Virus record (IMG/VR): IMGVR_UViG_3300042691_039133
Coordinates: 1 to 64,000 of that record
Direction: 5' to 3' (one strand)
Length of the DNA: 64,000 nucleotides
From: a virus
Made by a program: the position numbers and the translations under genes. The notes below the pieces were generated by a model that was not told the DNA's origin, did no database searches, and saw nothing but the letters and a program-made list of their open reading frames with translations. Positions 1 to 64,000 of this stretch are shown here, one piece after another (the stretch's first letter is position 1; each line of letters begins with the position of its first letter).

Positions 1-2
1 CT

Positions 3-1178
3 GAAAAAATACAGAAAGCTTTTGGGGATGGACTTATTAATTCTACTGCATTCGAAACCCTTAGCGATTTAGTCTCCCAGGCAGGAGGTAACGGAACAGA
101 TGTAAAATTAAGGGAGGAGGAAAAAAAATTAGGAGTAGAAGCTTTAGCTACAGGTCTTAGCCCAGATAGAGAACAGCTAACAAGAGAAAGATACTATAAA
201 GCTTTTTTCGATGCCGTTAAAACCGACACCGAAGGAAGATTTGGTATCCTTAATGAAAAAATATGGGTTCCTGTAGATGTTATAAAAAGCACATCAAAAA
301 GAGATTTTGGATTAGATTTTACTTGGCAAGATCTTGTTCTTAAATTTTCATACGATCTTACCTCAGTAGGAGAAGTTAATAGTAAAGCAGCTATGTTTGA
401 TATCCTAGGTAATTTGCTCTCAATAGGAACAAACTATGGTAATTTTCTAACCCCTTATATAAGATATAATTCTGAATACTCAGCTTTAACTTTTCCTGGG
501 GGGGATGCGGGGGCAAAACTTTTCTATACAGATCTTAACCAATTTATTTTTAATAACATACAAAAAATGTTTATTAGCGATAATTCCAGTACTACCGGGG
601 TAGGAGGAACTACGGTAGATAAGCCTAAAGTAGAAGGATTTGAAACGAAGCTAACGCAGTTACAAGCAGATCTAAATGATGGAGTAATTGACAATCCCGA
701 ATTGGCAAAAGAACTTTTTGATGCTATACAATCCGTTTTTGGATCGAGAGCAGCCCAAGAATGGCAAGCTCCTATTTCTATGTACAGCGGAGCTGCGATA
801 GGAGAATGGCATGTTGTTATAGGAAATCCATATAATCCAATAGCAATGATAGGAAATCTTATATGTAAAGGGGTAGTTATTAAATTTTCAGATACATTAG
901 GACCTGACGATTTCCCTTCTGGTTTAGAAGCTGAGATAACCGTAGGACACGCAAGACCTAGGGAGAGAGGAGAAATTGAAAGTATATTTAATAGAGGAGA
1001 TGGAAGACTTTATCAAAGTGTTCAGACTACTTCTTCTAATGCACAAACGTACAATTCCGAATTTGATGTTTCTGGGCAGGTATTCAATCCCCTTACTATT
1101 CCTACTTTCTATAATCCTTCCGATGGAGGATTACCAGGATCCGGAGGCCCAGTAACTTTTGATGACCTTGAATTGTAG
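3..1178 (+). CDS. Tail/baseplate structural protein, 5' end outside window
   Basis: The reading frame is open from base 3, so the ATG at 393 is internal and the gene starts before the window; 391 residues are visible. The C-terminal third (about residues 267-337 of the visible part) contains GEWHVVIGNPYNP, then a beta-rich stretch ending in EITVGHARPRERGEIESIF. This looks like a virion assembly domain, perhaps tube- or baseplate-associated, but I do not recognise the family. Downstream neighbours are gp53-, gp27- and gp5-like baseplate genes, which supports a tail role. The tail end is Gly/Pro-rich. Its function is inferred from context only. Confidence 0.6.
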   Translation, partial: EKIQKAFGDGLINSTAFETLSDLVSQAGGNGTDVKLREEEKKLGVEALATGLSPDREQLTRERYYKAFFDAVKTDTEGRFGILNEKIWVPVDVIKSTSKRDFGLDFTWQDLVLKFSYDLTSVGEVNSKAAMFDILGNLLSIGTNYGNFLTPYIRYNSEYSALTFPGGDAGAKLFYTDLNQFIFNNIQKMFISDNSSTTGVGGTTVDKPKVEGFETKLTQLQADLNDGVIDNPELAKELFDAIQSVFGSRAAQEWQAPISMYSGAAIGEWHVVIGNPYNPIAMIGNLICKGVVIKFSDTLGPDDFPSGLEAEITVGHARPRERGEIESIFNRGDGRLYQSVQTTSSNAQTYNSEFDVSGQVFNPLTIPTFYNPSDGGLPGSGGPVTFDDLEL

Positions 1179-1206
1179 GGGGATAAAATTAATTTAATAT
1201 AAAGAC

Positions 1207-1785
1207 ATGCTAACTATAGACACATTATTCGTAAACAAAGAGATATTTAATCCTAATCCTGAAAATGAGGCTTCTTCTTTTGGTATATGGGATTTAACAA
1301 AATCTTCGGTAAATTATAATATAGGATTTATGAATTCCCGAAAGATTTATACGGTACCCGAAGGCCAGGAAATGAGACCAGATCTTATATCTCTTTACCA
1401 AACAGGGGATATCCAGTATTGCGGATCTATAATGAAAATCAATGGAATATCAAATCCTTTTGCTATAGACAAAGGACAATCTATGTTTATACTAACCCCT
1501 TCGGTAATACAAAAAACCTACGAAAAGAAAAAGAATGAAAATACTCAGGGGGGATCTAATAAATCTTCCGCCCTGGATAACATTAAAAAAACACAGGAAG
1601 ATAAAAAATTTAAAATTAGCCCCGGAAGAAAAAAATTCTTAGATAAATCGGTAAAAAATACTCCCCCTTTAATTTTACCTCCTAACGTCTCCCAGCCAGG
1701 GGATAGAAGATTTTCAAGGAAGGGAAGAGTATTTACTTTTGCTCCTGATGCAGGAAAGGGAGGATTTAATAGACCTTTAATATAA
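1207..1785 (+). CDS. Baseplate wedge protein, gp53/LysM-like
   Basis: The protein has 192 aa, close to T4 gp53 (about 196 aa). Residues ~50-95 contain a LysM/gp53-type pattern: VPEGQEMRPDLISLYQ, then DIQYCGSIMKING, then NPFAIDKGQSMFI. In this family the pattern is 'RPDxIS.. yG.. W..I...N.. NPf.I..G..l.I'. The C-terminal half is Lys/Asn-rich and low in complexity. It lies 28 bp after the preceding tail gene and 3 bp before the gp27-like hub gene. In T4, gp53 helps lock baseplate wedges together; that role is carried over by analogy. It could instead be a small LysM tail protein of another kind. Confidence 0.5.
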   Translation: MLTIDTLFVNKEIFNPNPENEASSFGIWDLTKSSVNYNIGFMNSRKIYTVPEGQEMRPDLISLYQTGDIQYCGSIMKINGISNPFAIDKGQSMFILTPSVIQKTYEKKKNENTQGGSNKSSALDNIKKTQEDKKFKISPGRKKFLDKSVKNTPPLILPPNVSQPGDRRFSRKGRVFTFAPDAGKGGFNRPLI

Positions 1786-1788
1786 AAA

Positions 1789-3294
1789 ATGGCTTCTACC
1801 AGAATAAATCAAATATCTTTAAATGATATTAAATTAGATCAGCAATTTCTAGTAGTAGAAGGAAATGATCCCAGAGATCAAGATTCAAATTCAGGCGAAA
1901 GGACAGGGGTTCTTTCTCCGTACATGACTATAAATGCTTATCCTGTTGGATATTACCTAAAATCATTTAAATTAGATTTAACCGGATTTTTACCGGTTAT
2001 TAATTTCTCTTTTTCCGCAAAAAACTCCACTTTTATCTCTGTTAATTACCCCAAGGACGGGGATATAGTTTCGGTTTATATCGCTTCTCCTGAGGAATAT
2101 TATAAACCGATGAGAATGGATTTCAATATACTGAATGTAAAGAGTGACGTTTCCAGTAGATATTCGGATTCAGGAAGTGCATCGGAGCCAGACTGGAGCC
2201 AATTGAAATTTCAGGTAATGGCAGAATGCAGGGTTCCTTCCCTATATACTCCAGTTATAAAAGCATTTAGAGAAAAAAGCTCCTGGCAAACCCTATTAGA
2301 GGTATCGGAAGATCTCGGTCTAGGGTTTTCGACTAATGAGGATACGACAGAGGACATTATGACTTGGATATGCCCGAATTATTCCTATTATGATTTTATA
2401 CAAGAAGTATCTTTAAGATCGTATAAAGATGATAATGTTAGTTTTTTTGATTGCTGGATAGATCAATACTATAATCTAAATTTTGTAAATTTAGGTACTC
2501 AATTTGAACAGCAGGATATAGTAAAAGAAGAAATTGTTTTTCTACCTGGGTATTATGCAAATTCGGTGTATAAAGCTGATGCCAAATTAAGTGCAAAAAC
2601 TAAACTCGAACCAATTAAAACCCCCCTCATCTTACAGAATACCTTAGATAAAAATACATACCCTTTTGCTATAAATGGATACACTTTAATTTCAAATTCT
2701 GGTACTAATGTAAATAAAACCGGTTACATAGTAAATATTGGGTTTTATGATGAAAATCAGGAAGAGGAGAATCCTGAAAATAAGTATGTTAATTACGATA
2801 TAGAATCTATAACTAATAACGATGCTATAATATCAGGAAAAATATTACAGAAGGGAAGGGGAAATGAGGAAGAATACAAAAAAGAGAAAAGAAGAGAATG
2901 GCTCGGAATACTAAACAAAAAAGATGAAAGCGGAGGTGTTCACCTAAATTATCTCCATTCTAAATATCAAAATCTTATAAATTATAATGATTGCACCAAA
3001 TTTACTCTCAAAGTCGAACTTGACGGTTATTTTGCTGGGATATACAGGGGTCAGGTAGTTCCTGTATTGATAGAAGTTAAAAATGTGAACCTTAGGAGAG
3101 AAAATGTAGGCAATAATAATTCTATCGGACCTAAAACTGATAATTTTCTATCCGGTAATTATGTGGTAATGGGATCGGAAGTTAATTGGGGAGATTCGGT
3201 AGGGTTTAAGCAGATACTATATTTATGCAAAAGAGATTGGATAGTAAACAGAGCAAGTGGGCTTCCTAAAGTTTATCCTTTCGTTTTAGAATAA
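1789..3294 (+). CDS. Baseplate hub protein, gp27/GpD-like
   Basis: The protein has 501 aa, longer than T4 gp27 (391 aa). Residues ~40-170 are beta-rich. They are followed by a hub-type helical segment (SSWQTLLEVSEDLGLGF) and the signature WICPNYSYYDFIQEVSLRS, then FFDCWIDQYYNLNFVNL. This resembles the domain of gp27/late-control-D hub proteins that recognises a discontinuous tube-like ring. In T4 the hub joins the tube to the gp5 spike, and here the gp5-like gene follows two genes downstream. A charged insertion (about residues 318-370) is rich in Glu and Lys. The start ATG is 3 bp after the upstream stop. The assignment rests on pattern and context. Confidence 0.6.
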   Translation: MASTRINQISLNDIKLDQQFLVVEGNDPRDQDSNSGERTGVLSPYMTINAYPVGYYLKSFKLDLTGFLPVINFSFSAKNSTFISVNYPKDGDIVSVYIASPEEYYKPMRMDFNILNVKSDVSSRYSDSGSASEPDWSQLKFQVMAECRVPSLYTPVIKAFREKSSWQTLLEVSEDLGLGFSTNEDTTEDIMTWICPNYSYYDFIQEVSLRSYKDDNVSFFDCWIDQYYNLNFVNLGTQFEQQDIVKEEIVFLPGYYANSVYKADAKLSAKTKLEPIKTPLILQNTLDKNTYPFAINGYTLISNSGTNVNKTGYIVNIGFYDENQEEENPENKYVNYDIESITNNDAIISGKILQKGRGNEEEYKKEKRREWLGILNKKDESGGVHLNYLHSKYQNLINYNDCTKFTLKVELDGYFAGIYRGQVVPVLIEVKNVNLRRENVGNNNSIGPKTDNFLSGNYVVMGSEVNWGDSVGFKQILYLCKRDWIVNRASGLPKVYPFVLE

Positions 3295-3311
3295 ATCTAA
3301 TTTTAGATAAA

Positions 3312-3319
3312 TATAAATA
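3312..3319 (+). promoter_or_regulatory. Possible late promoter, TATAAATA
   Basis: An exact TATAAATA (the T4 late -10 box) lies 6 bp before the ATG at 3326, in one of the few gaps of this cluster. If used, transcripts would begin almost at the start codon. AT-richness makes a chance match plausible. Confidence 0.35.
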
Positions 3320-3325
3320 AAAGTC

Positions 3326-5737
3326 ATGAGTTTTGGTTTTTCAGGAGCAACCGATAGGGATAGGTATAGGTTTTTAAGCGGGTTTAAGCTTAACGACCAG
3401 GGAAAAAATGAGGATCCAACATATCTCGGATTCTCCGTAGATTTTGTTTTTGATGATGGCCCGGGGATAGATTCGGATTATGGAACACCAATAAGTCCTT
3501 TATTTAGAGAGGGAAACTATTCCCCTATTGCTGGTCCGAATATATTCGGGCAAGACCAATATCAATTCAGAACCGGAGAAGTTTTGTTTTATTCTGCTCA
3601 AAGATATTTAGAGAATAGAGAGCAGAGGGAAAATTTTACTACGGTCGGAAAAAGATCCCAGATGCTTAAACAATTTAAAATTCTTTTAAGGGATATAACA
3701 AAAAATCAGCCTTGGTTTTTTCAATCGATATCCGGTCTTGATGCCCTATATAAAGTTGCAAGACCAGGATTTCAGGATCAGGGGGGATCCGATGATTTTA
3801 ATCCTTCTAGAGCTAATACCATAGAAATAAAAACTTTAGAGTCTTTAAATTTAAGAATGACCGCTCTTGCGGATTTATATAATCACGCTACTTTCGATTA
3901 CGTGAATATGAGAGAGACTATTCCTAGAAATTTAAGAAGATTCAGGATGAACATTTTTGTTACGGATCTTAGAAATTTCTTCAAAACGAATAGACTTATA
4001 AATTCTTCTACCACCCTAAGTACGATAGCCAATACTGCAAATTTATTGGGCTCGGGAATAAATCCAGGAAATAATTTAGCTGCTTCTACTTTGGACAGCA
4101 CGGGGAATTTTGCAACGGATAGCGGATCTGGAGGACTTCTCAATATTGGCCAAAATGCCTTAAGTTCTGAAGGATTGAGCAATCAGCAGGATCAAACTGG
4201 GATTAAGCCCATAATTGTTATACAGTGTAGTAATTGCGAGTTTGATTTTACTGAAAGTTCTCCCATATCTTCCGATATAAATGCGGGAACCGACGCAGGA
4301 CAACCCCTAGAACAATCCTTTAAAATCCACGTAGGAAGAGTAAGAATAAGAAGCCAGTATCCAAATATAAGGTTGGACAAAAGACAATTGATAATATCTG
4401 ATGATGTGTTTACCGAAAAGAGCTCAGTCCAGGCTTACGAAGGAGATCCTTCGGGAAGAACTATTTTTGGTATTGATGTTTCGAATGGTCCAGCAGGGGA
4501 TCTACTTGAACAAGGAGGAAATGCTGTTAATAATTTAATAGGAAACACTGTAAATGACCTTTACAACCGGGGAGCTCAAATATTAGGGGATTCCCTTAGT
4601 GGAGTAGATCAATTGTTACTGGGAAATATATACTCTTTTAATCCTTCCGAAATAATAAACGCTTCCGATTTAAGTTTAAACGATATTAGGGATTTTTCAA
4701 ATCAAAAATCTAGTGTAAATATTTCTCGAGCTGAAAGAGAAGGGTTACCTAACCCTCAGACAATGGGAAAAGGGGGTCCTCCTGAAAATAAGTATTCTAC
4801 CCGAAAATTAGGGGCAAAAGGACAGGACGAATATCCGAGAGTTCCTGGACGAGATCTAGGTGTTACGCCTCCAGGTTCTCCAACGATAGGAAGAGTTTAT
4901 GACAATGTTGGGAGTCCTTCCGATGCTTATACTAATGTTCCGGGAAAAGATTTAGGCCCACCGGGAAGAACTTACAGAGCTCCTAGAGAAGATGATAAAT
5001 ACAAAGGAGTTCCAGGAAAGGATCTTGGGGGTCAAAGAAGAATTTATAAGAACCCAACAGGAGATTCTTATAAGGGGGTTCCTGGTAAAGATTTAGGGGT
5101 TCCCCAAAGAGTTTATCCTACCACAAATGAGGATTTTTATCCTGATGTACCCGGAAAAGATCTAGGTGTTCCCCAAAGAGTTTATCCGGATATTAAAGAG
5201 GATATTTACCCCGACGTACCAGGAAAAGATTTAGGAGTTCCCGAAAGAAGATATCCTTTGGTAAATGACGATATTTATCCTGACGTACCGGGTAAAGATT
5301 TAGGAGTTCCGGAAAGAAGATATCCTTTGCTAAATGACGATATTTACGCTGACGTACCTGGTAAAGATTTAGGGGTCCCTGGAAGAAAATACCCTTTGGT
5401 TAATGATAATTTATATAGAGACGCTATTGTAAAATCTAATGAGTTAAAATCTAGAGAAATAGTTTATAAAGAAGAAATAAAATCTAAAAACTCTGGGCTA
5501 GGAGATGCATATACGGACCCCAAAAAGGATTTATCCCAGTTCGACACTAAACCTTCCCCGGTATACCCTCAGGAGAAAACAAAATATTTCAGAGGAGGTC
5601 TTGGCGATCTTTATCCCCCTACGCAAGAAGATTTTAACCCAGATTCTCCAGGGGATTTAGGAAACTTAAAACCTAAAGGGTCGTATAATATAAGTCTTGG
5701 AGGTAAAAATCCAGACCCTACTAAATTTAATTCTTAA
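3326..5737 (+). CDS. Hub-associated tail protein with PGKDLG repeat tail
   Basis: The protein has 803 aa in two parts. Residues 1-~500 are a mixed globular structural region; residues ~125-165 and ~195-235 (RNLRRFRMNIFVTDLRNFF) and a beta segment around 295-360 suggest a tail-tube/baseplate type fold. From about residue 506 on, a Pro/Gly-rich tandem repeat follows: eight VPG[KR]DLG motifs, the later ones spaced exactly 23 residues apart. The last ~100 residues contain degenerate copies. The gene sits between the gp27-like hub and the gp5-like spike, with TAATG overlap into the latter, so a central tail position is likely. The repeat tail may be an extended linker or binding array. I do not recognise the family. 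Confidence 0.6.
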   Translation: MSFGFSGATDRDRYRFLSGFKLNDQGKNEDPTYLGFSVDFVFDDGPGIDSDYGTPISPLFREGNYSPIAGPNIFGQDQYQFRTGEVLFYSAQRYLENREQRENFTTVGKRSQMLKQFKILLRDITKNQPWFFQSISGLDALYKVARPGFQDQGGSDDFNPSRANTIEIKTLESLNLRMTALADLYNHATFDYVNMRETIPRNLRRFRMNIFVTDLRNFFKTNRLINSSTTLSTIANTANLLGSGINPGNNLAASTLDSTGNFATDSGSGGLLNIGQNALSSEGLSNQQDQTGIKPIIVIQCSNCEFDFTESSPISSDINAGTDAGQPLEQSFKIHVGRVRIRSQYPNIRLDKRQLIISDDVFTEKSSVQAYEGDPSGRTIFGIDVSNGPAGDLLEQGGNAVNNLIGNTVNDLYNRGAQILGDSLSGVDQLLLGNIYSFNPSEIINASDLSLNDIRDFSNQKSSVNISRAEREGLPNPQTMGKGGPPENKYSTRKLGAKGQDEYPRVPGRDLGVTPPGSPTIGRVYDNVGSPSDAYTNVPGKDLGPPGRTYRAPREDDKYKGVPGKDLGGQRRIYKNPTGDSYKGVPGKDLGVPQRVYPTTNEDFYPDVPGKDLGVPQRVYPDIKEDIYPDVPGKDLGVPERRYPLVNDDIYPDVPGKDLGVPERRYPLLNDDIYADVPGKDLGVPGRKYPLVNDNLYRDAIVKSNELKSREIVYKEEIKSKNSGLGDAYTDPKKDLSQFDTKPSPVYPQEKTKYFRGGLGDLYPPTQEDFNPDSPGDLGNLKPKGSYNISLGGKNPDPTKFNS
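4841..5430 (+). repeat. In-frame 69-bp tandem repeat (VPGKDLG unit)
   Basis: Eight copies of VPG[KR]DLG are encoded. Units starting at 5078, 5147, 5216, 5285 and 5354 are exactly 69 bp apart, giving a 23-residue unit VPGKDLGVPxRxYP followed by an acidic/Tyr segment. The first three copies (from 4841) are more diverged and unevenly spaced. Third-position differences between copies indicate protein-level maintenance rather than a very recent slip. Confidence 0.9.
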
Positions 5738-6414
5738 TGTCATCTAGTAAGTCATATCTCGGGGTTATAGTAGATATAAACGACCCGTTAAAGCAGGGAA
5801 GAGCCAAAGTAAGAGTTTTTGGTATATTTGATGATCTTGAGATTGAAGATATACCTTGGTCGGAACCAGGAACAGCTAGTGAATATTTCGGGGGAGGAAA
5901 AGGAGGGGGAGCAGTTAGTGTTCCTAGACTTGGGGCCGTAGTCTATTGTTCTTTTGAGTCTGAAAATTACTATAAGATGTATTTTGACATCATAAAAGAA
6001 TTTTCTCCCGACCTCGTAGAGGAAATGAATGAAGAAAATTCTTACGAAGGATTCCATTCATTAATATATGATTCTGAAGCACAGCCAGGAAGTTTAAAAT
6101 TATTCTATAGCCGAAAAAAAGGTTTAGTTTTTGAATTAGGGGATGCCAAAGTTCAATTGGATACCCAGAACGGAGGAGAATTAAGGGTTGTAATAAAAAT
6201 GGGGGAAGACGAAATAAGAATGGAGAATAAAAAGGTCATAGTAAATTCGTCAAATATAGAATTAGGAGAAGGAGCAGCTCAGTCTGTAATACTCGGAGAT
6301 TTGTTTAAAGATCTTTTTAATTCGCACACACATCCCACCCCAGTAGGCCCATCCGGAACTCCTGTACCTTTGATGACTCCAGCTCAGTTAAGTCAAGTTT
6401 CTAAAACTAAATAA
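5737..6414 (+). CDS. Baseplate spike/assembly protein, gp5/gpV-like OB-fold
   Basis: The protein has 225 aa. The N-terminus (SYLGVIVDINDPLKQGRAKV, then VFGIFDD, DIPWSEP, VPRLGAVVYCSFE at ~residues 4-80) is the classic OB-fold of gp5/gpV spike proteins. A middle beta region (residues ~115-175) resembles the start of a spike beta-helix, with QNGGELRVVIKMGEDEIRM and NSSNIELGEGA. The C-terminus has the HTHPTPVGPSGTPVP motif common at the end of these proteins. No lysozyme domain is present, unlike T4 gp5 (575 aa). The ATG overlaps the stop of the preceding gene (TAATG), implying coupled translation. Confidence 0.8.
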   Translation: MSSSKSYLGVIVDINDPLKQGRAKVRVFGIFDDLEIEDIPWSEPGTASEYFGGGKGGGAVSVPRLGAVVYCSFESENYYKMYFDIIKEFSPDLVEEMNEENSYEGFHSLIYDSEAQPGSLKLFYSRKKGLVFELGDAKVQLDTQNGGELRVVIKMGEDEIRMENKKVIVNSSNIELGEGAAQSVILGDLFKDLFNSHTHPTPVGPSGTPVPLMTPAQLSQVSKTK

Positions 6415-6417
6415 AAT

Positions 6418-7839
6418 ATGCCAGCTAATTGGGTCAAATTTACTAGTGATTTATCTCAGTACCTATCTTCGAAAAAGGAAAAAAGCTCCAAAGAAACTGC
6501 TGATAAGATAATAGATCTATATATAGAAGCTATAGGTAATAAAGCCCAGCCACTCCCAGGAACTTCTTTTTTCAACCCAAATGATCCTAGAGTTATTTCA
6601 GGAAAGATCGCTTTAAAAGAGTCCTTTGCTAAAGCAATGGATATTATGTTAAAAGATCCAGATCAGCAAAAAATAACTTTTGAAAAGAAGAAAAAAGATA
6701 AAAACTTTTCCGATCCTGAGAAATTAGAAAAGGCTCAGAAGATACCAGATTCTCCCCCTGCTGAGCCTATAGAATTTCCACCTGTAGACGAAAAGTATTA
6801 CGATGAGATTATAGCAAATTCAGGGATAACATTTTTTATAAAACAAAAAGATAATAAAAAATCAAACAAAATATTCGATTATAATACTAAGGTTGATTTG
6901 ACAGCTTACAATGGATATGGTATACCCCTGTCTATTTTCGGAAATGATCTGGAAGAGATAAAATCTACCTTAAATACTTATGGCAAACTTCCGGGTCTTC
7001 TTAAACTTATTTCTTATAATAATCCGGGATTTGATCTTTTGCCAGACATAAATAAAAAGGGGATTAATACTACTCACGGGGAACTTATAAAATATTTTAT
7101 AGATCTTTATTCTAAAGGAGGATCATATAGGATAATAGGGGACCAATACAGGAGTTCAACCGGATACGGGGAAGAAAATCTAACCCCGCAGATAGAAAAA
7201 GAGTTATCCGTTTTGGTAAATTTATATTCCGGGGAATTAGAAAAATGGTTTAAAGTTGCAGCTCCTTATATAGAAAAGACTGCGACGGATAAAGCTATAG
7301 AAGAGACTAAAAAAGAAGAAGAAATACAGGAAGGAGAAAAAGTAGAGGGATCTGAAACTGTTTTAAATAAAACAGTAGAAGAAATATCATCTTTCCTTTC
7401 CATAAGTCCAGAAAAAGATCCTTATATGATTATGGCAAATTCTTTGGTTTTGTTTTGGACTGTTATAGGAATCTCATCTCCTACTATATTTTTAGGACCA
7501 TCTGGGGTTCCTCCTTCAGTTTTACCGGTCCCGGGATTATACCAAATAATATTTCCAGGTATCCCTTTTATTCTAGGAAAATCACTGAAGATAGCTTTTA
7601 ACGTAGGGTCAAATTCTAAATTTATCCCCGACATTCCATTTGAACAATTTCAAAAAAGTCCTGAATTGGCTAATAAAAAGATAGAAGAAATTGGAAAACT
7701 TTCATCTAAAGCGACTGCTTCGGCGATAGCATCAGTTTTTGCTTCTCACCTTTTAACGATTAAATTTCTATATTTTGGATCGATACCTGCGGTTCCTAGT
7801 CCTATACCTTCTACTTCTTTTGTTTATGCCATTTATTAA
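6418..7839 (+). CDS. Unknown virion-associated protein in the hub cluster
   Basis: The protein has 473 aa and I do not recognise it. Residues 1-100 are helical and Lys-rich. Residues ~130-295 form a globular part. A charged linker (about residues 290-325: KKEEEIQEGEKVEG) leads to a hydrophobic Gly/Pro-rich C-terminal part (residues ~340-473) with FLGPSGVPPSVLPVPG and IPAVPSPIPSTS. Those Pro-rich loops recall the C-terminal GPSGTPVP of the adjacent gp5-like protein. No enzyme motif is visible. It starts 3 bp after the spike gene, so it is probably co-translated, and a baseplate-hub partner or tail component is the best guess. Confidence 0.5.
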   Translation: MPANWVKFTSDLSQYLSSKKEKSSKETADKIIDLYIEAIGNKAQPLPGTSFFNPNDPRVISGKIALKESFAKAMDIMLKDPDQQKITFEKKKKDKNFSDPEKLEKAQKIPDSPPAEPIEFPPVDEKYYDEIIANSGITFFIKQKDNKKSNKIFDYNTKVDLTAYNGYGIPLSIFGNDLEEIKSTLNTYGKLPGLLKLISYNNPGFDLLPDINKKGINTTHGELIKYFIDLYSKGGSYRIIGDQYRSSTGYGEENLTPQIEKELSVLVNLYSGELEKWFKVAAPYIEKTATDKAIEETKKEEEIQEGEKVEGSETVLNKTVEEISSFLSISPEKDPYMIMANSLVLFWTVIGISSPTIFLGPSGVPPSVLPVPGLYQIIFPGIPFILGKSLKIAFNVGSNSKFIPDIPFEQFQKSPELANKKIEEIGKLSSKATASAIASVFASHLLTIKFLYFGSIPAVPSPIPSTSFVYAIY

Positions 7840-7849
7840 TTTTAAATAG

Positions 7850-7857
7850 GATATATA
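7850..7857 (+). promoter_or_regulatory. RATATATAR motif (candidate late promoter)
   Basis: GATATATA followed by G lies 5 bp before the ATG at 7863, in a 23-bp gap. It is one of thirteen such sites found upstream of genes in this window. Confidence 0.4.
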
Positions 7858-7862
7858 GATAA

Positions 7863-9266
7863 ATGACCGAAAGAAATCACATAGATAAACTTAATGCACT
7901 CTCCTCTTCCGTTATAGGATTTGAGTTTGAATTCTATACAAATATGCTTAAGGGTGAAGCTGCTGAATCTATAGGAAAAGAGGTTAAAAAGAAAGTTCAG
8001 GTATCTGAAAAATACCACTCGGACTTAAAAGTAACTTCTTCTCTTTTTAAATTAGAACCCGACTATTCAGGGGGAAATAAAATGGTCGAACTCATAACTG
8101 GTCCTATGGAATATTCTGAAGCTATTCCGGTAATGATAAAGATCCTTAATTGGATTGAAAAAAATGGTTGGACCGATGACAGATGCGCTTTCCAATTTTC
8201 GGTTAGCTTTGATAAATTTAGAAGAGAAATAAAAGACAGAATAGAAAATTTAGATAAACTTAAATTTATATTGGGTCTGGACGAAAATTTCATTTATTCT
8301 AAATTTGGAAATAGATCTAATAATGTTTATGCAAATACCGTAAAGAGAGTAGTTCCTGTCAATAGATTTTCTATATTGGAAAATATAAATTACATAGATC
8401 CTAAAATGTTCAAAGTCCCAGACGAGAAATATTATGGGGTCAACTTCACCAAATTAAAGGACGGGTATCTGGAATTTAGATATTTGGGGAATAGAGATTA
8501 TCAGAAGAAAATAAGAGAGATAAGAGAAGTTATCGATTATGTTATTTTATATCTTTATGATATTTTAAGTCATCGTTCAAATGGATACACTAAAGAAGAT
8601 TTAGCTAAGCTGAGGGAAATGATGAAGGAGTACAGCAAAGTCGTAAAATGCTATAGTAATCCTGAATTATTTTTTATGCACTACCCAGATTTTCACGTAT
8701 TTGTAGATCTTAAAGGACTTGACGAAAATATAAAAACCTATTTTCCGATGATTAAAGATAAAATATTCGATCTTTTGGTAGACGGAAATATAAAATCTTG
8801 CTATTTCAACTATGATACTACAAACGGAAGGTATCAGATAAAAGAAGCTAGGATAAGAGATTTTATGAAAATAAAAGATATTGATTTGATATCCTGCGAT
8901 ATTAAAGGCGGTGTTTTAGAAAATTGTAATTTGTATACCTGCGACATAAAAAAATCAAGAATAGAAAATTGCAATGTTGCAAATGGGTGTAAAATAGGAT
9001 CCTCTAAAGTTAGTCAGAGCGTAATAGAATTTTCTAATGAATTAACAAATTGTTTTGTTGATTGCAAAGGGAAAAATGTTAACTGTAAAATGGTCGGGGG
9101 AGTTCTTAGGGATGGTAATATTGGGGAGTATGCAGAAATAAGTAAAGACACCATAAAGGTCAAAGGGTTTAATGACCTTAGAAATCAAAGATTTGTTACC
9201 GACAGTAGGTTAAAAGATCTAAATTTCGATTATAAGAAACCCAAATTTGGAAACCTAAACTATTAA
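7863..9266 (+). CDS. Amidoligase-like enzyme fused to a beta-helix tail
   Basis: The protein has 467 aa. Residues 19-24 (GFEFEF), D67-Y-S69, ELITGPM (76-82), RCAFQFSVSF (107-116) and YYGVNF plus YLEFRYLGN (190-210) occur in the order of the amidoligase/glutamate-cysteine-ligase-2 family, which makes amide bonds from carboxylates and amines with ATP. The usual His pair of the 'GxHVH' motif is replaced (QFSVS), so activity could be altered. Residues ~330-440 carry a pentapeptide-like run (ISCDIKGGVLENCNLYTCDI) predicting a right-handed beta-helix. The gene lies inside the baseplate cluster, 4 bp before the next gene, so the enzyme may act on a virion protein or the cell wall. The substrate is unknown. 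Confidence 0.7.
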   Translation: MTERNHIDKLNALSSSVIGFEFEFYTNMLKGEAAESIGKEVKKKVQVSEKYHSDLKVTSSLFKLEPDYSGGNKMVELITGPMEYSEAIPVMIKILNWIEKNGWTDDRCAFQFSVSFDKFRREIKDRIENLDKLKFILGLDENFIYSKFGNRSNNVYANTVKRVVPVNRFSILENINYIDPKMFKVPDEKYYGVNFTKLKDGYLEFRYLGNRDYQKKIREIREVIDYVILYLYDILSHRSNGYTKEDLAKLREMMKEYSKVVKCYSNPELFFMHYPDFHVFVDLKGLDENIKTYFPMIKDKIFDLLVDGNIKSCYFNYDTTNGRYQIKEARIRDFMKIKDIDLISCDIKGGVLENCNLYTCDIKKSRIENCNVANGCKIGSSKVSQSVIEFSNELTNCFVDCKGKNVNCKMVGGVLRDGNIGEYAEISKDTIKVKGFNDLRNQRFVTDSRLKDLNFDYKKPKFGNLNY

Positions 9267-9269
9267 AAA

Positions 9270-10064
9270 ATGACTCTAGATGAATTAGTACAAGAAATAG
9301 AGGATGCTATATCTTTTAGCTGCTCTCTTCCATATAACCTAAATAGACAGGAAACTGAAAGAATTATAAAAAGAGCTAGAGCATGGTTTTATGATAACTA
9401 TCAATATGCGGCGGAAGAAAGGATAATGGTTCTCGGTAACAATCTATTCAATCATGAAGAATTTAGAAAAACCAGACAGATCAAACTTCCTGATTCTATA
9501 GTAACTGTATATGACGTTAGAGAGGTCGGGGGAGCTGGTATTTCTGGAAACCCGGATAGAGATTTTAGCGATTCTAAATTACTAGGATCAGAATTACTCC
9601 TTTCCCCTTTTATCGGGGATAACCTAGTTTATAGAACAGTTATGTATTCTTATTTCGATTTAGCTAAAGCATATCTATTACCTACTTATGCTTTTAAATG
9701 GAATAAGAACACTAAATTTTTAACTATATTGGGTAGAGATCCGGGGAGAAGCGGAAAAGGAGGAGGATCCCAACAAGCTCAATTGGCTCAAGGATTTGGT
9801 TCTGGCGGTAGCGACGTTGCCGTTAGATGCTTTGTTGCTATAAATGACGAATATTTATATGATGACGAATTGTTTGTTAGATATTGTATAGGAAAATGTA
9901 AAATAGCTTTAGGAACTATGCTTGGTGTATTTTCTTATACTCTTCCTGGGGGAGTACAGGTTAACTCCGGAGACATAAAAGCAAACGGGGAAGCGGAGGT
10001 TCAAGAAGTGATGGAGATGATAAATGGGGAGAACACGGCTTCTTATTTTCTTCAATGGTCTTAA
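9270..10064 (+). CDS. Probable neck/connector-type structural protein
   Basis: The protein has 264 aa. The N-terminus is helical (residues 1-45: LDELVQEIEDAISFS, RIIKRARAWFYDNYQYA) and the middle is beta-rich. The C-terminus reads LFVRYCIGKCKIALGTML, then YTLPGGVQVNSGDIKANGEAEVQEVMEMI. That last pattern (helix, 'LPGGV.l...di...a..E...i') is seen in neck and wedge-adaptor proteins of T4-like phages, gp13-like being the closest I can suggest. A Gly/Gln-rich loop (GKGGGSQQAQLAQGFGSGG) interrupts residues ~164-182. It is followed by gp25- and gp6-like genes. A baseplate rather than neck role is possible. Confidence 0.5.
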   Translation: MTLDELVQEIEDAISFSCSLPYNLNRQETERIIKRARAWFYDNYQYAAEERIMVLGNNLFNHEEFRKTRQIKLPDSIVTVYDVREVGGAGISGNPDRDFSDSKLLGSELLLSPFIGDNLVYRTVMYSYFDLAKAYLLPTYAFKWNKNTKFLTILGRDPGRSGKGGGSQQAQLAQGFGSGGSDVAVRCFVAINDEYLYDDELFVRYCIGKCKIALGTMLGVFSYTLPGGVQVNSGDIKANGEAEVQEVMEMINGENTASYFLQWS

Positions 10065-10094
10065 TTCATATTATTTTTTAGATTTTTTTTCTCG

Positions 10095-10102
10095 GATATA
10101 TA
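10095..10102 (+). promoter_or_regulatory. RATATATAR motif upstream of gp25-like gene
   Basis: GATATATA followed by A lies 14 bp before the ATG at 10117. The site supports the shorter start for the gp25-like gene, because the longer frame from 10024 would place it inside the coding region. Confidence 0.45.
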
Positions 10103-10116
10103 AAAAAATAAATTAT

Positions 10117-10491
10117 ATGCTGAGAGAAATTTATAATAGAGATCCCGAAGATCCAAATTATAAAGAGGATCAAATCGAAGTTACGGATCCTTTAGAAGCT
10201 TGTCTTGGAAAAATAAAAATGCTCCTATTTACTAAAAAAGGAGAAGTTTTAGGAGATTCTAGTTTTGGATTAGACTTAGAAGGTATGGTGTATGAATTAG
10301 AACTATCCGAAGAAGCTATAAAAAAAGAAATACAGGACAGTATAAGAGCTTATATTCCTGAATTTTACAGTTTGGGAGGAACTTATAAATTAAATTTTTA
10401 TTTAGGTACTAATAGAGATATAGCAACCCTAGATTTTAAATTTAATTCAAATTCCGGATTAAGCCCAATAGTTACATTGTTAATAACTTAA
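10117..10491 (+). CDS. Baseplate wedge subunit, gp25-like
   Basis: From the ATG at 10117 the protein is 124 aa, matching T4 gp25 (132 aa). The frame is open back to 10024, but the extra 31 residues are low-complexity and overlap the preceding gene and the ATATATA motif, so I reject the longer start. The conserved gp25/GpW core is visible: KIKMLLFTKKGEVLGDSSFGLDLEGMV is split over residues ~33-60, followed by an amphipathic helix and a beta hairpin (KLNFYLGTNRDIATLDFKF region). gp25 is the central wedge clamp that contacts the sheath. The gp6-like gene follows after 3 bp, the same functional pairing as in T4 wedges. Confidence 0.85.
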   Translation: MLREIYNRDPEDPNYKEDQIEVTDPLEACLGKIKMLLFTKKGEVLGDSSFGLDLEGMVYELELSEEAIKKEIQDSIRAYIPEFYSLGGTYKLNFYLGTNRDIATLDFKFNSNSGLSPIVTLLIT

Positions 10492-10494
10492 AGA

Positions 10495-12306
10495 ATGAAT
10501 ATTTATAAAAAGAATAATATAGTTATAGGGGGATTACTTTCTAGCACCTATAATTTTATATCCAGAACTTACTCGCAAAGTAAAAATTTATTTACAGTGG
10601 CTTCTGCATGGGGACAAATATTATTTGTTTTCCAGAACATATCTCAACTTATACTTTACTTTATAGAGGATTCAATTACTGAATTGAATATAGAACAAGC
10701 AACCAGAGAGTATTCGATAAGAAGTCTTGCAAGGATATCAGGATACGATCCCAGAAGGTCAGGAACTGCTCAGGGAGAAGTCATAGTTTCGTGGAATTCT
10801 TCTAATACACAAGCACAGGGCGGATCTATTATAATACCAAGGAATACCCAAATAAGAAATCAACAAAATGGACAGATATACACTTTAATACTTCCTTCAG
10901 ATAGAGTAACTGTTCCTCTCTCTTCCCAATTTACCCCGTTGACGGTAAAAGTTGTCCAGGGATCTTTTACCTCTTCTAATTTCACTTCAAACGGAAATGT
11001 GTTATTTAGTTTTAATGTTCCTTCCCTAAATGGATTTGCTATAGATCAATTTTATATTGATGTTTATGTCAACGAAGAGAAATGGAGGAGATATGATTCT
11101 CTTTATGATATACCATTAAACGCAAAAGGATTTATAGTTAAAAGCGGAATATCTAGCGGGATAGATGTTTATTTTGGTAACTCTTTCTTCGGACAAATAC
11201 CCCAAGCTGGATCTAGAATTAGAGTAGAATATCTAAGTAGCATAGGAAGAAAAGGTAATTTAAATTCTACCCAAAATAATCCCCTTACCTGGAAATTTTT
11301 AACCAGCGGAACAGATTTATATGGAGCTTCTTTAGACCTAAATCAATATCTGAATATAGCAAACTCGATAGATCCAGATTTTGGAACGGATCCAGATGCT
11401 AGTTCTCTAATACGAATAGTAGCTCCAAAGACCAGTAGATCTTTTGTTTTTGCAAATGCAGATAGCTATGAAATATTCTTAAATAAATTAGGGATATTTT
11501 CTCAGATACAAGCATATTCTACTTTCGATGATGATTATTTGGATGACGATAATGTTATTTACATATACCTAATACCTGATGTAACTTTAAATATTTCTAC
11601 GGATCAAGATTATTTTAGTATACCCGAACAAAATTTTATATTAACCGAAAATCAAAAAAATAAAATTATAAATCTAATAGAAGATTCCGGTTCTATGATA
11701 GCTACTACAGTAGTTAAGATAACTTCTCCCGTCATAAAAAGATTTGTCCTTAATATAAGTATATCCATATTCCAGGGATTCGATCCCAATACGATAAGAC
11801 AACAGATAAGAACTAAAATATCTGATTATATGTTAAACCTGAAAAGGAGGGACAAAATACCGAAATCTGATATCATAGCAATCGTGGAATCTATTTCGGG
11901 GATCGATTCTGTTAATGCAGAATTTATATCCCAAGACGATCAGGATAAAATAAATTCCATCTCAGCAAATACCCAGCTAAATCCTGTTGCAACTTCAGGA
12001 TTAATTTCTTCAAATTTCCAAGCTCCCCAAACCCCTTTAGGAACCCCGATTAATATTCCAGAAAATATAATATCTGCTAATTTTCAATCTTCCTCTATCG
12101 ATGTTTTCGGGGACATCATAATAGGAAGAAATCAATTGGTTTTGCTTAGAGGCGGGTGGGAAGATTCTAATGGAAATAGATATGAATCTAGCCCAATCCG
12201 AGGAAAATTAGGTCCTCTTAATATAATTATATTAGGAAAACCAGTTCCTAATAATTTCAATACTCAATTAAATAAAACAACAAGACAATCGATTGTCAAT
12301 GGATAA
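10495..12306 (+). CDS. Baseplate wedge subunit, gp6/baseplate-J-like
   Basis: The protein has 603 aa (T4 gp6 is 660 aa). The N-terminal helical region (residues ~1-85) includes SITELNIEQATREYSIRSL. It is followed by the gp6/J signature GYDPRRSGTAQGEVIV (~residues 82-97) and repeated beta segments, including 'GGSIIIPRNTQI' (~residues 107-118). The C-terminal half contains the dimerisation-type part, e.g. RDKIPKSDIIAIVESISGIDSV. gp6 forms the inner ring linking wedges around the hub. Its stop codon overlaps the start of the next gene. The assignment is firm on order and pattern. Confidence 0.8.
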   Translation: MNIYKKNNIVIGGLLSSTYNFISRTYSQSKNLFTVASAWGQILFVFQNISQLILYFIEDSITELNIEQATREYSIRSLARISGYDPRRSGTAQGEVIVSWNSSNTQAQGGSIIIPRNTQIRNQQNGQIYTLILPSDRVTVPLSSQFTPLTVKVVQGSFTSSNFTSNGNVLFSFNVPSLNGFAIDQFYIDVYVNEEKWRRYDSLYDIPLNAKGFIVKSGISSGIDVYFGNSFFGQIPQAGSRIRVEYLSSIGRKGNLNSTQNNPLTWKFLTSGTDLYGASLDLNQYLNIANSIDPDFGTDPDASSLIRIVAPKTSRSFVFANADSYEIFLNKLGIFSQIQAYSTFDDDYLDDDNVIYIYLIPDVTLNISTDQDYFSIPEQNFILTENQKNKIINLIEDSGSMIATTVVKITSPVIKRFVLNISISIFQGFDPNTIRQQIRTKISDYMLNLKRRDKIPKSDIIAIVESISGIDSVNAEFISQDDQDKINSISANTQLNPVATSGLISSNFQAPQTPLGTPINIPENIISANFQSSSIDVFGDIIIGRNQLVLLRGGWEDSNGNRYESSPIRGKLGPLNIIILGKPVPNNFNTQLNKTTRQSIVNG

Positions 12307-12847
12307 TAAAGATCAAAACCAAAAATTTTCTCCATTTTTTCCGGGAGATGAATTAAAGATAAGTTATTCTGTTAATGGGGTAAAATATAGAACCAATAAC
12401 ACTACTTTCTATAACGATAAAGATCAATACAAAACCAAAGAAGAGGCTGAAGATAGATCTATAAATATAGGATGCTCTGGATATAGAAGCTCAATAATAA
12501 ATTCTACCGGAGATGTAAAATTTTATCCTTGCTCGACTTCTTCTGAGTATTCCGAAATAATGAGGGAAATGTCAACTACAGAATTAGAAAGATCCTATTA
12601 TGATTTCGATCAGAGAAATAATATATTCGATGTAATGTATAGTGTTAATGATAATGCTTATTCTGGTTTTGACTACAAAGGAAAAATTCTAAATAATACC
12701 TTATCTAAAATTTTATTTAAAGATCCGACAAAAGCTAATATATTATCATATTTCGAAAAAGGATTTTTTGCTTTAGTTGAAACAACTAAACAAATAAAAA
12801 ATTATTTTAACTACACAGTACCTAAAAACAATAGGAGGGTTTTTTAA
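12299..12847 (+). CDS. Small baseplate-region protein, unknown
   Basis: The protein has 182 aa from the ATG at 12299; a TTG two codons upstream (12293) is a weaker alternative. The start overlaps the end of the gp6-like gene. The N-terminal part is polar (FSPFFPGDELKISYSVNGVKYR), residues ~95-125 are acidic/Tyr-rich, and the C-terminal helix (ANILSYFEKGFFALVETTKQIKNYF) could pack in the wedge. It sits between gp6- and gp7-like genes, so a wedge accessory role is likely, but no family is recognised. AGGAGG appears in its last codons, just before the next ATG. Confidence 0.5.
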   Translation: MDNKDQNQKFSPFFPGDELKISYSVNGVKYRTNNTTFYNDKDQYKTKEEAEDRSINIGCSGYRSSIINSTGDVKFYPCSTSSEYSEIMREMSTTELERSYYDFDQRNNIFDVMYSVNDNAYSGFDYKGKILNNTLSKILFKDPTKANILSYFEKGFFALVETTKQIKNYFNYTVPKNNRRVF

Positions 12848-12848
12848 T

Positions 12849-15800
12849 ATGGCAGATTTAAATCTTAAATTTTTTAATAAAAGAGGAAACCCGTTAAATT
12901 TTGAATACATTGGTCCTACTGGCCCTAGTCCTTTGGATAACGTGTTTAGGTATAAAACCAACGCGGTCTCTTCCTCAAATGGAGATGTTATTTTTCAGCA
13001 ATCTGGACCAAATTACACATTTCAGTTCAATTACGACGATGTTAATTTTTTCAATATAAAAGAATGGGCTTCTGAAGTAGATTATTCTATACAAAGAGGA
13101 GCAGAAGTTTTTCTTGAAGGAAAAGTTCTATCGGGAAATAAATTTAAAGGTAAAATTTATTCTTGTGTGGATAATGGTACCTTTATTTTAATAACTATAC
13201 CTGTTAATTCTTTAACTGGACAAAATATAATAAGCGGGGGAAGCACTATAGCTTTCAATACGACCTACAAAAATAGACCAGGAGGATATTTTTTCGGAAA
13301 TATGTATTTCGACCAGGTCTCTGCTGGACTATACGAGAACGAACAAATATTTATAACCCAACAAGTAATAGGACCTTCCGGGGGAAAGGAATATAGCTAC
13401 CCTAGAACTCTTGCAACGGGATCAACCTCGGGAAAATGGAGAACGAGGTGGTCAAATAATAACTATGGAAATATAGACGTAACCGAAATTATATTTACGT
13501 ATAAGATATTAGATTCTCTCCCTGAGGGAGAAGGCCATCCTCTCATAGTATCTTACCCTAACCTAGCTTATACCGATGTGATAGTTTCACCTTCGGATTA
13601 TTATTCCAATGGAAATTTAATTTCTCCTACCTTTAATTCTTCCGAATCTAAATCGCTTTCCGTAAATGTTGGATTAAATGGGCCTGAAGAATCTGAAGAG
13701 GTATACGAGAGAAAACTAATACTAGAGGATATAAGTTCTGGGGCAACAGGAGAAAATGTAAAGAAGATATTAGAAGTTAATTTTTATGGTCAAATAATAG
13801 CAGAAGATGAAAGGCTAAAAGTTTTAACAAATAATTTGGGAAGATCTTTTGACCCTGTAGATTCTATAATTCTAAGAAATCATGACCCTAAGGAGCCTTT
13901 GCCCAATTACGAAGAAATAAACGAAAAGAGAAAAGAACTTCTTTTAGCAGGGGAAGATATATTTCCATATATAGGAAGTTATAAAGGTCTAATAAATGCT
14001 CTGAAATTTTTCGGATACCAAGACTTAAGAATAAAAGAATACTGGCTAAATTTAGATTATACCTCGGTAGAAAACATAACTCCTCCTATAGTTCAAAATC
14101 AACAAGCCATAAATCAAATAAGATCCCAGGTATTACAGTCTGGGAGTCAGTCATATCAGATAAAAGATGTTCTCTCCAATCCAAATAGTGGGAAATATAG
14201 ATTAGAACAGACGTATGGTCCAGATTCGGAGGGGAATTATGTATTGGATGTATCGTCCCAATACACATTATTTCCTACCGATGTTTATAAGAAAACCTCT
14301 TTATTCGGTTTGTATTATGATATAAACAAGGTAACATCAGAAACTGATGAGTATGGATATCCCGTAGTGGTTGACGCTTTTGCTTTTACACAAGAAGAAG
14401 TTTTGATAAAATTATTTGGTCTTAAAAAAAAGTTAAAAGAAGAATATTTACCTTTAAATGCCAGAATAATTGATATAACCGGAGAAGGAGTTTATTTTAC
14501 TGTTTATAATACAAGAGCTTGGACGGATGTCAATTCGGATTTTGTTATTAGCTCCGGAAAGATTTTTGATTTTTATATAAACCCTGATGTTTCTTACATA
14601 GGGGATATTAGAAATTTTAATATAAGACCTCTAGATCTTTCCATACAAACTCCTAGCATTTATGGCGATTCCTATGACATAGGTGTAAATGTTTTGGGAG
14701 GAACCGGAAGCGCTCTTTATTTCTCCGGATTTCCGGATTTAGGAATAACCGGTCCTTCTGGGCCAAATCCTATTCTAAATGTAGTTTCAGGAAAATCTTA
14801 TACATTTAGCCTTTCTACGGAGGGATTTACTTTTTACATAACCGAATCCCCTTCTTTTTCTCAACAAGACCCTTTGGGGATAATTGGGAACGGAGCAACC
14901 TCAGGGTCAGAAAGCATTGTGTGGAATGTATCCCCTAATCAATCAGGACCAGTATATTATTACTGCCCAGAAAATTACTCTATAAACGGAACTATTAATG
15001 TTAATCCTCCCCAGCTATCCGATTTAGGCAACACGATAAATCCTTTAGATTTTCAGCAGAACTACACGGCAGAACAAAATAGAAATTTGATAAAATCTAT
15101 AAATGAATACTATCAGTTACAACAGGAGGGAAAAATAGAGTTTTTAGGGGATGGAAAATACGATCCCCCTTCTTATACTGATCCCTCTACAAATGAACAA
15201 TATCGAAGACCCATAGGATCTCCTATAGTTTTAGAATTGGGACTCGATAGATGGTCTTGGGACGAAATGAATGTTACCTGGAGATCTGTAAATGTTCCTA
15301 CTTTTAAGGTGGGAGATTTTGTCCAGATAAAATCTCTTCAAGCTTCTTTAACTCCAGGAATTAGCGGGGGATCTATATCTTCAGTAACTATAAATAGTCC
15401 GGGGCTTGGATATTCTTCTACCCCTCTTATAACGGTAACAGGTGGAGGAGGTATAGGAGCTTCTCTAGTTCCTGTCATAACCGGGACTAAAATAACTTCT
15501 ATAAGTATACTTTCGGGAGGGTCCGGGTATACTTCTCCCCCAACTTTGAATATTTCTTTTTTACCGTCCGGAGATTCCGGGTATGTAGTTTCTACCAATT
15601 ATTCTTTGGGAACCTATGACGTACAGCTTACTTCCAATTCTATGGTTTATACTTTCGAAGATATAGATCTTATCTCTTCGAATCAGGTATATTCTTCCAT
15701 GACTTGGGACAATATAGATTTTTCCAATCTCGTAGAGATAGAATGGATAATAAATAAGGATTCTACACAAGAAGGATCCCCTTATAATTTTGAATTTAGA

Positions 15801-17282
15801 GGGCCTATAGTCGATTTTTATAGTCTTGCCCACTTTATCCCCTATGTTGGAGATTTCACGATCACCTGCAATCTATATGATGCCTTTAACGCGAAGTCAA
15901 CTAAGATTAAAGGGAAAAGTTTAAATATACAACCAAAGAAAATAAAATTAGAATCTTGGGCTTCCGAAGAAGCTAGCTCTTGGACTAGATATAGAGAAGT
16001 AGAAAATTATATCTGGGAAAATGTTATTAGGGGATGGGACTCTTATGAATCTATTTGGGAATTTCCGGCAGAAGGGAAAAGTGAATCTAAGATGAAAAAT
16101 CTAATCCCCGAAGAGATATTAGATTTTGCATTTTATGGAAATAAAGCCGAAGAAGGACAAGATGTTTACGTTAAAGTCAAAACCACCCCGGTCGGAGCTA
16201 CAGGAGAAATACTTTTATCACAATCGTTTTTGAACGTCTCTGAGATATATTCTTTAGAGGTAACACCTTCTCAATATGGATACGTGAGAATATCTTTCTC
16301 CTCCCCCCACGGATTAAGCACCGGGGATTACGCTTATATTGTAAATACGATTCCGGAATTAGAGGGAAGCTGGAACATAACTGTTATTTCCCCACTAGAG
16401 ATAAGAATAAACACCGTATTAGAATCTGTATGGTCTGGAGTTATATCTTCTGTCTCGCCTAATAGATTAAATGTGGATTCTTCTATATACACTTCCCAGC
16501 AAATAACAGGAAGTGGAGATGTTTCGGTTGTAGTTGGAGGGGTTACTATAGGATCTACTATTGCAGGTGAATCCCTTTATAACACTACAAATTATTTAAT
16601 TTCTTCGATAAACAATCTAACCACATATCCAGATTATTTTGCAACCTGTTTAGACCCAACTTCTAACCCTACGTCAATAATCATAAATGCTTCCGATGAT
16701 TTGGGTAGTACCCAAAATGGAGTTACCGTGATTGTCAATACTGATGGTCTTTTATCCACTGTATATTACGATCCAACATTAGGTAATGGTTCTAGTCCTA
16801 CAGAAACTTATGAATATTGGAGTGAGTCTAGTGAAAATTACCCTAATGAAAATTTAAAATTTTGGGGAACTAAAAGAATAAATTGGGATATATTCTTTAA
16901 TAACACTTGGGAAGATGGATATGCTCATTCATGGTTGGATTTTGAATTTAATAATGATTGGCTAGGAGGATTTGAATTACACAATTTAAGTATAGGGGAT
17001 TTAATATCAGTTAGCTCTGGAATATTAACTCCTCCCGATACCAAAAATTATAATTCTTCTATTTACGGTTTAGGATTCTACGGGATAACAGGATCTACTA
17101 TACAGGAAATAGCAAATGAATTAAACGGAAATTCAAATTCCCACATAGGAAATTATTACTACAGGCCGGTTCCTAACGAAACAGGTTCCTTTAGTAGCGA
17201 TTCCCCTCCGATTAATTTAGGAATAAGTAGTTTTGCCCCTTCGGTTTCTCCTTATCCGGCTCCTCCTTCGGTACCTGTGTAA
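12849..17282 (+). CDS. Giant baseplate wedge protein, gp7-like position
   Basis: The protein has 1477 aa (T4 gp7 is 1032 aa). Residues ~285-400 carry a segment typical of gp7-like wedge initiators in marine T4-likes: DSIILRNHDP, ERKLIL, and LLLAGEDIFPYIGSYKGLINALKFFGY. Residues ~625-720 look like a cupredoxin-type beta module (GKSYTFSLSTEGFTFYI, PVYYYCPEN) without the His/Met metal ligands. Residues ~835-905 hold two copies of a SGGSGYTSPPTL-type beta repeat. A PKD/Ig-like segment around 955-1030 (VEIEWIINKD, GDFTITCNLYDAFNAKS) recurs in the next protein. Order after gp6 supports a wedge function, and the modules suggest a peripheral fibre-network role too. Confidence 0.6.
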   Translation: MADLNLKFFNKRGNPLNFEYIGPTGPSPLDNVFRYKTNAVSSSNGDVIFQQSGPNYTFQFNYDDVNFFNIKEWASEVDYSIQRGAEVFLEGKVLSGNKFKGKIYSCVDNGTFILITIPVNSLTGQNIISGGSTIAFNTTYKNRPGGYFFGNMYFDQVSAGLYENEQIFITQQVIGPSGGKEYSYPRTLATGSTSGKWRTRWSNNNYGNIDVTEIIFTYKILDSLPEGEGHPLIVSYPNLAYTDVIVSPSDYYSNGNLISPTFNSSESKSLSVNVGLNGPEESEEVYERKLILEDISSGATGENVKKILEVNFYGQIIAEDERLKVLTNNLGRSFDPVDSIILRNHDPKEPLPNYEEINEKRKELLLAGEDIFPYIGSYKGLINALKFFGYQDLRIKEYWLNLDYTSVENITPPIVQNQQAINQIRSQVLQSGSQSYQIKDVLSNPNSGKYRLEQTYGPDSEGNYVLDVSSQYTLFPTDVYKKTSLFGLYYDINKVTSETDEYGYPVVVDAFAFTQEEVLIKLFGLKKKLKEEYLPLNARIIDITGEGVYFTVYNTRAWTDVNSDFVISSGKIFDFYINPDVSYIGDIRNFNIRPLDLSIQTPSIYGDSYDIGVNVLGGTGSALYFSGFPDLGITGPSGPNPILNVVSGKSYTFSLSTEGFTFYITESPSFSQQDPLGIIGNGATSGSESIVWNVSPNQSGPVYYYCPENYSINGTINVNPPQLSDLGNTINPLDFQQNYTAEQNRNLIKSINEYYQLQQEGKIEFLGDGKYDPPSYTDPSTNEQYRRPIGSPIVLELGLDRWSWDEMNVTWRSVNVPTFKVGDFVQIKSLQASLTPGISGGSISSVTINSPGLGYSSTPLITVTGGGGIGASLVPVITGTKITSISILSGGSGYTSPPTLNISFLPSGDSGYVVSTNYSLGTYDVQLTSNSMVYTFEDIDLISSNQVYSSMTWDNIDFSNLVEIEWIINKDSTQEGSPYNFEFRGPIVDFYSLAHFIPYVGDFTITCNLYDAFNAKSTKIKGKSLNIQPKKIKLESWASEEASSWTRYREVENYIWENVIRGWDSYESIWEFPAEGKSESKMKNLIPEEILDFAFYGNKAEEGQDVYVKVKTTPVGATGEILLSQSFLNVSEIYSLEVTPSQYGYVRISFSSPHGLSTGDYAYIVNTIPELEGSWNITVISPLEIRINTVLESVWSGVISSVSPNRLNVDSSIYTSQQITGSGDVSVVVGGVTIGSTIAGESLYNTTNYLISSINNLTTYPDYFATCLDPTSNPTSIIINASDDLGSTQNGVTVIVNTDGLLSTVYYDPTLGNGSSPTETYEYWSESSENYPNENLKFWGTKRINWDIFFNNTWEDGYAHSWLDFEFNNDWLGGFELHNLSIGDLISVSSGILTPPDTKNYNSSIYGLGFYGITGSTIQEIANELNGNSNSHIGNYYYRPVPNETGSFSSDSPPINLGISSFAPSVSPYPAPPSVPV

Positions 17283-17309
17283 TGATAGATTATACCTTTT
17301 TTAAAAAGG

Positions 17310-17317
17310 AATATATA
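17310..17317 (+). promoter_or_regulatory. RATATATAR motif (candidate late promoter)
   Basis: AATATATA followed by A lies 14 bp before the ATG at 17332, within a 49-bp gap preceded by GG. Confidence 0.4.
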
Positions 17318-17331
17318 ATAAAAAAAGATTA

Positions 17332-20300
17332 ATGCCAGGAAGTAGTATTTATATAAATCAAATAGATTTAGATCCCAATTTTTTTGTTTGGGCCACCGGA
17401 CAGGATTTAAGAAAATTTAATGGAAACTCGTGGGAATATTACGACAGTACAAATTCCTCGGTTCCTAGTGGATCCCCTTATTATTTGGATACGAGATCTA
17501 TATCTATAGATTCCTCGGGGTTAGCTTGGTGCGGGGTAGCTCAAGGACCAACAGCTTCTTATAATTCTCCTTGTGTATTTAATGTTTCGACCGAGGATGT
17601 TTCAGTAGGAGAAAAATGGGATTTTTCTGACCTTGGGAATTTTAATTTACCACAAGAGGTTTCCCTTGTATACTCTTCTCCTTACGGAAATGAAATTTTG
17701 ACTTTTTTATCTCCTTTGAATGGGATAGGATCTACAGGAGCAACCTCTTATACAAGAATAAATGGGGTTACCGGGGGTAGACTATTCTTTTACGATAAAA
17801 ATATAGAAAAATGGAACGAGACCCTTCCTGGATATACGTGGCCCCATATATTTGAAATAAAGGCAAAAGGGTATAAAGGAAAAGAATATAAATATTTTCT
17901 AGGAACTACCCAAGGTTTATGGATAGTTCCCCCTGGAATTCTTTCTACTATTTCATTAGAAGGAGGAGGAGAAATAGTTAAACAATCAAAAGTTTACAAT
18001 ACAAGTACCAGTGGCATAATATCCAATCAAGTATACACTTTAGATTTTGACGAAAATGGAAATCTTTGGATAGGAACGGATCAAGGGATATCCTTTTTCG
18101 ATGGACATAAATTCTGGAATTACGATACTTCTGGCCCGGTCACATACATAAAATCGAGAGAAAATGGACACGTTTTCTATTCCATAGGGGACGGGGAGCT
18201 TTCCCAGGGAACTGGGCTTTGGCATTTTAATGGAACTACGCATACTAACATTAATTCTTCTAATTCGAATCTTCCGAATGATAATATAATAAATATAGAT
18301 CTAATAGAAAATGGAACTAAGCAATCAAATTTAACTTTATATGAAAATTCTTTATGGATTCTTTGTTTGAATGAAATTTCATCTTTTACTTATGATCTTC
18401 CCCATGTTTATGCTTCTTCCAAAAGCGAAGGAGCTACTGGGTGGAATTTTACATATCGTGTTCCTTACGGGGGAACTGGAGCTACCGGAGCTCCCCCTCT
18501 AGCTAAAATGAATAAATATACATGGGGCTATCCGGAATGGCAAACTTATGATACTGAATTTGTATCTTCTAAACTTCCCGGAACGGATCCTAGAAACCTT
18601 TTCCTTACTGTTCCTCTTAAAGATATTTCAGACGGAAAAGCTGGGGAGCAATACTATTGGAGTAATTCCCCGATAGCTAGTCATGAAGAAAAAGTTCTTA
18701 GCGAAAAAATAGGTCTTTCCATGTGGGAATCCCCTGTCGGGGTAGGAGGATCCGGTGGAGATGTTAAAATCACATGCTCGACGTCAATAGAAACAGATTT
18801 GGGTATTAAGTATTTTGTAGGAGGGTATATCACCGGTGAAACCCAAGCTTTCTTTGGGTATTATAACGATTCTTCTCTAGCATATGTTAATAACTTAAAT
18901 CCGACTATAGGAGGATCTGGGGGAACTGCTGGATCTTCAAGTTATTATGGCGAAATGGGATTTGTTGTATGTTACGATTATTCTGGGTCTGTAGAAAGTA
19001 TTTTACCTTTCAGGGGATATAAAACTAGAGTAGATTCTTTAGATCCTAGCCCTGATGATAATTCAATATCCGTTTCTGGAAGTTATTCCTGGTTCATAGA
19101 ATCTGGACCTTGGGTATGGAATTCATGGGAGGGAGCTAATTCGTTTTCAGGAAATGGAGCTACCGGATCACCATACGGAGCGACTAATTTAAATTATCCA
19201 GGATTAACTTCAGGATCTTATCCTTGGATATACGATCCGCTATCATCATTTTCAGTTTTATTTTCATCTTTTTGGACTTACGATCCAATGGCTACCTCTA
19301 CAATTTCTTCTGGAGAATTTGATTTTTCATATGATGGATCTGGATATAATATAGAAAATATAAATGGGATCTACATATCTTTTATTGATGATACTTCTAT
19401 CGATTATACATCTCAGATGGAAAGTCTTGTTACCGCAAATTCTATAGAAGTATCTCTATTCCCTTCTATTTATACTATTACTTCCATATCTTCGATACCA
19501 TCAGGACTTTTTATAGGACTTATTTATCAATCTGGATCTACTGGGGTTATTCCTTTTGTTGGGGGAACTAGTTTAAGATTAGATTTTTACGAATGGAACA
19601 ACGAAGCATATCCTCTAGTTAAAAATATAGGATCTTTCCCTGGAACACCTGAAGCAAATTCATATGGCGTTTTCTCTGCGGAAATACACAGAGAGATAGG
19701 TGATAAATTCTCTTTTACCGGAATAACCGGCGATTATAATTCGGGAATAAATTCTTCTTATCGGGTTAAAAAATTTAGGAATTTCCCTGTTAAAAATTTA
19801 AATACCCTTTCGGGAAATAATTATGTTCCCCTTACCTCAATACAAAGGACTAATTACCATACGCATTTATTAATACAGTCCAATCTTTCTGGAAATCTTG
19901 CAGATCTATCCACTTTAAAAAATGATTGGATCTGGACGAATGATAATTCTTCCGTTGATAATTACCTTTCGGATCCAGCTTATACCGGATTACTTTCTTA
20001 TGTAAAGATAAATAATTTAGATTATTCTCTTCAATCCAATTATAATTCAAATACTCCTGGTTCTACTGGGGGATGGATAAGGGTTGGATCTGAAATAAAT
20101 GCTTTAGATCTTGGTGAATCTGTTGTCATAACCGGATCTGCTACTGGAGGATTTTATTTTTCTGGGAATTATCTTTCTCCTTCGGGATCTTCCAATTCTC
20201 CTTTTTATATATCGATAACCGATAACCCTGTAGGGTCTACTGGATTCTATTTAGAATCTTTTGGTCTTACCGGCAATAAAATAGATGTAACCAAGGATAA

Positions 20301-21390
20301 ATCCCATTATTATATAACAACCGTTGTGGGATCTTCAGGATCTTATTTTGGAAAAAATTTCGTAGCAGATCCAGATAAAACTTATTTTTTAACATCAAAG
20401 CTAACGGAACAAACGGTATGTAAAAGTATTTTTTATCCGTCAGTTACCGGATCGAATCCCTCTTTGGATTTAAAAAATACTTTGAAGCTTCCCAATGGAC
20501 AATTTGTAGTTCATTATGAAGATTATGATGATCTGTATACGGTAAAAGTTCTTAAGACTGATGAGGATTCTAGGATAAATGATATGATCACAGTATCCGG
20601 ATTTAACGGGGATCTTTCTTTAAGTACAGATTCGGATTCGAATATATTATTTTCTGGATTTAATTCTCTTGGTCTTACCGGATCAGCATATGTCAATTTT
20701 GGATATGTTAATGTTGGGTATATCGTTAATGAAATACCAGAAACTTTTATAGACTTTGATTACATAGACGTAGGATATTTTGTCAATTCTGCAAGTGGAT
20801 TCGTTTACCTTCTTAAACAATATAAGCCGAATCTTGGTATAAATGAGGGAGAGATAATATCAAGACCGGGATCGGATCCTTGGGTATGGAGCGATTCCCA
20901 CGTGAAAGAAGAGGGATCTTTTGAAGTACCGCTTATGTCTACGGTAATATTTAACAATTATTCTTCGGAAATATACGGAAAAAATAATAATAAATGGATA
21001 TTAAGCAATTCAGCTACCGGGGAAGAAATTCTAAATATAAAATATTCTCCTTATTTCATTTATACTTTTACCGAAGAAGGGGAATACACTATATTTAATG
21101 AAGTTTCGGATTCGGAAGGAAATGTATATGCTACTACCGGTAACGGATTTATAAAAGTCATAGACCATAAAAAAATGAGAATCCCTGGAGTAAAAAGTGG
21201 ACCTATAAATTCTATAAATTACGGAGCAGAGGGTCCTTTTGATATTAAATCTTATCAAGGAAATAAAGTAGCAAGAGATATAGAAAAAGAGCAAAAGGAG
21301 ATAGAAAAAAATAATAAAATCAGATTTGCTCCAGCCGTAACCATAGAAGATAATCCAGATATTGCTTACAAAAAAGTAAATATAAAATAG
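17332..21390 (+). CDS. Large tail protein with N-terminal beta-propeller
   Basis: The protein has 1352 aa. The first ~360 residues contain propeller-blade motifs of the two-component-regulator (Reg_prop) kind: SIDSSGLAWCGVAQG, YKYFLGTTQGLWIVPPG, NLWIGTDQGISFFDG (~243-257), and LWHFNG. The long central part (residues ~380-1180) is Gly/Ser/Tyr-rich beta structure of fibre or peripheral-baseplate type, with many S/T-G-A-T-G loops. A PKD-like domain near residues ~1180-1285 (KWILSNSATGEEIL, YFIYTFTEEGEYTI, GFIKVIDHK) resembles that in the preceding giant protein. The C-terminus is a charged helix. The propeller may bind glycan or protein at the host surface. No enzymatic residues are recognised. 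Confidence 0.6.
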   Translation: MPGSSIYINQIDLDPNFFVWATGQDLRKFNGNSWEYYDSTNSSVPSGSPYYLDTRSISIDSSGLAWCGVAQGPTASYNSPCVFNVSTEDVSVGEKWDFSDLGNFNLPQEVSLVYSSPYGNEILTFLSPLNGIGSTGATSYTRINGVTGGRLFFYDKNIEKWNETLPGYTWPHIFEIKAKGYKGKEYKYFLGTTQGLWIVPPGILSTISLEGGGEIVKQSKVYNTSTSGIISNQVYTLDFDENGNLWIGTDQGISFFDGHKFWNYDTSGPVTYIKSRENGHVFYSIGDGELSQGTGLWHFNGTTHTNINSSNSNLPNDNIINIDLIENGTKQSNLTLYENSLWILCLNEISSFTYDLPHVYASSKSEGATGWNFTYRVPYGGTGATGAPPLAKMNKYTWGYPEWQTYDTEFVSSKLPGTDPRNLFLTVPLKDISDGKAGEQYYWSNSPIASHEEKVLSEKIGLSMWESPVGVGGSGGDVKITCSTSIETDLGIKYFVGGYITGETQAFFGYYNDSSLAYVNNLNPTIGGSGGTAGSSSYYGEMGFVVCYDYSGSVESILPFRGYKTRVDSLDPSPDDNSISVSGSYSWFIESGPWVWNSWEGANSFSGNGATGSPYGATNLNYPGLTSGSYPWIYDPLSSFSVLFSSFWTYDPMATSTISSGEFDFSYDGSGYNIENINGIYISFIDDTSIDYTSQMESLVTANSIEVSLFPSIYTITSISSIPSGLFIGLIYQSGSTGVIPFVGGTSLRLDFYEWNNEAYPLVKNIGSFPGTPEANSYGVFSAEIHREIGDKFSFTGITGDYNSGINSSYRVKKFRNFPVKNLNTLSGNNYVPLTSIQRTNYHTHLLIQSNLSGNLADLSTLKNDWIWTNDNSSVDNYLSDPAYTGLLSYVKINNLDYSLQSNYNSNTPGSTGGWIRVGSEINALDLGESVVITGSATGGFYFSGNYLSPSGSSNSPFYISITDNPVGSTGFYLESFGLTGNKIDVTKDKSHYYITTVVGSSGSYFGKNFVADPDKTYFLTSKLTEQTVCKSIFYPSVTGSNPSLDLKNTLKLPNGQFVVHYEDYDDLYTVKVLKTDEDSRINDMITVSGFNGDLSLSTDSDSNILFSGFNSLGLTGSAYVNFGYVNVGYIVNEIPETFIDFDYIDVGYFVNSASGFVYLLKQYKPNLGINEGEIISRPGSDPWVWSDSHVKEEGSFEVPLMSTVIFNNYSSEIYGKNNNKWILSNSATGEEILNIKYSPYFIYTFTEEGEYTIFNEVSDSEGNVYATTGNGFIKVIDHKKMRIPGVKSGPINSINYGAEGPFDIKSYQGNKVARDIEKEQKEIEKNNKIRFAPAVTIEDNPDIAYKKVNIK

Positions 21391-21455
21391 GAAATTTTAA
21401 TGGGTATCTGCTGTATAATAAATAAGAATTCTAATTTTTAATTATTCAAAAAAAC

Positions 21456-21463
21456 GATATATA
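21456..21463 (+). promoter_or_regulatory. RATATATAR motif (candidate late promoter)
   Basis: GATATATA followed by A lies 17 bp before the ATG at 21481, at the end of a 90-bp gap. The rest of that gap is AT-rich with no other signal that I can defend. Confidence 0.45.
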
Positions 21464-21480
21464 AAAATAAAAAATAAAAA

Positions 21481-22395
21481 ATGGCATCAACTGTAAACAT
21501 TACTGAAATTTTAGGATCTGATTCGATATCAGGATCTAGAATTACTATTAATTCTAATTTTTTAATCCTACAAAACTGGGTAAACGGATACGTTCAGGTT
21601 TTTGGAGTAGATACAACTAATGGTATATTAGATTTAACTACTGCATCAACCGGAAAAGTTGCAGCTAAGATAGGGAGATTCGATTCTCTTTCTTTACCTG
21701 CATCAGGAACCGCTTTAACCTCTTTTGATTCTTTAGGCGGATCTTCTTTTGTCTCCGTTTCCTCTACTAATGTTACAGTTTCTGGAGCCTTAACTGCTAA
21801 TGGAACTATTACTTTTGGCTCAGGATCTTCTTTTGTCGCAGGAGGTACTTCGAGCTTCAATGGATCTTTAAGTGCAAATGCAGCCTTTAATTTAGGGGTT
21901 CAAGGTCACGTAATAAGTCAGAATACAACAGTTGCAACAGGATTAACTGCAGGGAGCCCATTTCCTTCTACATCTTTAGGAGGAGGGGGATATCAGACAT
22001 CTACCTCTGCTTCTCCCTACGCAATAACTGGTCTAGAAGATGTCGTATTTGCAGATTGTGGGGCTCCTGCAGGATTTTATTTGAAAGTTGTAGATGGAAC
22101 ATCTCCAGTGGGCGGAACTTTACCGAATATACCCCAGGGAACAAGAGTAACAGTAGTAAATACTAGTGCTGCAACCGGATACATTTGGACAGGACTTACT
22201 GGATCTACTACTTATTATACGGGATTCAATACGGATTCTACTTATGGTGGGTATTCACCTTCGGGAATTGTAATACCGACATCTAAAGCATATAGATCTT
22301 CAGTTACTCTTCAATGGGAACCTAGAATAGGTCAGGGACAAGCTACGATGAATGGATCATGGGTAGTTATAGGATCTGCTAACGTTACGGTTTAA
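21481..22395 (+). CDS. Short tail or head fibre protein
   Basis: The protein has 304 aa. The N-terminus (NITEILGSDSISGSRITIN, residues 5-23) is a conserved opening of small fibre-like virion proteins in T4-related marine phages. Residues ~75-150 have alternating Val/Ser/Thr strands (VSVSSTNVTVSGALTANGTI) typical of triple-stranded beta fibres. The C-terminal domain is Gly/Thr-rich with aromatic residues, ending WVVIGSANVTV. The gene follows a candidate promoter and is 15 bp from the next structural gene. The exact place on the virion is unknown. Confidence 0.55.
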   Translation: MASTVNITEILGSDSISGSRITINSNFLILQNWVNGYVQVFGVDTTNGILDLTTASTGKVAAKIGRFDSLSLPASGTALTSFDSLGGSSFVSVSSTNVTVSGALTANGTITFGSGSSFVAGGTSSFNGSLSANAAFNLGVQGHVISQNTTVATGLTAGSPFPSTSLGGGGYQTSTSASPYAITGLEDVVFADCGAPAGFYLKVVDGTSPVGGTLPNIPQGTRVTVVNTSAATGYIWTGLTGSTTYYTGFNTDSTYGGYSPSGIVIPTSKAYRSSVTLQWEPRIGQGQATMNGSWVVIGSANVTV

Positions 22396-22410
22396 TAATA
22401 TTATTTAAAA

Positions 22411-24612
22411 ATGGCAAAAACCCCTTTTATTAGGCCACTTCAAGTACAGGGAGGTACTTTTTATACTTTTACCTCTTCTGCTGAGGATTTGGCTTTTACC
22501 TTTAACAATACTACAAATCAATTTAGGTTTTCTAAATTTGCCCTTTTAAATATACCCGATTTTGATAATAGTTCTTCGTCAGATACAAATTATGTTAGAT
22601 TAAATGGTCCTGATGGAGCTTTTTTAGATTGGGCTAATAATACTCAGAAGATAATAACTGGAGATTCTAATATAGATTTTTCTCAAAGTTTTCAGAGTTA
22701 TTGTTTAAATTTAGAATCTATTATAACTGGGGACGATAATTACGATCCTACTAAAAAACAAAATATATCCGAAAGGGTATTTTTTAAATGGCTTAAAGAA
22801 ATAGGTGCCATAAGATTTAGACCCTCAAATTCTAATGAGGTTTCTTCTTCTCTGGATCAGAATTTAGTGGTCAATGATTCAGAAGGACTTCCCATAACAC
22901 AGAAGAGATATGTTGAAGGAGATGTTACCGCGGGTACTACTGGTGCTTATGGGATGACAGGATCTACATATAATAGAGTAGTTCAGTATTTAGGAAATTT
23001 GGATATAGTAAATTCTGTAACCAATAATAATAATTCTTATTCTGAAGTTTATGTATATGTTCCTACGTCTGCAGGAAATACCCCAACGGTTTTATTTAAG
23101 AATGTGGTGGACAGTAATTATAAACCAGATTACCAATGGACAAACAGCCCAATAAATCCATTAAATGATGAGTATTTATACGGAAGAAATTATACCGAAA
23201 ATAATCCTAGTGGTTTAACTAATCTTGCAATATACGACGACGATGTTCTAGGATCTCCTGTAGCAAATAGAATAGACACTGCTCTTAATGCTGGCGTTAC
23301 TGGAAATTGGTATTCTCCTAGGGATACTGCAAATACTTATTTTTCAGATCCCTCTTTTGTTGATCCCTCTAATTACATATTAACAAAAACAGCAAATTCT
23401 AATTCTTTGACATACGTCAGAAGCAAATTGGATTCCATAGGAATAGATTTCGATCCGGATTCTTACAAAGCTATATCTACAGATTCTTCTATATCTAGTT
23501 TAGAAGAATACAACTCAACACCTTCAGCAGGAGATTTTGAATTTAACGCAGCTTTAATATACTATGACGTTTTCAACCCTACAGATCCGTTAGATGTAGC
23601 TACTAATTTATATGGGGTTCTATTTTTAGATGATGTAAATTCTTCTTCCGGAGATATATTTATTCCCAGAACCCAAAAGAAGAAGCCAAATAACGTTACT
23701 GGACTAAATGGGAATTCATATGGATTCAAGATAAATCTTAAATTTGATACCAATATAGATCAAACCGGTGTCGAACAAGCTATAAACGATTATTCTACCT
23801 TCTCTCTGAGTATGTTTATGGATGCTTTAACAGTTTTCCAAGAAGCTAGTTCCACTTTAAATAATTTATCTTCTCAATTGATTACTCTATCCAATAGGGT
23901 AACTTATTTGGAGAATCTTATTTTAACAACTGAAAATTCTATAAATTTTAATTCTAGAATATCTTCTATAGAACAATCTCTTTCTGCAAATCAAGCTCTT
24001 TTCAATAATACCCAATCAATATTAAATCTGATAAATCAGAATTATGATTTAACCAGATCTATATTGAATAATGAAACGAGTGTAGAGGTTTCGTATAATT
24101 TAAATACCATTAACCAAGGAGTAGGAATTCAAGTAGATCGGAGTATAGAAAATGTAGTAACTATAAATAATACAAATCAAGATTTTAATATAGGAGAAGA
24201 TAATGGATATGGAATTTTAACTCAGACGGGTCAAAATGTAATAGGTCTATTAAAATTTTCCAATTATTTTAAACACATTAATAACGGTATAGATATAAAT
24301 CTAACCGGGGATATGACTATCCGAATAGATGACAGTGTAAATAAATGGAAAAAAGGACAAAGATTTAGAATCTCTTTTGGTGATAAGATTTACCCTCAAT
24401 CCTCTATAATAACTATAGTAACGGATTCCCAGGGTCTTTATCCTTTAAGTTCTCCTTCGGGGGGAATCTATTCAACTACAATAATAGTTTTAGACGATTC
24501 TATATTTTCACAATCGGATTATAAACCCGTTTTGGACATAGTTTGTATAGACGATCAAAATTTAATATTTCAAGTTGATTCGGTAGGAAAAAGTTTGACA
24601 GATAATCAATAA
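22411..24612 (+). CDS. Structural/fibre protein with central coiled coil
   Basis: The protein has 733 aa. The N-terminal part (KTPFIRPLQVQGGTFYTF, residues 3-20) is an attachment-type beta domain. Residues ~470-565 form a strong heptad region (ASSTLNNLSSQLITLSNRV, LENLILTTENSI, ISSIEQSLSANQALF) predicting a trimeric coiled coil. The last ~150 residues return to beta structure (YFKHINNGIDINLTGDMTI). This architecture fits a baseplate-attached fibre or pin (gp9/gp10/gp12 analogues), though no specific family is recognised. Only 3 bp separate it from the next gene. Confidence 0.55.
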   Translation: MAKTPFIRPLQVQGGTFYTFTSSAEDLAFTFNNTTNQFRFSKFALLNIPDFDNSSSSDTNYVRLNGPDGAFLDWANNTQKIITGDSNIDFSQSFQSYCLNLESIITGDDNYDPTKKQNISERVFFKWLKEIGAIRFRPSNSNEVSSSLDQNLVVNDSEGLPITQKRYVEGDVTAGTTGAYGMTGSTYNRVVQYLGNLDIVNSVTNNNNSYSEVYVYVPTSAGNTPTVLFKNVVDSNYKPDYQWTNSPINPLNDEYLYGRNYTENNPSGLTNLAIYDDDVLGSPVANRIDTALNAGVTGNWYSPRDTANTYFSDPSFVDPSNYILTKTANSNSLTYVRSKLDSIGIDFDPDSYKAISTDSSISSLEEYNSTPSAGDFEFNAALIYYDVFNPTDPLDVATNLYGVLFLDDVNSSSGDIFIPRTQKKKPNNVTGLNGNSYGFKINLKFDTNIDQTGVEQAINDYSTFSLSMFMDALTVFQEASSTLNNLSSQLITLSNRVTYLENLILTTENSINFNSRISSIEQSLSANQALFNNTQSILNLINQNYDLTRSILNNETSVEVSYNLNTINQGVGIQVDRSIENVVTINNTNQDFNIGEDNGYGILTQTGQNVIGLLKFSNYFKHINNGIDINLTGDMTIRIDDSVNKWKKGQRFRISFGDKIYPQSSIITIVTDSQGLYPLSSPSGGIYSTTIIVLDDSIFSQSDYKPVLDIVCIDDQNLIFQVDSVGKSLTDNQ

Positions 24613-24615
24613 AAA

Positions 24616-27600
24616 ATGGCAGGAACAAATAACAGTATAAGCTCTTTGATATCTCAATTTTTGAGATTACAAGCTAACTCTTTAGAAATTATAAATGGCT
24701 TAAATGAGGTAGCTACTTCTACAAATGAATCCGTTAGCATACAGGTATTAGACGAAAATGGATTACCTAAAACAGTTAATATTCCTTCTTACGGGTATAT
24801 GAGCGGGGAAATCCAGAGATTAAATAATAACGTAAAAGCTCTTTCTGGACTAGAAGAAAATTCTTCAACCGTTAGAAATTCAGATGGAACTTATTCTCAG
24901 ATCTATAAAGCTAAAGCATTAAAAGAACCAGTAACTCCTACCGGTCTTCAGGTTCCTAGCTCATTTAAGGTGAGAGATAATTGGTTCTTTGAAAGTTTTT
25001 TAAGTCCTCTTCTTTATGTGAGTGTGGACGTAACTGGAAAAATACCAGAAAATTCGGATAGGATAGTAATTAAAAGGATAATAGCCAATACGCAAACAGA
25101 TGCCCAGAAGAATTTCTTCGATTTAAACCTCAAGGGAAAAAATGATATAACTCACGATGGATTTATATCTTCTTTGGAAGGATTTGGGATTTCTTATTTT
25201 ACTGATGAAGCTGTAGTAGATCTTCCGCTGAAAGAAATAAGATACGTAGGTAATTTTGGGGTTCTGAATTTTATAGATGATGTTGTAAACCAGACAGACT
25301 CATCGGGGAATACGTTCCAGGTAACAGTTAGAAATTACAAATTAACTTCTTTAAATTATACAGATACAACCAGTTCTACGACAAATGGAGAGACCCTAAA
25401 AAATGGGGATACCCTTTCTACTACAGACGGAACTAAATATAAAATTACTTCCGTTAACATATCGGATTCTACTGTTCAGATGGAAAGAGTTTCTGGCTAC
25501 CAACCAGTTCTACTAGGAACTAATTCTCTTTCTATTGCTATTGCAGATTTTGCAAATAGATTTGCTGATGTTAATATAGGAAATGATGAGAGACAAGGGG
25601 TTTTCTTTAAAAGCATAGATGATGATTTTAATATAGTTGCTTCTACCTGGTCTACCGGTATTACTTTCTGGTCTAGCGAACTTGAAACTTTAACTTCAGA
25701 CGGAAAGCTAGTTAATCTTACAACATATTATAAAAATAGTGTTTCTGATTTCGGAAAACTTTTTATAGGTCTTGCAAAAGAAAATACCGTAACTGCAATA
25801 GAAGGTTTAATTCCAAATACTCCTTCTCTTACTCAGGATTCTTTTAGAGTAGTTCAGATAAATAAACAGGTTACAGATTCTACGTCTATAAAAACAGTAG
25901 ACGATAAACTTAAGCTTAAAACTTCTTTAAAAAGCGAAATAGATTCTATAGATCAAGCTTTACAGCAAACAAGACTTCAGATAAATAATCTTAATTCAGG
26001 GAGAAATACCGGAAATGGTTCTACTTTTTCTAATTTTACAAATCAAAAAGCTTCTTTAGAAAATAATGTAAAATCTTTAACCGAGGAGAGATCTAAAAAA
26101 TCAGAACTCTATGCATCTTTAGTAACTGAGGTTTCTACTCTAACTAGAGATGTTCCTCAAATTACAGAAAGACCTAAATATAGGGTTAGAGGGTTTTGGC
26201 CTATTCCAGATCCTAAGATTAGCGGGGAAACTAAGCAGGAAGTTATTCAGTTTACGGTTAGATATAGATATCTTTCTGATTCTGGATCTTCACAGCCGAC
26301 AGACCAAATTGAATATACAGATAGAGACGGACTCAAAAAAAATGCTGCTTTTTCTAACTGGGTAGAATACAAAACACCAGAGAGAAAAAAAGTTTATGAC
26401 TCATCAAAAGGAATTTATATTTGGGCTACAGAAGATCCTTCTAATGCTAATTCGGTTAATATAAATCAATTAGATATTGCTATAACTAAAGGAGAAAAAG
26501 TTGAAATTCAGGTAGCTTCAATATCAGAAGCAGGATGGCCTCAAAATCCATTAACCTCAGATTTTTCCCCCTCGGTTGTTATATCTTTTCCCGACAATTT
26601 AAACGTAAACGGAGCTTCTGATACTTTAATAAAAAATAATGAAGATTCTGCGGTCATTAAAGTTCAGCAGACTTTAAATTCCCAAGGTCTTCCCCAGCAT
26701 TTATCTGAACAATTTACAGATGGATCTATAACTTATTATCATAATTCTTCTAATATTGCTAGTGGATATTACACATCTTCTGGCTCAGTGATTAGTCTTT
26801 TTGATAAGATATCGGATCTTCAAAATCAAATAGAAGTTCTAAAAGCTCAGATTTCTAATACGAAAGGAATTCTTGAAGTTTATATAGTAGATTCTAACAA
26901 TCAAACTATTAATGTTACTAAAGGATCCTTAGTTAGCTTAAATGCAGGATTTTACGATAGTATATTTAGTAATCCTTTAACTTTAGATGCTGGTAAAATA
27001 GCTTCAACAACATATAGTATACAGCTAGTTAATACCCAAATGACCGCGGTAGAATTAGTTTCTATTATTCCCGGAGGGTTATCGGTTAAAGCTCCTAATG
27101 TCATTTCTGCATCTTCTCCGGTAGGGTATAATGAAAATTTAAGATATGGACAGTGTCCTATTTCATTGAGCTCTTTAACTCTTCCCGAGGTTACCGATAA
27201 TACAAATTTTAGACAGGTTTCTCCTTTTGCGTCGTCTAGTTCTTATTCCCAGTATTTATACCCTAGATTTAAAAGTGTAGGTCTAAATGAGATTCTTTAT
27301 TGTGCAATAGATAATAACGTTTCGACAAATACCCCTGTAGGAGATTCGCCAGCTGCTCCTACAATTCCAGGAGCTTTTACTTCTTCGTATGATCCAAATT
27401 ATGCCTACGATGGGCAAACCCAAACTAATTTCGGGATAGCAGGAACTTATCCTCAGAACGGAACAGTACTTACCCCTTACGATCCCACAAATACCCCTAT
27501 TACTGTGATAGGAGCTACAGCTTCTGCAGTTTGGTCGGGGGGAACGGCAGGAAATGTTCCGAATGGGGGAGGAAACGTTTCAGAATTCTGTATATCTATA

Positions 27601-28212
27601 GATCATCCTTATCTGGTAAGTTCAATATCTTCAAATACTTATACCACATATGATGAATTAGTAAAACCTTATTCTTCAGATACCAAGGTTTATCCTCCAT
27701 TTAGGCATACGCAAACTTTTTGGGGTGATTCTTCTCTTTCAGATTATAAAGTTCAGCAGGCTTATAGAGATCCTATAACTTTTGCGTCAGGTCCTACCGC
27801 AGGAAGAGAGGATAGAATGTATGCAGATAAACTAGGATTTTCTGCAAATGATGAATACCTAATAGGTAAATTCTCTTGCGGATCTTATCTATTCTTAAGT
27901 CCAGTAGATTCTTCTTTCCTTCAAGTTCCAGGAAGAAGCGCTTTATCTAGTATTTCGTTAGAAAATGGAAAGGTTAATGCTATAAACGTTCCTTTAATTT
28001 ACCAATTTAGAGCGGTGGATAAATTAGGATATATCGGAGGATTTAGAAAAAGCGGAAATCTTTCTAATATAACTTATACTAAAAAAATAGGAATAGATAT
28101 CCAAATAAAGAACGAGGACTCTTTTTCTTTTGATATACAAGTTACGGGATCTTATAAGAATGAAACATTAGTTGCTCCTAATTTCGATAGTGCTATCGTT
28201 AGTAGATCTTAA
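24616..28212 (+). CDS. Large structural protein with coiled coil, peripheral baseplate
   Basis: The protein has 1198 aa. The N-terminus is helical (SLISQFLRLQANSLEIINGLNEVA, given in part). Residues ~430-515 form a long coiled coil (KSEIDSIDQALQQTRLQINN; KASLENNVKSLTEERSKKSEL). A fibronectin/Ig-like region follows (VRGFWPIPDPKISGETKQEV at ~530-550; VEIQVASISEAGWPQNPLTS at ~630-650). A second short coil is at ~735-755 (KISDLQNQIEVLKAQIS). The C-terminal third is Ser/Tyr-rich beta structure. It is probably a hinged scaffold joining fibres to the baseplate rim. I do not recognise a named family. Confidence 0.55.
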   Translation: MAGTNNSISSLISQFLRLQANSLEIINGLNEVATSTNESVSIQVLDENGLPKTVNIPSYGYMSGEIQRLNNNVKALSGLEENSSTVRNSDGTYSQIYKAKALKEPVTPTGLQVPSSFKVRDNWFFESFLSPLLYVSVDVTGKIPENSDRIVIKRIIANTQTDAQKNFFDLNLKGKNDITHDGFISSLEGFGISYFTDEAVVDLPLKEIRYVGNFGVLNFIDDVVNQTDSSGNTFQVTVRNYKLTSLNYTDTTSSTTNGETLKNGDTLSTTDGTKYKITSVNISDSTVQMERVSGYQPVLLGTNSLSIAIADFANRFADVNIGNDERQGVFFKSIDDDFNIVASTWSTGITFWSSELETLTSDGKLVNLTTYYKNSVSDFGKLFIGLAKENTVTAIEGLIPNTPSLTQDSFRVVQINKQVTDSTSIKTVDDKLKLKTSLKSEIDSIDQALQQTRLQINNLNSGRNTGNGSTFSNFTNQKASLENNVKSLTEERSKKSELYASLVTEVSTLTRDVPQITERPKYRVRGFWPIPDPKISGETKQEVIQFTVRYRYLSDSGSSQPTDQIEYTDRDGLKKNAAFSNWVEYKTPERKKVYDSSKGIYIWATEDPSNANSVNINQLDIAITKGEKVEIQVASISEAGWPQNPLTSDFSPSVVISFPDNLNVNGASDTLIKNNEDSAVIKVQQTLNSQGLPQHLSEQFTDGSITYYHNSSNIASGYYTSSGSVISLFDKISDLQNQIEVLKAQISNTKGILEVYIVDSNNQTINVTKGSLVSLNAGFYDSIFSNPLTLDAGKIASTTYSIQLVNTQMTAVELVSIIPGGLSVKAPNVISASSPVGYNENLRYGQCPISLSSLTLPEVTDNTNFRQVSPFASSSSYSQYLYPRFKSVGLNEILYCAIDNNVSTNTPVGDSPAAPTIPGAFTSSYDPNYAYDGQTQTNFGIAGTYPQNGTVLTPYDPTNTPITVIGATASAVWSGGTAGNVPNGGGNVSEFCISIDHPYLVSSISSNTYTTYDELVKPYSSDTKVYPPFRHTQTFWGDSSLSDYKVQQAYRDPITFASGPTAGREDRMYADKLGFSANDEYLIGKFSCGSYLFLSPVDSSFLQVPGRSALSSISLENGKVNAINVPLIYQFRAVDKLGYIGGFRKSGNLSNITYTKKIGIDIQIKNEDSFSFDIQVTGSYKNETLVAPNFDSAIVSRS

Positions 28213-28231
28213 TTAAAATATAAAAAATATA

Positions 28232-31200
28232 ATGGCAGAACCAAAATTATTCGATTATAATTCTTCCTTTTCTGTAATAAGAACAAACCCTAAAATAACA
28301 GGAAATCTTAAGATAACTGTGGATTCTTCGGGGTCAGTTTCTTTTAATACTTTTTCTGCTAATTCGACTTTAAGCTCAGATAGATTTAAAAAATTTAACG
28401 TAACGGGAAAAAATTCATTTAATGTAGATGTCTATAATTTTTTTCAACAAGGACAAACCCCCGTAGAATCTATATTTGAAGTTGCCAAGAAAACAAACGG
28501 AGAAACTAAAACAGCCACAGAATATTCTTCGCAATACGATTTTTTTTACGGGAGTGGAGCTTCTCTTTTTATAGACCCAAATTACCCAGAAGCTTTTAGC
28601 TATCTTTCCCCCTTGTGGATAAGAGATCAGCTTCCTGATTTTTTTGTTATATTTAAAGTTCCTGGACCTTTAAATTATTCTTATACCGAAAATGTAACCT
28701 CAATAAACGGCGGAACCTTCTATAAGGTAATTGCTGATTACGATAGCTCTTATTTAAATCCAGAAACAGGAATTCCGGACTATAGAATAAAATATGGAAA
28801 GGATCCTTTAGGGAATGATATTTTCTATTACAATGGATCTATATTTGAAGGTAATCCTTCCTTTTTAAATTATACCCCAGTAGAAGGATCGGGTAAAGTA
28901 GTTATTTTCGATGAGCTTTACAATCTAGATAATGTTAAAGACATAGAAAAAACTTTTTCCGATAAGATATTACCAAATGCAACAGCAATAAAAACATTTG
29001 ACCTTAGAGAAAATACATTAATAGGAAATTATATAAGATCTATAATAAATAATAATAATTTTTCTAAATCCCCGATAGATATAAATTGGTCTCCGAATGG
29101 GTATTCGTATTGGAATGGAGTAGATGTGAATAATGGAATTTTCACATCAAAGGGGGAAATCCTGTATGATTATATGAGATCTGCAGATTCAGATACTATG
29201 ATAGATTTTGAAGATTATATCACTTCTGGGTTTTCTAGGAATGGTATAATATGTCCAAATCTTTTAAATTTAGAATTTCTTTTTGATGATGATGATTCTG
29301 ACATATACACGATAAACCGATATTTCGGTATGTATGTTTCTAGAAATGATATAGCTTCTCTTAGAACTAATGGTAATTTTTATTATGAATTTAAAGATTT
29401 ACCAGGAAATGAAAATCTTCCCAAACCTTCTAGAAATAATGTAGGATATTATTACAACACAGAAAATAGTATTTTGGGAGCAACTTCAGGGATTAAATTC
29501 TTCTATGAGAATTCTAGCGGATTTCTTCCTGGATCTAATGACGTTAATGTAAATGACCCAAATAAACTTTTTTATCTTACCGATAAAAATGATAATTTTT
29601 ACAGCTTAAAAAGATCTGAATTTTATAATCCTCTGGATTTAAATTCTCCTAGCTTTTTCGGTCCTTATGACTATTCAACTTTAACATTTGGCGGGACTGG
29701 AACAACAGGAGCTACTGCTGGATCTTTATCCCTTCATGACACTAAGTTGGATTTATTAGATTTTACCGGGGTTGGTAAAAAAATATCCACGATCAAAGGG
29801 GAAAAGCCTCAGGATGCAGGAAGATCTTATATCGATATAGAATTTTTAAAACCCTACGATCCTTTCTTAACTCTTACTTTTAAGATATACTGGGAAAATG
29901 GATCTCAAAAAGAGGGAATAAGAAAATATGATTTAGTAGAATCTAAAGATTTTTCTTCTATATTTCCTTGGCTTGCTGGAGCGTATTATTCCACAGGGGA
30001 TTCTTATTATTTTAATGGATTTTTAGGCGGAGTCGATGACATTTCTGGAGCATTTGCGAATGTTTTAGATGAATTAAATCCTACTAGCTGGGATACTGGA
30101 TCCAACGATGGGTACACAGTAATAAGACTGAAAAATACTGGAGTTTATGGTAACTCTACATTTTTTGTTAGTGTATTTGATGATTATTATAATTTTAATC
30201 TTTCTTATAAAAAAGAATGGAACAATACAGATTCTTATTCTTCGGGAGATATAGTAATGTATTTAAATAAGTATTATAAATCCAATACTCCTGTACCTTC
30301 TCCTTCTATAGGAAATTTCAATACTTCTCCGGATCAATCTTCTTCTTGGGATCCTTATTATACTTTTTCCTCTAGCGGATATATCAACATAAAGGGAATT
30401 GATGTCTCTTCTTCTAATGAAAATTTCAATTTTGTAGGCGGGACAAAAACCAGAAATAATAGGATTATATTCGGAATAGATTATTCAGATCAGGTTCAGG
30501 TAGGGGATTTTATCCAGACATTAACCGGATTTAATGAAATAAAAGCGGTAACAAGATATGTAGAATCTCCATCGATAGACGGAAATACAAAAAAAGTTAT
30601 TTCTTTTAATGGATTTTTGGATAAATTGGTAGTTGAAATAGAAGATGATTATTCAAGAATAGATCTCGGGTCCGATGAATCTTTTAATACGTATTCTTCT
30701 CCGGAACTAAAAATCGGGGTTTTTACTTTTTTCGACACAAAAGAATTCGATTTTGATTTTTTTAGCTCTAGTTATTCTTATAATCCATTTCCTGAAACAT
30801 ATAAATATTATCAGATTCAGCCGGGAACTGAAGGAGTAATAGACCCAGGAGTTTTTTACTTTGTTAAACAGGGAGAAATAGTTTACAATTCTACTATCTA
30901 TGCCCAAGGAGATATTTTTACAGGGGTCACTGGATCTACTTTATTTAATGAGGTTAATCCAAATCCAAATCTTCCTTCTGTTGTATTCCCCTCCCAATAT
31001 TCTAATACCGTCTATAATAGTTCTATAACCAATTACACTGGAATAGAATATGAGAATAATTTAAATAGCTTTAATGGATTCATAGGAATTCAAAAGCTAA
31101 ATCCTGGAACTCCTTCTCCGAGTTCAACTAAAGAAGAAATATTTTCTTTCGGAAAATTGGATACCGAATATGATTATCTTTTGGAGAATTACAATATAAA

Positions 31201-33745
31201 ATTTTCGAATTATTCTCGTATAGTTCCTTTTATAAATAAATGGGCATACCAATCTGGTATAGATTCTAGAGGAAATTCTTATAGGTTAAATAGTACTCCT
31301 GCTTTTACCCCTACTAATTTTTCTCCTTCTCCGGAGAAAAACATAAGGGATCCTAAATACATGACAAATGAATGGTTTCTTTTAGAACAACCACCTTATA
31401 AATTTCCTATAGAATATATGGGGGATCAGAATAGTTATTTGCCGGAAAAAATAAATATAACAAAAGCTAAGAATGCAGATCCAAATTCTGTAGATTCTTT
31501 ATATCTCCCCTCTTATTTTACAGTAGAACCTTTAGATTATTCTATAGAATTCTCGGATACGAAAAATTACACTAAAGAATTATTCACTCCTTTTATCTAT
31601 AATAAATCCAGCCAATACTACGAAACTTTATTTAGAGGGGTAAAAATTGTAATAAAAAAGAGATCGGATGTTCGGGGAAAAGATCCGGAGAACTCGGATA
31701 GATACGTTCCCGGATATAAAGGATTTGAAGATTATAAATTTTCAGCTATTATTAGAGCTATACCAGAAGATTCTTCTATAATACAAAGCCCAGTAAAATA
31801 CGAAATAATAGAAAATGCATCCCAGAAGTTTATACTTTTTGTATGTGATGTTGTAGTAAAAGATCAAAAATCTTTAGAACTTGGGTACACTGGAGGAACA
31901 GGGGCTAATCCTATTTTAGATTATACTCTTTTGTACACTTTATCAGACAAGGAGAAATTGACATACCCTTTAGTAGACGGAGAAAAATTTAATTCAATAG
32001 ACGATATAAAACTTAGTGTAGCATTAGACCTTTCTCTTGCATCGGGAAGCTCGGTGAATACAGTTAGTCCTAGCGGACTTATTTATTCCATACCAAATCC
32101 GGATTATAATACTGACCTTAGAGAAGAAATTTCCCGTGTTTTTCTTCCTAATTCACCCGGAGCAACTTCAGCACCTCCCTCTACAGGAATTTTAAGTTTC
32201 TATGCACCTACTATTTCTACCGGGTTAAATTATCCTTGGCCTATAGGGGTTAATTCAAATTCTATAGAATTTGGAAAAATAACAACAGTCCCTGACTATA
32301 CTTTTAATATACCATACTCTTTTGTCTCTCCTGCTACAATTCCTATAGGTCCTTCTTCAATATACAAGGATCAACCGGTTTTCCAGGTAGAAGGAGGATC
32401 TAGATATTATAATTCTATAATGAATAGAACAACTGTAGGATACATATTTCAAGAGCTTCAAAATAATTCAAAATATATAAAGTATAAGACTTACTCGTGG
32501 GATTCTGAAACTTCCAGCACTGTAGAAACATCAGATTCTTTCGAAATATCTTTTATACGTCCGGATCTAATTTTAAAACCGCAGGGATCTGTACCAGTAG
32601 CTTCTTATTCTGGACCTATAACTTTAGGATCCAACGATCCTACTTCTTATGAGATAGTGGTGAATCAAAATCCAAATCTAGCATCTAGCTTAATTAGATA
32701 TTCAGGAAAATATGAACCTATTTTTAGAAAAATAATACACTTTGATAGAGATAAATCAGATACCATAGCAGGAGATACCTCTATAGATCTTTCTTTTAGA
32801 AATTGTAATTTTGCCCCGGATAAATACTATTTTGGAATATCCAGAAATCTTTGTTTTACTAAAGTTGATTTAGGGCAAAACATATTATCGGACACCGCTA
32901 ATATTCCCCAAGGGAGTGTTTACCCTTTAGTAGGTCAAACCCCAATATCCAAAAAGAATTTTAATGTGTTCTCTTCTTCTTGGGACCCTGGATATTACGA
33001 AAGATTCGTTTTACCTGAATCTTCTATTGAAGTTGCGGGAACAAGATCGATGAAAGAGGATAAAACATTTATGGGATCTAAAATAATGAAAACTCCTTTT
33101 GAAATTTATTCTAATAATTATATAGTTCTCGAGGTATCTAGAACAACAGGAACGAATTCTGTAAATTCTATAAATTCCACAGCTTCTTCTTTTATTAAAT
33201 CAATTCAGGATGTTAATAAGGATAACACAGGAACAGGGATAGGATTTGCCGGAACTTATCTTTCTGGAGTTGATATATCCTCTTTAAATCAATCTTTATT
33301 TCCCGACGTAGAGGTATTTTATCAGTATCTAACGGATACAAATAAAGTTATCGGAATACTGAGGCTGGATAGAATACTAAGAAGATTTCTTTTAAATTCC
33401 GGAATAAAAAATGTATTCCAGAATAATATAATTTCAGAATTTGGAGTAGGGGATCCTAATTCAATAAATGATGATATAAATAATTACATAGATCTTAATA
33501 TAGCTCCAGCTTATGAAGGGGGGAATTTTAATTTATACGTAAAGAAAACTGCATCTGAAACTATACCGATTACTAAATTAGTTGTGGGCGATATAACTTC
33601 TTACCAAAGGGCTACTACGGGATATTCATTAAATAATAATTATACCCTAACTAGAATAAATAATTTAACCTATAATTTTTCTTTTGATATGGAGAAAAAC
33701 TTTAATTATTCTCTTTCATTTTCTATACCGATTATTAAAATCTAG
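28232..33745 (+). CDS. Very large (1837 aa) baseplate/fibre structural protein
   Basis: This is the longest gene in the window. It is rich in Tyr, Asn, Ser and Asp and has no catalytic motif or membrane segment that I can see. The N-terminal 200 residues contain a recurrent virion motif (SYLSPLWIRDQLPDFFVIFKV, split: residues ~123-143) followed by beta-sandwich-like segments. Several segments repeat a 'SSGDIVMYLNKYYKSNTPV' style carbohydrate-binding-like beta unit (~residues 665-690). The C-terminal 120 residues are beta-rich (TYNFSFDMEKNFNYSLSF). Size and position before the collagen-necked fibres suggest an organising platform for them. Function is inferred only. Confidence 0.5.
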   Translation: MAEPKLFDYNSSFSVIRTNPKITGNLKITVDSSGSVSFNTFSANSTLSSDRFKKFNVTGKNSFNVDVYNFFQQGQTPVESIFEVAKKTNGETKTATEYSSQYDFFYGSGASLFIDPNYPEAFSYLSPLWIRDQLPDFFVIFKVPGPLNYSYTENVTSINGGTFYKVIADYDSSYLNPETGIPDYRIKYGKDPLGNDIFYYNGSIFEGNPSFLNYTPVEGSGKVVIFDELYNLDNVKDIEKTFSDKILPNATAIKTFDLRENTLIGNYIRSIINNNNFSKSPIDINWSPNGYSYWNGVDVNNGIFTSKGEILYDYMRSADSDTMIDFEDYITSGFSRNGIICPNLLNLEFLFDDDDSDIYTINRYFGMYVSRNDIASLRTNGNFYYEFKDLPGNENLPKPSRNNVGYYYNTENSILGATSGIKFFYENSSGFLPGSNDVNVNDPNKLFYLTDKNDNFYSLKRSEFYNPLDLNSPSFFGPYDYSTLTFGGTGTTGATAGSLSLHDTKLDLLDFTGVGKKISTIKGEKPQDAGRSYIDIEFLKPYDPFLTLTFKIYWENGSQKEGIRKYDLVESKDFSSIFPWLAGAYYSTGDSYYFNGFLGGVDDISGAFANVLDELNPTSWDTGSNDGYTVIRLKNTGVYGNSTFFVSVFDDYYNFNLSYKKEWNNTDSYSSGDIVMYLNKYYKSNTPVPSPSIGNFNTSPDQSSSWDPYYTFSSSGYINIKGIDVSSSNENFNFVGGTKTRNNRIIFGIDYSDQVQVGDFIQTLTGFNEIKAVTRYVESPSIDGNTKKVISFNGFLDKLVVEIEDDYSRIDLGSDESFNTYSSPELKIGVFTFFDTKEFDFDFFSSSYSYNPFPETYKYYQIQPGTEGVIDPGVFYFVKQGEIVYNSTIYAQGDIFTGVTGSTLFNEVNPNPNLPSVVFPSQYSNTVYNSSITNYTGIEYENNLNSFNGFIGIQKLNPGTPSPSSTKEEIFSFGKLDTEYDYLLENYNIKFSNYSRIVPFINKWAYQSGIDSRGNSYRLNSTPAFTPTNFSPSPEKNIRDPKYMTNEWFLLEQPPYKFPIEYMGDQNSYLPEKINITKAKNADPNSVDSLYLPSYFTVEPLDYSIEFSDTKNYTKELFTPFIYNKSSQYYETLFRGVKIVIKKRSDVRGKDPENSDRYVPGYKGFEDYKFSAIIRAIPEDSSIIQSPVKYEIIENASQKFILFVCDVVVKDQKSLELGYTGGTGANPILDYTLLYTLSDKEKLTYPLVDGEKFNSIDDIKLSVALDLSLASGSSVNTVSPSGLIYSIPNPDYNTDLREEISRVFLPNSPGATSAPPSTGILSFYAPTISTGLNYPWPIGVNSNSIEFGKITTVPDYTFNIPYSFVSPATIPIGPSSIYKDQPVFQVEGGSRYYNSIMNRTTVGYIFQELQNNSKYIKYKTYSWDSETSSTVETSDSFEISFIRPDLILKPQGSVPVASYSGPITLGSNDPTSYEIVVNQNPNLASSLIRYSGKYEPIFRKIIHFDRDKSDTIAGDTSIDLSFRNCNFAPDKYYFGISRNLCFTKVDLGQNILSDTANIPQGSVYPLVGQTPISKKNFNVFSSSWDPGYYERFVLPESSIEVAGTRSMKEDKTFMGSKIMKTPFEIYSNNYIVLEVSRTTGTNSVNSINSTASSFIKSIQDVNKDNTGTGIGFAGTYLSGVDISSLNQSLFPDVEVFYQYLTDTNKVIGILRLDRILRRFLLNSGIKNVFQNNIISEFGVGDPNSINDDINNYIDLNIAPAYEGGNFNLYVKKTASETIPITKLVVGDITSYQRATTGYSLNNNYTLTRINNLTYNFSFDMEKNFNYSLSFSIPIIKI

Positions 33746-33747
33746 AT

Positions 33748-35331
33748 ATGCCAAATACAAATATAAAAAGTCTTAATTATTCGGATACCCAGAATGAGAT
33801 AATACAGAAATTAAACAATAATTTTGATGATCTCATAGAAATACACGGGGGAGTTCAAGGAAATGGAGGGCCTACCGGTGGAAGAGGTCCGGTAGGAATA
33901 CTAGGGGAAAAAGGAGCTACTGGTATTTCTGGACCAAGAGGAACCAGATGGTTTGTTAGGTCTTCCCAGCCAGGAGGTACCGGAACATATGCAATCGAAG
34001 GAGATTATTGGGTGGAAATATCGACTACTAAGATTTATATCTTTACGGATTCGGGGTGGGTGGATACCGGATATTTTCTATCATCCCAAGATATTTTGTT
34101 TAGGGACGTTCTATATAATTCCTTAGGAGGATCCTCTGGAGTAGCAATAACAGAAAATAAATCTTCACCCTCTCTTTATACATTTGTGGTAGGAGATGAA
34201 TCCCCAGAAAATTCACCTCTTATAAATCAAAATCTTTCTAAATTTGTTATATCTACAGATAACTCAGTTAATGATGCACCTCTTTTGGAATTTTCTAAAA
34301 GCGATTTAGAAAATGGAACAATATCTGATTATACAAGTCACCCATATTTTTCATGGAGTAATTTTAGTCCTTCTAATGTTGATTTGCTTTTAGAAATTCC
34401 GGGAGGAAAATTTTATACTGGGGGAAGCGGAGGGATAGATATAAAAGCATCTAATATATCTATAGAATCTTACACCGGAATTACCTTTGATGGGGTTTTT
34501 AATATATGGGCAACAGGAGGAATAAATTTATCTTTCCCCTCAGGAAATACTAACATATCGGCGAATAATATAGAAATAGGACCTACTTTTTCTTCTATAG
34601 AAAGAACATTGTCTCTTTCTCCGGTCCTGTCTTCTCCTAGCCCCAGCATATATGTAAAATCAGGATCTACTGGAGCTTTAAAGACAGAGAGAACGGTAGA
34701 CACGTATGATAGTATTTCTCATTCGATTTACAATGTAATGCTAGAATCTAGTGGCCCAACTGCTTCTGAATCCCAATTTACTATAGACACCAAAGGGAAA
34801 ATAAAAACCAATAAGGTAGATGGAGGAGTAACTTATCCTTTATCCACCTTCGGGGCAACTTCATCTGCTGGATCTACCACGATATTTTGGTATCTGGTAT
34901 CCCGAACTTCTTCCCCTCCACAGGCTTCTCCCACCTCAACAATCTATAGACCTTTTGGGTTATCCAATGGAAATATAGCTGTTATAAATCCTTATATCAA
35001 CGCATATTCTAGTTCTCTTTGCGGGATAGGTGTATATTCATATGCTGATTATTCATGGGGGTCTACCGGGGGGATACAAAGGGGAGAATCCATAAGATTC
35101 AGTGCTTATTGTAGCCAAAATCCTGGAGGGTCTACTCCTTTTTCTGGATTTAGATATATTGGATATGGGAGGAACTCCGCAAATATGGTCACAGCTGCTA
35201 CCTTACCTTTCTATGCAACTTGTGTTGATTTTGTAATATCCAGGGGAGCAACCGGTTCAGGTACTAGTGTAAGCTATTTAGCATACGGAAGCTCAGGAGG
35301 ATCCGGGGGTTCTTTTTATTTCGATATATAG
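33748..35331 (+). CDS. Collagen-necked tail fibre, paralogue 1 of 3
   Basis: The protein has 527 aa. Residues ~5-30 (NYSDTQNEIIQKLNNNFDDL) are a capping helix, followed by Gly-x-y triplets (about 33-65: GPTGGRGPVGILGEKGATG). A small domain with a conserved EGDYWVE core (~88-94) comes next, then long beta-fibre repeats and a Gly/Ser-rich tip (GSSGGSGGSFYFDI). The same layout occurs in the next two genes. The helix-collagen-domain order suggests a trimeric fibre with a flexible collagen neck. It is probably a host-recognition fibre. The start is 2 bp after the previous stop. Confidence 0.65.
   Translation: MPNTNIKSLNYSDTQNEIIQKLNNNFDDLIEIHGGVQGNGGPTGGRGPVGILGEKGATGISGPRGTRWFVRSSQPGGTGTYAIEGDYWVEISTTKIYIFTDSGWVDTGYFLSSQDILFRDVLYNSLGGSSGVAITENKSSPSLYTFVVGDESPENSPLINQNLSKFVISTDNSVNDAPLLEFSKSDLENGTISDYTSHPYFSWSNFSPSNVDLLLEIPGGKFYTGGSGGIDIKASNISIESYTGITFDGVFNIWATGGINLSFPSGNTNISANNIEIGPTFSSIERTLSLSPVLSSPSPSIYVKSGSTGALKTERTVDTYDSISHSIYNVMLESSGPTASESQFTIDTKGKIKTNKVDGGVTYPLSTFGATSSAGSTTIFWYLVSRTSSPPQASPTSTIYRPFGLSNGNIAVINPYINAYSSSLCGIGVYSYADYSWGSTGGIQRGESIRFSAYCSQNPGGSTPFSGFRYIGYGRNSANMVTAATLPFYATCVDFVISRGATGSGTSVSYLAYGSSGGSGGSFYFDI
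35323..35330 (+). promoter_or_regulatory. RATATATAR motif overlapping a stop codon
   Basis: GATATATA followed by G overlaps the end of the first collagen-necked fibre gene, 9 bp before the ATG at 35340. It may be coding coincidence (Asp-Ile-stop). Confidence 0.3.
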
Positions 35332-35339
35332 ATTAATAT

Positions 35340-37004
35340 ATGAAAGAACTTAAACTATTATTATTAGAAAAAGGAGATTCGCAAAAGAATTTAGTAGATA
35401 AGACTAATTTTAATTTTAGTCAAATAATTTCTTTTGATGGCGGACCTTATGGAAAAATGGGTCCTGAAGGAAAATCCGGTAATCCTGGAATTTCTGGTCC
35501 TAAAGGGTCTTTTGGCCCTCAAGGTAAAAGAGGAAACATATGGACCATTTTAGATTCACCTCCTTTAAATCCTTCGGAAGGAGATTATTGGATGAATCCC
35601 TCAAACAATAATGAGATAAGAGTATATAATTCTTCTACAGAAAATTGGGATTTATATTCAATCAATATAAATTCCCTTGATATATTTAGAGAATATAGTC
35701 CTATACAGACTTCATCAGGCCCTTCTTCTAAAGGGGGATACTTTATATCTCTTCCGTATCCTATTTTGACGACAATGGTCCTTAGCGATTCTTATCTTTC
35801 TAATGGATCCATTACTGCAAATCCACAGTATTCTAAATTTGTAATATCTACAGATTCGCAAAATTTAAATAGAAGAATACTAGAATTTACCAAAGGAGAT
35901 TATCACGGAACCTCGTTCAATCAGGAAACCCCTTATTTCTTTTGGTCAACCGGGCCAACCGCAACTGAAGGAAATTATGCTCTTAATTTTCTTTCCCCTA
36001 AATCTTTAGGATTTGATCTCGGAGGAGATTTTTCTCTAAATTCTCTATCCGGATCCGCTATACTAAAATCTGCATCTTTTTCCTTAGGTTATAGACTAAA
36101 TACACATATAAATGGAATTTACTCCTCTAATTCTCCTACCGGGGATCTAAATATAAATGTAAATTCGGGAGCGGGAAGCCTACTTTTTAGCGGAAAAAAT
36201 ATTTATTATCCGGTTAATACATTATTTACTATTAACACGACGACAACTCTAGATATTCAAACATCCGGAACTACAGGTTCACAGCCTTCTCTTAACCTTA
36301 TATCTAAAAACATAGATCTAGGGAATCTCTATTATAAAATGGACGAAGTTTACCCTTCTACTAGATCAGGTTCTACCCTATTTAAAGCTACAAATTCTTC
36401 TAATACCATATTGGAGATTTCAGGAAAAGGCGATTTTAAAATAGATAAAGCGGTTTATCCTTTACATCCTTTGGAATCCCCTTCCTCTGTTCAATTCACG
36501 CTTTCACCTTTTGCCGACAAATATATAATCTTTAATCCTTCTGTATCCTTAAATGGACAGACTAGCTCTAGTTCTTTTAATGTAAATAAAGGAATTGATT
36601 ATTATTTGATACCTCCTTCCGTAAGTACATTTCCGTTACAGGAAAGGGGAATAATTTTATGGACGCCTTCAGATATTAATGCATCCAAAGGATGGACAGA
36701 TCTCATAAACCAAAACGAATATATTAATTTTAGAATACATTCTAACGTAAATACACAAGGATTTAGATTCTTAACCATAAATACTTCTTCGACCAAAATA
36801 ACAGCCCCGGTAGGAACAGGTATAGGGGATCTGGGGGTATCAGAATATTGTACTTCTGTGGAATTTACTATAATAAATTTAAGTAAAACTTCATCGGGAA
36901 CATCTCCTACCGATAGATGGTTTAAAGTTTTGTATCAAGCATGGGGAGGAAGTTTAACCAGTCCGGTATGCGGGGAATTATACACTAATGGATCTACACC
37001 TTAA
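35340..37004 (+). CDS. Collagen-necked tail fibre, paralogue 2 of 3
   Basis: The protein has 554 aa and shares the layout of its upstream and downstream neighbours. The N-terminal helix with KTNFNFSQIISFDGG (~residues 20-35) leads into collagen-like triplets (GPEGKSGNPGISGPKGSFG) and then the EGDYWMNP core (~residues 79-86). Middle segments contain FVISTDSQNLNRRILEFTKGD, split, which parallels FVISTDNSVNDAPLLEFSKSD in paralogue 1. The tips differ, as expected when fibre ends diverge for receptor choice. The tip here has FRFLTINTSSTKITAPVG. The copies probably arose by tandem duplication. Confidence 0.65.
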   Translation: MKELKLLLLEKGDSQKNLVDKTNFNFSQIISFDGGPYGKMGPEGKSGNPGISGPKGSFGPQGKRGNIWTILDSPPLNPSEGDYWMNPSNNNEIRVYNSSTENWDLYSININSLDIFREYSPIQTSSGPSSKGGYFISLPYPILTTMVLSDSYLSNGSITANPQYSKFVISTDSQNLNRRILEFTKGDYHGTSFNQETPYFFWSTGPTATEGNYALNFLSPKSLGFDLGGDFSLNSLSGSAILKSASFSLGYRLNTHINGIYSSNSPTGDLNINVNSGAGSLLFSGKNIYYPVNTLFTINTTTTLDIQTSGTTGSQPSLNLISKNIDLGNLYYKMDEVYPSTRSGSTLFKATNSSNTILEISGKGDFKIDKAVYPLHPLESPSSVQFTLSPFADKYIIFNPSVSLNGQTSSSSFNVNKGIDYYLIPPSVSTFPLQERGIILWTPSDINASKGWTDLINQNEYINFRIHSNVNTQGFRFLTINTSSTKITAPVGTGIGDLGVSEYCTSVEFTIINLSKTSSGTSPTDRWFKVLYQAWGGSLTSPVCGELYTNGSTP

Positions 37005-37009
37005 CAAAT

Positions 37010-38692
37010 ATGCACTTTAATACGAAATATATAAATTTAGGAGACTCTGAAAAAGAGATAAAAGATAAGTCTAATTACAATTTTAATCAGATACTTTCTT
37101 TTGCTATTGGACATGAAGGACTAATAGGGCCTAAAGGAGCTACCGGGATCCCAGGACCATCTGGAAGAATAGGGGCAACTGGTAATACAGGCGATAGAGC
37201 ATCTGAGTGGTTTAGAGGGACAACATTTCCTTCCCAAATCCCACAGGAATTTGATCTGTGGATAGATGATTCTTCCCCCTTAGGTGATGTCTATGAAAGA
37301 GATTCTTCTTCTTGGTTATATACCGGGTTTTCTTTATTTAATTCAGATTTTTTCGATGTTTATTCGGGAATAGTAGGTCCTTTAGGACTAACCGATAAAT
37401 CTGCAATAGGGATAAATCCTTCTTATACACCAGATCAAACTTCCTTGGTTATAAGCGATACTTATTTTTCCCCCTCGGACGTAAATCCAAATAATTCCAA
37501 ACTTTTAATATCCACATCTGATCAGGTAGATACCCCTATTTTTTCTTTTGTAAAATCTAATAGCAGTTTATCCCAGTACCCTTCTTTTTATTGGAAAAAT
37601 ACGGGATTGTTATCGGATTTTTTATTTAAATCCCCAGGGAAATTATCAATAGGATCTCTTTTGGATTTAGAAATGTCTTCTGATGATTCTATATTAGGAG
37701 GAAATTTGATTTTAAACGGAGATTCTTTTTATTCAACAACCCAAGGTAATTTAAATTTGATAACTGATTGGTCAGGGATTAGACTTTTTACCGATTTTAC
37801 AATAAATTCCGTTTTAATAAATTCCCTAAATTTTGGAGTAGACACATCTAAATTATACACAAAAACTTTAACCGAAATATCATACAATTCGGGAATTATG
37901 GGCGGAGGAACCTATGTATTATCCTCTACACCTTCGGGATCTTCTACCGATAAATATTTTGGAGGAATATCCATAGATTCAAATTCAATCATATCAAGGG
38001 TTTTTGATTTTACCGGAATAAGTGGGGGATCTATTCTATATGGTCTTCCTTCCGGATCTTCGAGTTCAGGAAATCACAAGCAAGTCGTTTTTGGAGAAAC
38101 CGGAGGGGTTCCACCTGGTGCTACTTCAGGTCCTTACTCTTATCACGTAAAGAGATTAAATAATATATTAGTTTCTAGATCTACCCAAACTTTTATCTCG
38201 TATTCTAATAGGAACAATCCATCAGCCGGATTTGGGATCCCCCTTAATAACATTTTAAACATTTCCTCCCTTTCGAACTGGAATTCTAATATGATAGTGG
38301 CTACCATATACTCAGCATTGTATCCTACTGCAAATCCTTATATATGGATTCCCTCTTCCGATCAGCAATCATTAGAGCCAGTTTTTTATTCAGGGGAAGG
38401 AAACGAATATAGGGTTTATTTAAATGATACGGTTCTTGGGAATAAAAAAATAAAAGGGATAGTTTTCAACTATTATTATTCCAGCTCAATTATAAGTGAA
38501 GTTAGAAGAGTATATTTCGATTTTCCTTCTGCGTGTTCTTATGTTGATTTATTTTGGGCCTATCAGGGAAGTTCCGGTAATCTAAATGGAAGAATATTCT
38601 GGAAAACGTGTGACGGATCTGGAGGAATATTAGAAATGACTAATCGGTATGCCATAGAAGCGAACCAAGTACCTCCTATCTCCTCCAGATAA
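37010..38692 (+). CDS. Collagen-necked tail fibre, paralogue 3 of 3
   Basis: The protein has 560 aa. It opens with the same helix (DKSNYNFNQILSFAIGHEG, residues ~20-38) and Gly-x-y neck (GPKGATGIPGPSGRIGATG, ~42-60), then FDLWIDDSSP in place of EGDYW. Residues ~160-190 (SKLLISTSDQVDTPIFSFVK) match the second conserved block of paralogues 1 and 2. The C-terminal domain is different again (YVDLFWAYQGSSGNLNGRIFW). It is the last gene before an 83-bp gap with a candidate promoter, so it may end a fibre transcription unit. Confidence 0.65.
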   Translation: MHFNTKYINLGDSEKEIKDKSNYNFNQILSFAIGHEGLIGPKGATGIPGPSGRIGATGNTGDRASEWFRGTTFPSQIPQEFDLWIDDSSPLGDVYERDSSSWLYTGFSLFNSDFFDVYSGIVGPLGLTDKSAIGINPSYTPDQTSLVISDTYFSPSDVNPNNSKLLISTSDQVDTPIFSFVKSNSSLSQYPSFYWKNTGLLSDFLFKSPGKLSIGSLLDLEMSSDDSILGGNLILNGDSFYSTTQGNLNLITDWSGIRLFTDFTINSVLINSLNFGVDTSKLYTKTLTEISYNSGIMGGGTYVLSSTPSGSSTDKYFGGISIDSNSIISRVFDFTGISGGSILYGLPSGSSSSGNHKQVVFGETGGVPPGATSGPYSYHVKRLNNILVSRSTQTFISYSNRNNPSAGFGIPLNNILNISSLSNWNSNMIVATIYSALYPTANPYIWIPSSDQQSLEPVFYSGEGNEYRVYLNDTVLGNKKIKGIVFNYYYSSSIISEVRRVYFDFPSACSYVDLFWAYQGSSGNLNGRIFWKTCDGSGGILEMTNRYAIEANQVPPISSR

Positions 38693-38721
38693 AAATGGAA
38701 TTAATTATCTTTTTCTAAAAA

Positions 38722-38729
38722 AATATATA
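38722..38729 (+). promoter_or_regulatory. RATATATAR motif (candidate late promoter)
   Basis: AATATATA followed by G lies 46 bp before the ATG at 38776. A second AT-box, TATAAAAATA at 38761-38770, lies 5 bp before the same ATG. The rest of this 83-bp gap shows nothing else. Confidence 0.4.
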
Positions 38730-38775
38730 GTAAAAGAGAAATAGATTTTGGATCCTCTGATATAAAAATAAAACT

Positions 38776-39033
38776 ATGAAAAAATTAAATAAAAAAGAAC
38801 AGGATGAAATACTAAATCTATCTAAAAGATTTATAGATATACATTCTCAAATAGTTAAAGTAGAAAAAGAGATTCAATTTTTAGAAACCCAATCTTCTAA
38901 TCTAATTTCAGATCTTGAATTTTGCAGAGAAACCGAAATGGAATTCTGCAAAAAGATGGCTAAAAAATACGGGGAAGGAGAATTAGACCCTTTATCAATG
39001 ACATGGAAAATCAAGACAGAAAAAGCAAAATAA
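38776..39033 (+). CDS. Small coiled-coil protein paired with membrane protein
   Basis: The protein has 85 aa and is almost entirely helical, with heptads (EQDEILNLSKRFIDIHSQIV, KVEKEIQFLETQSSNL) over residues ~8-55. It has two Cys residues near residues 56-63 and no membrane segment. Its last 31 bp overlap the start of the membrane-anchored 289-aa protein in another frame. Such overlap suggests linked translation and a physical partnership. I do not recognise a family; a lysis or envelope helper is one possibility. Confidence 0.5.
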   Translation: MKKLNKKEQDEILNLSKRFIDIHSQIVKVEKEIQFLETQSSNLISDLEFCRETEMEFCKKMAKKYGEGELDPLSMTWKIKTEKAK

Positions 39034-39872
39034 AAAAAGTTAGTGAAACTTTAGAATCTATGTATAAAATAGTCTCCAATAGATTAGTTTTAATTGGGAT
39101 AATAATTCTTTTAATATTCCTTTCGATAAGACAATGCGAAAGAGCAAATGGAGCTGAAGCAGATTCCAAAAGACAACATAATAATTATCTGGCGATGAAG
39201 GATTCGGTTAGAGTCATAAAGAAAGAAAAAGATCTTTTGGTAGTCGAAAAATCTGCGATGGAAATGAAGGTTTCCGAATTGACAGACGAACAAAAAGATC
39301 TAATAAAAAAATTAGGTCTAAAATCCAACGGGAAAAAAGAAACCCCGTCTGTAATAACAGAAATTCAGATAGTTTATGTTGATAGATTTATTGATGTTCC
39401 GACTAGAGTAGAAAAAGATAAAGACGGTAAAGAATCTATAACTTTCACGCATTCTCCTCAAATGAAGGGAAATAATAGTTTAACTATATCGGGAAAAATA
39501 CCATATACTTTCGATGTCATAAAAAGCGACAAGACGGATCTGGTGTTTACTAAGTTAAACCCGGGAAAGGCGGAATTGGATATAAAGCAGAGTATCGAAA
39601 TAACTACAGGAATTTACAGGGATTCTGAGACTAAGAGATTAATGACTAGAGTTTCTACCGAATACCCGAATATTGAATTTAAAGATATAAATTCTTTTAC
39701 TATCCTGGATACCAAAGAAAACAGAGATGCTTTAAAGGCAGCAAGAAAACCTTATGGTATAGGAGTTAATTTTGGAATAGGACTAGCAGCAAATCAGAAA
39801 GGAATAGGCCCTGGAATTTATCTAGGCATAGGTCTTCAATACTCTCCTAAATTTTTACAATTCGGAAAATAA
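39003..39872 (+). CDS. Membrane-anchored coiled-coil protein, DUF6808-like
   Basis: The protein has 289 aa. One membrane helix (RLVLIGIIILLIFLSIRQC, residues ~27-45) is preceded by a basic N-terminus. It is followed by a coiled coil (~residues 57-105: SAMEMKVSELTDEQKDLIKKL), a VYVDRFIDVPTRV segment, beta strands, and a C-terminal Gly-rich amphipathic strand pair (YGIGVNFGIGLAANQKGIGPG). This architecture (short inner tail, one helix, periplasmic coil, beta end) matches a protein type seen in Bacteroides phages and annotated DUF6808; I recall that family from memory. It could span the envelope in the manner of a spanin. No holin or endolysin is adjacent, so the role is unproven. Confidence 0.55.
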   Translation: MENQDRKSKIKKVSETLESMYKIVSNRLVLIGIIILLIFLSIRQCERANGAEADSKRQHNNYLAMKDSVRVIKKEKDLLVVEKSAMEMKVSELTDEQKDLIKKLGLKSNGKKETPSVITEIQIVYVDRFIDVPTRVEKDKDGKESITFTHSPQMKGNNSLTISGKIPYTFDVIKSDKTDLVFTKLNPGKAELDIKQSIEITTGIYRDSETKRLMTRVSTEYPNIEFKDINSFTILDTKENRDALKAARKPYGIGVNFGIGLAANQKGIGPGIYLGIGLQYSPKFLQFGK

Positions 39873-39873
39873 T

Positions 39874-42165
39874 ATGTCTTTTAGCTACACCTCTAAATTC
39901 GTCCAAATTAATTCATATCTATTGATGGAATATAGATATGCAGATCAGCCTAACCCAGAAACTAGATTTACGACCGATGTTGGATATGATAAGTTAATAA
40001 ATGGATTTATTTCGGATTCCGTTCAAATATTTAATCCCCCTGCTGATTCTTCAATAACTAATAATACACCAAATAATAGTGTAGTTAAAATATCCGATTC
40101 ATCATATGTTTCTTTAGATTCAAATTCAATAATTCCCTTTAATGATTTTTCGGAGAAATTAACGAATACCGTAGATCTTCCGATAGTTTTCCCTTCTAAT
40201 CTTTCTGTTGTATATGATAGCATTAGATATCATATAAGAGCAGGATATAATTTAAATAATATAGACGGATTAATAGTAGGAGTAGGATTTCCAGACCAAA
40301 ATGGAAATTATGTAACTGTATCCCAAATTCTAATACAAAAAGGAACTAATCAAGATTATGATTTTAACCCAAGTCCGATAACTATAGGATCTGCTATATA
40401 TGATAAATATTTAGAAATTAAAGTTCCTAATCTCAAGGACATGAACGATAAATATCTCGTTGCTTCTGATTTCTTTAAACCAAGTACTTTAGCAGGACTT
40501 ATCAGTCAAAGTGGTAAAGGATTTATATACGGAGCTCCTTTAAGAATTACTTTTGATGAGGTACAAAATATAGATACTTATAATGGGTATAATAGGTATA
40601 ACACATCTAATATAGCATTATTATCTTTAGAACAAGAAGACCCTTTTTCCAATATAGGAGCAACCATAAAAGAATCGGACCAAGGTCAATTTTTCGAGTA
40701 TTATGCAACAGACAATGAAGGGTTTATTGAAGATTTTATACTTTTTCAAAATTCTATAGGAAATAGCTATTTTATATCTCACCAAATACAGGTTTTAGAA
40801 CAAATAGGAGCTTCTTTCATAGAGACTTCCCGGTTCGAAAGTATACAGACCACAGCATATGATGTTCCAAATTTCTATAGACCTATAGTTAGAAATTCAG
40901 GAGTGGCTGCAAGTTTTACCCTTAGGTATATAATGTCTTTGGTAAACAATAAAGATCAGTCTAGAGTAATAAGAATAGGATCCTATACGTCTCCTAATCC
41001 TTCTGAGTGGGGAGTTAATATCACTCCGATTAGACTTTCTAGTTTTCCCCAGGTTCAAAAAATATACAATAAAGTTTATGGACAGCAGAACCTACTTAAC
41101 GAGAATGCAGCTTATCCAGTAAAAATAATAGAAAGACTAAAATACATAAACAATATAATAGATCAAAATTTAGTAAATAGCTCATTTAGAAATCTTACAG
41201 TTTCAAACGGGGCTTCGCAGTCCCAGGATACTACTTCGGATACTACTGCTTTAGGATTTGGAAAAGTTTATATAGATGTTTCTCCTTTTCAGAATTTATA
41301 TAAATTTAAATTTGTCCAAAAAGTAAAACAAAATGGGACTGAAAATATTTTGCCATTAGATCTTACAACTTTAGGAATTCTTAGAATGTCTTTTATATTA
41401 AAAAAAGGGGAAAAATTAAACGTAAATGGGGTTACGAATAATTCTTTAGCGAATCCTTCAAAGGGAGAAGTTTTATTTAGAATAGACGAATCCGTTTCTA
41501 GTAGAATATTATTACTGACGGATAAGAGATTTTTTATAACTCTAGGTCCACAAATTCAAAGTCCGTCAAACTCTTTAGATCTTAATAGATCTTTAAATGT
41601 AGAAGAAAGGATAAATTCTTCGTCTAAAAAAGGTATCAAATCAAGAATATCAGAGAGGGCTAATATTCTAAATCAAGTAAGATCCCAATCTTCCTCCGAC
41701 GATAATAATAATTCTGTTCTCTACTGGGGATATTGGAAAGCTTCCGGGGATAGTGAACCTTCATCGCCTATAGACATTTCTCCTGAACAAGAAATAGTAA
41801 GACCTGTTTTACAAAGACCGATAAATGCTCCTTCTAAATCCCCAGCAAAACCTTCTATTAATTTGCTGAGCCCTGCTTCTAAACCAGATAGTACACTGGG
41901 AAATAGCGGATTCAATCAATCTCAGGCGGGAATAAACTTAACTAATTCTATAATATCAGAGATAAAGAATATACTTATCGAAAATTCAAGCACCCTGAAC
42001 CTAAATACTATAAATACCCAACTGGTAGATTTATATTCCAAATATCCTCAGGTTACAAAAGATAAATTTTTAGGGGATTATGATAAAGCAACAAATGGTG
42101 GAATTACAGGGTATACTCCTTCGAATATATCTAACATAAAATCCAAACTTAGTAACCAAATATAA
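39874..42165 (+). CDS. Large virion protein upstream of tube-like gene, unknown
   Basis: The protein has 763 aa. Residues 1-~130 are beta-rich (KFVQINSYLLMEYRYADQPN). A jelly-roll-like middle (~residues 100-430) contains SIRYHIRAGYNLNN and FIYGAPLRITFDEVQ. Residues ~470-540 contain a further beta domain (GKVYIDVSPFQNLYKFKFV). From ~570 there is a disordered Ser/Pro/Asn-rich linker, including RPVLQRPINAPSKSPAKPS, and a final small helical domain (~690-763). It has no recognised enzyme motif. Its position directly before a tube-fold gene (3 bp) makes a tail or neck component likely. Confidence 0.5.
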   Translation: MSFSYTSKFVQINSYLLMEYRYADQPNPETRFTTDVGYDKLINGFISDSVQIFNPPADSSITNNTPNNSVVKISDSSYVSLDSNSIIPFNDFSEKLTNTVDLPIVFPSNLSVVYDSIRYHIRAGYNLNNIDGLIVGVGFPDQNGNYVTVSQILIQKGTNQDYDFNPSPITIGSAIYDKYLEIKVPNLKDMNDKYLVASDFFKPSTLAGLISQSGKGFIYGAPLRITFDEVQNIDTYNGYNRYNTSNIALLSLEQEDPFSNIGATIKESDQGQFFEYYATDNEGFIEDFILFQNSIGNSYFISHQIQVLEQIGASFIETSRFESIQTTAYDVPNFYRPIVRNSGVAASFTLRYIMSLVNNKDQSRVIRIGSYTSPNPSEWGVNITPIRLSSFPQVQKIYNKVYGQQNLLNENAAYPVKIIERLKYINNIIDQNLVNSSFRNLTVSNGASQSQDTTSDTTALGFGKVYIDVSPFQNLYKFKFVQKVKQNGTENILPLDLTTLGILRMSFILKKGEKLNVNGVTNNSLANPSKGEVLFRIDESVSSRILLLTDKRFFITLGPQIQSPSNSLDLNRSLNVEERINSSSKKGIKSRISERANILNQVRSQSSSDDNNNSVLYWGYWKASGDSEPSSPIDISPEQEIVRPVLQRPINAPSKSPAKPSINLLSPASKPDSTLGNSGFNQSQAGINLTNSIISEIKNILIENSSTLNLNTINTQLVDLYSKYPQVTKDKFLGDYDKATNGGITGYTPSNISNIKSKLSNQI

Positions 42166-42168
42166 TAA

Positions 42169-42714
42169 ATGATTTTAAATCCAAGAGGAAATAGCTTTTA
42201 TTTTAACTTCCCTAGGGGATTTTTCCCGACGAGGGTTACAGAAAAATATTTACCTTATATAAAAAAACAGCCAATTCCATTTGATACTGTGGATCAGTAT
42301 ATAAATAGTACTATACAGTCGGTTTCTTTTCCTAGTTTAGCCTTGGATTCTGTAGAACAAGTAAGAAAATTAGGAAAGAAAATTGCATATAAAGGATCTA
42401 ATCCAGTTCAAGATCTATTTAGTAAAGAATTTAGCATCAATATGAAAATGACTGACGGATTTATGAGCTATTGGATAATGCTAGATACCATATTAGATTT
42501 TGTAAATTTTTCAAATCCTGATGTCTTCTTGGTGAATCTTCCTATAAGAATAATGGATAGTCAGGGAGGAATAGTAGCTTCTGTTGTTTTTCAAGAAGTT
42601 CTTTTTACTTCCTTTGGGGAAATAGAACTTAATTACACTTCAAACAATCCTCAATTTTCTGCATTCTCTGTTGGCTTTAAATGTAATTATCTGGATATAA
42701 AAATGGAGATATGA
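42169..42714 (+). CDS. Tail-tube-fold protein (gp19/gp54-like)
   Basis: The protein has 181 aa (T4 gp19 is 163 aa). The tube pattern is visible: STIQSVSFPSLALDSVEQV (residues ~46-64), a central strand-helix with FSKEFSINMKMTDGFMSYW (~84-102), then RIMDSQGGIVASVVFQEVLF and the final GEIELNYTSNNPQFSAFSV. In gp19-family proteins the last strand follows a 'lDw.s.nneIqtFeVtf' sequence much like this. It could be the tube protein itself or a tube initiator/terminator such as gp54. No second tube gene is seen in the window. The 3' end overlaps the next gene by 4 bp. Confidence 0.6.
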   Translation: MILNPRGNSFYFNFPRGFFPTRVTEKYLPYIKKQPIPFDTVDQYINSTIQSVSFPSLALDSVEQVRKLGKKIAYKGSNPVQDLFSKEFSINMKMTDGFMSYWIMLDTILDFVNFSNPDVFLVNLPIRIMDSQGGIVASVVFQEVLFTSFGEIELNYTSNNPQFSAFSVGFKCNYLDIKMEI

Positions 42715-43094
42715 CCGAAGAAGAAGAATTAAAATCATTTAAAAGTTTATTGGACATCAGAAAATATCCCTATGAAGAAGAGGGAGAGATTTTAATAATT
42801 ACTGGGCATTCAAGTGTGGATTTACAAGATATTAATTATATCCCAAAAAATGTTTGTTTCTCTAATAGAGGATTTGTTCATCTGGAAAAATTAATTCTCC
42901 CGGAAAACACAGTATTTAGAAATGAGGGAAACATATATTTAAATGATTTAATAGGACTTTCTAAAGGGGTTAGATTCGAAAATTACAATTATTTTCTATA
43001 TGCTAACGATTTTTTCTTTTTAACAACAGTAACTATCCCTGAGATTTCTTCTCAAAGGATAATTAATTGCTACATCAAACAAATATACGGATAA
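42711..43094 (+). CDS. Small LRR-like repeat protein, paralogue A
   Basis: The protein has 127 aa. After a charged helix (residues 1-20) come repeats of ~20-22 residues: SVDLQDINYIPKNVCFSNRG, VHLEKLILPENTVFRNEG and IYLNDLIGLSKGVRFEN. The pattern 'V.L..L..IP..v.F.N.G' predicts a small leucine-rich or beta-solenoid array. The same repeat occurs in the 167-aa protein at 60141. The start overlaps the tube-like gene by 4 bp (ATGA). It is probably a protein-binding element; the partner is unknown. Confidence 0.55.
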   Translation: MTEEEELKSFKSLLDIRKYPYEEEGEILIITGHSSVDLQDINYIPKNVCFSNRGFVHLEKLILPENTVFRNEGNIYLNDLIGLSKGVRFENYNYFLYANDFFFLTTVTIPEISSQRIINCYIKQIYG

Positions 43095-43109
43095 AAATAT
43101 TTTAAAAAA

Positions 43110-43117
43110 GATATATA
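43110..43117 (+). promoter_or_regulatory. RATATATAR motif (candidate late promoter)
   Basis: GATATATA followed by A lies 18 bp before the ATG at 43136, in a 41-bp gap. Confidence 0.45.
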
Positions 43118-43135
43118 AACTAAAAAATAATAATT

Positions 43136-43372
43136 ATGAGAACTTTTACGGAATTGAAGGAAATTAATGAAATGAAGTACGGTCAACCACTTTATAGTGC
43201 AAAAGACCAAATGAAAAATGCTCTAATAGCAGCTTCAGGTAACGATCAAAGAGTCTTAAATGATTTGGTAGATTGTCTTTCTGACCAACAAATGAAAGCT
43301 TGCTTTGATAAGTTGTCTAAAGAGTACGGTTACACTGGAAGTGTAGGACAAAAAGAATCTGCTGATCTATAA
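43136..43372 (+). CDS. Small protein with capsid-targeting-like leader
   Basis: The protein has 78 aa. The N-terminus MRTFTELKEINE resembles the T4 capsid-targeting sequence (MKTYQEFIAE), with I-N-E as a possible gp21-type [LI]xE cleavage site after residue 12. The remaining ~65 residues are helical and polar (DQMKNALIAASGNDQRVLND). It has its own candidate late promoter. It could be an internal head protein. The next gene, a RuvC-like resolvase, begins 9 bp after its stop. Confidence 0.5.
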   Translation: MRTFTELKEINEMKYGQPLYSAKDQMKNALIAASGNDQRVLNDLVDCLSDQQMKACFDKLSKEYGYTGSVGQKESADL

Positions 43373-43381
43373 TAACTTTTC

Positions 43382-44038
43382 ATGAATTTAGTCGGGATAG
43401 ATTTTTCGATCAATTCCCCTTCTTTTTGTTGTCTTAAAGGCAATAAGTATATTTGGGGGTCTTTGACAAGATCGGACAGAACAGAAGAATCTCTTAAAAA
43501 GAATTCTAAAAAGCCATTCGCAATTCTTGGCGATATGGAGAATTTAAGATTTATTTTTTTGGATAAAAAAGAACTCCCCTCGGAATATTCCGAAAGGGAA
43601 AGGGTAAAAATAGAATATTTTTTAGAAATAGTTGATAATCTATGGGATGCAATTTCTAAGGAGATAGGGGATGAACCATTTAAGGTGGCTATGGAAGGTC
43701 TTAGCTTTTCTTCAAATGGTAATTCTCTTGTTGATATAGCAATGGCTACTGCTCTACTAAGAGAAAGAATCATCAATTCTATAGGAGTGGAAAATTTTCA
43801 TGTTTTTTCTCCCACATCAATTAAAAAGTTTGCAGTAAAGGGAAATGCCAAAAAGGATGAACTTTACCATGCTTTGGTTGATTTAAAAGAGGAGGGAACT
43901 AATATGAATGAATTGACCCAAATACTGGAACAAAATCGGGAGGAGTGGATAACTCCAAAGAAAGTAGTAAATAAACCGGTAGATGATATAGTAGATGCAA
44001 CTTGGATTCTTTTATTTTTAAAAAATAATTTAAAATAA
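43382..44038 (+). CDS. RuvC-like Holliday junction resolvase
   Basis: The protein has 218 aa with an RNase H-like fold. The first strand (VGIDFSINSPS) supplies D7. AMEGLSFSSNGNS gives E105, followed by the helix LVDIAMATALLRERI. SPTSIKKFAVKGNAKKDE matches the RuvC 'P...K....G.G.A.K' region. VDDIVDATWIL gives the C-terminal acidic pair (D202, D205). These are the four catalytic positions of RuvC, which resolves branched DNA with two metal ions. T4 uses the unrelated endonuclease VII (gp49) for this job. It lies beside the SSB and primase genes, and branch resolution before packaging is the likely role. Confidence 0.8.
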   Translation: MNLVGIDFSINSPSFCCLKGNKYIWGSLTRSDRTEESLKKNSKKPFAILGDMENLRFIFLDKKELPSEYSERERVKIEYFLEIVDNLWDAISKEIGDEPFKVAMEGLSFSSNGNSLVDIAMATALLRERIINSIGVENFHVFSPTSIKKFAVKGNAKKDELYHALVDLKEEGTNMNELTQILEQNREEWITPKKVVNKPVDDIVDATWILLFLKNNLK

Positions 44039-44064
44039 TCGGAAATATTTTTCTGATTTTAGTG

Positions 44065-44070
44065 TATAAT
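44065..44070 (+). promoter_or_regulatory. Possible -10 box for the SSB gene
   Basis: TATAAT lies 34 bp before the ATG at 44105 in a 66-bp gap. There is no RATATATAR motif here, consistent with a different expression class for the replication genes. No convincing -35 is seen. The imperfect inverted repeat TCGGAAATATTTTTCTGA at 44039-44056 just upstream could be a weak terminator of the resolvase gene. Confidence 0.35.
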
Positions 44071-44104
44071 TTATGTATTAATTTAAAAATTTAAAAAAAC
44101 AATT

Positions 44105-45124
44105 ATGGAAAATTTGGACATCTTTAATTTAAGCGCAGATTCTTTAGTAACTAAAGTAAATGCAAAATCTGAAAAGGATTTGGAATTTTATAAACCATAT
44201 CCTGAAAATGGGAAAGACGGGGTTTATAAATCTTTAATCCGTTTTGTTCCTAATCCGGTAGATCCGGCTAAATCTAAAATCCACAAATATTATGTTTACT
44301 TGAATGATCCGGTTTCCGGAGAATCATTTCCTGTAGACTGTCCTTCGACTGTGGGTAAAAAATCAATCGTAAAAGATCTTTTCTGGAAACTTAAAAATTC
44401 TCATTCTGCAGCAGATCAAGAATTAGCTAAGTCTTTTTCTAGAAAAGAAGATTTTTATGCTTTGATTCAAATAGTTCAGGATAAAAATTCACCTGAATTA
44501 GAAGGAAAGATTATGATTTTTAAGTTTGGTAAAAAACTTAATGACATGATCGAAGCACAATTAAAACCAGAATACGGGGACCCTTCAAATCCATTTGATT
44601 TATTTAACGGTAGAGAATTTGCTATCCAAGTAAGAAAGGTTGGGGAATGGAACAATTATGATCTTTGCTCTTTTGTTGGAAACCCATCTCCTATCAAAAT
44701 CGAAGGAATTCCTATGGAAAGAAGCGAAGGAGATATGAAAAAGATCGTTGATTATCTTAACAATGGTCCTAAGAATTTATCTTCTTTCGATTATAAGGAT
44801 TGGGACGATTCTACAACTCAAAGAGTTATGTCGGTGATTAGAAATTCTGTTCCCGAAGGAAGATTAGTTAATGAAGTTATTGGAGGAGTTTCTTCTGCAC
44901 CTTCTACTCCATCTAATAATTCTTACACTTCTCCGGTACAATCTTATACATCACAATCGGAGTCTGCTCCTAGAACTCAGGCTACTTCCGAACAAATATC
45001 GGATTTTAATAACTTCTACAGCGAAGCATCTAATACAAAATCAGCTTCAGATAACACGACAGAAGCTTCTCCTAATAGCTCAGGAGGAATATCTTCTCTA
45101 GATGATCTTTACGCAGATCTTTAA
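44105..45124 (+). CDS. 32: Single-stranded DNA-binding protein, T4 gp32-like
   Basis: The protein has 339 aa (T4 gp32 is 301 aa). The OB-fold core aligns with T4: ENGKDGVYKSLIRFVPNP (residues ~34-52), SPELEGKIMIFKFGKKLND (~128-146) and NGREFAIQVRKVGEWNNYD (~168-186). The C-terminal ~70 residues are a Ser/Thr-rich linker with the acidic tip SSLDDLYADL, equivalent to T4 DLDDLLNDL, which recruits partner proteins. The His/Cys zinc site of T4 gp32 is absent: only one Cys (in FPVDCPSTVGK) lies in that region. A strong terminator follows. gp32 coats ssDNA for replication and UvsX/UvsY-dependent recombination. Confidence 0.85.
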   Translation: MENLDIFNLSADSLVTKVNAKSEKDLEFYKPYPENGKDGVYKSLIRFVPNPVDPAKSKIHKYYVYLNDPVSGESFPVDCPSTVGKKSIVKDLFWKLKNSHSAADQELAKSFSRKEDFYALIQIVQDKNSPELEGKIMIFKFGKKLNDMIEAQLKPEYGDPSNPFDLFNGREFAIQVRKVGEWNNYDLCSFVGNPSPIKIEGIPMERSEGDMKKIVDYLNNGPKNLSSFDYKDWDDSTTQRVMSVIRNSVPEGRLVNEVIGGVSSAPSTPSNNSYTSPVQSYTSQSESAPRTQATSEQISDFNNFYSEASNTKSASDNTTEASPNSSGGISSLDDLYADL

Positions 45125-45140
45125 TAGATAAAAAATAACT

Positions 45141-45167
45141 AAAGGCAGCTTTTAAGCTGCCTTTTTT
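45141..45167 (+). terminator. Rho-independent terminator after the SSB gene
   Basis: An 11-bp perfect stem, AAAGGCAGCTT / AAGCTGCCTTT, with a very short T-rich loop is followed by a T run. It is the clearest terminator in the first 60 kb and lets SSB be expressed at its own level. Confidence 0.85.
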
Positions 45168-45179
45168 ATCCTAAATAGA

Positions 45180-46241
45180 ATGGAAGCTTCAAGAATTGAA
45201 GAATTAGTTTCGGGTGTTCTGAGAAAAGAATTTTCCGATTTTCCTCTAAAACAGAATATATCTAAATCTTTAAATAGATTAAATATAGCATGTCCTTACT
45301 GCGGAGACAGTAAGAATCCAAGAAAGAAAAGAGGTAATTTTTATCTGGATACTCTCACCTATAAATGTTATAATGGAGGATGTGGGGTATTTAAAGATTC
45401 GATCTCTTTCTTTAAAGATTTTGGTCTTTATGGTAGTTTATCTGGGGGAGAAAAGAAAGAAATTTCTCAAATATTAGAGGAGAACAAAAGTAAGAAAAAT
45501 AATTCTTATGGAAAAATAGATTTTTCTTATTTTATAGATAATGATTTTAATTCGGTTTTAATAGACCGAAATGACTTTTGTAGATCTTTAAATCTAGTAA
45601 ATGTCGAGGATTCCAAGATACTGGTTTATATAAAGAGAAGACACCAGTCTCCCGATTCTAGATTTGCATGGGATCCTAAAAAAGAAAGAATATTTCTTTT
45701 CAATTTAACTCCGGATAATAAAATAATGGGTTTACAAATTAGAAATATGAATTCTATAAAAGGATCTTCTAAATACCTTACGTATAGACTAAGCGGGATT
45801 TATTCTAAATTGCTCGGAATAAATGACGAATCCATAATAGGGAAAGCTCAAAAAGTTGATCCGGTTTCCCATGTTTTTGGACTTGGGTTTTTAGATTTCG
45901 GAAAGGACATAACCATATTTGAGGGACCAATGGATTCCTGGATTTGGGGGAATTCCGTAGGACTTTGCTCTATAGAAAATAGATTTCCTTTTGGGGTTAA
46001 TAATTTAAGGTATTGGTATGACTGGGATAATGCAGGTATATCTAAATCCATAGAACTTTTGGGCGAAGGAAAAATGGTATTTAACTGGGGAAAATTTCTG
46101 GAAGAGCACGAAATAACGAAGAATAAAAAATGGGATCTTAATGATTTAGTAATACATTTAAGATCTTCAGGAAAGAAGATAAAAAGATTTGATAATTATT
46201 TTACTAAAGATGTACTGGACCTTAGATATTTTGTCAGGTGA
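45180..46241 (+). CDS. 61: DNA primase, T4 gp61-like
   Basis: The protein has 353 aa (T4 gp61 is 342 aa). An N-terminal zinc ribbon has C38-P-Y-C41 and C63-x4-C68 (CPYCGDSKNPRK, YKCYNGGCGVF). A TOPRIM-type catalytic part follows: DITIFEGPMDSW (E248) and WYDWDNAGI (D281, D283), with KKERIFLFNLTPDNKIMGLQ as the preceding strands. It makes RNA primers for lagging-strand synthesis with the gp41-type helicase, which is not in this window. Its 3' end overlaps the next small gene. Gene identity is strongly supported by the motif order. Confidence 0.85.
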   Translation: MEASRIEELVSGVLRKEFSDFPLKQNISKSLNRLNIACPYCGDSKNPRKKRGNFYLDTLTYKCYNGGCGVFKDSISFFKDFGLYGSLSGGEKKEISQILEENKSKKNNSYGKIDFSYFIDNDFNSVLIDRNDFCRSLNLVNVEDSKILVYIKRRHQSPDSRFAWDPKKERIFLFNLTPDNKIMGLQIRNMNSIKGSSKYLTYRLSGIYSKLLGINDESIIGKAQKVDPVSHVFGLGFLDFGKDITIFEGPMDSWIWGNSVGLCSIENRFPFGVNNLRYWYDWDNAGISKSIELLGEGKMVFNWGKFLEEHEITKNKKWDLNDLVIHLRSSGKKIKRFDNYFTKDVLDLRYFVR

Positions 46242-46476
46242 GGATCCTTCTATTACGGAGGATAAAACTCATTCATGGGAAAAAGAATTAATTGATGATT
46301 CTTCTCCTAAATTAAAATTTCCTTTAAAGATCAAAGAAGATCCGCTAGAAGGGGAAACTATAGAGTTTAAGGATCCTATAATAAAAGAACCAGTTCCAAA
46401 GAAAAAGGAAATGGACAAATCTTTTAAAGTGGTAGAAACTAAAAAGAATAAAAAGAACAATAAAAACTTATTTTAA
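46189..46476 (+). CDS. Small acidic/basic protein between primase and UvsY
   Basis: The protein has 95 aa from the ATG at 46189, which overlaps the primase by 53 bp. ATG 46210 and TTG 46231 (giving MSGEDPSITED) are alternative starts; the first ~20 residues look untypical, so a later start is likely. The middle is acidic (EDPLEGETIEFKDP) and the end is Lys-rich, finishing KNNKNLF. The last residues resemble a short hydrophobic clamp-binding peptide, which is only a suggestion. Its 3' end shares TAATG with the UvsY gene. Position between replication genes hints at a replication or late-transcription accessory role. Confidence 0.45.
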   Translation: MIIILLKMYWTLDILSGEDPSITEDKTHSWEKELIDDSSPKLKFPLKIKEDPLEGETIEFKDPIIKEPVPKKKEMDKSFKVVETKKNKKNNKNLF

Positions 46477-46919
46477 TGTCGGACGATAAAGTAGATTTTA
46501 GGAAAATATTCGAGCAGGAGAGATTCGAATGGAAGGAAAAAATTCAAGTAATTTCTCTTCAGCTAAAAGATATAAAAACTGTAGCAAATGCTCAGATTGA
46601 TCTTTTTACTCAAAGACAAATTCTTCTAGAGTATAGCTATAAATTAGCTTCGATTATAGCTAGACTTAATTCTAGATACAGAACAGAAAGAAATAAAAAG
46701 ACTAAAGACTATTCGGAAAATTCAAATTTTAGATACGGAGCTAACGAGATAAAAACCCTAGTTGAAGGCGATCTTTCTGAGATAGTAGAAAAATTAGAGC
46801 TAGTAGAGGGACATAGAAAATTTATAGATCAAACAGTTCAAACGGTAGATCACATGCTTTATGGTATAAAAAGTCGGATTTCTCTTGAAGACTATTTGAG
46901 GGGATCTACTGTAAAATAA
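46476..46919 (+). CDS. uvsY: Recombination mediator UvsY-like
   Basis: The protein has 147 aa (T4 UvsY is 137 aa). It aligns with T4 UvsY over the C-terminal half: LLEYSYKLASIIARLNSRY, then FRYGANEIKTLVEGD (T4 has RYEKSEMKTVL), and MLYGIKSRISLEDYLRG (T4 has LDAIKSRGFAIKHIQDMRA). It is helical throughout. UvsY loads the UvsX recombinase on gp32-covered ssDNA. The gene directly precedes uvsW, the same adjacency as in T4, which strengthens the call. The start overlaps the preceding stop (TAATG). No uvsX is in the window. Confidence 0.75.
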   Translation: MSDDKVDFRKIFEQERFEWKEKIQVISLQLKDIKTVANAQIDLFTQRQILLEYSYKLASIIARLNSRYRTERNKKTKDYSENSNFRYGANEIKTLVEGDLSEIVEKLELVEGHRKFIDQTVQTVDHMLYGIKSRISLEDYLRGSTVK

Positions 46920-46925
46920 TATATA
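46918..46925 (+). promoter_or_regulatory. RATATATAR motif before uvsW
   Basis: AATATATA followed by A lies 4 bp before the ATG at 46930 and overlaps the uvsY stop. In T4, uvsW is a late gene; a late-type box here would fit, but the overlap makes coincidence possible. Confidence 0.35.
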
Positions 46926-46929
46926 ACCC

Positions 46930-48471
46930 ATGCTAAGATTTCAGATTTCTGACGACGAACAGTGGATGATTCTTTTAGATTTTGAGGATGAAGTGGAAAA
47001 GAAGCAGATTGAAATCTCTTTGACTAAAAAAATTCACAATTTTTATTTTCATCCATTAGTTAAAAAAAAGCTGTGGGACGGATCAATTTGTTTCATAGAA
47101 AAGAAGGGGGGATTTTGGAAAATACCTATAGGTCTTTGGAGAGAAGTTCTCCAGATAGGAGAAGAATATTCCATTAAAATAGAGATAAATGGTTTAGATA
47201 GAATAATCTTAAAAGATCTAACACTGGAAGATTTTACCCAATGGATTAATAAATTTTTCGAAGGCGGTATAGGAGGAGATCCTGAAAAAATGCCAAGGGA
47301 TTATCAAATAGAAACAGCTTGGAAAATAATTAAATATAGGTACTCCATAAGCGAAGTTGCCACCTCTAGTGGTAAAACCTTAATCTCTTTCATGATACTT
47401 GCGTACCTCAAATCTATGGGGCTAATACGTAAGTATTTGATGATAGTTCCTACTACAAATTTAGTATTTCAGGGAAATGATGATTTTATAGATTACGGTC
47501 TAGATAAATTGGAGGGATCTAGAGTTCAACAAATAGGGGGAGGTAGTAAATTAAGAGGGGATTGTGATGTTATAATAGGAACCTTTCAATCTCTAGTTAA
47601 AAAGGAGGCTGATTTTTTTGAAGAGGTAGATGCTGTTTTTATAGACGAAGCTCATTATACTAATTCCAATTCGATCAAGAAGATAGTTTCTAAGTGTATG
47701 CATGCTAAATGGAGATACGGACTAACCGGAACTCTAACAAAAAGAGGAACTGCAGATCATCTTACCATACAGCAATTCCTTGGTCCTTTGATCATGGAGA
47801 TATCCCCGAATTTTTTATTCCAAAATAATTATGCAACCCCAGTTTATGTAAAAGTTGTTATTATGGATTGGCTAGATCAGGAATATAAAGAAAAGCTTGC
47901 AGATCTAAAATTAAACACCAACAATCTAGAGGGAAATGACGTTTATAATCTCGAAAGAAAACTAGTAATTGAAAGTAAAATAAGGTTAAATTACGTTGTC
48001 GATTTTATATCTAGAACTTCTAAGAATTCTTTAGTTCTTTTCCAATCGGTAAAAGACGAATATGGAAAAAATATTTGGAATCTCTTAAGAGAAAAAACTT
48101 CGGATAAAGAAGTGTTTTATGTTGATGGGGACACGTCAGAAAATCTAAGAGAAGAATATAAATCTAGAATGTCGAAAGGAGAAAATAAAATTCTTATAGC
48201 TACCTACGGAACATTCTCTACTGGAATATCTATAAATAATCTCCATAATATATTTCTTGTTGAATCCTATAAAAGTGAGGTTTTAATAAAACAAAGTCTA
48301 GGAAGAGGAATGAGAAAGATGGAAGGGAAAGAGAGTGTTAATATAATAGATTTTGTTGATGATTTTAGTGTTTCTAAATATCAAAATTATCTGATGAAAC
48401 ATAGTCTTGCTAGAATTGAGATATACAAAAAAGAACAATTTCCCTATAAGATATACAAAGTAAAATTATAA
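46930..48471 (+). CDS. uvsW: RNA/DNA helicase UvsW-like
   Basis: The protein has 513 aa (T4 UvsW is 503 aa). An N-terminal UvsW-type nucleic-acid-binding domain (~residues 1-115) includes PLVKKKLWDGSICF. Superfamily 2 helicase motifs follow: PRDYQIETAWK (Q-like/Ia), TSSGKT (145-150, Walker A), PTTNLV, IIGTFQSL, DEAH (239-242), YGLTGTLTKRG (motif III), FSTGISI and QSLGRGMRK (motif VI). UvsW unwinds R-loops and branched DNA and switches T4 from origin- to recombination-dependent replication. It follows uvsY as in T4. All catalytic motifs are intact. Confidence 0.9.
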   Translation: MLRFQISDDEQWMILLDFEDEVEKKQIEISLTKKIHNFYFHPLVKKKLWDGSICFIEKKGGFWKIPIGLWREVLQIGEEYSIKIEINGLDRIILKDLTLEDFTQWINKFFEGGIGGDPEKMPRDYQIETAWKIIKYRYSISEVATSSGKTLISFMILAYLKSMGLIRKYLMIVPTTNLVFQGNDDFIDYGLDKLEGSRVQQIGGGSKLRGDCDVIIGTFQSLVKKEADFFEEVDAVFIDEAHYTNSNSIKKIVSKCMHAKWRYGLTGTLTKRGTADHLTIQQFLGPLIMEISPNFLFQNNYATPVYVKVVIMDWLDQEYKEKLADLKLNTNNLEGNDVYNLERKLVIESKIRLNYVVDFISRTSKNSLVLFQSVKDEYGKNIWNLLREKTSDKEVFYVDGDTSENLREEYKSRMSKGENKILIATYGTFSTGISINNLHNIFLVESYKSEVLIKQSLGRGMRKMEGKESVNIIDFVDDFSVSKYQNYLMKHSLARIEIYKKEQFPYKIYKVKL

Positions 48472-48477
48472 TTTTTG

Positions 48478-48485
48478 AATATATA
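48478..48485 (+). promoter_or_regulatory. RATATATAR motif before thioredoxin
   Basis: AATATATA followed by A lies 11 bp before the ATG at 48497, in a 25-bp gap. Confidence 0.4.
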
Positions 48486-48496
48486 AAAATAAAACA

Positions 48497-48820
48497 ATGG
48501 CAAAAGAAATTAACGAAAGCTTATTAAGAGAATCTATACAGAATTCAAAAAAGCCTATACTTGTGGATTTTTATGCTACGTGGTGCGGACCGTGTAGAAT
48601 GTCTGAGCCTCTAGTTAAAGAATTTTCCGAAGAGAATTCAGAAATTTTAGACGTTTATAAAGTTGATGTTGACGAAAACGGGGATATAGCACAAGAATAC
48701 GGGATAAAAAGTATTCCTAGTTTTATTCTAATCTATGAAGGAGAAGTTAAACACAAATTAGTAGGAGCTCCAACCAAACAAAAATTAAAGGAATTAATTT
48801 CAGAATATACCCCTAACTAA
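48497..48820 (+). CDS. Thioredoxin
   Basis: The protein has 107 aa, the standard length. The active site W29-C30-G31-P32-C33 lies in VDFYATWCGPCRM, and the cis-Pro segment is GIKSIPSFIL. VDVDENGDIAQEYG and the final helix are also typical. It reduces disulfides in the cytoplasm. Phage thioredoxins may support the phage ribonucleotide reductase or other redox enzymes; none is seen nearby. The stop is immediately followed by the next start (no gap), so it is cotranscribed with the nucleotidyltransferase. Confidence 0.95.
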   Translation: MAKEINESLLRESIQNSKKPILVDFYATWCGPCRMSEPLVKEFSEENSEILDVYKVDVDENGDIAQEYGIKSIPSFILIYEGEVKHKLVGAPTKQKLKELISEYTPN

Positions 48821-49756
48821 ATGGAAAAAGAACGGCTAAGGTTTAATGATTTTTTAAAACTCTTTGAGGGTGGATCTGCTATAAAGACGGCAAGAAAAAT
48901 CAGGGAGGATGAATTTCCTAAAACTTTAGAGAGCATACAAAAAGACCTTCTTCCTCTTTTGGATATAAATTTCGAAAAACTGGGGGAAGAGTATATTATA
49001 ATAGGAAGTATAGGGAAAAAGAAAAATCCTTCTGATGAATCGGGGGATTTGGATTTAGGATACGATGGAAATATATTCTCTAAGAATCAAGGGGTTGAAT
49101 ATAAAGAATGCTCTAAAAAAATATACGAAATTTTAACTTTAAATCTTAAAGATATTCTTGGGTTTGAACCCGAGATAAATTTTTTAAGAGGACTAAATAT
49201 AGTTAGTCTGGGGTGGCCAATATGCGGAAATCCAGAATTAGGAATAGTTCAATTGGATTTAATTCCACTTTCTTCAATGCAATGGGCTAAATTCATTTAT
49301 TATTCCCCAGATTATAGATTCGGAGAGAGTAAATACAAATCTGCTCACAGGAATTGGCTTCTTTCCGCAATTCTTTCCGCAAAAAGAAATGTATTGGCTT
49401 CTGATGAGGAGGGAGAAGTTCTAGATTATGAATCCCCGGTTATAATTCTAAGCGATGGTCTTTATCTAAATACCAAAAGTTTCAGGGGAAAATTAAAAGG
49501 GAGACTTAAGAACCCTAAGAAAATAGCTGGGGAACAGTTTATAACTAACAATCCTCAGGAATTTATAGATTATACTTTAGGTAAAGGGTATAACCAAGAT
49601 CAAATAAAAACTTTTGAATCTCTTTTTAAAATAATAACTTCTCCTAATTTTACAATGAAGGATAAATTGCCGGAAATAAAAGAGAGATTTCTGGAATATA
49701 TGGAAAGAACAGGACTTCCGGTTCCATCCGAAATAAATTACCTACCCTCTAAATAA
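48821..49756 (+). CDS. Pol-beta-type nucleotidyltransferase
   Basis: The protein has 311 aa. The nucleotidyltransferase signature is IIIGSIGKKKNPSDE followed by DLDLGYD: a GS motif, then D-x-D after a 12-residue loop. The third acid is in GIVQLDLIPLS. The rest is helical (SKYKSAHRNWLLSAILSAKR). Such enzymes add a nucleotide to RNA, protein or small molecules; the substrate is not visible. The N-terminus RFNDFLKLFEGG contains a leader-like F..F..[L]xE segment. It is joined to thioredoxin without a gap and followed after 46 bp by an RNA-ligase-like gene, so RNA-end processing is a reasonable idea. Confidence 0.65.
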   Translation: MEKERLRFNDFLKLFEGGSAIKTARKIREDEFPKTLESIQKDLLPLLDINFEKLGEEYIIIGSIGKKKNPSDESGDLDLGYDGNIFSKNQGVEYKECSKKIYEILTLNLKDILGFEPEINFLRGLNIVSLGWPICGNPELGIVQLDLIPLSSMQWAKFIYYSPDYRFGESKYKSAHRNWLLSAILSAKRNVLASDEEGEVLDYESPVIILSDGLYLNTKSFRGKLKGRLKNPKKIAGEQFITNNPQEFIDYTLGKGYNQDQIKTFESLFKIITSPNFTMKDKLPEIKERFLEYMERTGLPVPSEINYLPSK

Positions 49757-49802
49757 TTTTTTTTAACGAAAAAAACCCTATATTTACCAGAAAAGAAATA
49801 AA

Positions 49803-51737
49803 ATGTCAGGAATATCACACCTTTACGATCTATACAACAAAAAAGGACAAGAGTTTATAGAAAAACTGTTCAACACTTACGTTACTGTAAATGAAAAAAT
49901 GGACGGATCAGCTTTTATTTTCGAAAGAAATCTGGAAACCGGAAAATTTAAATTCTATAAGAGAGATCAGAGAAATCCGATAACTATGGTGGATAGGACC
50001 TTAATGAAATATTACGAAGTCCCTATTCAATATATAGAATCTCTCCCTCCTCACATCATAAGTAAAATCCCAAGGGGATGGAAATTTGGTCTTGAATATT
50101 TTTCAAGTCCCCAACCCGTAGAGATAGCATACGATAGAATACCTAAAAATAATTTGATACTTTCTTATGTTCATGTTATAGAAGAGCCGGGGGTTATTTC
50201 CAGAACTATACAGGAAAAAGAAAAACTAGACGAATGGGCGGATCTTTTAGGAGTGGAAAGACCTCCTATTATTTTCCAAGGAGATCTATCCGAAGAACAG
50301 AAACAAAATATTTTAGAATTCTTAAGAACCCCATTCGACGAACTTTTAGCAGAATTTAAAACAAAGAGTTTTGTTAGATTCATAATAGGGATACTAAATC
50401 CCGAATTAAAGAAAACTGCTTTAAACGAAGACCTAGATAAAGCGATAGAGGGAATAGTTTTTAGATTCGGAAGCCCAGAAGGGGGTGATCCCATTCTTTC
50501 TAAAATGGTGGATCCTATATTTACGGAGATGGCTAAGAATAAAGCCGCTAAAAGAAAAGAGGAAAAGCCTAGTGATTTCTTAGGAATAACTCTAATAGAC
50601 GTAATGAATTTCATATTAGAGAGGGGAGTAAAATCTTTTGATTGTAAAGGAGATACTAACGACGAAAGATATGTCTCTTTTATGTCTTCAGTGTTTGTTG
50701 ATTTTCTGGAGCAATATTCTGATATGTACAAAGGAGCAGATTTCCAAGAGCCCGAATACCTAAAAAAAGATGAATTTAGAATAAATAAAAAATTCATAAA
50801 GAATAAAGAAGTTATAAAACATTTAGAAGAAGACGAATCCTTTGAATCACTATTTAAACTCATGCTTAATTCTTTCAGAAAAATAAAAAAGAGAGCAGGG
50901 GGATTAATAAATAAGGGAGCATTGGATCAATTTAATTCTTTAGTAGGGGATATTCAAAATCAAGTGGAAGCTGTAAAAGAATCCCTAGTATTTGAATCTG
51001 ATCTTCCAACTTTTTTAGACTTTAAAAGAAAGAATTCCAATAAAAATAATGTTAACTACGTTACTGAAGAATCCGATTCCGAAAGGGAAGAAGATCCTTT
51101 CTATTCTTATAATGAATTTATATCTGCATTAGAAACTATAGATAACACTAAAAAGCCAAAAACAGATCTAATAGAAGAGGAGAAAGAAGAAAAGGAATTA
51201 AAGGATGTAAATATTCTCATAGGAAGATTCCAGCCATTCCACAATGGACATTTGAAAATGGCTAAGATAATGAAAGAGAAAAACGATCTTCCGTGTATAA
51301 TTGCGGTCGTTCATCCTGGACACAATTCTTCGGGAAAATCCCCATTTGACGAGGATCTAGTTAAGAAATATATGGAGGCCGTTGTTAGAGAAAACGGAGA
51401 TACCCTTTGTGGATTTTTTATAGTGACTAGAGGACTTTTAGGAGTAATATACGGAGCTTCTAAATCCCATGGATTTAATGTGAAAATGATAGGTGCAGGA
51501 GAAGACCGGGAATCTGATTATAAAAAGCAAATAGATTATCTAAAAAAGAATGGGTCTGATTTTCCAAGCGATATGTCGATAATTAAAACCCCTAGAACTA
51601 CCAGTGCAACTGAGGTAAGGGAAAAAATAAAAAATGAGGATTTTACTTCTTTTAAAAAACTAGTTCCCCCTTCTATATCATCACTTTATAATTCTCTAGT
51701 TACTGGAATGAATTCCCACGTAAAAGCAGGAGATTAA
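49803..51737 (+). CDS. RNA-ligase-like / NMN adenylyltransferase-like fusion
   Basis: The protein has 644 aa with two enzyme domains. Residues ~20-270 form a covalent nucleotidyltransferase: NEKMDGSAFIFE (motif I, K32-x-D34-G35), WKFGLEYF, AIEGIVFRFGS (motif IV) and a Lys-rich motif V area near 240-255. Residues ~290-465 are a helical, Glu/Lys-rich linker. Residues ~470-630 hold an HxGH nucleotidylyltransferase: IGRFQPFHNGHLKMAK (474-483 core) and TSATEVREKI (the ISxTxxR element), as in NadM/NadR-type NMN adenylyltransferases. The first domain would seal RNA ends and the second would make NAD from NMN and ATP. The combination in one chain is unusual. All visible catalytic motifs look intact. 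Confidence 0.75.
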   Translation: MSGISHLYDLYNKKGQEFIEKLFNTYVTVNEKMDGSAFIFERNLETGKFKFYKRDQRNPITMVDRTLMKYYEVPIQYIESLPPHIISKIPRGWKFGLEYFSSPQPVEIAYDRIPKNNLILSYVHVIEEPGVISRTIQEKEKLDEWADLLGVERPPIIFQGDLSEEQKQNILEFLRTPFDELLAEFKTKSFVRFIIGILNPELKKTALNEDLDKAIEGIVFRFGSPEGGDPILSKMVDPIFTEMAKNKAAKRKEEKPSDFLGITLIDVMNFILERGVKSFDCKGDTNDERYVSFMSSVFVDFLEQYSDMYKGADFQEPEYLKKDEFRINKKFIKNKEVIKHLEEDESFESLFKLMLNSFRKIKKRAGGLINKGALDQFNSLVGDIQNQVEAVKESLVFESDLPTFLDFKRKNSNKNNVNYVTEESDSEREEDPFYSYNEFISALETIDNTKKPKTDLIEEEKEEKELKDVNILIGRFQPFHNGHLKMAKIMKEKNDLPCIIAVVHPGHNSSGKSPFDEDLVKKYMEAVVRENGDTLCGFFIVTRGLLGVIYGASKSHGFNVKMIGAGEDRESDYKKQIDYLKKNGSDFPSDMSIIKTPRTTSATEVREKIKNEDFTSFKKLVPPSISSLYNSLVTGMNSHVKAGD

Positions 51738-51739
51738 TT

Positions 51740-51747
51740 GATATATA
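51740..51747 (+). promoter_or_regulatory. RATATATAR motif before peptidase gene
   Basis: GATATATA followed by G lies 4 bp before the ATG at 51752, filling most of the 14-bp gap. Confidence 0.4.
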
Positions 51748-51751
51748 GAAT

Positions 51752-52579
51752 ATGAAAAAAATAAAAAACTTTTCAGAATTCTTAAATGAAAATTTTATAG
51801 ATCATTCCTTCTTTTCTAAGATAGGATCTTTAGTTACCGGAGCTAAAAATAGGGAGATGGCTTCATCTTCTACTACTACAGAGACGACACCTAAGGTTTC
51901 TACGTCAACCAGTAGCGAAGTTCCTAAAGCATCGATATCTAGTGAAATAGTAAATTCTAATAAATATTCAGATTTTACTACAGATCCTCTCCAGAATGCA
52001 AAATTGTTAGAGCCTCTTTCTTTTGGCCCCTATAAATGGAAGGGAACCTCTGGAATGCCTATAGATATTTATTTTAAGGGAAATCAACCGATATTTAGGA
52101 AAACCCCAGATGGAAGTACTTATTGCACAGGGTATACATTTTCTGTTGCTTTTGTCACTTGTTTAAATCGGGGTCTTCTTAATGATTTTACCGATGCAGA
52201 TATCCGTAAAATGCAGATAGTTTGGAATTCAGGAGATCCTAAATCCTACCCTAAATTATGTGTAGATGCGATATCGAAACCAATTTCTCCAGCTTTAAAG
52301 TCTTTGGGCGAAGAAGTTACTATAGATGAAGTTCAACCGGGAGATTTTTGCCAGCTGTGGAGAACTTCCGGATCTGGTCATAGCGTTATAGTTATGGAAA
52401 TTGTAGAAAAGAACGGTAAGAAAGTAGGTATAAAATATTACAGCTCTAATGGAACTATAAACAAAGAAACTAAAAGAACTGGACCAGGAGAAAATACAGA
52501 ATATTTTAGTGACAGCGGAGGTACTGTTCTTAGGAAAAATACTTATTATGCTCGATTAAATCAATTAAATCAATCTTAA
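51752..52579 (+). CDS. Capsid-targeted CHAP/NlpC-like cysteine hydrolase (candidate)
   Basis: The protein has 275 aa. The leader MKKIKNFSEFLNE closely resembles the T4 capsid-targeting sequence, with L-N-E as possible gp21 cleavage site. A Ser/Thr-rich spacer (~40-70) follows. Then comes a papain-like/CHAP domain: YCTGYTFSVAF with C125 at a helix start, GDFCQLWRTSGSGHSVIVME with H210 at a strand start, and YYSSNGT as the possible third residue. Such domains cut peptidoglycan amide or peptide bonds. If packaged, it would act at entry; if not, it could serve lysis. It is distinct from the spike, which lacks a lysozyme domain. Confidence 0.65.
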   Translation: MKKIKNFSEFLNENFIDHSFFSKIGSLVTGAKNREMASSSTTTETTPKVSTSTSSEVPKASISSEIVNSNKYSDFTTDPLQNAKLLEPLSFGPYKWKGTSGMPIDIYFKGNQPIFRKTPDGSTYCTGYTFSVAFVTCLNRGLLNDFTDADIRKMQIVWNSGDPKSYPKLCVDAISKPISPALKSLGEEVTIDEVQPGDFCQLWRTSGSGHSVIVMEIVEKNGKKVGIKYYSSNGTINKETKRTGPGENTEYFSDSGGTVLRKNTYYARLNQLNQS

Positions 52580-52590
52580 ATCAATATCAA

Positions 52591-53232
52591 ATGAAAAACA
52601 TATTATATTTCGAAAAATGGAATTTAATGGAGGGAGAAGGGGATCTTAATATCCTCAGTTACGGGATTACAAAAAAACAATTCATCCAAACACCTAGACA
52701 CGATTTGGATACTTACATAGAAGGCCTTACTTTAAAACTTAAAGAAGAAACTGCTTCTAAATCTATTAAAGTTACTCCTAGTAATCCTGTACTATTAGTG
52801 GTAGTTTTTTCTGCTACAAATTGGTCAAAAGACATGATAAAAGAAAGAGATGAATTATACGAAGAGTTTTATAACCTTACGAAAAAAAGATCAACTATAG
52901 GAATCCCGGTAGTTTTTGTAATACAAGAATCTAATTCAGAAATGAAATTTGAGGTTCCATCTATAGACCAGGAAGGAAAAAGTATAGAAAGAACCCCAAT
53001 AGTAATGAATGATGTTTATATTCAAGTTATTGGGAATTCAGATGGGGATTATATAGAAAAGGTGGAAGAAAAATTAAAATTACCAGTTCAAAAATCTAAT
53101 ATAGAAAGAATGGGTCCTTTTGGAACAGACCTTAATAAAGGACTTTTAATCCAGAGAAAACAATACGGGGGAAGCTGTATTATAGGGCATGGTAAGGTTA
53201 TAGGGGATATTATATCCAATATATTTAAATAA
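52591..53232 (+). CDS. Unknown protein with head-targeting-like leader
   Basis: The protein has 213 aa. The start MKNILYFEKWNLME has the spacing of the capsid-targeting leader (F at 7, L-M-E before a Gly). The core alternates strands and helices: NPVLLVVVFSATNWSKDMI, IGIPVVFVIQES, VYIQVIGNSDGDYIEKVEEKL. This suggests an alpha/beta fold of ~190 residues with a possible Rossmann-like order. No catalytic motif is recognised. It lies 11 bp after the peptidase and 15 bp before the SGNH hydrolase, so it belongs to the same cassette. Confidence 0.5.
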   Translation: MKNILYFEKWNLMEGEGDLNILSYGITKKQFIQTPRHDLDTYIEGLTLKLKEETASKSIKVTPSNPVLLVVVFSATNWSKDMIKERDELYEEFYNLTKKRSTIGIPVVFVIQESNSEMKFEVPSIDQEGKSIERTPIVMNDVYIQVIGNSDGDYIEKVEEKLKLPVQKSNIERMGPFGTDLNKGLLIQRKQYGGSCIIGHGKVIGDIISNIFK

Positions 53233-53235
53233 AGG

Positions 53236-53243
53236 AATATATA
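53236..53243 (+). promoter_or_regulatory. RATATATAR motif before SGNH gene
   Basis: AATATATA followed by A, preceded by GG, lies 4 bp before the GTG start at 53248. Confidence 0.4.
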
Positions 53244-53247
53244 AACT

Positions 53248-54597
53248 GTGAAAAATATTAAAAAATTTAAAGATTTTATAAACGAAGGCTTTTTCGATTC
53301 CGAGACTTTAACTAGATTTGGGTCAATAATACTGAATAAAAACTACACAAGCTCTCAGACTTCTCCTTCTACAATTTCTTACACTAATCAGGGGGTAACC
53401 GATAAAAATATGGTCCCGGTTAATAACACAGATCCGAAAAAAATTCTATTTATAGGAGATTCCCATACCTCAATAAAAGATAAAAAAGGAAAAGCTGTAA
53501 CTTACACGTATCCAAATATATTAAAAAAAGAATTAGAACCTAAGGGATACACTATAGATGTTTTAGCTCTAGGAGGAATGACTACGCAATGGATGCTAGA
53601 TAATCTCCCTGGCCAATTAAAAAATAAAAAATACGATAGAGTTTATATCTACGGAGGAGCAAATGATGCTATGAATTCTAGTATAACTCTGGAAAAAGCT
53701 CTTTCCAATATACAAAAAATGGTAGACCTTTCTAGAAATAATGGTGCTGATGTATTCGTAAATCAAGGATATATTATAGAGGGAGAGAAAGGGAGTTTTG
53801 GAAACTGGAAAAAAATGTCAATATCCGGGACTGTTCTTAAAAAACAAGAAGAATGGATTCCCTATGTCGAAAGAAAAAAAGAATTACAAAGAAGAATTCC
53901 ATTAGAAATAAAAAATGCTAATTTCATTGCCCCTTATGATTTAAAGGGAAATACATCTGACGGGATACATGCTAATTCTGAAGGACAAAAAATGGTAGCT
54001 AAAATTTTCTCTGACTCCATAAAAAATACACAGGAAGGATATCAAAGTAGTACATCTTCTACGTATTACACAGCTCCTAGAACAGGGCCTTTACCAAAAT
54101 CCATAACTATAGGGGATTCTTTAGTTCCGTATGTTGCAAAAGGAGCAGGAATTTCCGAAGGTCCTAAAGCTACGGATATAAAAAATAAAGGAAAAAATGG
54201 TCTATGGTTTGGGGGTATTGCAGTAGGGAGTTTATTGAATTTTTCTAAAGATTATAAAAATTCCGATCCAAGTGTCAGAAATGTAGTTATTTCTATAGGA
54301 ACAAATGGAATATTCGGAAGAAGCACAAAGACGATAAAATCCTTAATGGAAAGGTTAAAAGAACTATTCCCGAATGCAAGGGTTTTGGTTGTAAAAGGAG
54401 CATACGGTAGTAAACTCGTTGCTTACCCCGCACTCCAAAAGGTAAGCCAGTCTACTGTAGATGCCTTCTATTCAGACTTTAGTTCTAATGGAGCAATAGT
54501 AATTCCTACCCCAGTAGGTAATGTTATCGATGCTCATGGACATTTACCGGTGTATAAAATTATAGGGGAAGAAATAAAATCAAGACTAAAAGAATAA
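53248..54597 (+). CDS. Double-domain SGNH/GDSL hydrolase with head-targeting-like leader
   Basis: The protein has 449 aa from a GTG start. The start is supported by the leader (M)KNIKKFKDFINE, matching the peptidase gene leader. Domain 1 (~65-260): IGDSH (S72), GGMTT, GGANDA (N139) and SDGIH (D238, H241) give all SGNH blocks. A linker rich in Ser/Thr follows. Domain 2 (~283-449): IGDSL (S291), SIGTNG (N353) and DAHGHLPVY (D428, H432), a second and more diverged SGNH copy. SGNH enzymes hydrolyse esters, often deacetylating polysaccharides. Acting in the head or at the cell envelope on entry is inferred from the leader. Confidence 0.75.
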   Translation: MKNIKKFKDFINEGFFDSETLTRFGSIILNKNYTSSQTSPSTISYTNQGVTDKNMVPVNNTDPKKILFIGDSHTSIKDKKGKAVTYTYPNILKKELEPKGYTIDVLALGGMTTQWMLDNLPGQLKNKKYDRVYIYGGANDAMNSSITLEKALSNIQKMVDLSRNNGADVFVNQGYIIEGEKGSFGNWKKMSISGTVLKKQEEWIPYVERKKELQRRIPLEIKNANFIAPYDLKGNTSDGIHANSEGQKMVAKIFSDSIKNTQEGYQSSTSSTYYTAPRTGPLPKSITIGDSLVPYVAKGAGISEGPKATDIKNKGKNGLWFGGIAVGSLLNFSKDYKNSDPSVRNVVISIGTNGIFGRSTKTIKSLMERLKELFPNARVLVVKGAYGSKLVAYPALQKVSQSTVDAFYSDFSSNGAIVIPTPVGNVIDAHGHLPVYKIIGEEIKSRLKE

Positions 54598-54599
54598 GA

Positions 54600-55130
54600 A
54601 TGAAAAATTTATTAAATTTTAAAGGATGGGAAGGTATGAACGAATCTGATGGATTCGGAACTTCTCCTTTCCTTTTAGTGAAAGAAAAAGATCAATATAA
54701 TTACTTCTTCAATCTAGAAGGAAAAAAGGAGGACAAAGGGTTTCATCTAATAGTAGGAAAATATTCAGAAAAAGAAGTTATATCAGGATCTAAAAATTCT
54801 TATTGTGTACTAGGACTTTATGGTATAGCACACGAGTTAATAGACGATATAGCTATAGATAAAGCCGAGATACCTTCTTCCAATAATCAAAAATTTAAAG
54901 TGGACGAAAGCGAAATCTCTAGAATTTTAGAATGTGTTTCCAAATGCGTTTTAGACTACTTGGAAAAGAATTCTAAAGTTAGCCGAATATATGATGAAAT
55001 TCAAGAAACTTTATTCCTTAAAGGGAAAGGAAGCTATTTAGAATATATGAAATCTGTAATAGGACCGGTTATTGGAGATTGGGCTATCCAAGAGGGAAGC
55101 GATAAAAATTCAGTTTTAATTAGTAGATAA
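54600..55130 (+). CDS. Unknown protein with head-targeting-like leader
   Basis: The protein has 176 aa. Its start, MKNLLNFKGWEGMNE, is like that of the gene at 52591 (MKNILYFEKWNLME), though the cleavage triplet would be M-N-E. The body is mixed alpha/beta with FHLIVGKYSEKEVISG and a helix LECVSKCVLDYLEKNSK. No known motif is seen. It starts 2 bp after the SGNH hydrolase, so the two are coupled. It may be another internal head protein. Confidence 0.45.
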   Translation: MKNLLNFKGWEGMNESDGFGTSPFLLVKEKDQYNYFFNLEGKKEDKGFHLIVGKYSEKEVISGSKNSYCVLGLYGIAHELIDDIAIDKAEIPSSNNQKFKVDESEISRILECVSKCVLDYLEKNSKVSRIYDEIQETLFLKGKGSYLEYMKSVIGPVIGDWAIQEGSDKNSVLISR

Positions 55131-55193
55131 AAGAAACATTTTTCAACTTATGTCATATAAATTCTGTAATTTTAATAATAAACACAGTAACAC

Positions 55194-55367
55194 ATGGAAA
55201 AGTTCGAAGAACTAGTAGCTCTACTAGAACAAACAAGAGCAGATGCAGAGAAATTTTTTGAAAAAGGAAACGACTCAGCAGGTACAAGAGTTAGAGTTGC
55301 AATGCAAAAATTAAAAGCAGTTGCACAAGATTTAAGAGTAGAAATTCAAGAAGCTAAAAAGAAGTAA
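55194..55367 (+). CDS. Histone H1-like DNA-binding protein (Hc1 type)
   Basis: The protein has 57 aa, starting MEKFEELVALLEQTRADAEK and continuing FFEKGNDSAGTRVRVAMQKL, then KAVAQDLRVEIQEAKKK. The 'KF..lv.l.e...aDaEkF..KGN..AGTR.R.Amq.LK..aq..R.evqe.K' pattern is that of the histone H1-like Hc1 proteins common in Bacteroidota. It probably binds DNA nonspecifically. A phage copy could compact phage DNA or act on the host nucleoid. The 63-bp gap upstream lacks the ATATATA motif and instead contains TATAAA (55156-55161). It is followed 3 bp later by the next small gene. Confidence 0.8.
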   Translation: MEKFEELVALLEQTRADAEKFFEKGNDSAGTRVRVAMQKLKAVAQDLRVEIQEAKKK

Positions 55368-55370
55368 GAA

Positions 55371-55583
55371 ATGAGTTATTACCTAGTAAAAACAAGTTTT
55401 GAAACTGGAGAAGTTACCAAAAAAGGGGAAACCATTCAGAAGACAGCTGAATTTTTAGTTTCTGGAGAATCTGTTCTGGAAGTTGAAAAGAAGATTGCAG
55501 AGTATTTAAGAGGAAGTATCGGTGGTTATGAAACTACTAGAATTTCTAAAACAAAGATCGAAGCAGTCGTACATGAAATTTAA
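55371..55583 (+). CDS. Small DUF4494-like protein
   Basis: The protein has 70 aa. SYYLVKTSFETGEVTKKGET, AEFLVSGESVLEVEKKIAEYL and TRISKTKIEAVV give a beta-alpha-beta layout that resembles the short DUF4494 proteins of Bacteroidota and their phages; this is from memory of the pattern and not confirmed. Function is unknown. It lies 3 bp after the histone-like gene and 2 bp before the next, so the three form one small operon. Confidence 0.5.
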   Translation: MSYYLVKTSFETGEVTKKGETIQKTAEFLVSGESVLEVEKKIAEYLRGSIGGYETTRISKTKIEAVVHEI

Positions 55584-55585
55584 AA

Positions 55586-55831
55586 ATGGGAAAAGACGCT
55601 AAAAAGTCGGAGACTAAATTTTATGCACCACCACAATCCCCGGTAGCTATACAGCCCGGGGATACTGGTTTTAAAATGGTCGGACAGAATTATAACAGAT
55701 TCATATGGACCTTTAATGATTGGTATAAAGCCAAAAAGAAAATCATAAACCCGGATAAAAACTGGGATTTATCTTCCAAGCCAATCACAAATAAAGAATG
55801 GGAAGATAAAGGTAAAGATCTCTATTTATAA
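55586..55831 (+). CDS. Small protein, unknown
   Basis: The protein has 81 aa. It has a Lys-rich start, a Pro-rich segment (FYAPPQSPVAIQPGDTGFKM) and an aromatic-rich middle (YNRFIWTFNDWYKAKKKI). No family is recognised. It is probably the last gene of the histone-like operon, since a 26-bp gap with a RATATATAR motif follows. Confidence 0.5.
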   Translation: MGKDAKKSETKFYAPPQSPVAIQPGDTGFKMVGQNYNRFIWTFNDWYKAKKKIINPDKNWDLSSKPITNKEWEDKGKDLYL

Positions 55832-55843
55832 TTTTTTTATAGT

Positions 55844-55851
55844 GATATATA
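55844..55851 (+). promoter_or_regulatory. RATATATAR motif (candidate late promoter)
   Basis: GATATATA followed by G lies 6 bp before the ATG at 55858, in a 26-bp gap. Confidence 0.45.
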
Positions 55852-55857
55852 GTTCAG

Positions 55858-56529
55858 ATGGATTCTATCAATAACTATATAAATCAGATGAATAGAAACG
55901 GAGGAATAAGTTCTTTCGGTTCTGTTGAAGATCTAATAAGAACTTCTCTAGGGGGATCTTTCATAGATAAAAACCCTCCTAAGGAAGAGGAGAAAATTGA
56001 AGCCGAAATAGAAATTCCTCGGGATGAAGAAATTGAGGAAATAATAAATTCTTCTGTACAAAGGTTAAAAAATTTCGATCCTTCTACATACAAGAAAAAA
56101 CCTACTTCTTTTCAGAGGGAAGAACCGGAATCTCCAAAAGATTTATATAGAGAAGAGATCAAGGAAATAAAAATACCAAAAAAACAAGAAACGGTTTCTT
56201 CTAAAATAAGTAATTACTATCCTTTCTATAGGGATATAGAAGAAGTTTTTGAATGTAAAGTTACCATAGAGGGAACAGCTTCGAATTCTATAGTTAGACT
56301 CTTATTAGAAACAGAAACTTGGGATGTAATATTTCAAGGAAAAATCAAAAAGGATGGAATATGTTCAATTCCAATAAAAAAACTTTCTTTATTCCCGGTC
56401 GGAACAATCGGAAAAGCGACACTAGAAGTTATTGTAGATGATATTCTTTTTACGCCTTGGGAAAATCCATTTAGAATAGAGGAATCTAAGAAAGTGGAAG
56501 TAGAGGTGTTTAAGAGAAGAACAAAATAA
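55858..56529 (+). CDS. Virion-type protein with C-terminal beta domain, unknown
   Basis: The protein has 223 aa. Residues 1-~125 are disordered and charged (PPKEEEKIEAEIEIPRDEE). Residues ~130-215 form a compact beta domain: EVFECKVTIEGTASNSIVRL, WDVIFQGKIKKDGICSIPI, ATLEVIVDDILFTPW. This could be a prohead or structural accessory domain. I do not recognise a named family. It precedes the collagen-like fibre gene by 7 bp. Confidence 0.5.
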   Translation: MDSINNYINQMNRNGGISSFGSVEDLIRTSLGGSFIDKNPPKEEEKIEAEIEIPRDEEIEEIINSSVQRLKNFDPSTYKKKPTSFQREEPESPKDLYREEIKEIKIPKKQETVSSKISNYYPFYRDIEEVFECKVTIEGTASNSIVRLLLETETWDVIFQGKIKKDGICSIPIKKLSLFPVGTIGKATLEVIVDDILFTPWENPFRIEESKKVEVEVFKRRTK

Positions 56530-56536
56530 CTATTAG

Positions 56537-57607
56537 ATGCCAAATAATCCGTTATATAATTTAACAGCACAGAAAATATCTTTTACCTATCAAAATCTTT
56601 TACAGACTGATGGGTATGGAAATTATTATAACGGCCTCGGAGATGAAATTTTTATAGGGGGAGGAGGAACTGGATATATCGGACCAACTGGACCCCAGGG
56701 ATCCCAGGGTCCAACAGGAGCTACAGGATCTCAAGGAACACAAGGTCCAACAGGAGCTACAGGTTCCCAAGGAACACAAGGTATCCAGGGGGTAACAGGA
56801 TCCACCGGAGTTCAGGGGGAAGCTGGGATAGCAGGAGGGCTAAATCTTTTCTTGAATTCTTCTATATCCGAATCCCCTAGCCCATATAGACAACTGGGAA
56901 AGTTAACGAGTGGGAACCCCCAACAGACGGTTGTAACTAATCTATCATCCAATCAAAAAAATGTTCTTGTTGATTCGGGATGGATAACTGCAGTTGGGAT
57001 CCCTGGGGTTTTAGTTATCCCTAATGGTATATGGCATGCCTATATTTATTTTGCTAAGTCTTCTCTTAATGCTAATATAGAATCGTATTTTACTATTTCT
57101 AAATGGGATGGTTCTTCTTCGACTGTATTATTTACTTCTTCTCCTGTTCCTATAGAATGGGATACTAATAATACAACTCCGGTAGAAATTAAAATTAACG
57201 GGGTAGCAACTACAGCTGTTCTTGCGGAAACGGATAGGGTAATACTTAATTTATATTTAAATAATAATAGCTCTCAGCCTACTAGCGCAACTTTTTACAC
57301 CGAAGGGTCCCAGAGCTATTCTTACATAGTTACGACTTTAGAGGTCAAAGGAGGAACAGGTCCAGCTGGTCAAACAGGAGCTACAGGACCTCAAGGTATC
57401 CAAGGTCCAACTGGACCTTCTATCATATTAATAAGGGAGTCTGATTATGTTTACCCTTATCAATATTCTGGGACTGCTATCGATGGAACTTTAACGTCAG
57501 ATCCCGGATGGACAATAAAAAGAATTGATTTTACAACTCCCGGATCTCCTATAACCTTACAAGCAATAGGATCTTGGGATAATAGATATTCATTAACTTA
57601 TATATAA
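56537..57607 (+). CDS. Fibre protein with two collagen-like stretches
   Basis: The protein has 356 aa. Residues ~48-95 are Gly-x-y repeats ([19 protein letters not shown] and following). Residues ~100-275 form a beta domain, and a second collagen-like stretch lies at ~275-297 ([19 protein letters not shown]). A short C-terminal beta tip follows. It resembles phage-borne collagen-like tail or head fibres that trimerise. The DNA of the first stretch contains a 36-bp direct repeat. It is followed immediately by a compositionally foreign module, so the collagen repeat may have served as a recombination point. Confidence 0.65.
56706..56789 (+). repeat. Direct 36-bp repeat coding for collagen-like triplets
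   Basis: The unit containing GGTCCAACAGGAGCTACAGG recurs with a 36-bp period at about 56708 and 56744, inside the fibre gene. The two copies differ at few positions, more alike than the collagen repeats of the other fibres, so recent slippage or gene conversion is likely. Confidence 0.75.
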
Positions 57608-57610
57608 TTT

Positions 57611-57802
57611 ATGGAAACACAATTTTCAATGGTTCAAAATTCAACAGGAGGAGGTCTTAATGCTTTAGTGTTAAGAGCATGGTATGTTGATATTGATGGT
57701 AATCAAGTTACAATAAAATCTGAAGTAAAAACAGGTTTAACATTGGATGAATGTTTTACAGAGATGCAAAACTTTGTTCAGACAAATAATGGGGTAGAGT
57801 AA
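57611..57802 (+). CDS. Small protein, unknown, in the foreign fibre module
   Basis: The protein has 63 aa. It has a two-strand start (LNALVLRAWYVDIDGNQVTI) and a helix (LTLDECFTEMQNFV). It is squeezed between fibre genes, with its stop overlapping the next ATG (TAATG). It could be a fibre chaperone or tip accessory. No family is recognised. Confidence 0.5.
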   Translation: METQFSMVQNSTGGGLNALVLRAWYVDIDGNQVTIKSEVKTGLTLDECFTEMQNFVQTNNGVE

Positions 57803-58953
57803 TGGCAACAATAACAAGTGCAGCAAGTGGTAACTGGTCAAATACCGCCACATGGGTTGGTGGCGTTGTACCTGGAGTGGCAGATGATGCAGTTATAGGT
57901 GCTGGACATACTGTTACCGCAGATGTAGATTTTACTGTTTTAACTTTGAGAGGCGCAACTGACGCAACCGCAAATATTGTAATAACAAATAGCAGAACCA
58001 TTACTTGCACAGCCACGTTTGGGATTGCGTCCAAAAACTTGAATAGCGGTGGGTCGCTTATTAACATCAATGGGGTAGGAATAACAGTTAACATATATTC
58101 TAATATATTAGGAAACTCGGCTTTCTCTCAAAATGGCACGCGAGCAATTAGCGTGAATGCAGTTTGCACATGTAACATTTATGGCAACCTTAGCGCAAGT
58201 TCCAGCACAACAAGTAACTCAAACGAGGTTATTCTAATTAGCGCTAATGCTGTTGTTAATCTTTTAGGTAATGTAGAAATTAACGCCTCTACAACAACCG
58301 GTCGTATATCCGGATTTAATTGTAATTCTAATTGCACGTTAAACATAACAGGCAACCTTGTTGGTACTCTTGGCTCCGGTAATAATAATCCGGTCAGAGC
58401 TGAAGCTGCTGCCTGCACCATAAATGTAACTGGAAATATAACAGCAAATAACTCAGTTGCAATAAGCAGCAATCAATTAACGACTATTAATATTGTTGGA
58501 AATATACTTGCTGGAACGCAACCTGCAATTAATAACTTTGGATCTGGTGTATTAATCATTAATGGTACGGTAACAGCGTCTAACGCTAGTGCTGCCATAA
58601 TTTCAGCGAGCACGTCTGCTATTAACGTGGTTAATGGACTCATATTCAACACAAATGGGTTTAACGCATTATATTGTATTAAAATACTTTTAGGCGCAAA
58701 CACCACTTCTTGGATGTTTCAACAATATCTTTCAAGCAATAAAACACTTTATACCCCAGGTGTTGATTTAGGAAACCCAGTAGTAACAGATGTTAGAACT
58801 GGGGTAAGTTATGCAAGTGGTGCTTTGACAGGTACTTTAGATGTTCCACCAGCATCCTCAGTTGCAGTTGGGGTGCCAGTAGACAATACCACAGGAACGG
58901 CAATTATTTCCATTTCAGACATGGGAGCTTTGCTAGCATCATATTCAGTTTAA
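57802..58953 (+). CDS. G8-like beta-helix tail fibre/adhesin, foreign composition
   Basis: The protein has 383 aa. The N-terminal ASGNWSNTATWVGGVVPG (residues ~8-25) then AVIGAGHTVTAD is the G8-type opening seen on Bacteroidota surface adhesins. Residues ~60-300 are short Asn/Gly/Ser repeats (NVTGNITANNSVAI; NIVGNILAGTQPAI) of a parallel beta-helix with possible glycan-binding surface. The end (TDVRTGVSYASGALTGTLDV, then VGVPVDNTTGTAI) is a common tail-fibre finish. Codon use differs from the neighbours: more GCG, GCC, AGC, AAC and GGT/GGC instead of the GGA-rich, TCT-rich style. It probably was acquired recently and could set host range. Confidence 0.65.
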   Translation: MATITSAASGNWSNTATWVGGVVPGVADDAVIGAGHTVTADVDFTVLTLRGATDATANIVITNSRTITCTATFGIASKNLNSGGSLININGVGITVNIYSNILGNSAFSQNGTRAISVNAVCTCNIYGNLSASSSTTSNSNEVILISANAVVNLLGNVEINASTTTGRISGFNCNSNCTLNITGNLVGTLGSGNNNPVRAEAAACTINVTGNITANNSVAISSNQLTTINIVGNILAGTQPAINNFGSGVLIINGTVTASNASAAIISASTSAINVVNGLIFNTNGFNALYCIKILLGANTTSWMFQQYLSSNKTLYTPGVDLGNPVVTDVRTGVSYASGALTGTLDVPPASSVAVGVPVDNTTGTAIISISDMGALLASYSV

Positions 58954-58962
58954 TCTATAAAT

Positions 58963-59322
58963 ATGTCAGAAAAAATATATCTCTCCTGGAATGACGATTC
59001 TGTTTATTGGAGTGCAGGAGAAACCGACTATATATGGTCTGAAGTTTATATAGTTGTAGGAGCTGCTTCCGCTGTGGATATGGCAGGAGGATACTTACCC
59101 GATGATCATACCTGGGATTGGTTAGAAAAAAAGATTGAAAAAGAAAAAGTTGAGGAATTTAAGAGAATAGTTATCCGGGTTAACGGAAGGGAAAAAGAAA
59201 AAAACGAGAATATAAAAATAGGAATATCCGATATAACTAAAACATTTGAACATTTCGGAATACCCACATCCAGAGATAAAAAAGGTGTAAAAGTTGAGAT
59301 TACCAGAAAAAGATTCGAATAA
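58963..59322 (+). CDS. Small protein, unknown
   Basis: The protein has 119 aa. The N-terminal part is aromatic and acidic (WNDDSVYWSAGETDYIWSE), with a hydrophobic run VYIVVGAASAVDMAGG (residues ~28-43) that is too short and polar to call a membrane helix confidently. The C-terminal half is charged (KKIEKEKVEEFKRIVIRVNG). TATAAATA at 58956 overlaps the start codon and is not treated as a promoter. Composition returns to that of the phage core. No family is recognised. Confidence 0.5.
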   Translation: MSEKIYLSWNDDSVYWSAGETDYIWSEVYIVVGAASAVDMAGGYLPDDHTWDWLEKKIEKEKVEEFKRIVIRVNGREKEKNENIKIGISDITKTFEHFGIPTSRDKKGVKVEITRKRFE

Positions 59323-59328
59323 ATTTTA

Positions 59329-59336
59329 GATATATA
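59329..59336 (+). promoter_or_regulatory. RATATATAR motif (candidate late promoter)
   Basis: GATATATA followed by A lies 14 bp before the ATG at 59351, in a 28-bp gap. Confidence 0.45.
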
Positions 59337-59350
59337 AAATAAAAAGAATC

Positions 59351-59731
59351 ATGCCAGCAAGAAGCAAATCTCAGCAAAGAATTATGGCTCAAGCTTATGG
59401 TATAAAGACGGGGGATTTAAAACCTTCTGATTTAGATCCGAGGTATAAAAAAGCTATAATGTCTCTTTCGAAAAAGATGACAGAAAAACAGCTTAAAGAC
59501 TATGCAGAAACTTCTCATAAAGGACTTCCTAATGATGTTGATGAAGCAATAGTAACTCCTAAAGCTTCTTATGCTCCTAAATTCAAACCTGGATATTATC
59601 TCTCCACTACAAATTCTCCTATACTTCCTTTCTTGGACACTGAAAAAACCAAAGAAAAGAAAGGTAAAGGTAATCTAGAAAATCTAAAAGATTATAGGGA
59701 TTGGGTCCAAACATCTTATAAGAAAAAGTGA
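59351..59731 (+). CDS. Small DUF3008-like protein
   Basis: The protein has 126 aa. The start MPARSKSQQRIMAQAYGIK matches the short basic 'MPAKSKAQQR.MG.A' family (DUF3008) found in phages and bacteria, whose function is unknown. A helical middle is followed by a Lys-rich C-terminus (KTKEKKGKGN). Its stop (TGA) overlaps the GTG start of the next gene. It may be a small DNA-binding or structural protein. The family call is from memory of the pattern. Confidence 0.55.
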   Translation: MPARSKSQQRIMAQAYGIKTGDLKPSDLDPRYKKAIMSLSKKMTEKQLKDYAETSHKGLPNDVDEAIVTPKASYAPKFKPGYYLSTTNSPILPFLDTEKTKEKKGKGNLENLKDYRDWVQTSYKKK

Positions 59732-60141
59732 AGAACCTAAAGACATATAAGAATTACAGCCCGGAAAGAGAATATGAAAAATCCACAAGGAGGGAGGTAA
59801 ATCTTGATGTGCTTAGAAAATCTAAGGATTATAAGAACATAATCAAAATGGGATTCAAAGAGACAACTTCTCATCAACAAGAACTTAATAACACTCTAAA
59901 ATTCGAAAGGAAAAAAGAGAAACAAAAAGAGAAAGGAAAATCTAAGACATTTTATACTGTTCACCCTAGTGGAATAATAAGAAGATACAACCCGGATAAA
60001 TCTAAGGAAATTCCTCAAGGAAGTGGAAATGATTTGATAAACTTCGGAAAGCCTTTTAGAAGTTCTAGGGAGTATTCAAAAGGACTTAAATATTTAAAGT
60101 CTTATATAGAAAGAAAAGAGGAAAGAAAGGATTACCGGTAA
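59728..60141 (+). CDS. Small basic protein, unknown
   Basis: The protein has 137 aa with a GTG start overlapping the previous TGA (GTGA). It is very Lys/Arg/Tyr-rich (RKSKDYKNIIKMGFKET; FERKKEKQKEKGKSK). A GIIRRYNPDKS segment could be a small beta hairpin. It is probably nucleic-acid-binding or an internal virion protein. The start MKNLKTYKNYSPE recalls the cassette leaders but has no [LI]xE site. The stop overlaps the next ATG (TAATG). Confidence 0.5.
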   Translation: MKNLKTYKNYSPEREYEKSTRREVNLDVLRKSKDYKNIIKMGFKETTSHQQELNNTLKFERKKEKQKEKGKSKTFYTVHPSGIIRRYNPDKSKEIPQGSGNDLINFGKPFRSSREYSKGLKYLKSYIERKEERKDYR

Positions 60142-60644
60142 TGAACAAGGAGGAATTTAAAAAATACCTATATGATAAGGGGGAAAGTTATACCGAAGAG
60201 TATGGAAAAATAATAGTAGGAGGAGGTGAAGACTATGAAGAAGGAGACATCGATCTAAGTGATTTAAAATCTATCCCTGAAGGAGTTTCTTTTTATAACG
60301 AAGGAAGAGTCGATTTAGTATCCCTAACGCATCTTCCCAAAGAAATATTTTTTAATAATAAAGGAGATGTCCGTTTAAATTCCTTAACTTCTTTATCGAA
60401 TGGAATCGATTTTGCTAACGCAGGAAATGTTTTTCTAAATTCCTTAACCTATATACCAAAAGGAACTATTTTTTCTAAGGTAAAATATGTTAATCTGGAA
60501 TCTATTATCGGGAAAAGACCTAAAAAACCGACACACGAATGGGCACACAATTTCTTCGATTCGTGGGAAGGAAATATTGAAAAAATAGGGTATCTGAGAT
60601 TATTAAATAAAATGATATCCATAGGATTATTTGATAGAAAATAG
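60141..60644 (+). CDS. Small LRR-like repeat protein, paralogue B
   Basis: The protein has 167 aa. After a short charged helix there are repeats of ~22 residues: DIDLSDLKSIPEGVSFYNEG, RVDLVSLTHLPKEIFFNNKG, DVRLNSLTSLSNGIDFANAG, NVFLNSLTYIPKGTIF. They match the repeats in the 127-aa protein at 42711 and suggest a small solenoid. A C-terminal helical cap (WAHNFFDSWEGNIEKIG) follows. Function is unknown, perhaps binding of a host or phage protein. Confidence 0.55.
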   Translation: MNKEEFKKYLYDKGESYTEEYGKIIVGGGEDYEEGDIDLSDLKSIPEGVSFYNEGRVDLVSLTHLPKEIFFNNKGDVRLNSLTSLSNGIDFANAGNVFLNSLTYIPKGTIFSKVKYVNLESIIGKRPKKPTHEWAHNFFDSWEGNIEKIGYLRLLNKMISIGLFDRK

Positions 60645-60647
60645 AAT

Positions 60648-60881
60648 ATGTGCGATTGCGGAAGTCATATAAATATAGATGATCATATAAGAGGAGGAAA
60701 CGCTCCTAAGGAAATAAGTACGATAATCAATAAATGGGTAGTTGATAATATGAGTAGAAAGCTTTTAATTCAAGAACCTATTTATGATATATACAATGAT
60801 ATTATTGGTTATATAACCAAATCAGAGGATAAGAAGACGATAAGAATTTTTGCTAATAATATAAAACAAATTTTAGAATAG
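60648..60881 (+). CDS. Small protein, unknown
   Basis: The protein has 77 aa. It opens MCDCGSHINIDDHI, with two Cys and two His in the first 15 residues that could bind metal. A helix (EISTIINKWVVDNMSRKLLI) and a C-terminal strand-helix follow. No family is recognised. It lies in the packed row of small genes, 3 bp after and 2 bp before its neighbours. Confidence 0.45.
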   Translation: MCDCGSHINIDDHIRGGNAPKEISTIINKWVVDNMSRKLLIQEPIYDIYNDIIGYITKSEDKKTIRIFANNIKQILE

Positions 60882-60883
60882 CT

Positions 60884-61282
60884 ATGTTTTACCCAACAGG
60901 AAATAACACAAAAGGAAGAATGCTAGTTTGCATATCTGACATCGAGCCGGAATTAGACGATAAAACTTGCGATTGCAATGACGATTGTCTAGTAGAATGT
61001 GCGAGTAAATGGATGAATGAAAAGAATTACTGCGTAGAATCTTGGCAGTTAAAAGAATATCTTAAAAAGAAAGGTCTTATGGAATCTAGGATCGATGAAG
61101 ATATGGAAGGAGGACTTGCTAGTTTGGATACCGTTGGAGGTATGGGATTAGTTGCACCTCCTACGAGAACTTCTACCGGATCTGGTGATAAATTTGGATC
61201 TGTTACTGTGGGAACTTCTGCAGCTAAGAAGAACAAGAAAAAAAGACTTGTGAAATTTTCGGATTTCAAGGTAAAAAAATAA
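60884..61282 (+). CDS. Cys-containing protein with basic tail, unknown
   Basis: The protein has 132 aa. An N-terminal domain has a Cys cluster (KTCDCNDDCLVECASKW, residues ~27-43, plus C48) that could bind metal or form disulfides. A linker rich in Gly/Thr (GLASLDTVGGMGLVAPPTRT) leads to a Lys-rich end (SAAKKNKKKRLVKFSDFKVKK, split). The middle MESRIDEDMEGG and the basic tail recall small internal or scaffold-type virion proteins. Function is not recognised. Confidence 0.45.
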   Translation: MFYPTGNNTKGRMLVCISDIEPELDDKTCDCNDDCLVECASKWMNEKNYCVESWQLKEYLKKKGLMESRIDEDMEGGLASLDTVGGMGLVAPPTRTSTGSGDKFGSVTVGTSAAKKNKKKRLVKFSDFKVKK

Positions 61283-61283
61283 T

Positions 61284-61505
61284 ATGGAAAATCTCCATCA
61301 ATTTGATTTTTTTCTAAACGAAAAGAAATCTTATAAAGATCTGTCTCCGGATAAAAAGGGGATGGTTTCAGGAATTATCGAAATCCTAAGACAGGTTAAG
61401 GATCGTAAGAATAGAGAGGAGATGATAGAAACCCAAATAAGAAATTTTAAAAAAGAAAAAATATCTTTTGATTATTCCGAATTTAAAAGATTAGCTAGTA
61501 AATAA
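61284..61505 (+). CDS. Small helical protein with capsid-targeting-like leader
   Basis: The protein has 73 aa. MENLHQFDFFLNE resembles the T4 capsid-targeting leader, with L-N-E cleavage after residue 13. The remaining 60 residues are basic and helical (KKGMVSGIIEILRQVKDRKN, RNFKKEKISFDYSEFK), like the small basic internal proteins of T4 heads. It precedes the LRR protein by 9 bp. Confidence 0.55.
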   Translation: MENLHQFDFFLNEKKSYKDLSPDKKGMVSGIIEILRQVKDRKNREEMIETQIRNFKKEKISFDYSEFKRLASK

Positions 61506-61514
61506 AATTAAAAT

Positions 61515-62909
61515 ATGAAATCTTTTTCTCAATTCTTGAACGATAAAATTTATGAAGCTGAAACTCCTCCCGTTGTATTTAAAGGGCTAAAAGGGGATCC
61601 GTATCAGTATAAAATACAAGACGAAAAAACCTATTACGCAAAAAGATCTTTAGGAACTCTAGAACCAGAATCAGACCAATGGATAGAACAAACATCGGAA
61701 ATTGGAATAAAAGCTATAAAAGATCTATATACTAAAGTCACTACGGGATTGGAAAATAGCGTAGTTTTAGATGAAAAAACCAAGGAAAAAATTATGGATC
61801 TTCAAGGGATTCTAAACGAAGTCAAGAAAAAACTCCCTAAAATATGGACTCTTCCTCTAAAAATTGATGGTGATCCAGGATGGAAAACTTGTTTTTCCTG
61901 GTATTGTTTAATGATCGTGTATCCTGGTGCTACTGAATATTCAGGAGGTGTAAATGACGTTGCGAATTATGATTTAAATATGTACAATTCATTTAAAGAA
62001 TTAATCGTAAAACTAGAAGGATTTAAAACCCCTTTTGAATATTTAAGTAAATTTAAAGATCGCGAAACTGGAGCGTTAAAAGATATAGATTTGGATGCTC
62101 TTATAAAGAAAACTAGGGATCAAAAAGATTTTATTAATGGGATTCTTCAACCTGGATCTATTGTAGAAAATTTATTCTGTAGTTCCATAATAAAATCTAT
62201 ACCGGAAAATATTACAGCCCAGACAATTGATATAGATTCCTCATGTCCTATTAGGACTATACCTAATACTTTAAAGTGTAATATTCTAAACGTCAGAGGT
62301 AAAAATAAACAAAATCCTATTGTTATTCCTAAAATAGATTGTACATCTTTAAATATAATGGGACCTGTTTCTATTTCTCCAGAATGGAGCCATATAGAAT
62401 ATTTAAGTTTAAATGATGATTGGGAGTATGGTCCAGCAACTATACTAAAAAATCCTATACCAGAAACCTTAAAGTCTATAGGGGAGCTCGCGATATCTTC
62501 TCCTACCATAACTTCTTTACCAGATAATTTAAGCATAGGAGAAATAAAAGAAAATTATTTCGTAGATCCTCCGCCCGTAGAGACTCGATACGTGGATGAT
62601 AAAATAGAATCCGAAGAAATAATTACTAATCAGGGAAAGAAAAAAAGACCTTGGTGGAAAAGACTTTTCGGAATAAAAGAATCCCAAATTTATGAAGGGT
62701 ACAGCCGATACGGGAATCTTTATATCCGCGGCTGCTATGAATTAAAAACCTTACCTAAAGGTCTTACTGTACTTGGAGATTTTTACATAGAGGGATCAGG
62801 TATAGAACAAGCTTACACTGACCAACAGATTAGAGAAGTTTGTATCATAAAAGGAAAAATACTAAGATTTGGAGGGGAAGAAGGTGTATTAGAGATTCCT
62901 AATTCTTAG
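61515..62909 (+). CDS. Leucine-rich-repeat protein with capsid-targeting-like leader
   Basis: The protein has 464 aa. MKSFSQFLNDKIYEAE has the F..FL element of the leader, with a possible I-Y-E cleavage site. Residues ~25-215 are a helical domain (TGLENSVVLDEKTKEKIMDL; CFSWYCLMIVYPGATEYSGG). From ~220 there are irregular LRRs of the IpaH/NEL type: SIPENITAQTIDID, TIPNTLKCNILNV, PIPETLKSIGELAI, SLPDNLSIGEIKEN, and after an insertion TLPKGLTVLGDFYIEGSG. No ligase catalytic Cys motif is recognised. It may bind a host protein after injection or be a structural head protein. A strong terminator follows. Confidence 0.65.
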   Translation: MKSFSQFLNDKIYEAETPPVVFKGLKGDPYQYKIQDEKTYYAKRSLGTLEPESDQWIEQTSEIGIKAIKDLYTKVTTGLENSVVLDEKTKEKIMDLQGILNEVKKKLPKIWTLPLKIDGDPGWKTCFSWYCLMIVYPGATEYSGGVNDVANYDLNMYNSFKELIVKLEGFKTPFEYLSKFKDRETGALKDIDLDALIKKTRDQKDFINGILQPGSIVENLFCSSIIKSIPENITAQTIDIDSSCPIRTIPNTLKCNILNVRGKNKQNPIVIPKIDCTSLNIMGPVSISPEWSHIEYLSLNDDWEYGPATILKNPIPETLKSIGELAISSPTITSLPDNLSIGEIKENYFVDPPPVETRYVDDKIESEEIITNQGKKKRPWWKRLFGIKESQIYEGYSRYGNLYIRGCYELKTLPKGLTVLGDFYIEGSGIEQAYTDQQIREVCIIKGKILRFGGEEGVLEIPNS

Positions 62910-62930
62910 ACTTTAAATCGAATAGTATTA

Positions 62931-62959
62931 AAACCCTTTAGTTTACTAAAGGGTTTTTT
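62931..62959 (+). terminator. Rho-independent terminator before dnaK
   Basis: A perfect 11-bp stem, AAACCCTTTAG / CTAAAGGGTTT, with loop TTTA is followed by a T run. It separates the LRR gene from the dnaK unit. Confidence 0.85.
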
Positions 62960-62960
62960 A

Positions 62961-63004
62961 GTGACAAAATTTCGGTGTCTTTTCCAAAAAGGTGACAAAA
63001 TTTC
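62961..63004 (+). promoter_or_regulatory. Direct repeat GTGACAAAATTTC, candidate operator of dnaK
   Basis: The 13-bp sequence GTGACAAAATTTC occurs at 62961-62973 and again at 62992-63004, 31 bp apart (about three helical turns), just downstream of the terminator. Such spacing suits a DNA-binding regulator acting on the dnaK promoter. The regulator is unknown. A TATAAT at 63036-63041 could be the -10 box. Confidence 0.55.
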
Positions 63005-63060
63005 CATTTTCCCTTTATGGCTTATTATTTGTAAGTATAATACCAAACAAAACAAATAAT

Positions 63061-64000
<940 letters not shown>

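Follow-up and report, generated by a model that had tools for sequence, protein, structure and literature searches.

A phage gene joining an RNA-ligase-like domain to an NMN-adenylyltransferase-like domain may belong to an undescribed RNA-repair and NAD-repair kit

Tailed phages are known for two separate kinds of enzyme that act against host defences, one repairing RNA and the other salvaging NAD. On the NAD side, the NARP pathways combine NadV with an NMN adenylyltransferase (NMNAT) in NARP2, or Adps with Namat in NARP1. On the RNA side, jumbo phages possess RlaP sets, in which a Pol-beta nucleotidyltransferase adjoins an RNA ligase and has been proposed to restore nucleotides prior to sealing (PMC7824862). 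As to the phage particle, T4 head proteins bear propeptides of 10-20 residues (capsid-targeting sequences) that are cut after Glu (PMC5694885; PMC3012670), and T4-GC190, a homologue of the NMNAT domain considered here, was detected by mass spectrometry in virions of the cyanophage S-SM1 (PMC3037559). The locus analysed in this work resembles the RlaP sets in that its Pol-beta gene is adjacent to an RNA ligase, and the NARP pathways in that it encodes an NMNAT-type domain, NadV being present in some genomes of its clade. Unlike the former, its Pol-beta protein matches no Pfam or PHROG family and carries a leader, while its ligase is fused to the NMNAT domain; unlike the latter, the 64.8-kb record is devoid of NadV, and both the ligase fusion and the Pol-beta linkage are foreign to NARP. 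The literature searched, from which most subscription journals fell outside, contained no description of a ligase-NMNAT fusion or cassette.

The window, i.e. the whole stretch of 64,000 nucleotides that was analysed, is part of a 64.8-kb virus record and represents a fragment of a large T4-like phage genome, with T4-like markers such as a baseplate wedge protein (10495-12306), a gp32-type single-strand binding protein (44105-45124) and a UvsW-type helicase (46930-48471). The fusion gene (49803..51737, + strand) encodes 644 amino acids, starts with ATG and reads in one frame with no internal stop; the call draws on this single ORF, on the search of its own genome and on 32 distinct full-length relatives. 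Assembly chimerism or a frameshift was ruled out by full-length fusions, 84% identical, on independent contigs and by many divergent ones, and dN/dS between close pairs was about 0.01-0.10 for the ligase and NMNAT domains alike. The fusion is thereby confirmed as real, being neither a product of chance nor an assembly chimera. One scan of genome contigs returned no genomic bacterial relatives of it. On one contig (L003/L047) the gene lies in pieces, for which sequencing error and pseudogene formation are both possible. A 230-aa open frame also runs antisense to the fusion gene (50171-50863, - strand), and nothing marks it as a gene. Scans of the window for sigma-70 promoters and terminators gave chance-level results, and the late promoter TATAAATA, found 22 times versus 17.9 expected by chance, was uninformative.

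The N-terminal part of the protein (aa 1-245; 49803..50537, + strand, as are all the parts below) is an Rnl2-like nucleotidyltransferase (RNA ligase) domain. AlphaFold, supplied with an alignment of 15 relatives, modelled the fusion with a mean pLDDT of 75.7, both domains lying mostly at 80-95, and the best Foldseek match of the ligase domain in the PDB was T4 RNA ligase 2 (2hvr; E 3.6e-7, probability 1.00); Trl1 (the yeast-type tRNA ligase), REL1 of trypanosomes and the Rnl of Naegleria were matched as well. The domain shares with T4 Rnl2 (gp24.1) and PF09414 not only the fold but also the catalytic motifs, in the same order: (i) motif I EKMDG (KxDG; aa 31-35; 49893..49907), of which K32 is the expected adenylated lysine, (ii) motif III GLEYF with E98 (aa 96-100; 50088..50102), (iii) motif IV EGIVF (EGxV) with E216 (aa 216-220; 50448..50462), and (iv) motif V SKMVDP with K234 (aa 233-238; 50499..50516). 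A KRD stretch is found at aa 53-55. In contrast to T4 Rnl2 and PF09414, motif V contains one Lys instead of KxK, a helical region and an NMNAT domain follow in the same chain, and the score lies below the Pfam cut-off (PF09414 RNA_ligase, 17.7 bits against a curated 27); PF09414 was reached at E <= 0.01 in 10 of the 18 members tested. Because a PDB sequence/profile search with the ligase half yielded no ligase match, even at E 10, it is the fold and the motifs that identify this half as a ligase. We had also considered a LigA-type NAD dependence as the reason for the pairing and dropped it, given the lack of any sign of an Ia-type NAD-binding domain and the Rnl2-like fold. Behind the ligase core, the AlphaFold secondary structure places an alpha-helical domain (aa 246-390; 50538..50972), conserved even among relatives that have no NMNAT, and then a disordered linker (aa 391-465; 50973..51197; pLDDT <50 at 392-463), whose dN/dS was the highest or near-highest among the four segments in most pairs.

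The C-terminal part (aa 466-640; 51198..51722) is a NadM-like NMN adenylyltransferase domain of the HIGH superfamily. It passes the cut-off of CTP_transf_like (PF01467; 26.2 bits against 21), its nearest specific NCBIfam was NMN adenylyltransferase in 18/18 members tested, and the PDB profile search returned NMN adenylyltransferases exclusively; Foldseek gave a mixture of NaMNAT, NMNAT and PPAT structures (best 8aih, E 4.8e-5). With NadM, NadM-Nudix (NatV-type) and archaeal NMNATs, its nearest families by profile, the domain has in common the GRFQPFHxGH motif (GRFQPFHNGH, the HxGH nucleotide-binding motif; aa 474-483; 51222..51251) and an ISSTxxR-type motif (TSATEVR; aa 600-606; 51600..51620). 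It departs from them in having neither Nudix nor kinase domain, in its fusion to a ligase, and in falling far below the equivalog cut-offs (29.9 versus 127 bits for PRK01153; 23.5 versus 181.2 bits for TIGR01527). Fold and motifs are thus secure, while exact family membership is not. The initial annotation, which had proposed from the letters a single chain with an RNA-ligase-like domain (KMDG, EGIVFRF and the lysine at position 32) and a NadM/NadR-type domain (GRFQPFHNGHL, TSATEVR), and which named structure prediction as one means of refuting it, holds up well: the 644-aa ORF is intact, EKMDG at 31-35 places the lysine at 32, K32, E98, E216 and K234 follow each other as expected, and AlphaFold with Foldseek recovers both folds confidently, with NMNATs as nearest profiles of the second. 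In these models the presence of both folds is almost certain.

Most window-type relatives were gathered by scanning with the Pol-beta partner described below. Of the 32 distinct full-length fusions, all but LR756500 make up the window's own clade, and these 31 without exception retain KxDG, the glutamates of motifs III and IV, the lysine of motif V, and GRFQPFHxGH; both sites are predicted, and likely, to be active in this clade. Outside it the picture is different. In LR756500/L021 the ligase lysine is changed to N and T replaces the first H of HxGH (the K to N change being that of L006/L021), while L005, L028 and L031 retain the ligase lysine and lack HxGH; the family tree has long branches, and the positions of L021 and the L005 group in it are insecure. 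In relatives from huge phages (642 and 735 kb) the lysine is replaced by D and the NMNAT half is missing. The ligase-fold proteins of huge phages (L007, L008, L022-L027, L029, L030, L032-L034) show Asp for the catalytic lysine and no NMNAT, and with their Lys-rich C-terminal tails have the appearance of pseudo-ligases. Every fused relative sampled kept the catalytic motif in one half or more. LR756500 encodes another ligase-like gene with EKLDG immediately upstream and a separate RNA ligase that scores above cut-off; the relative of the fusion is therefore not the sole sealing enzyme there. In L056 (6420-8987) the ligase-NMNAT chain runs on without a break through a protein homologous to that of window gene 54600-55130, giving 855 aa that may represent either a real fusion or an assembly deletion.

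Directly upstream of the fusion lies a gene for a Pol-beta superfamily nucleotidyltransferase of 311 aa (48821..49756, + strand). Its GS...SGDLD...QLDL catalytic pattern, including the third Asp, is invariant in the alignment of relatives, and its AlphaFold model is of high confidence (pLDDT 89.4) with a poorly ordered leader. The fold search gave no match at E <= 0.001; the weak best PDB matches (CutA, Pol beta, Cid1 and MenT3) all belong to the Pol-beta superfamily. The start of a ligase gene was found within 120 nt downstream in 31 of 45 Pol-beta ORFs and within 460 nt in another 10, a count that is one-sided (from the Pol-beta side only), because the loci were fetched with a Pol-beta query. 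This adjoining gene fits an RNA-end-repair set.

The Pol-beta protein begins with a putative cleavable capsid-targeting leader, MEKERLRFNDFLKLFE|GG (aa 1-16; 48821..48868, + strand). Within the window clade the leaders preceding GG are variable and 13-23 residues long, and [L/I/M/V]xE|GG closes the leader in 36/36 distinct Pol-beta sequences; in distant relatives (Atu_ph07, Lak, Mendera) the protein begins with MGG or MSG. In its length and in its end at a Glu cleavage-type site the leader is like those of T4 internal (ejection) proteins, and to judge from these features the Pol-beta partner is probably packaged in the particle. The fusion protein itself, unlike T4 internal proteins, is without such a leader: it starts MSGISHLYDLYNKKGQEF, and no site was found within its first 60 residues, so that its packaging is only a guess. 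The virion-borne T4-GC190 (the cyanophage 'cytidyltransferase', or 'cytitidyltransferase', for which the literature searched gave no description) contains an NMNAT-like domain homologous to that of the window (hhalign 96.2%), in a protein that, in contrast to the window's, is not joined to a ligase; its member in P-SSM4, PSSM4_155, has the N-terminus MKKFSAFLKEA. The initial annotation, right about both folds, had missed the leader on the Pol-beta protein and the NMNAT homologue in virions, which point to delivery by the particle. The gene downstream of the fusion (51752..52579, + strand) has the capsid-targeting-like N-terminus MKKIKNFSEFLNEN and sits where gene content differs between close relatives. 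Such N-termini (MKKIKNFSEFLNEN, MKNILYFEKWNLMEGE, VKNIKKFKDFINEGF, MKNLLNFKGWEGMNE and MKSFSQFLNDKIYEAE) occur in a block of genes at 51752-55130 and 61515-62909 in the window; the content of this block varies between close relatives as that of T4 internal proteins does, and its VKNIKKFKDFINEGF gene includes two GDSL-lipase stretches.

The same partnership recurs, in several arrangements, in other phages. The Stenotrophomonas phages Mendera and Moby and the Xanthomonas phage X1 encode Pol-beta-like, nuclease-like, ligase-like and NMNAT proteins as separate neighbours, the first three having been called by motif. A second type of ligase-NMNAT fusion, with the domains in the same order, is found in the Vibrio phages Va1 and pv27, in the Campylobacter phage CP220 and at 14 IMG/VR loci (present in 14/14 contigs; 3 of the 14 are CP220-type sequence). 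Its ligase domain is homologous to that of the window (hhalign 95.8%); the NMNAT site of Va1-type fusions is often degraded and their NMNAT profile is closer to PPAT. In a third arrangement the order is reversed, NMNAT preceding a different ligase-like domain, as seen in Mel-JY01, LR756508 and 37 of the 80 contigs fetched; this ligase-like family (L103-L182) has at least 579 IMG/VR matches and is abundant in marine phages. Before its ligase-like domain, E|GG was present in 43 of 60 cases and M-GG in 17. The NMNAT profiles are homologous to that of the window (hhalign 99.6% for Mendera and 97.5% for Va1, besides the cyanophage value given above). For the ligase side, hhalign gave no link between the window domain and the proteins of the reversed-order type (LIGT2), Mendera and P-SSM4, and these are therefore termed ligase-like on their KxDG/EGxV motifs only. 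One 1203-aa chain (L116:622-4233) unites NMNAT-like, retropepsin-like Zn_protease (PF05618), Pol-beta and ligase-like domains, its Pol-beta domain being 38% identical (E 2e-50) to a Lak phage nucleotidyltransferase. As the pairing is conserved in many large phages, is linked to Pol-beta and has been fused in different domain orders, it is unlikely to have arisen by accident, and because the same partnership recurs in this way, the fusion and its cassette may constitute an undescribed RNA-repair and NAD-repair kit.

Several further features were noted among these loci. The L103-L182 family reads EK[LT]DG...EGIVF...KxTGxFAPxNQ, is often fused to NMNAT and preceded by [LI]xE|GG or LLM|GG. In L177 (15-2330), a Nudix domain (PF00293, E 1.8e-14) and a LIGT2-type ligase-like domain share one chain. 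The Agrobacterium phage Atu_ph07 (L013:9606-15314) carries a run of tandem paralogues that, by motif, read as ADP-ribosyltransferase-like (YRGMSS..., RSNSIFCTG...), located directly after its ligase-like and Pol-beta genes.

We propose that the N-terminal domain would act as an Rnl2-type covalent ligase, loading AMP from ATP onto K32, passing it to the 5'-phosphate end of a polynucleotide, most likely RNA, and sealing that end to a 3'-OH, while the NadM-type C-terminal domain would convert NMN and ATP to NAD+. The Pol-beta nucleotidyltransferase could replace lost nucleotides ahead of sealing, and the three activities would then form a set for RNA-end repair and NAD replenishment. The fusion may accompany its packaged Pol-beta partner or act later, and the likeliest benefit would be the reversal of host tRNA cutting or of a NAD drain. 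In this scheme we infer the ATP loading, the RNA and NMN substrates, the packaging and the counter-defence role. Taken as a whole, this account, in which a working ligase and NMN adenylyltransferase would team up with the Pol-beta enzyme against RNA damage and NAD loss, is the likeliest reading yet tentative, its chance standing somewhat below even. Its boldest form, a particle-borne Pol-beta/ligase/NMNAT machine that would be injected with the genome and rebuild tRNA and NAD before expression, or make NAD-linked RNA, we consider quite improbable.

Among the alternatives, the two domains could act one after the other on the same RNA instead of serving two pathways side by side: the ligase would join to RNA an adenylylated product of the NMNAT-like domain (NAD+ or another dinucleotide), yielding NAD-linked or otherwise capped RNA, or the NMNAT-like domain would itself modify RNA in the manner of TmcAL. 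TmcAL is a HIGH-fold RNA-modifying enzyme, and the NMNAT half shows weak similarity to its family (PF05636; fold match 5y0t). The existence of both domain orders argues for such coupling, as do the three domains united in L116, hard to square with two unrelated jobs, the occurrence of the pairing without NadV and, in X1, beside a full NadV and NadM-Nudix pair, and the ADP-ribosyltransferase-like genes read by motif in Atu_ph07. The disordered linker of some 70 residues, however, does not enforce channelling, the domains decay independently among relatives, and we know of no coupled-chemistry enzyme of this kind; we regard this reading as unlikely, while leaving it a modest share of the probability.

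It could also be that the locus serves mainly NAD salvage, the NMNAT domain partnering NadV in a NARP2-like manner with the ligase as an unrelated passenger or regulator. A NadV-type phosphoribosyltransferase is indeed encoded by 4 of the 7 window-type contigs exceeding 200 kb (two of them above the NCBIfam PRK09198 cut-off), and in these four no further NadM or NadR was found; LR756500 has a PncB-type gene and CoaD. The other three contigs lack NadV, although they may be incomplete, and NadV is absent from CP220, Va1, pv27, Mel-JY01 and P-SSM4, all of which possess the pairing. Since the pairing exists without NadV in these phages and in X1 adds its NMNAT to a full NadV and NadM-Nudix set, NAD salvage is not its only or general role: it fits the window clade and fails to explain the pairing at large. 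In addition, the ligase is conserved at least as well as the NMNAT domain and its linkage turns up again in distant phages, making a mainly NAD-salvage role quite unlikely. The same data bear on the suggestion in the initial annotation that the chain links RNA repair to NAD restoration after host defence, which is partly supported: the Pol-beta neighbour and NadV in four of seven contigs fit it, and it is weakened by the NadV-less phages, by X1 and by those relatives beyond the window clade in which the ligase lysine or HxGH has been lost.

The ligase might instead act on DNA or DNA/RNA hybrid ends, for instance to mend nicks or ends in the phage DNA that enters the cell, where the Pol-beta enzyme would fill gaps. 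T4 Rnl2 seals 3'-OH RNA nicks irrespective of the downstream strand, a Pol-beta protein beside a ligase recalls base-excision or end-joining logic, and the Pol-beta model is about as DNA-polymerase-beta-like as it is CutA-like. Against this, the nearest folds of the ligase domain are the four RNA ligases named above, no DNA ligase being among the Foldseek matches listed, and PF09414 was the sole ligase Pfam reached; action on DNA ends thus has quite a low probability. Finally, an enzyme-derived protein with a structural or assembly role in the virion, its catalysis incidental and its fold serving as a scaffold or core component, would agree with the huge-phage proteins that show a replaced K32, no NMNAT and Lys-rich tails, with relatives whose architecture outlived one active site, and with the capsid-targeting-like neighbours and the NMNAT homologue in virions (PMC3037559), yet the catalytic motifs kept in all 31 members of the window clade render it decidedly improbable.

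Under the preferred reading of an RNA- and NAD-repair set, the fusion, if active, would join two arms of counter-defence in one polypeptide. The leader on its partner and the virion homologue suggest that repair enzymes are possibly delivered together with the phage DNA. The same reading would give a function to the cyanophage 'cytidyltransferase', a core gene for which 389 phage records were matched.
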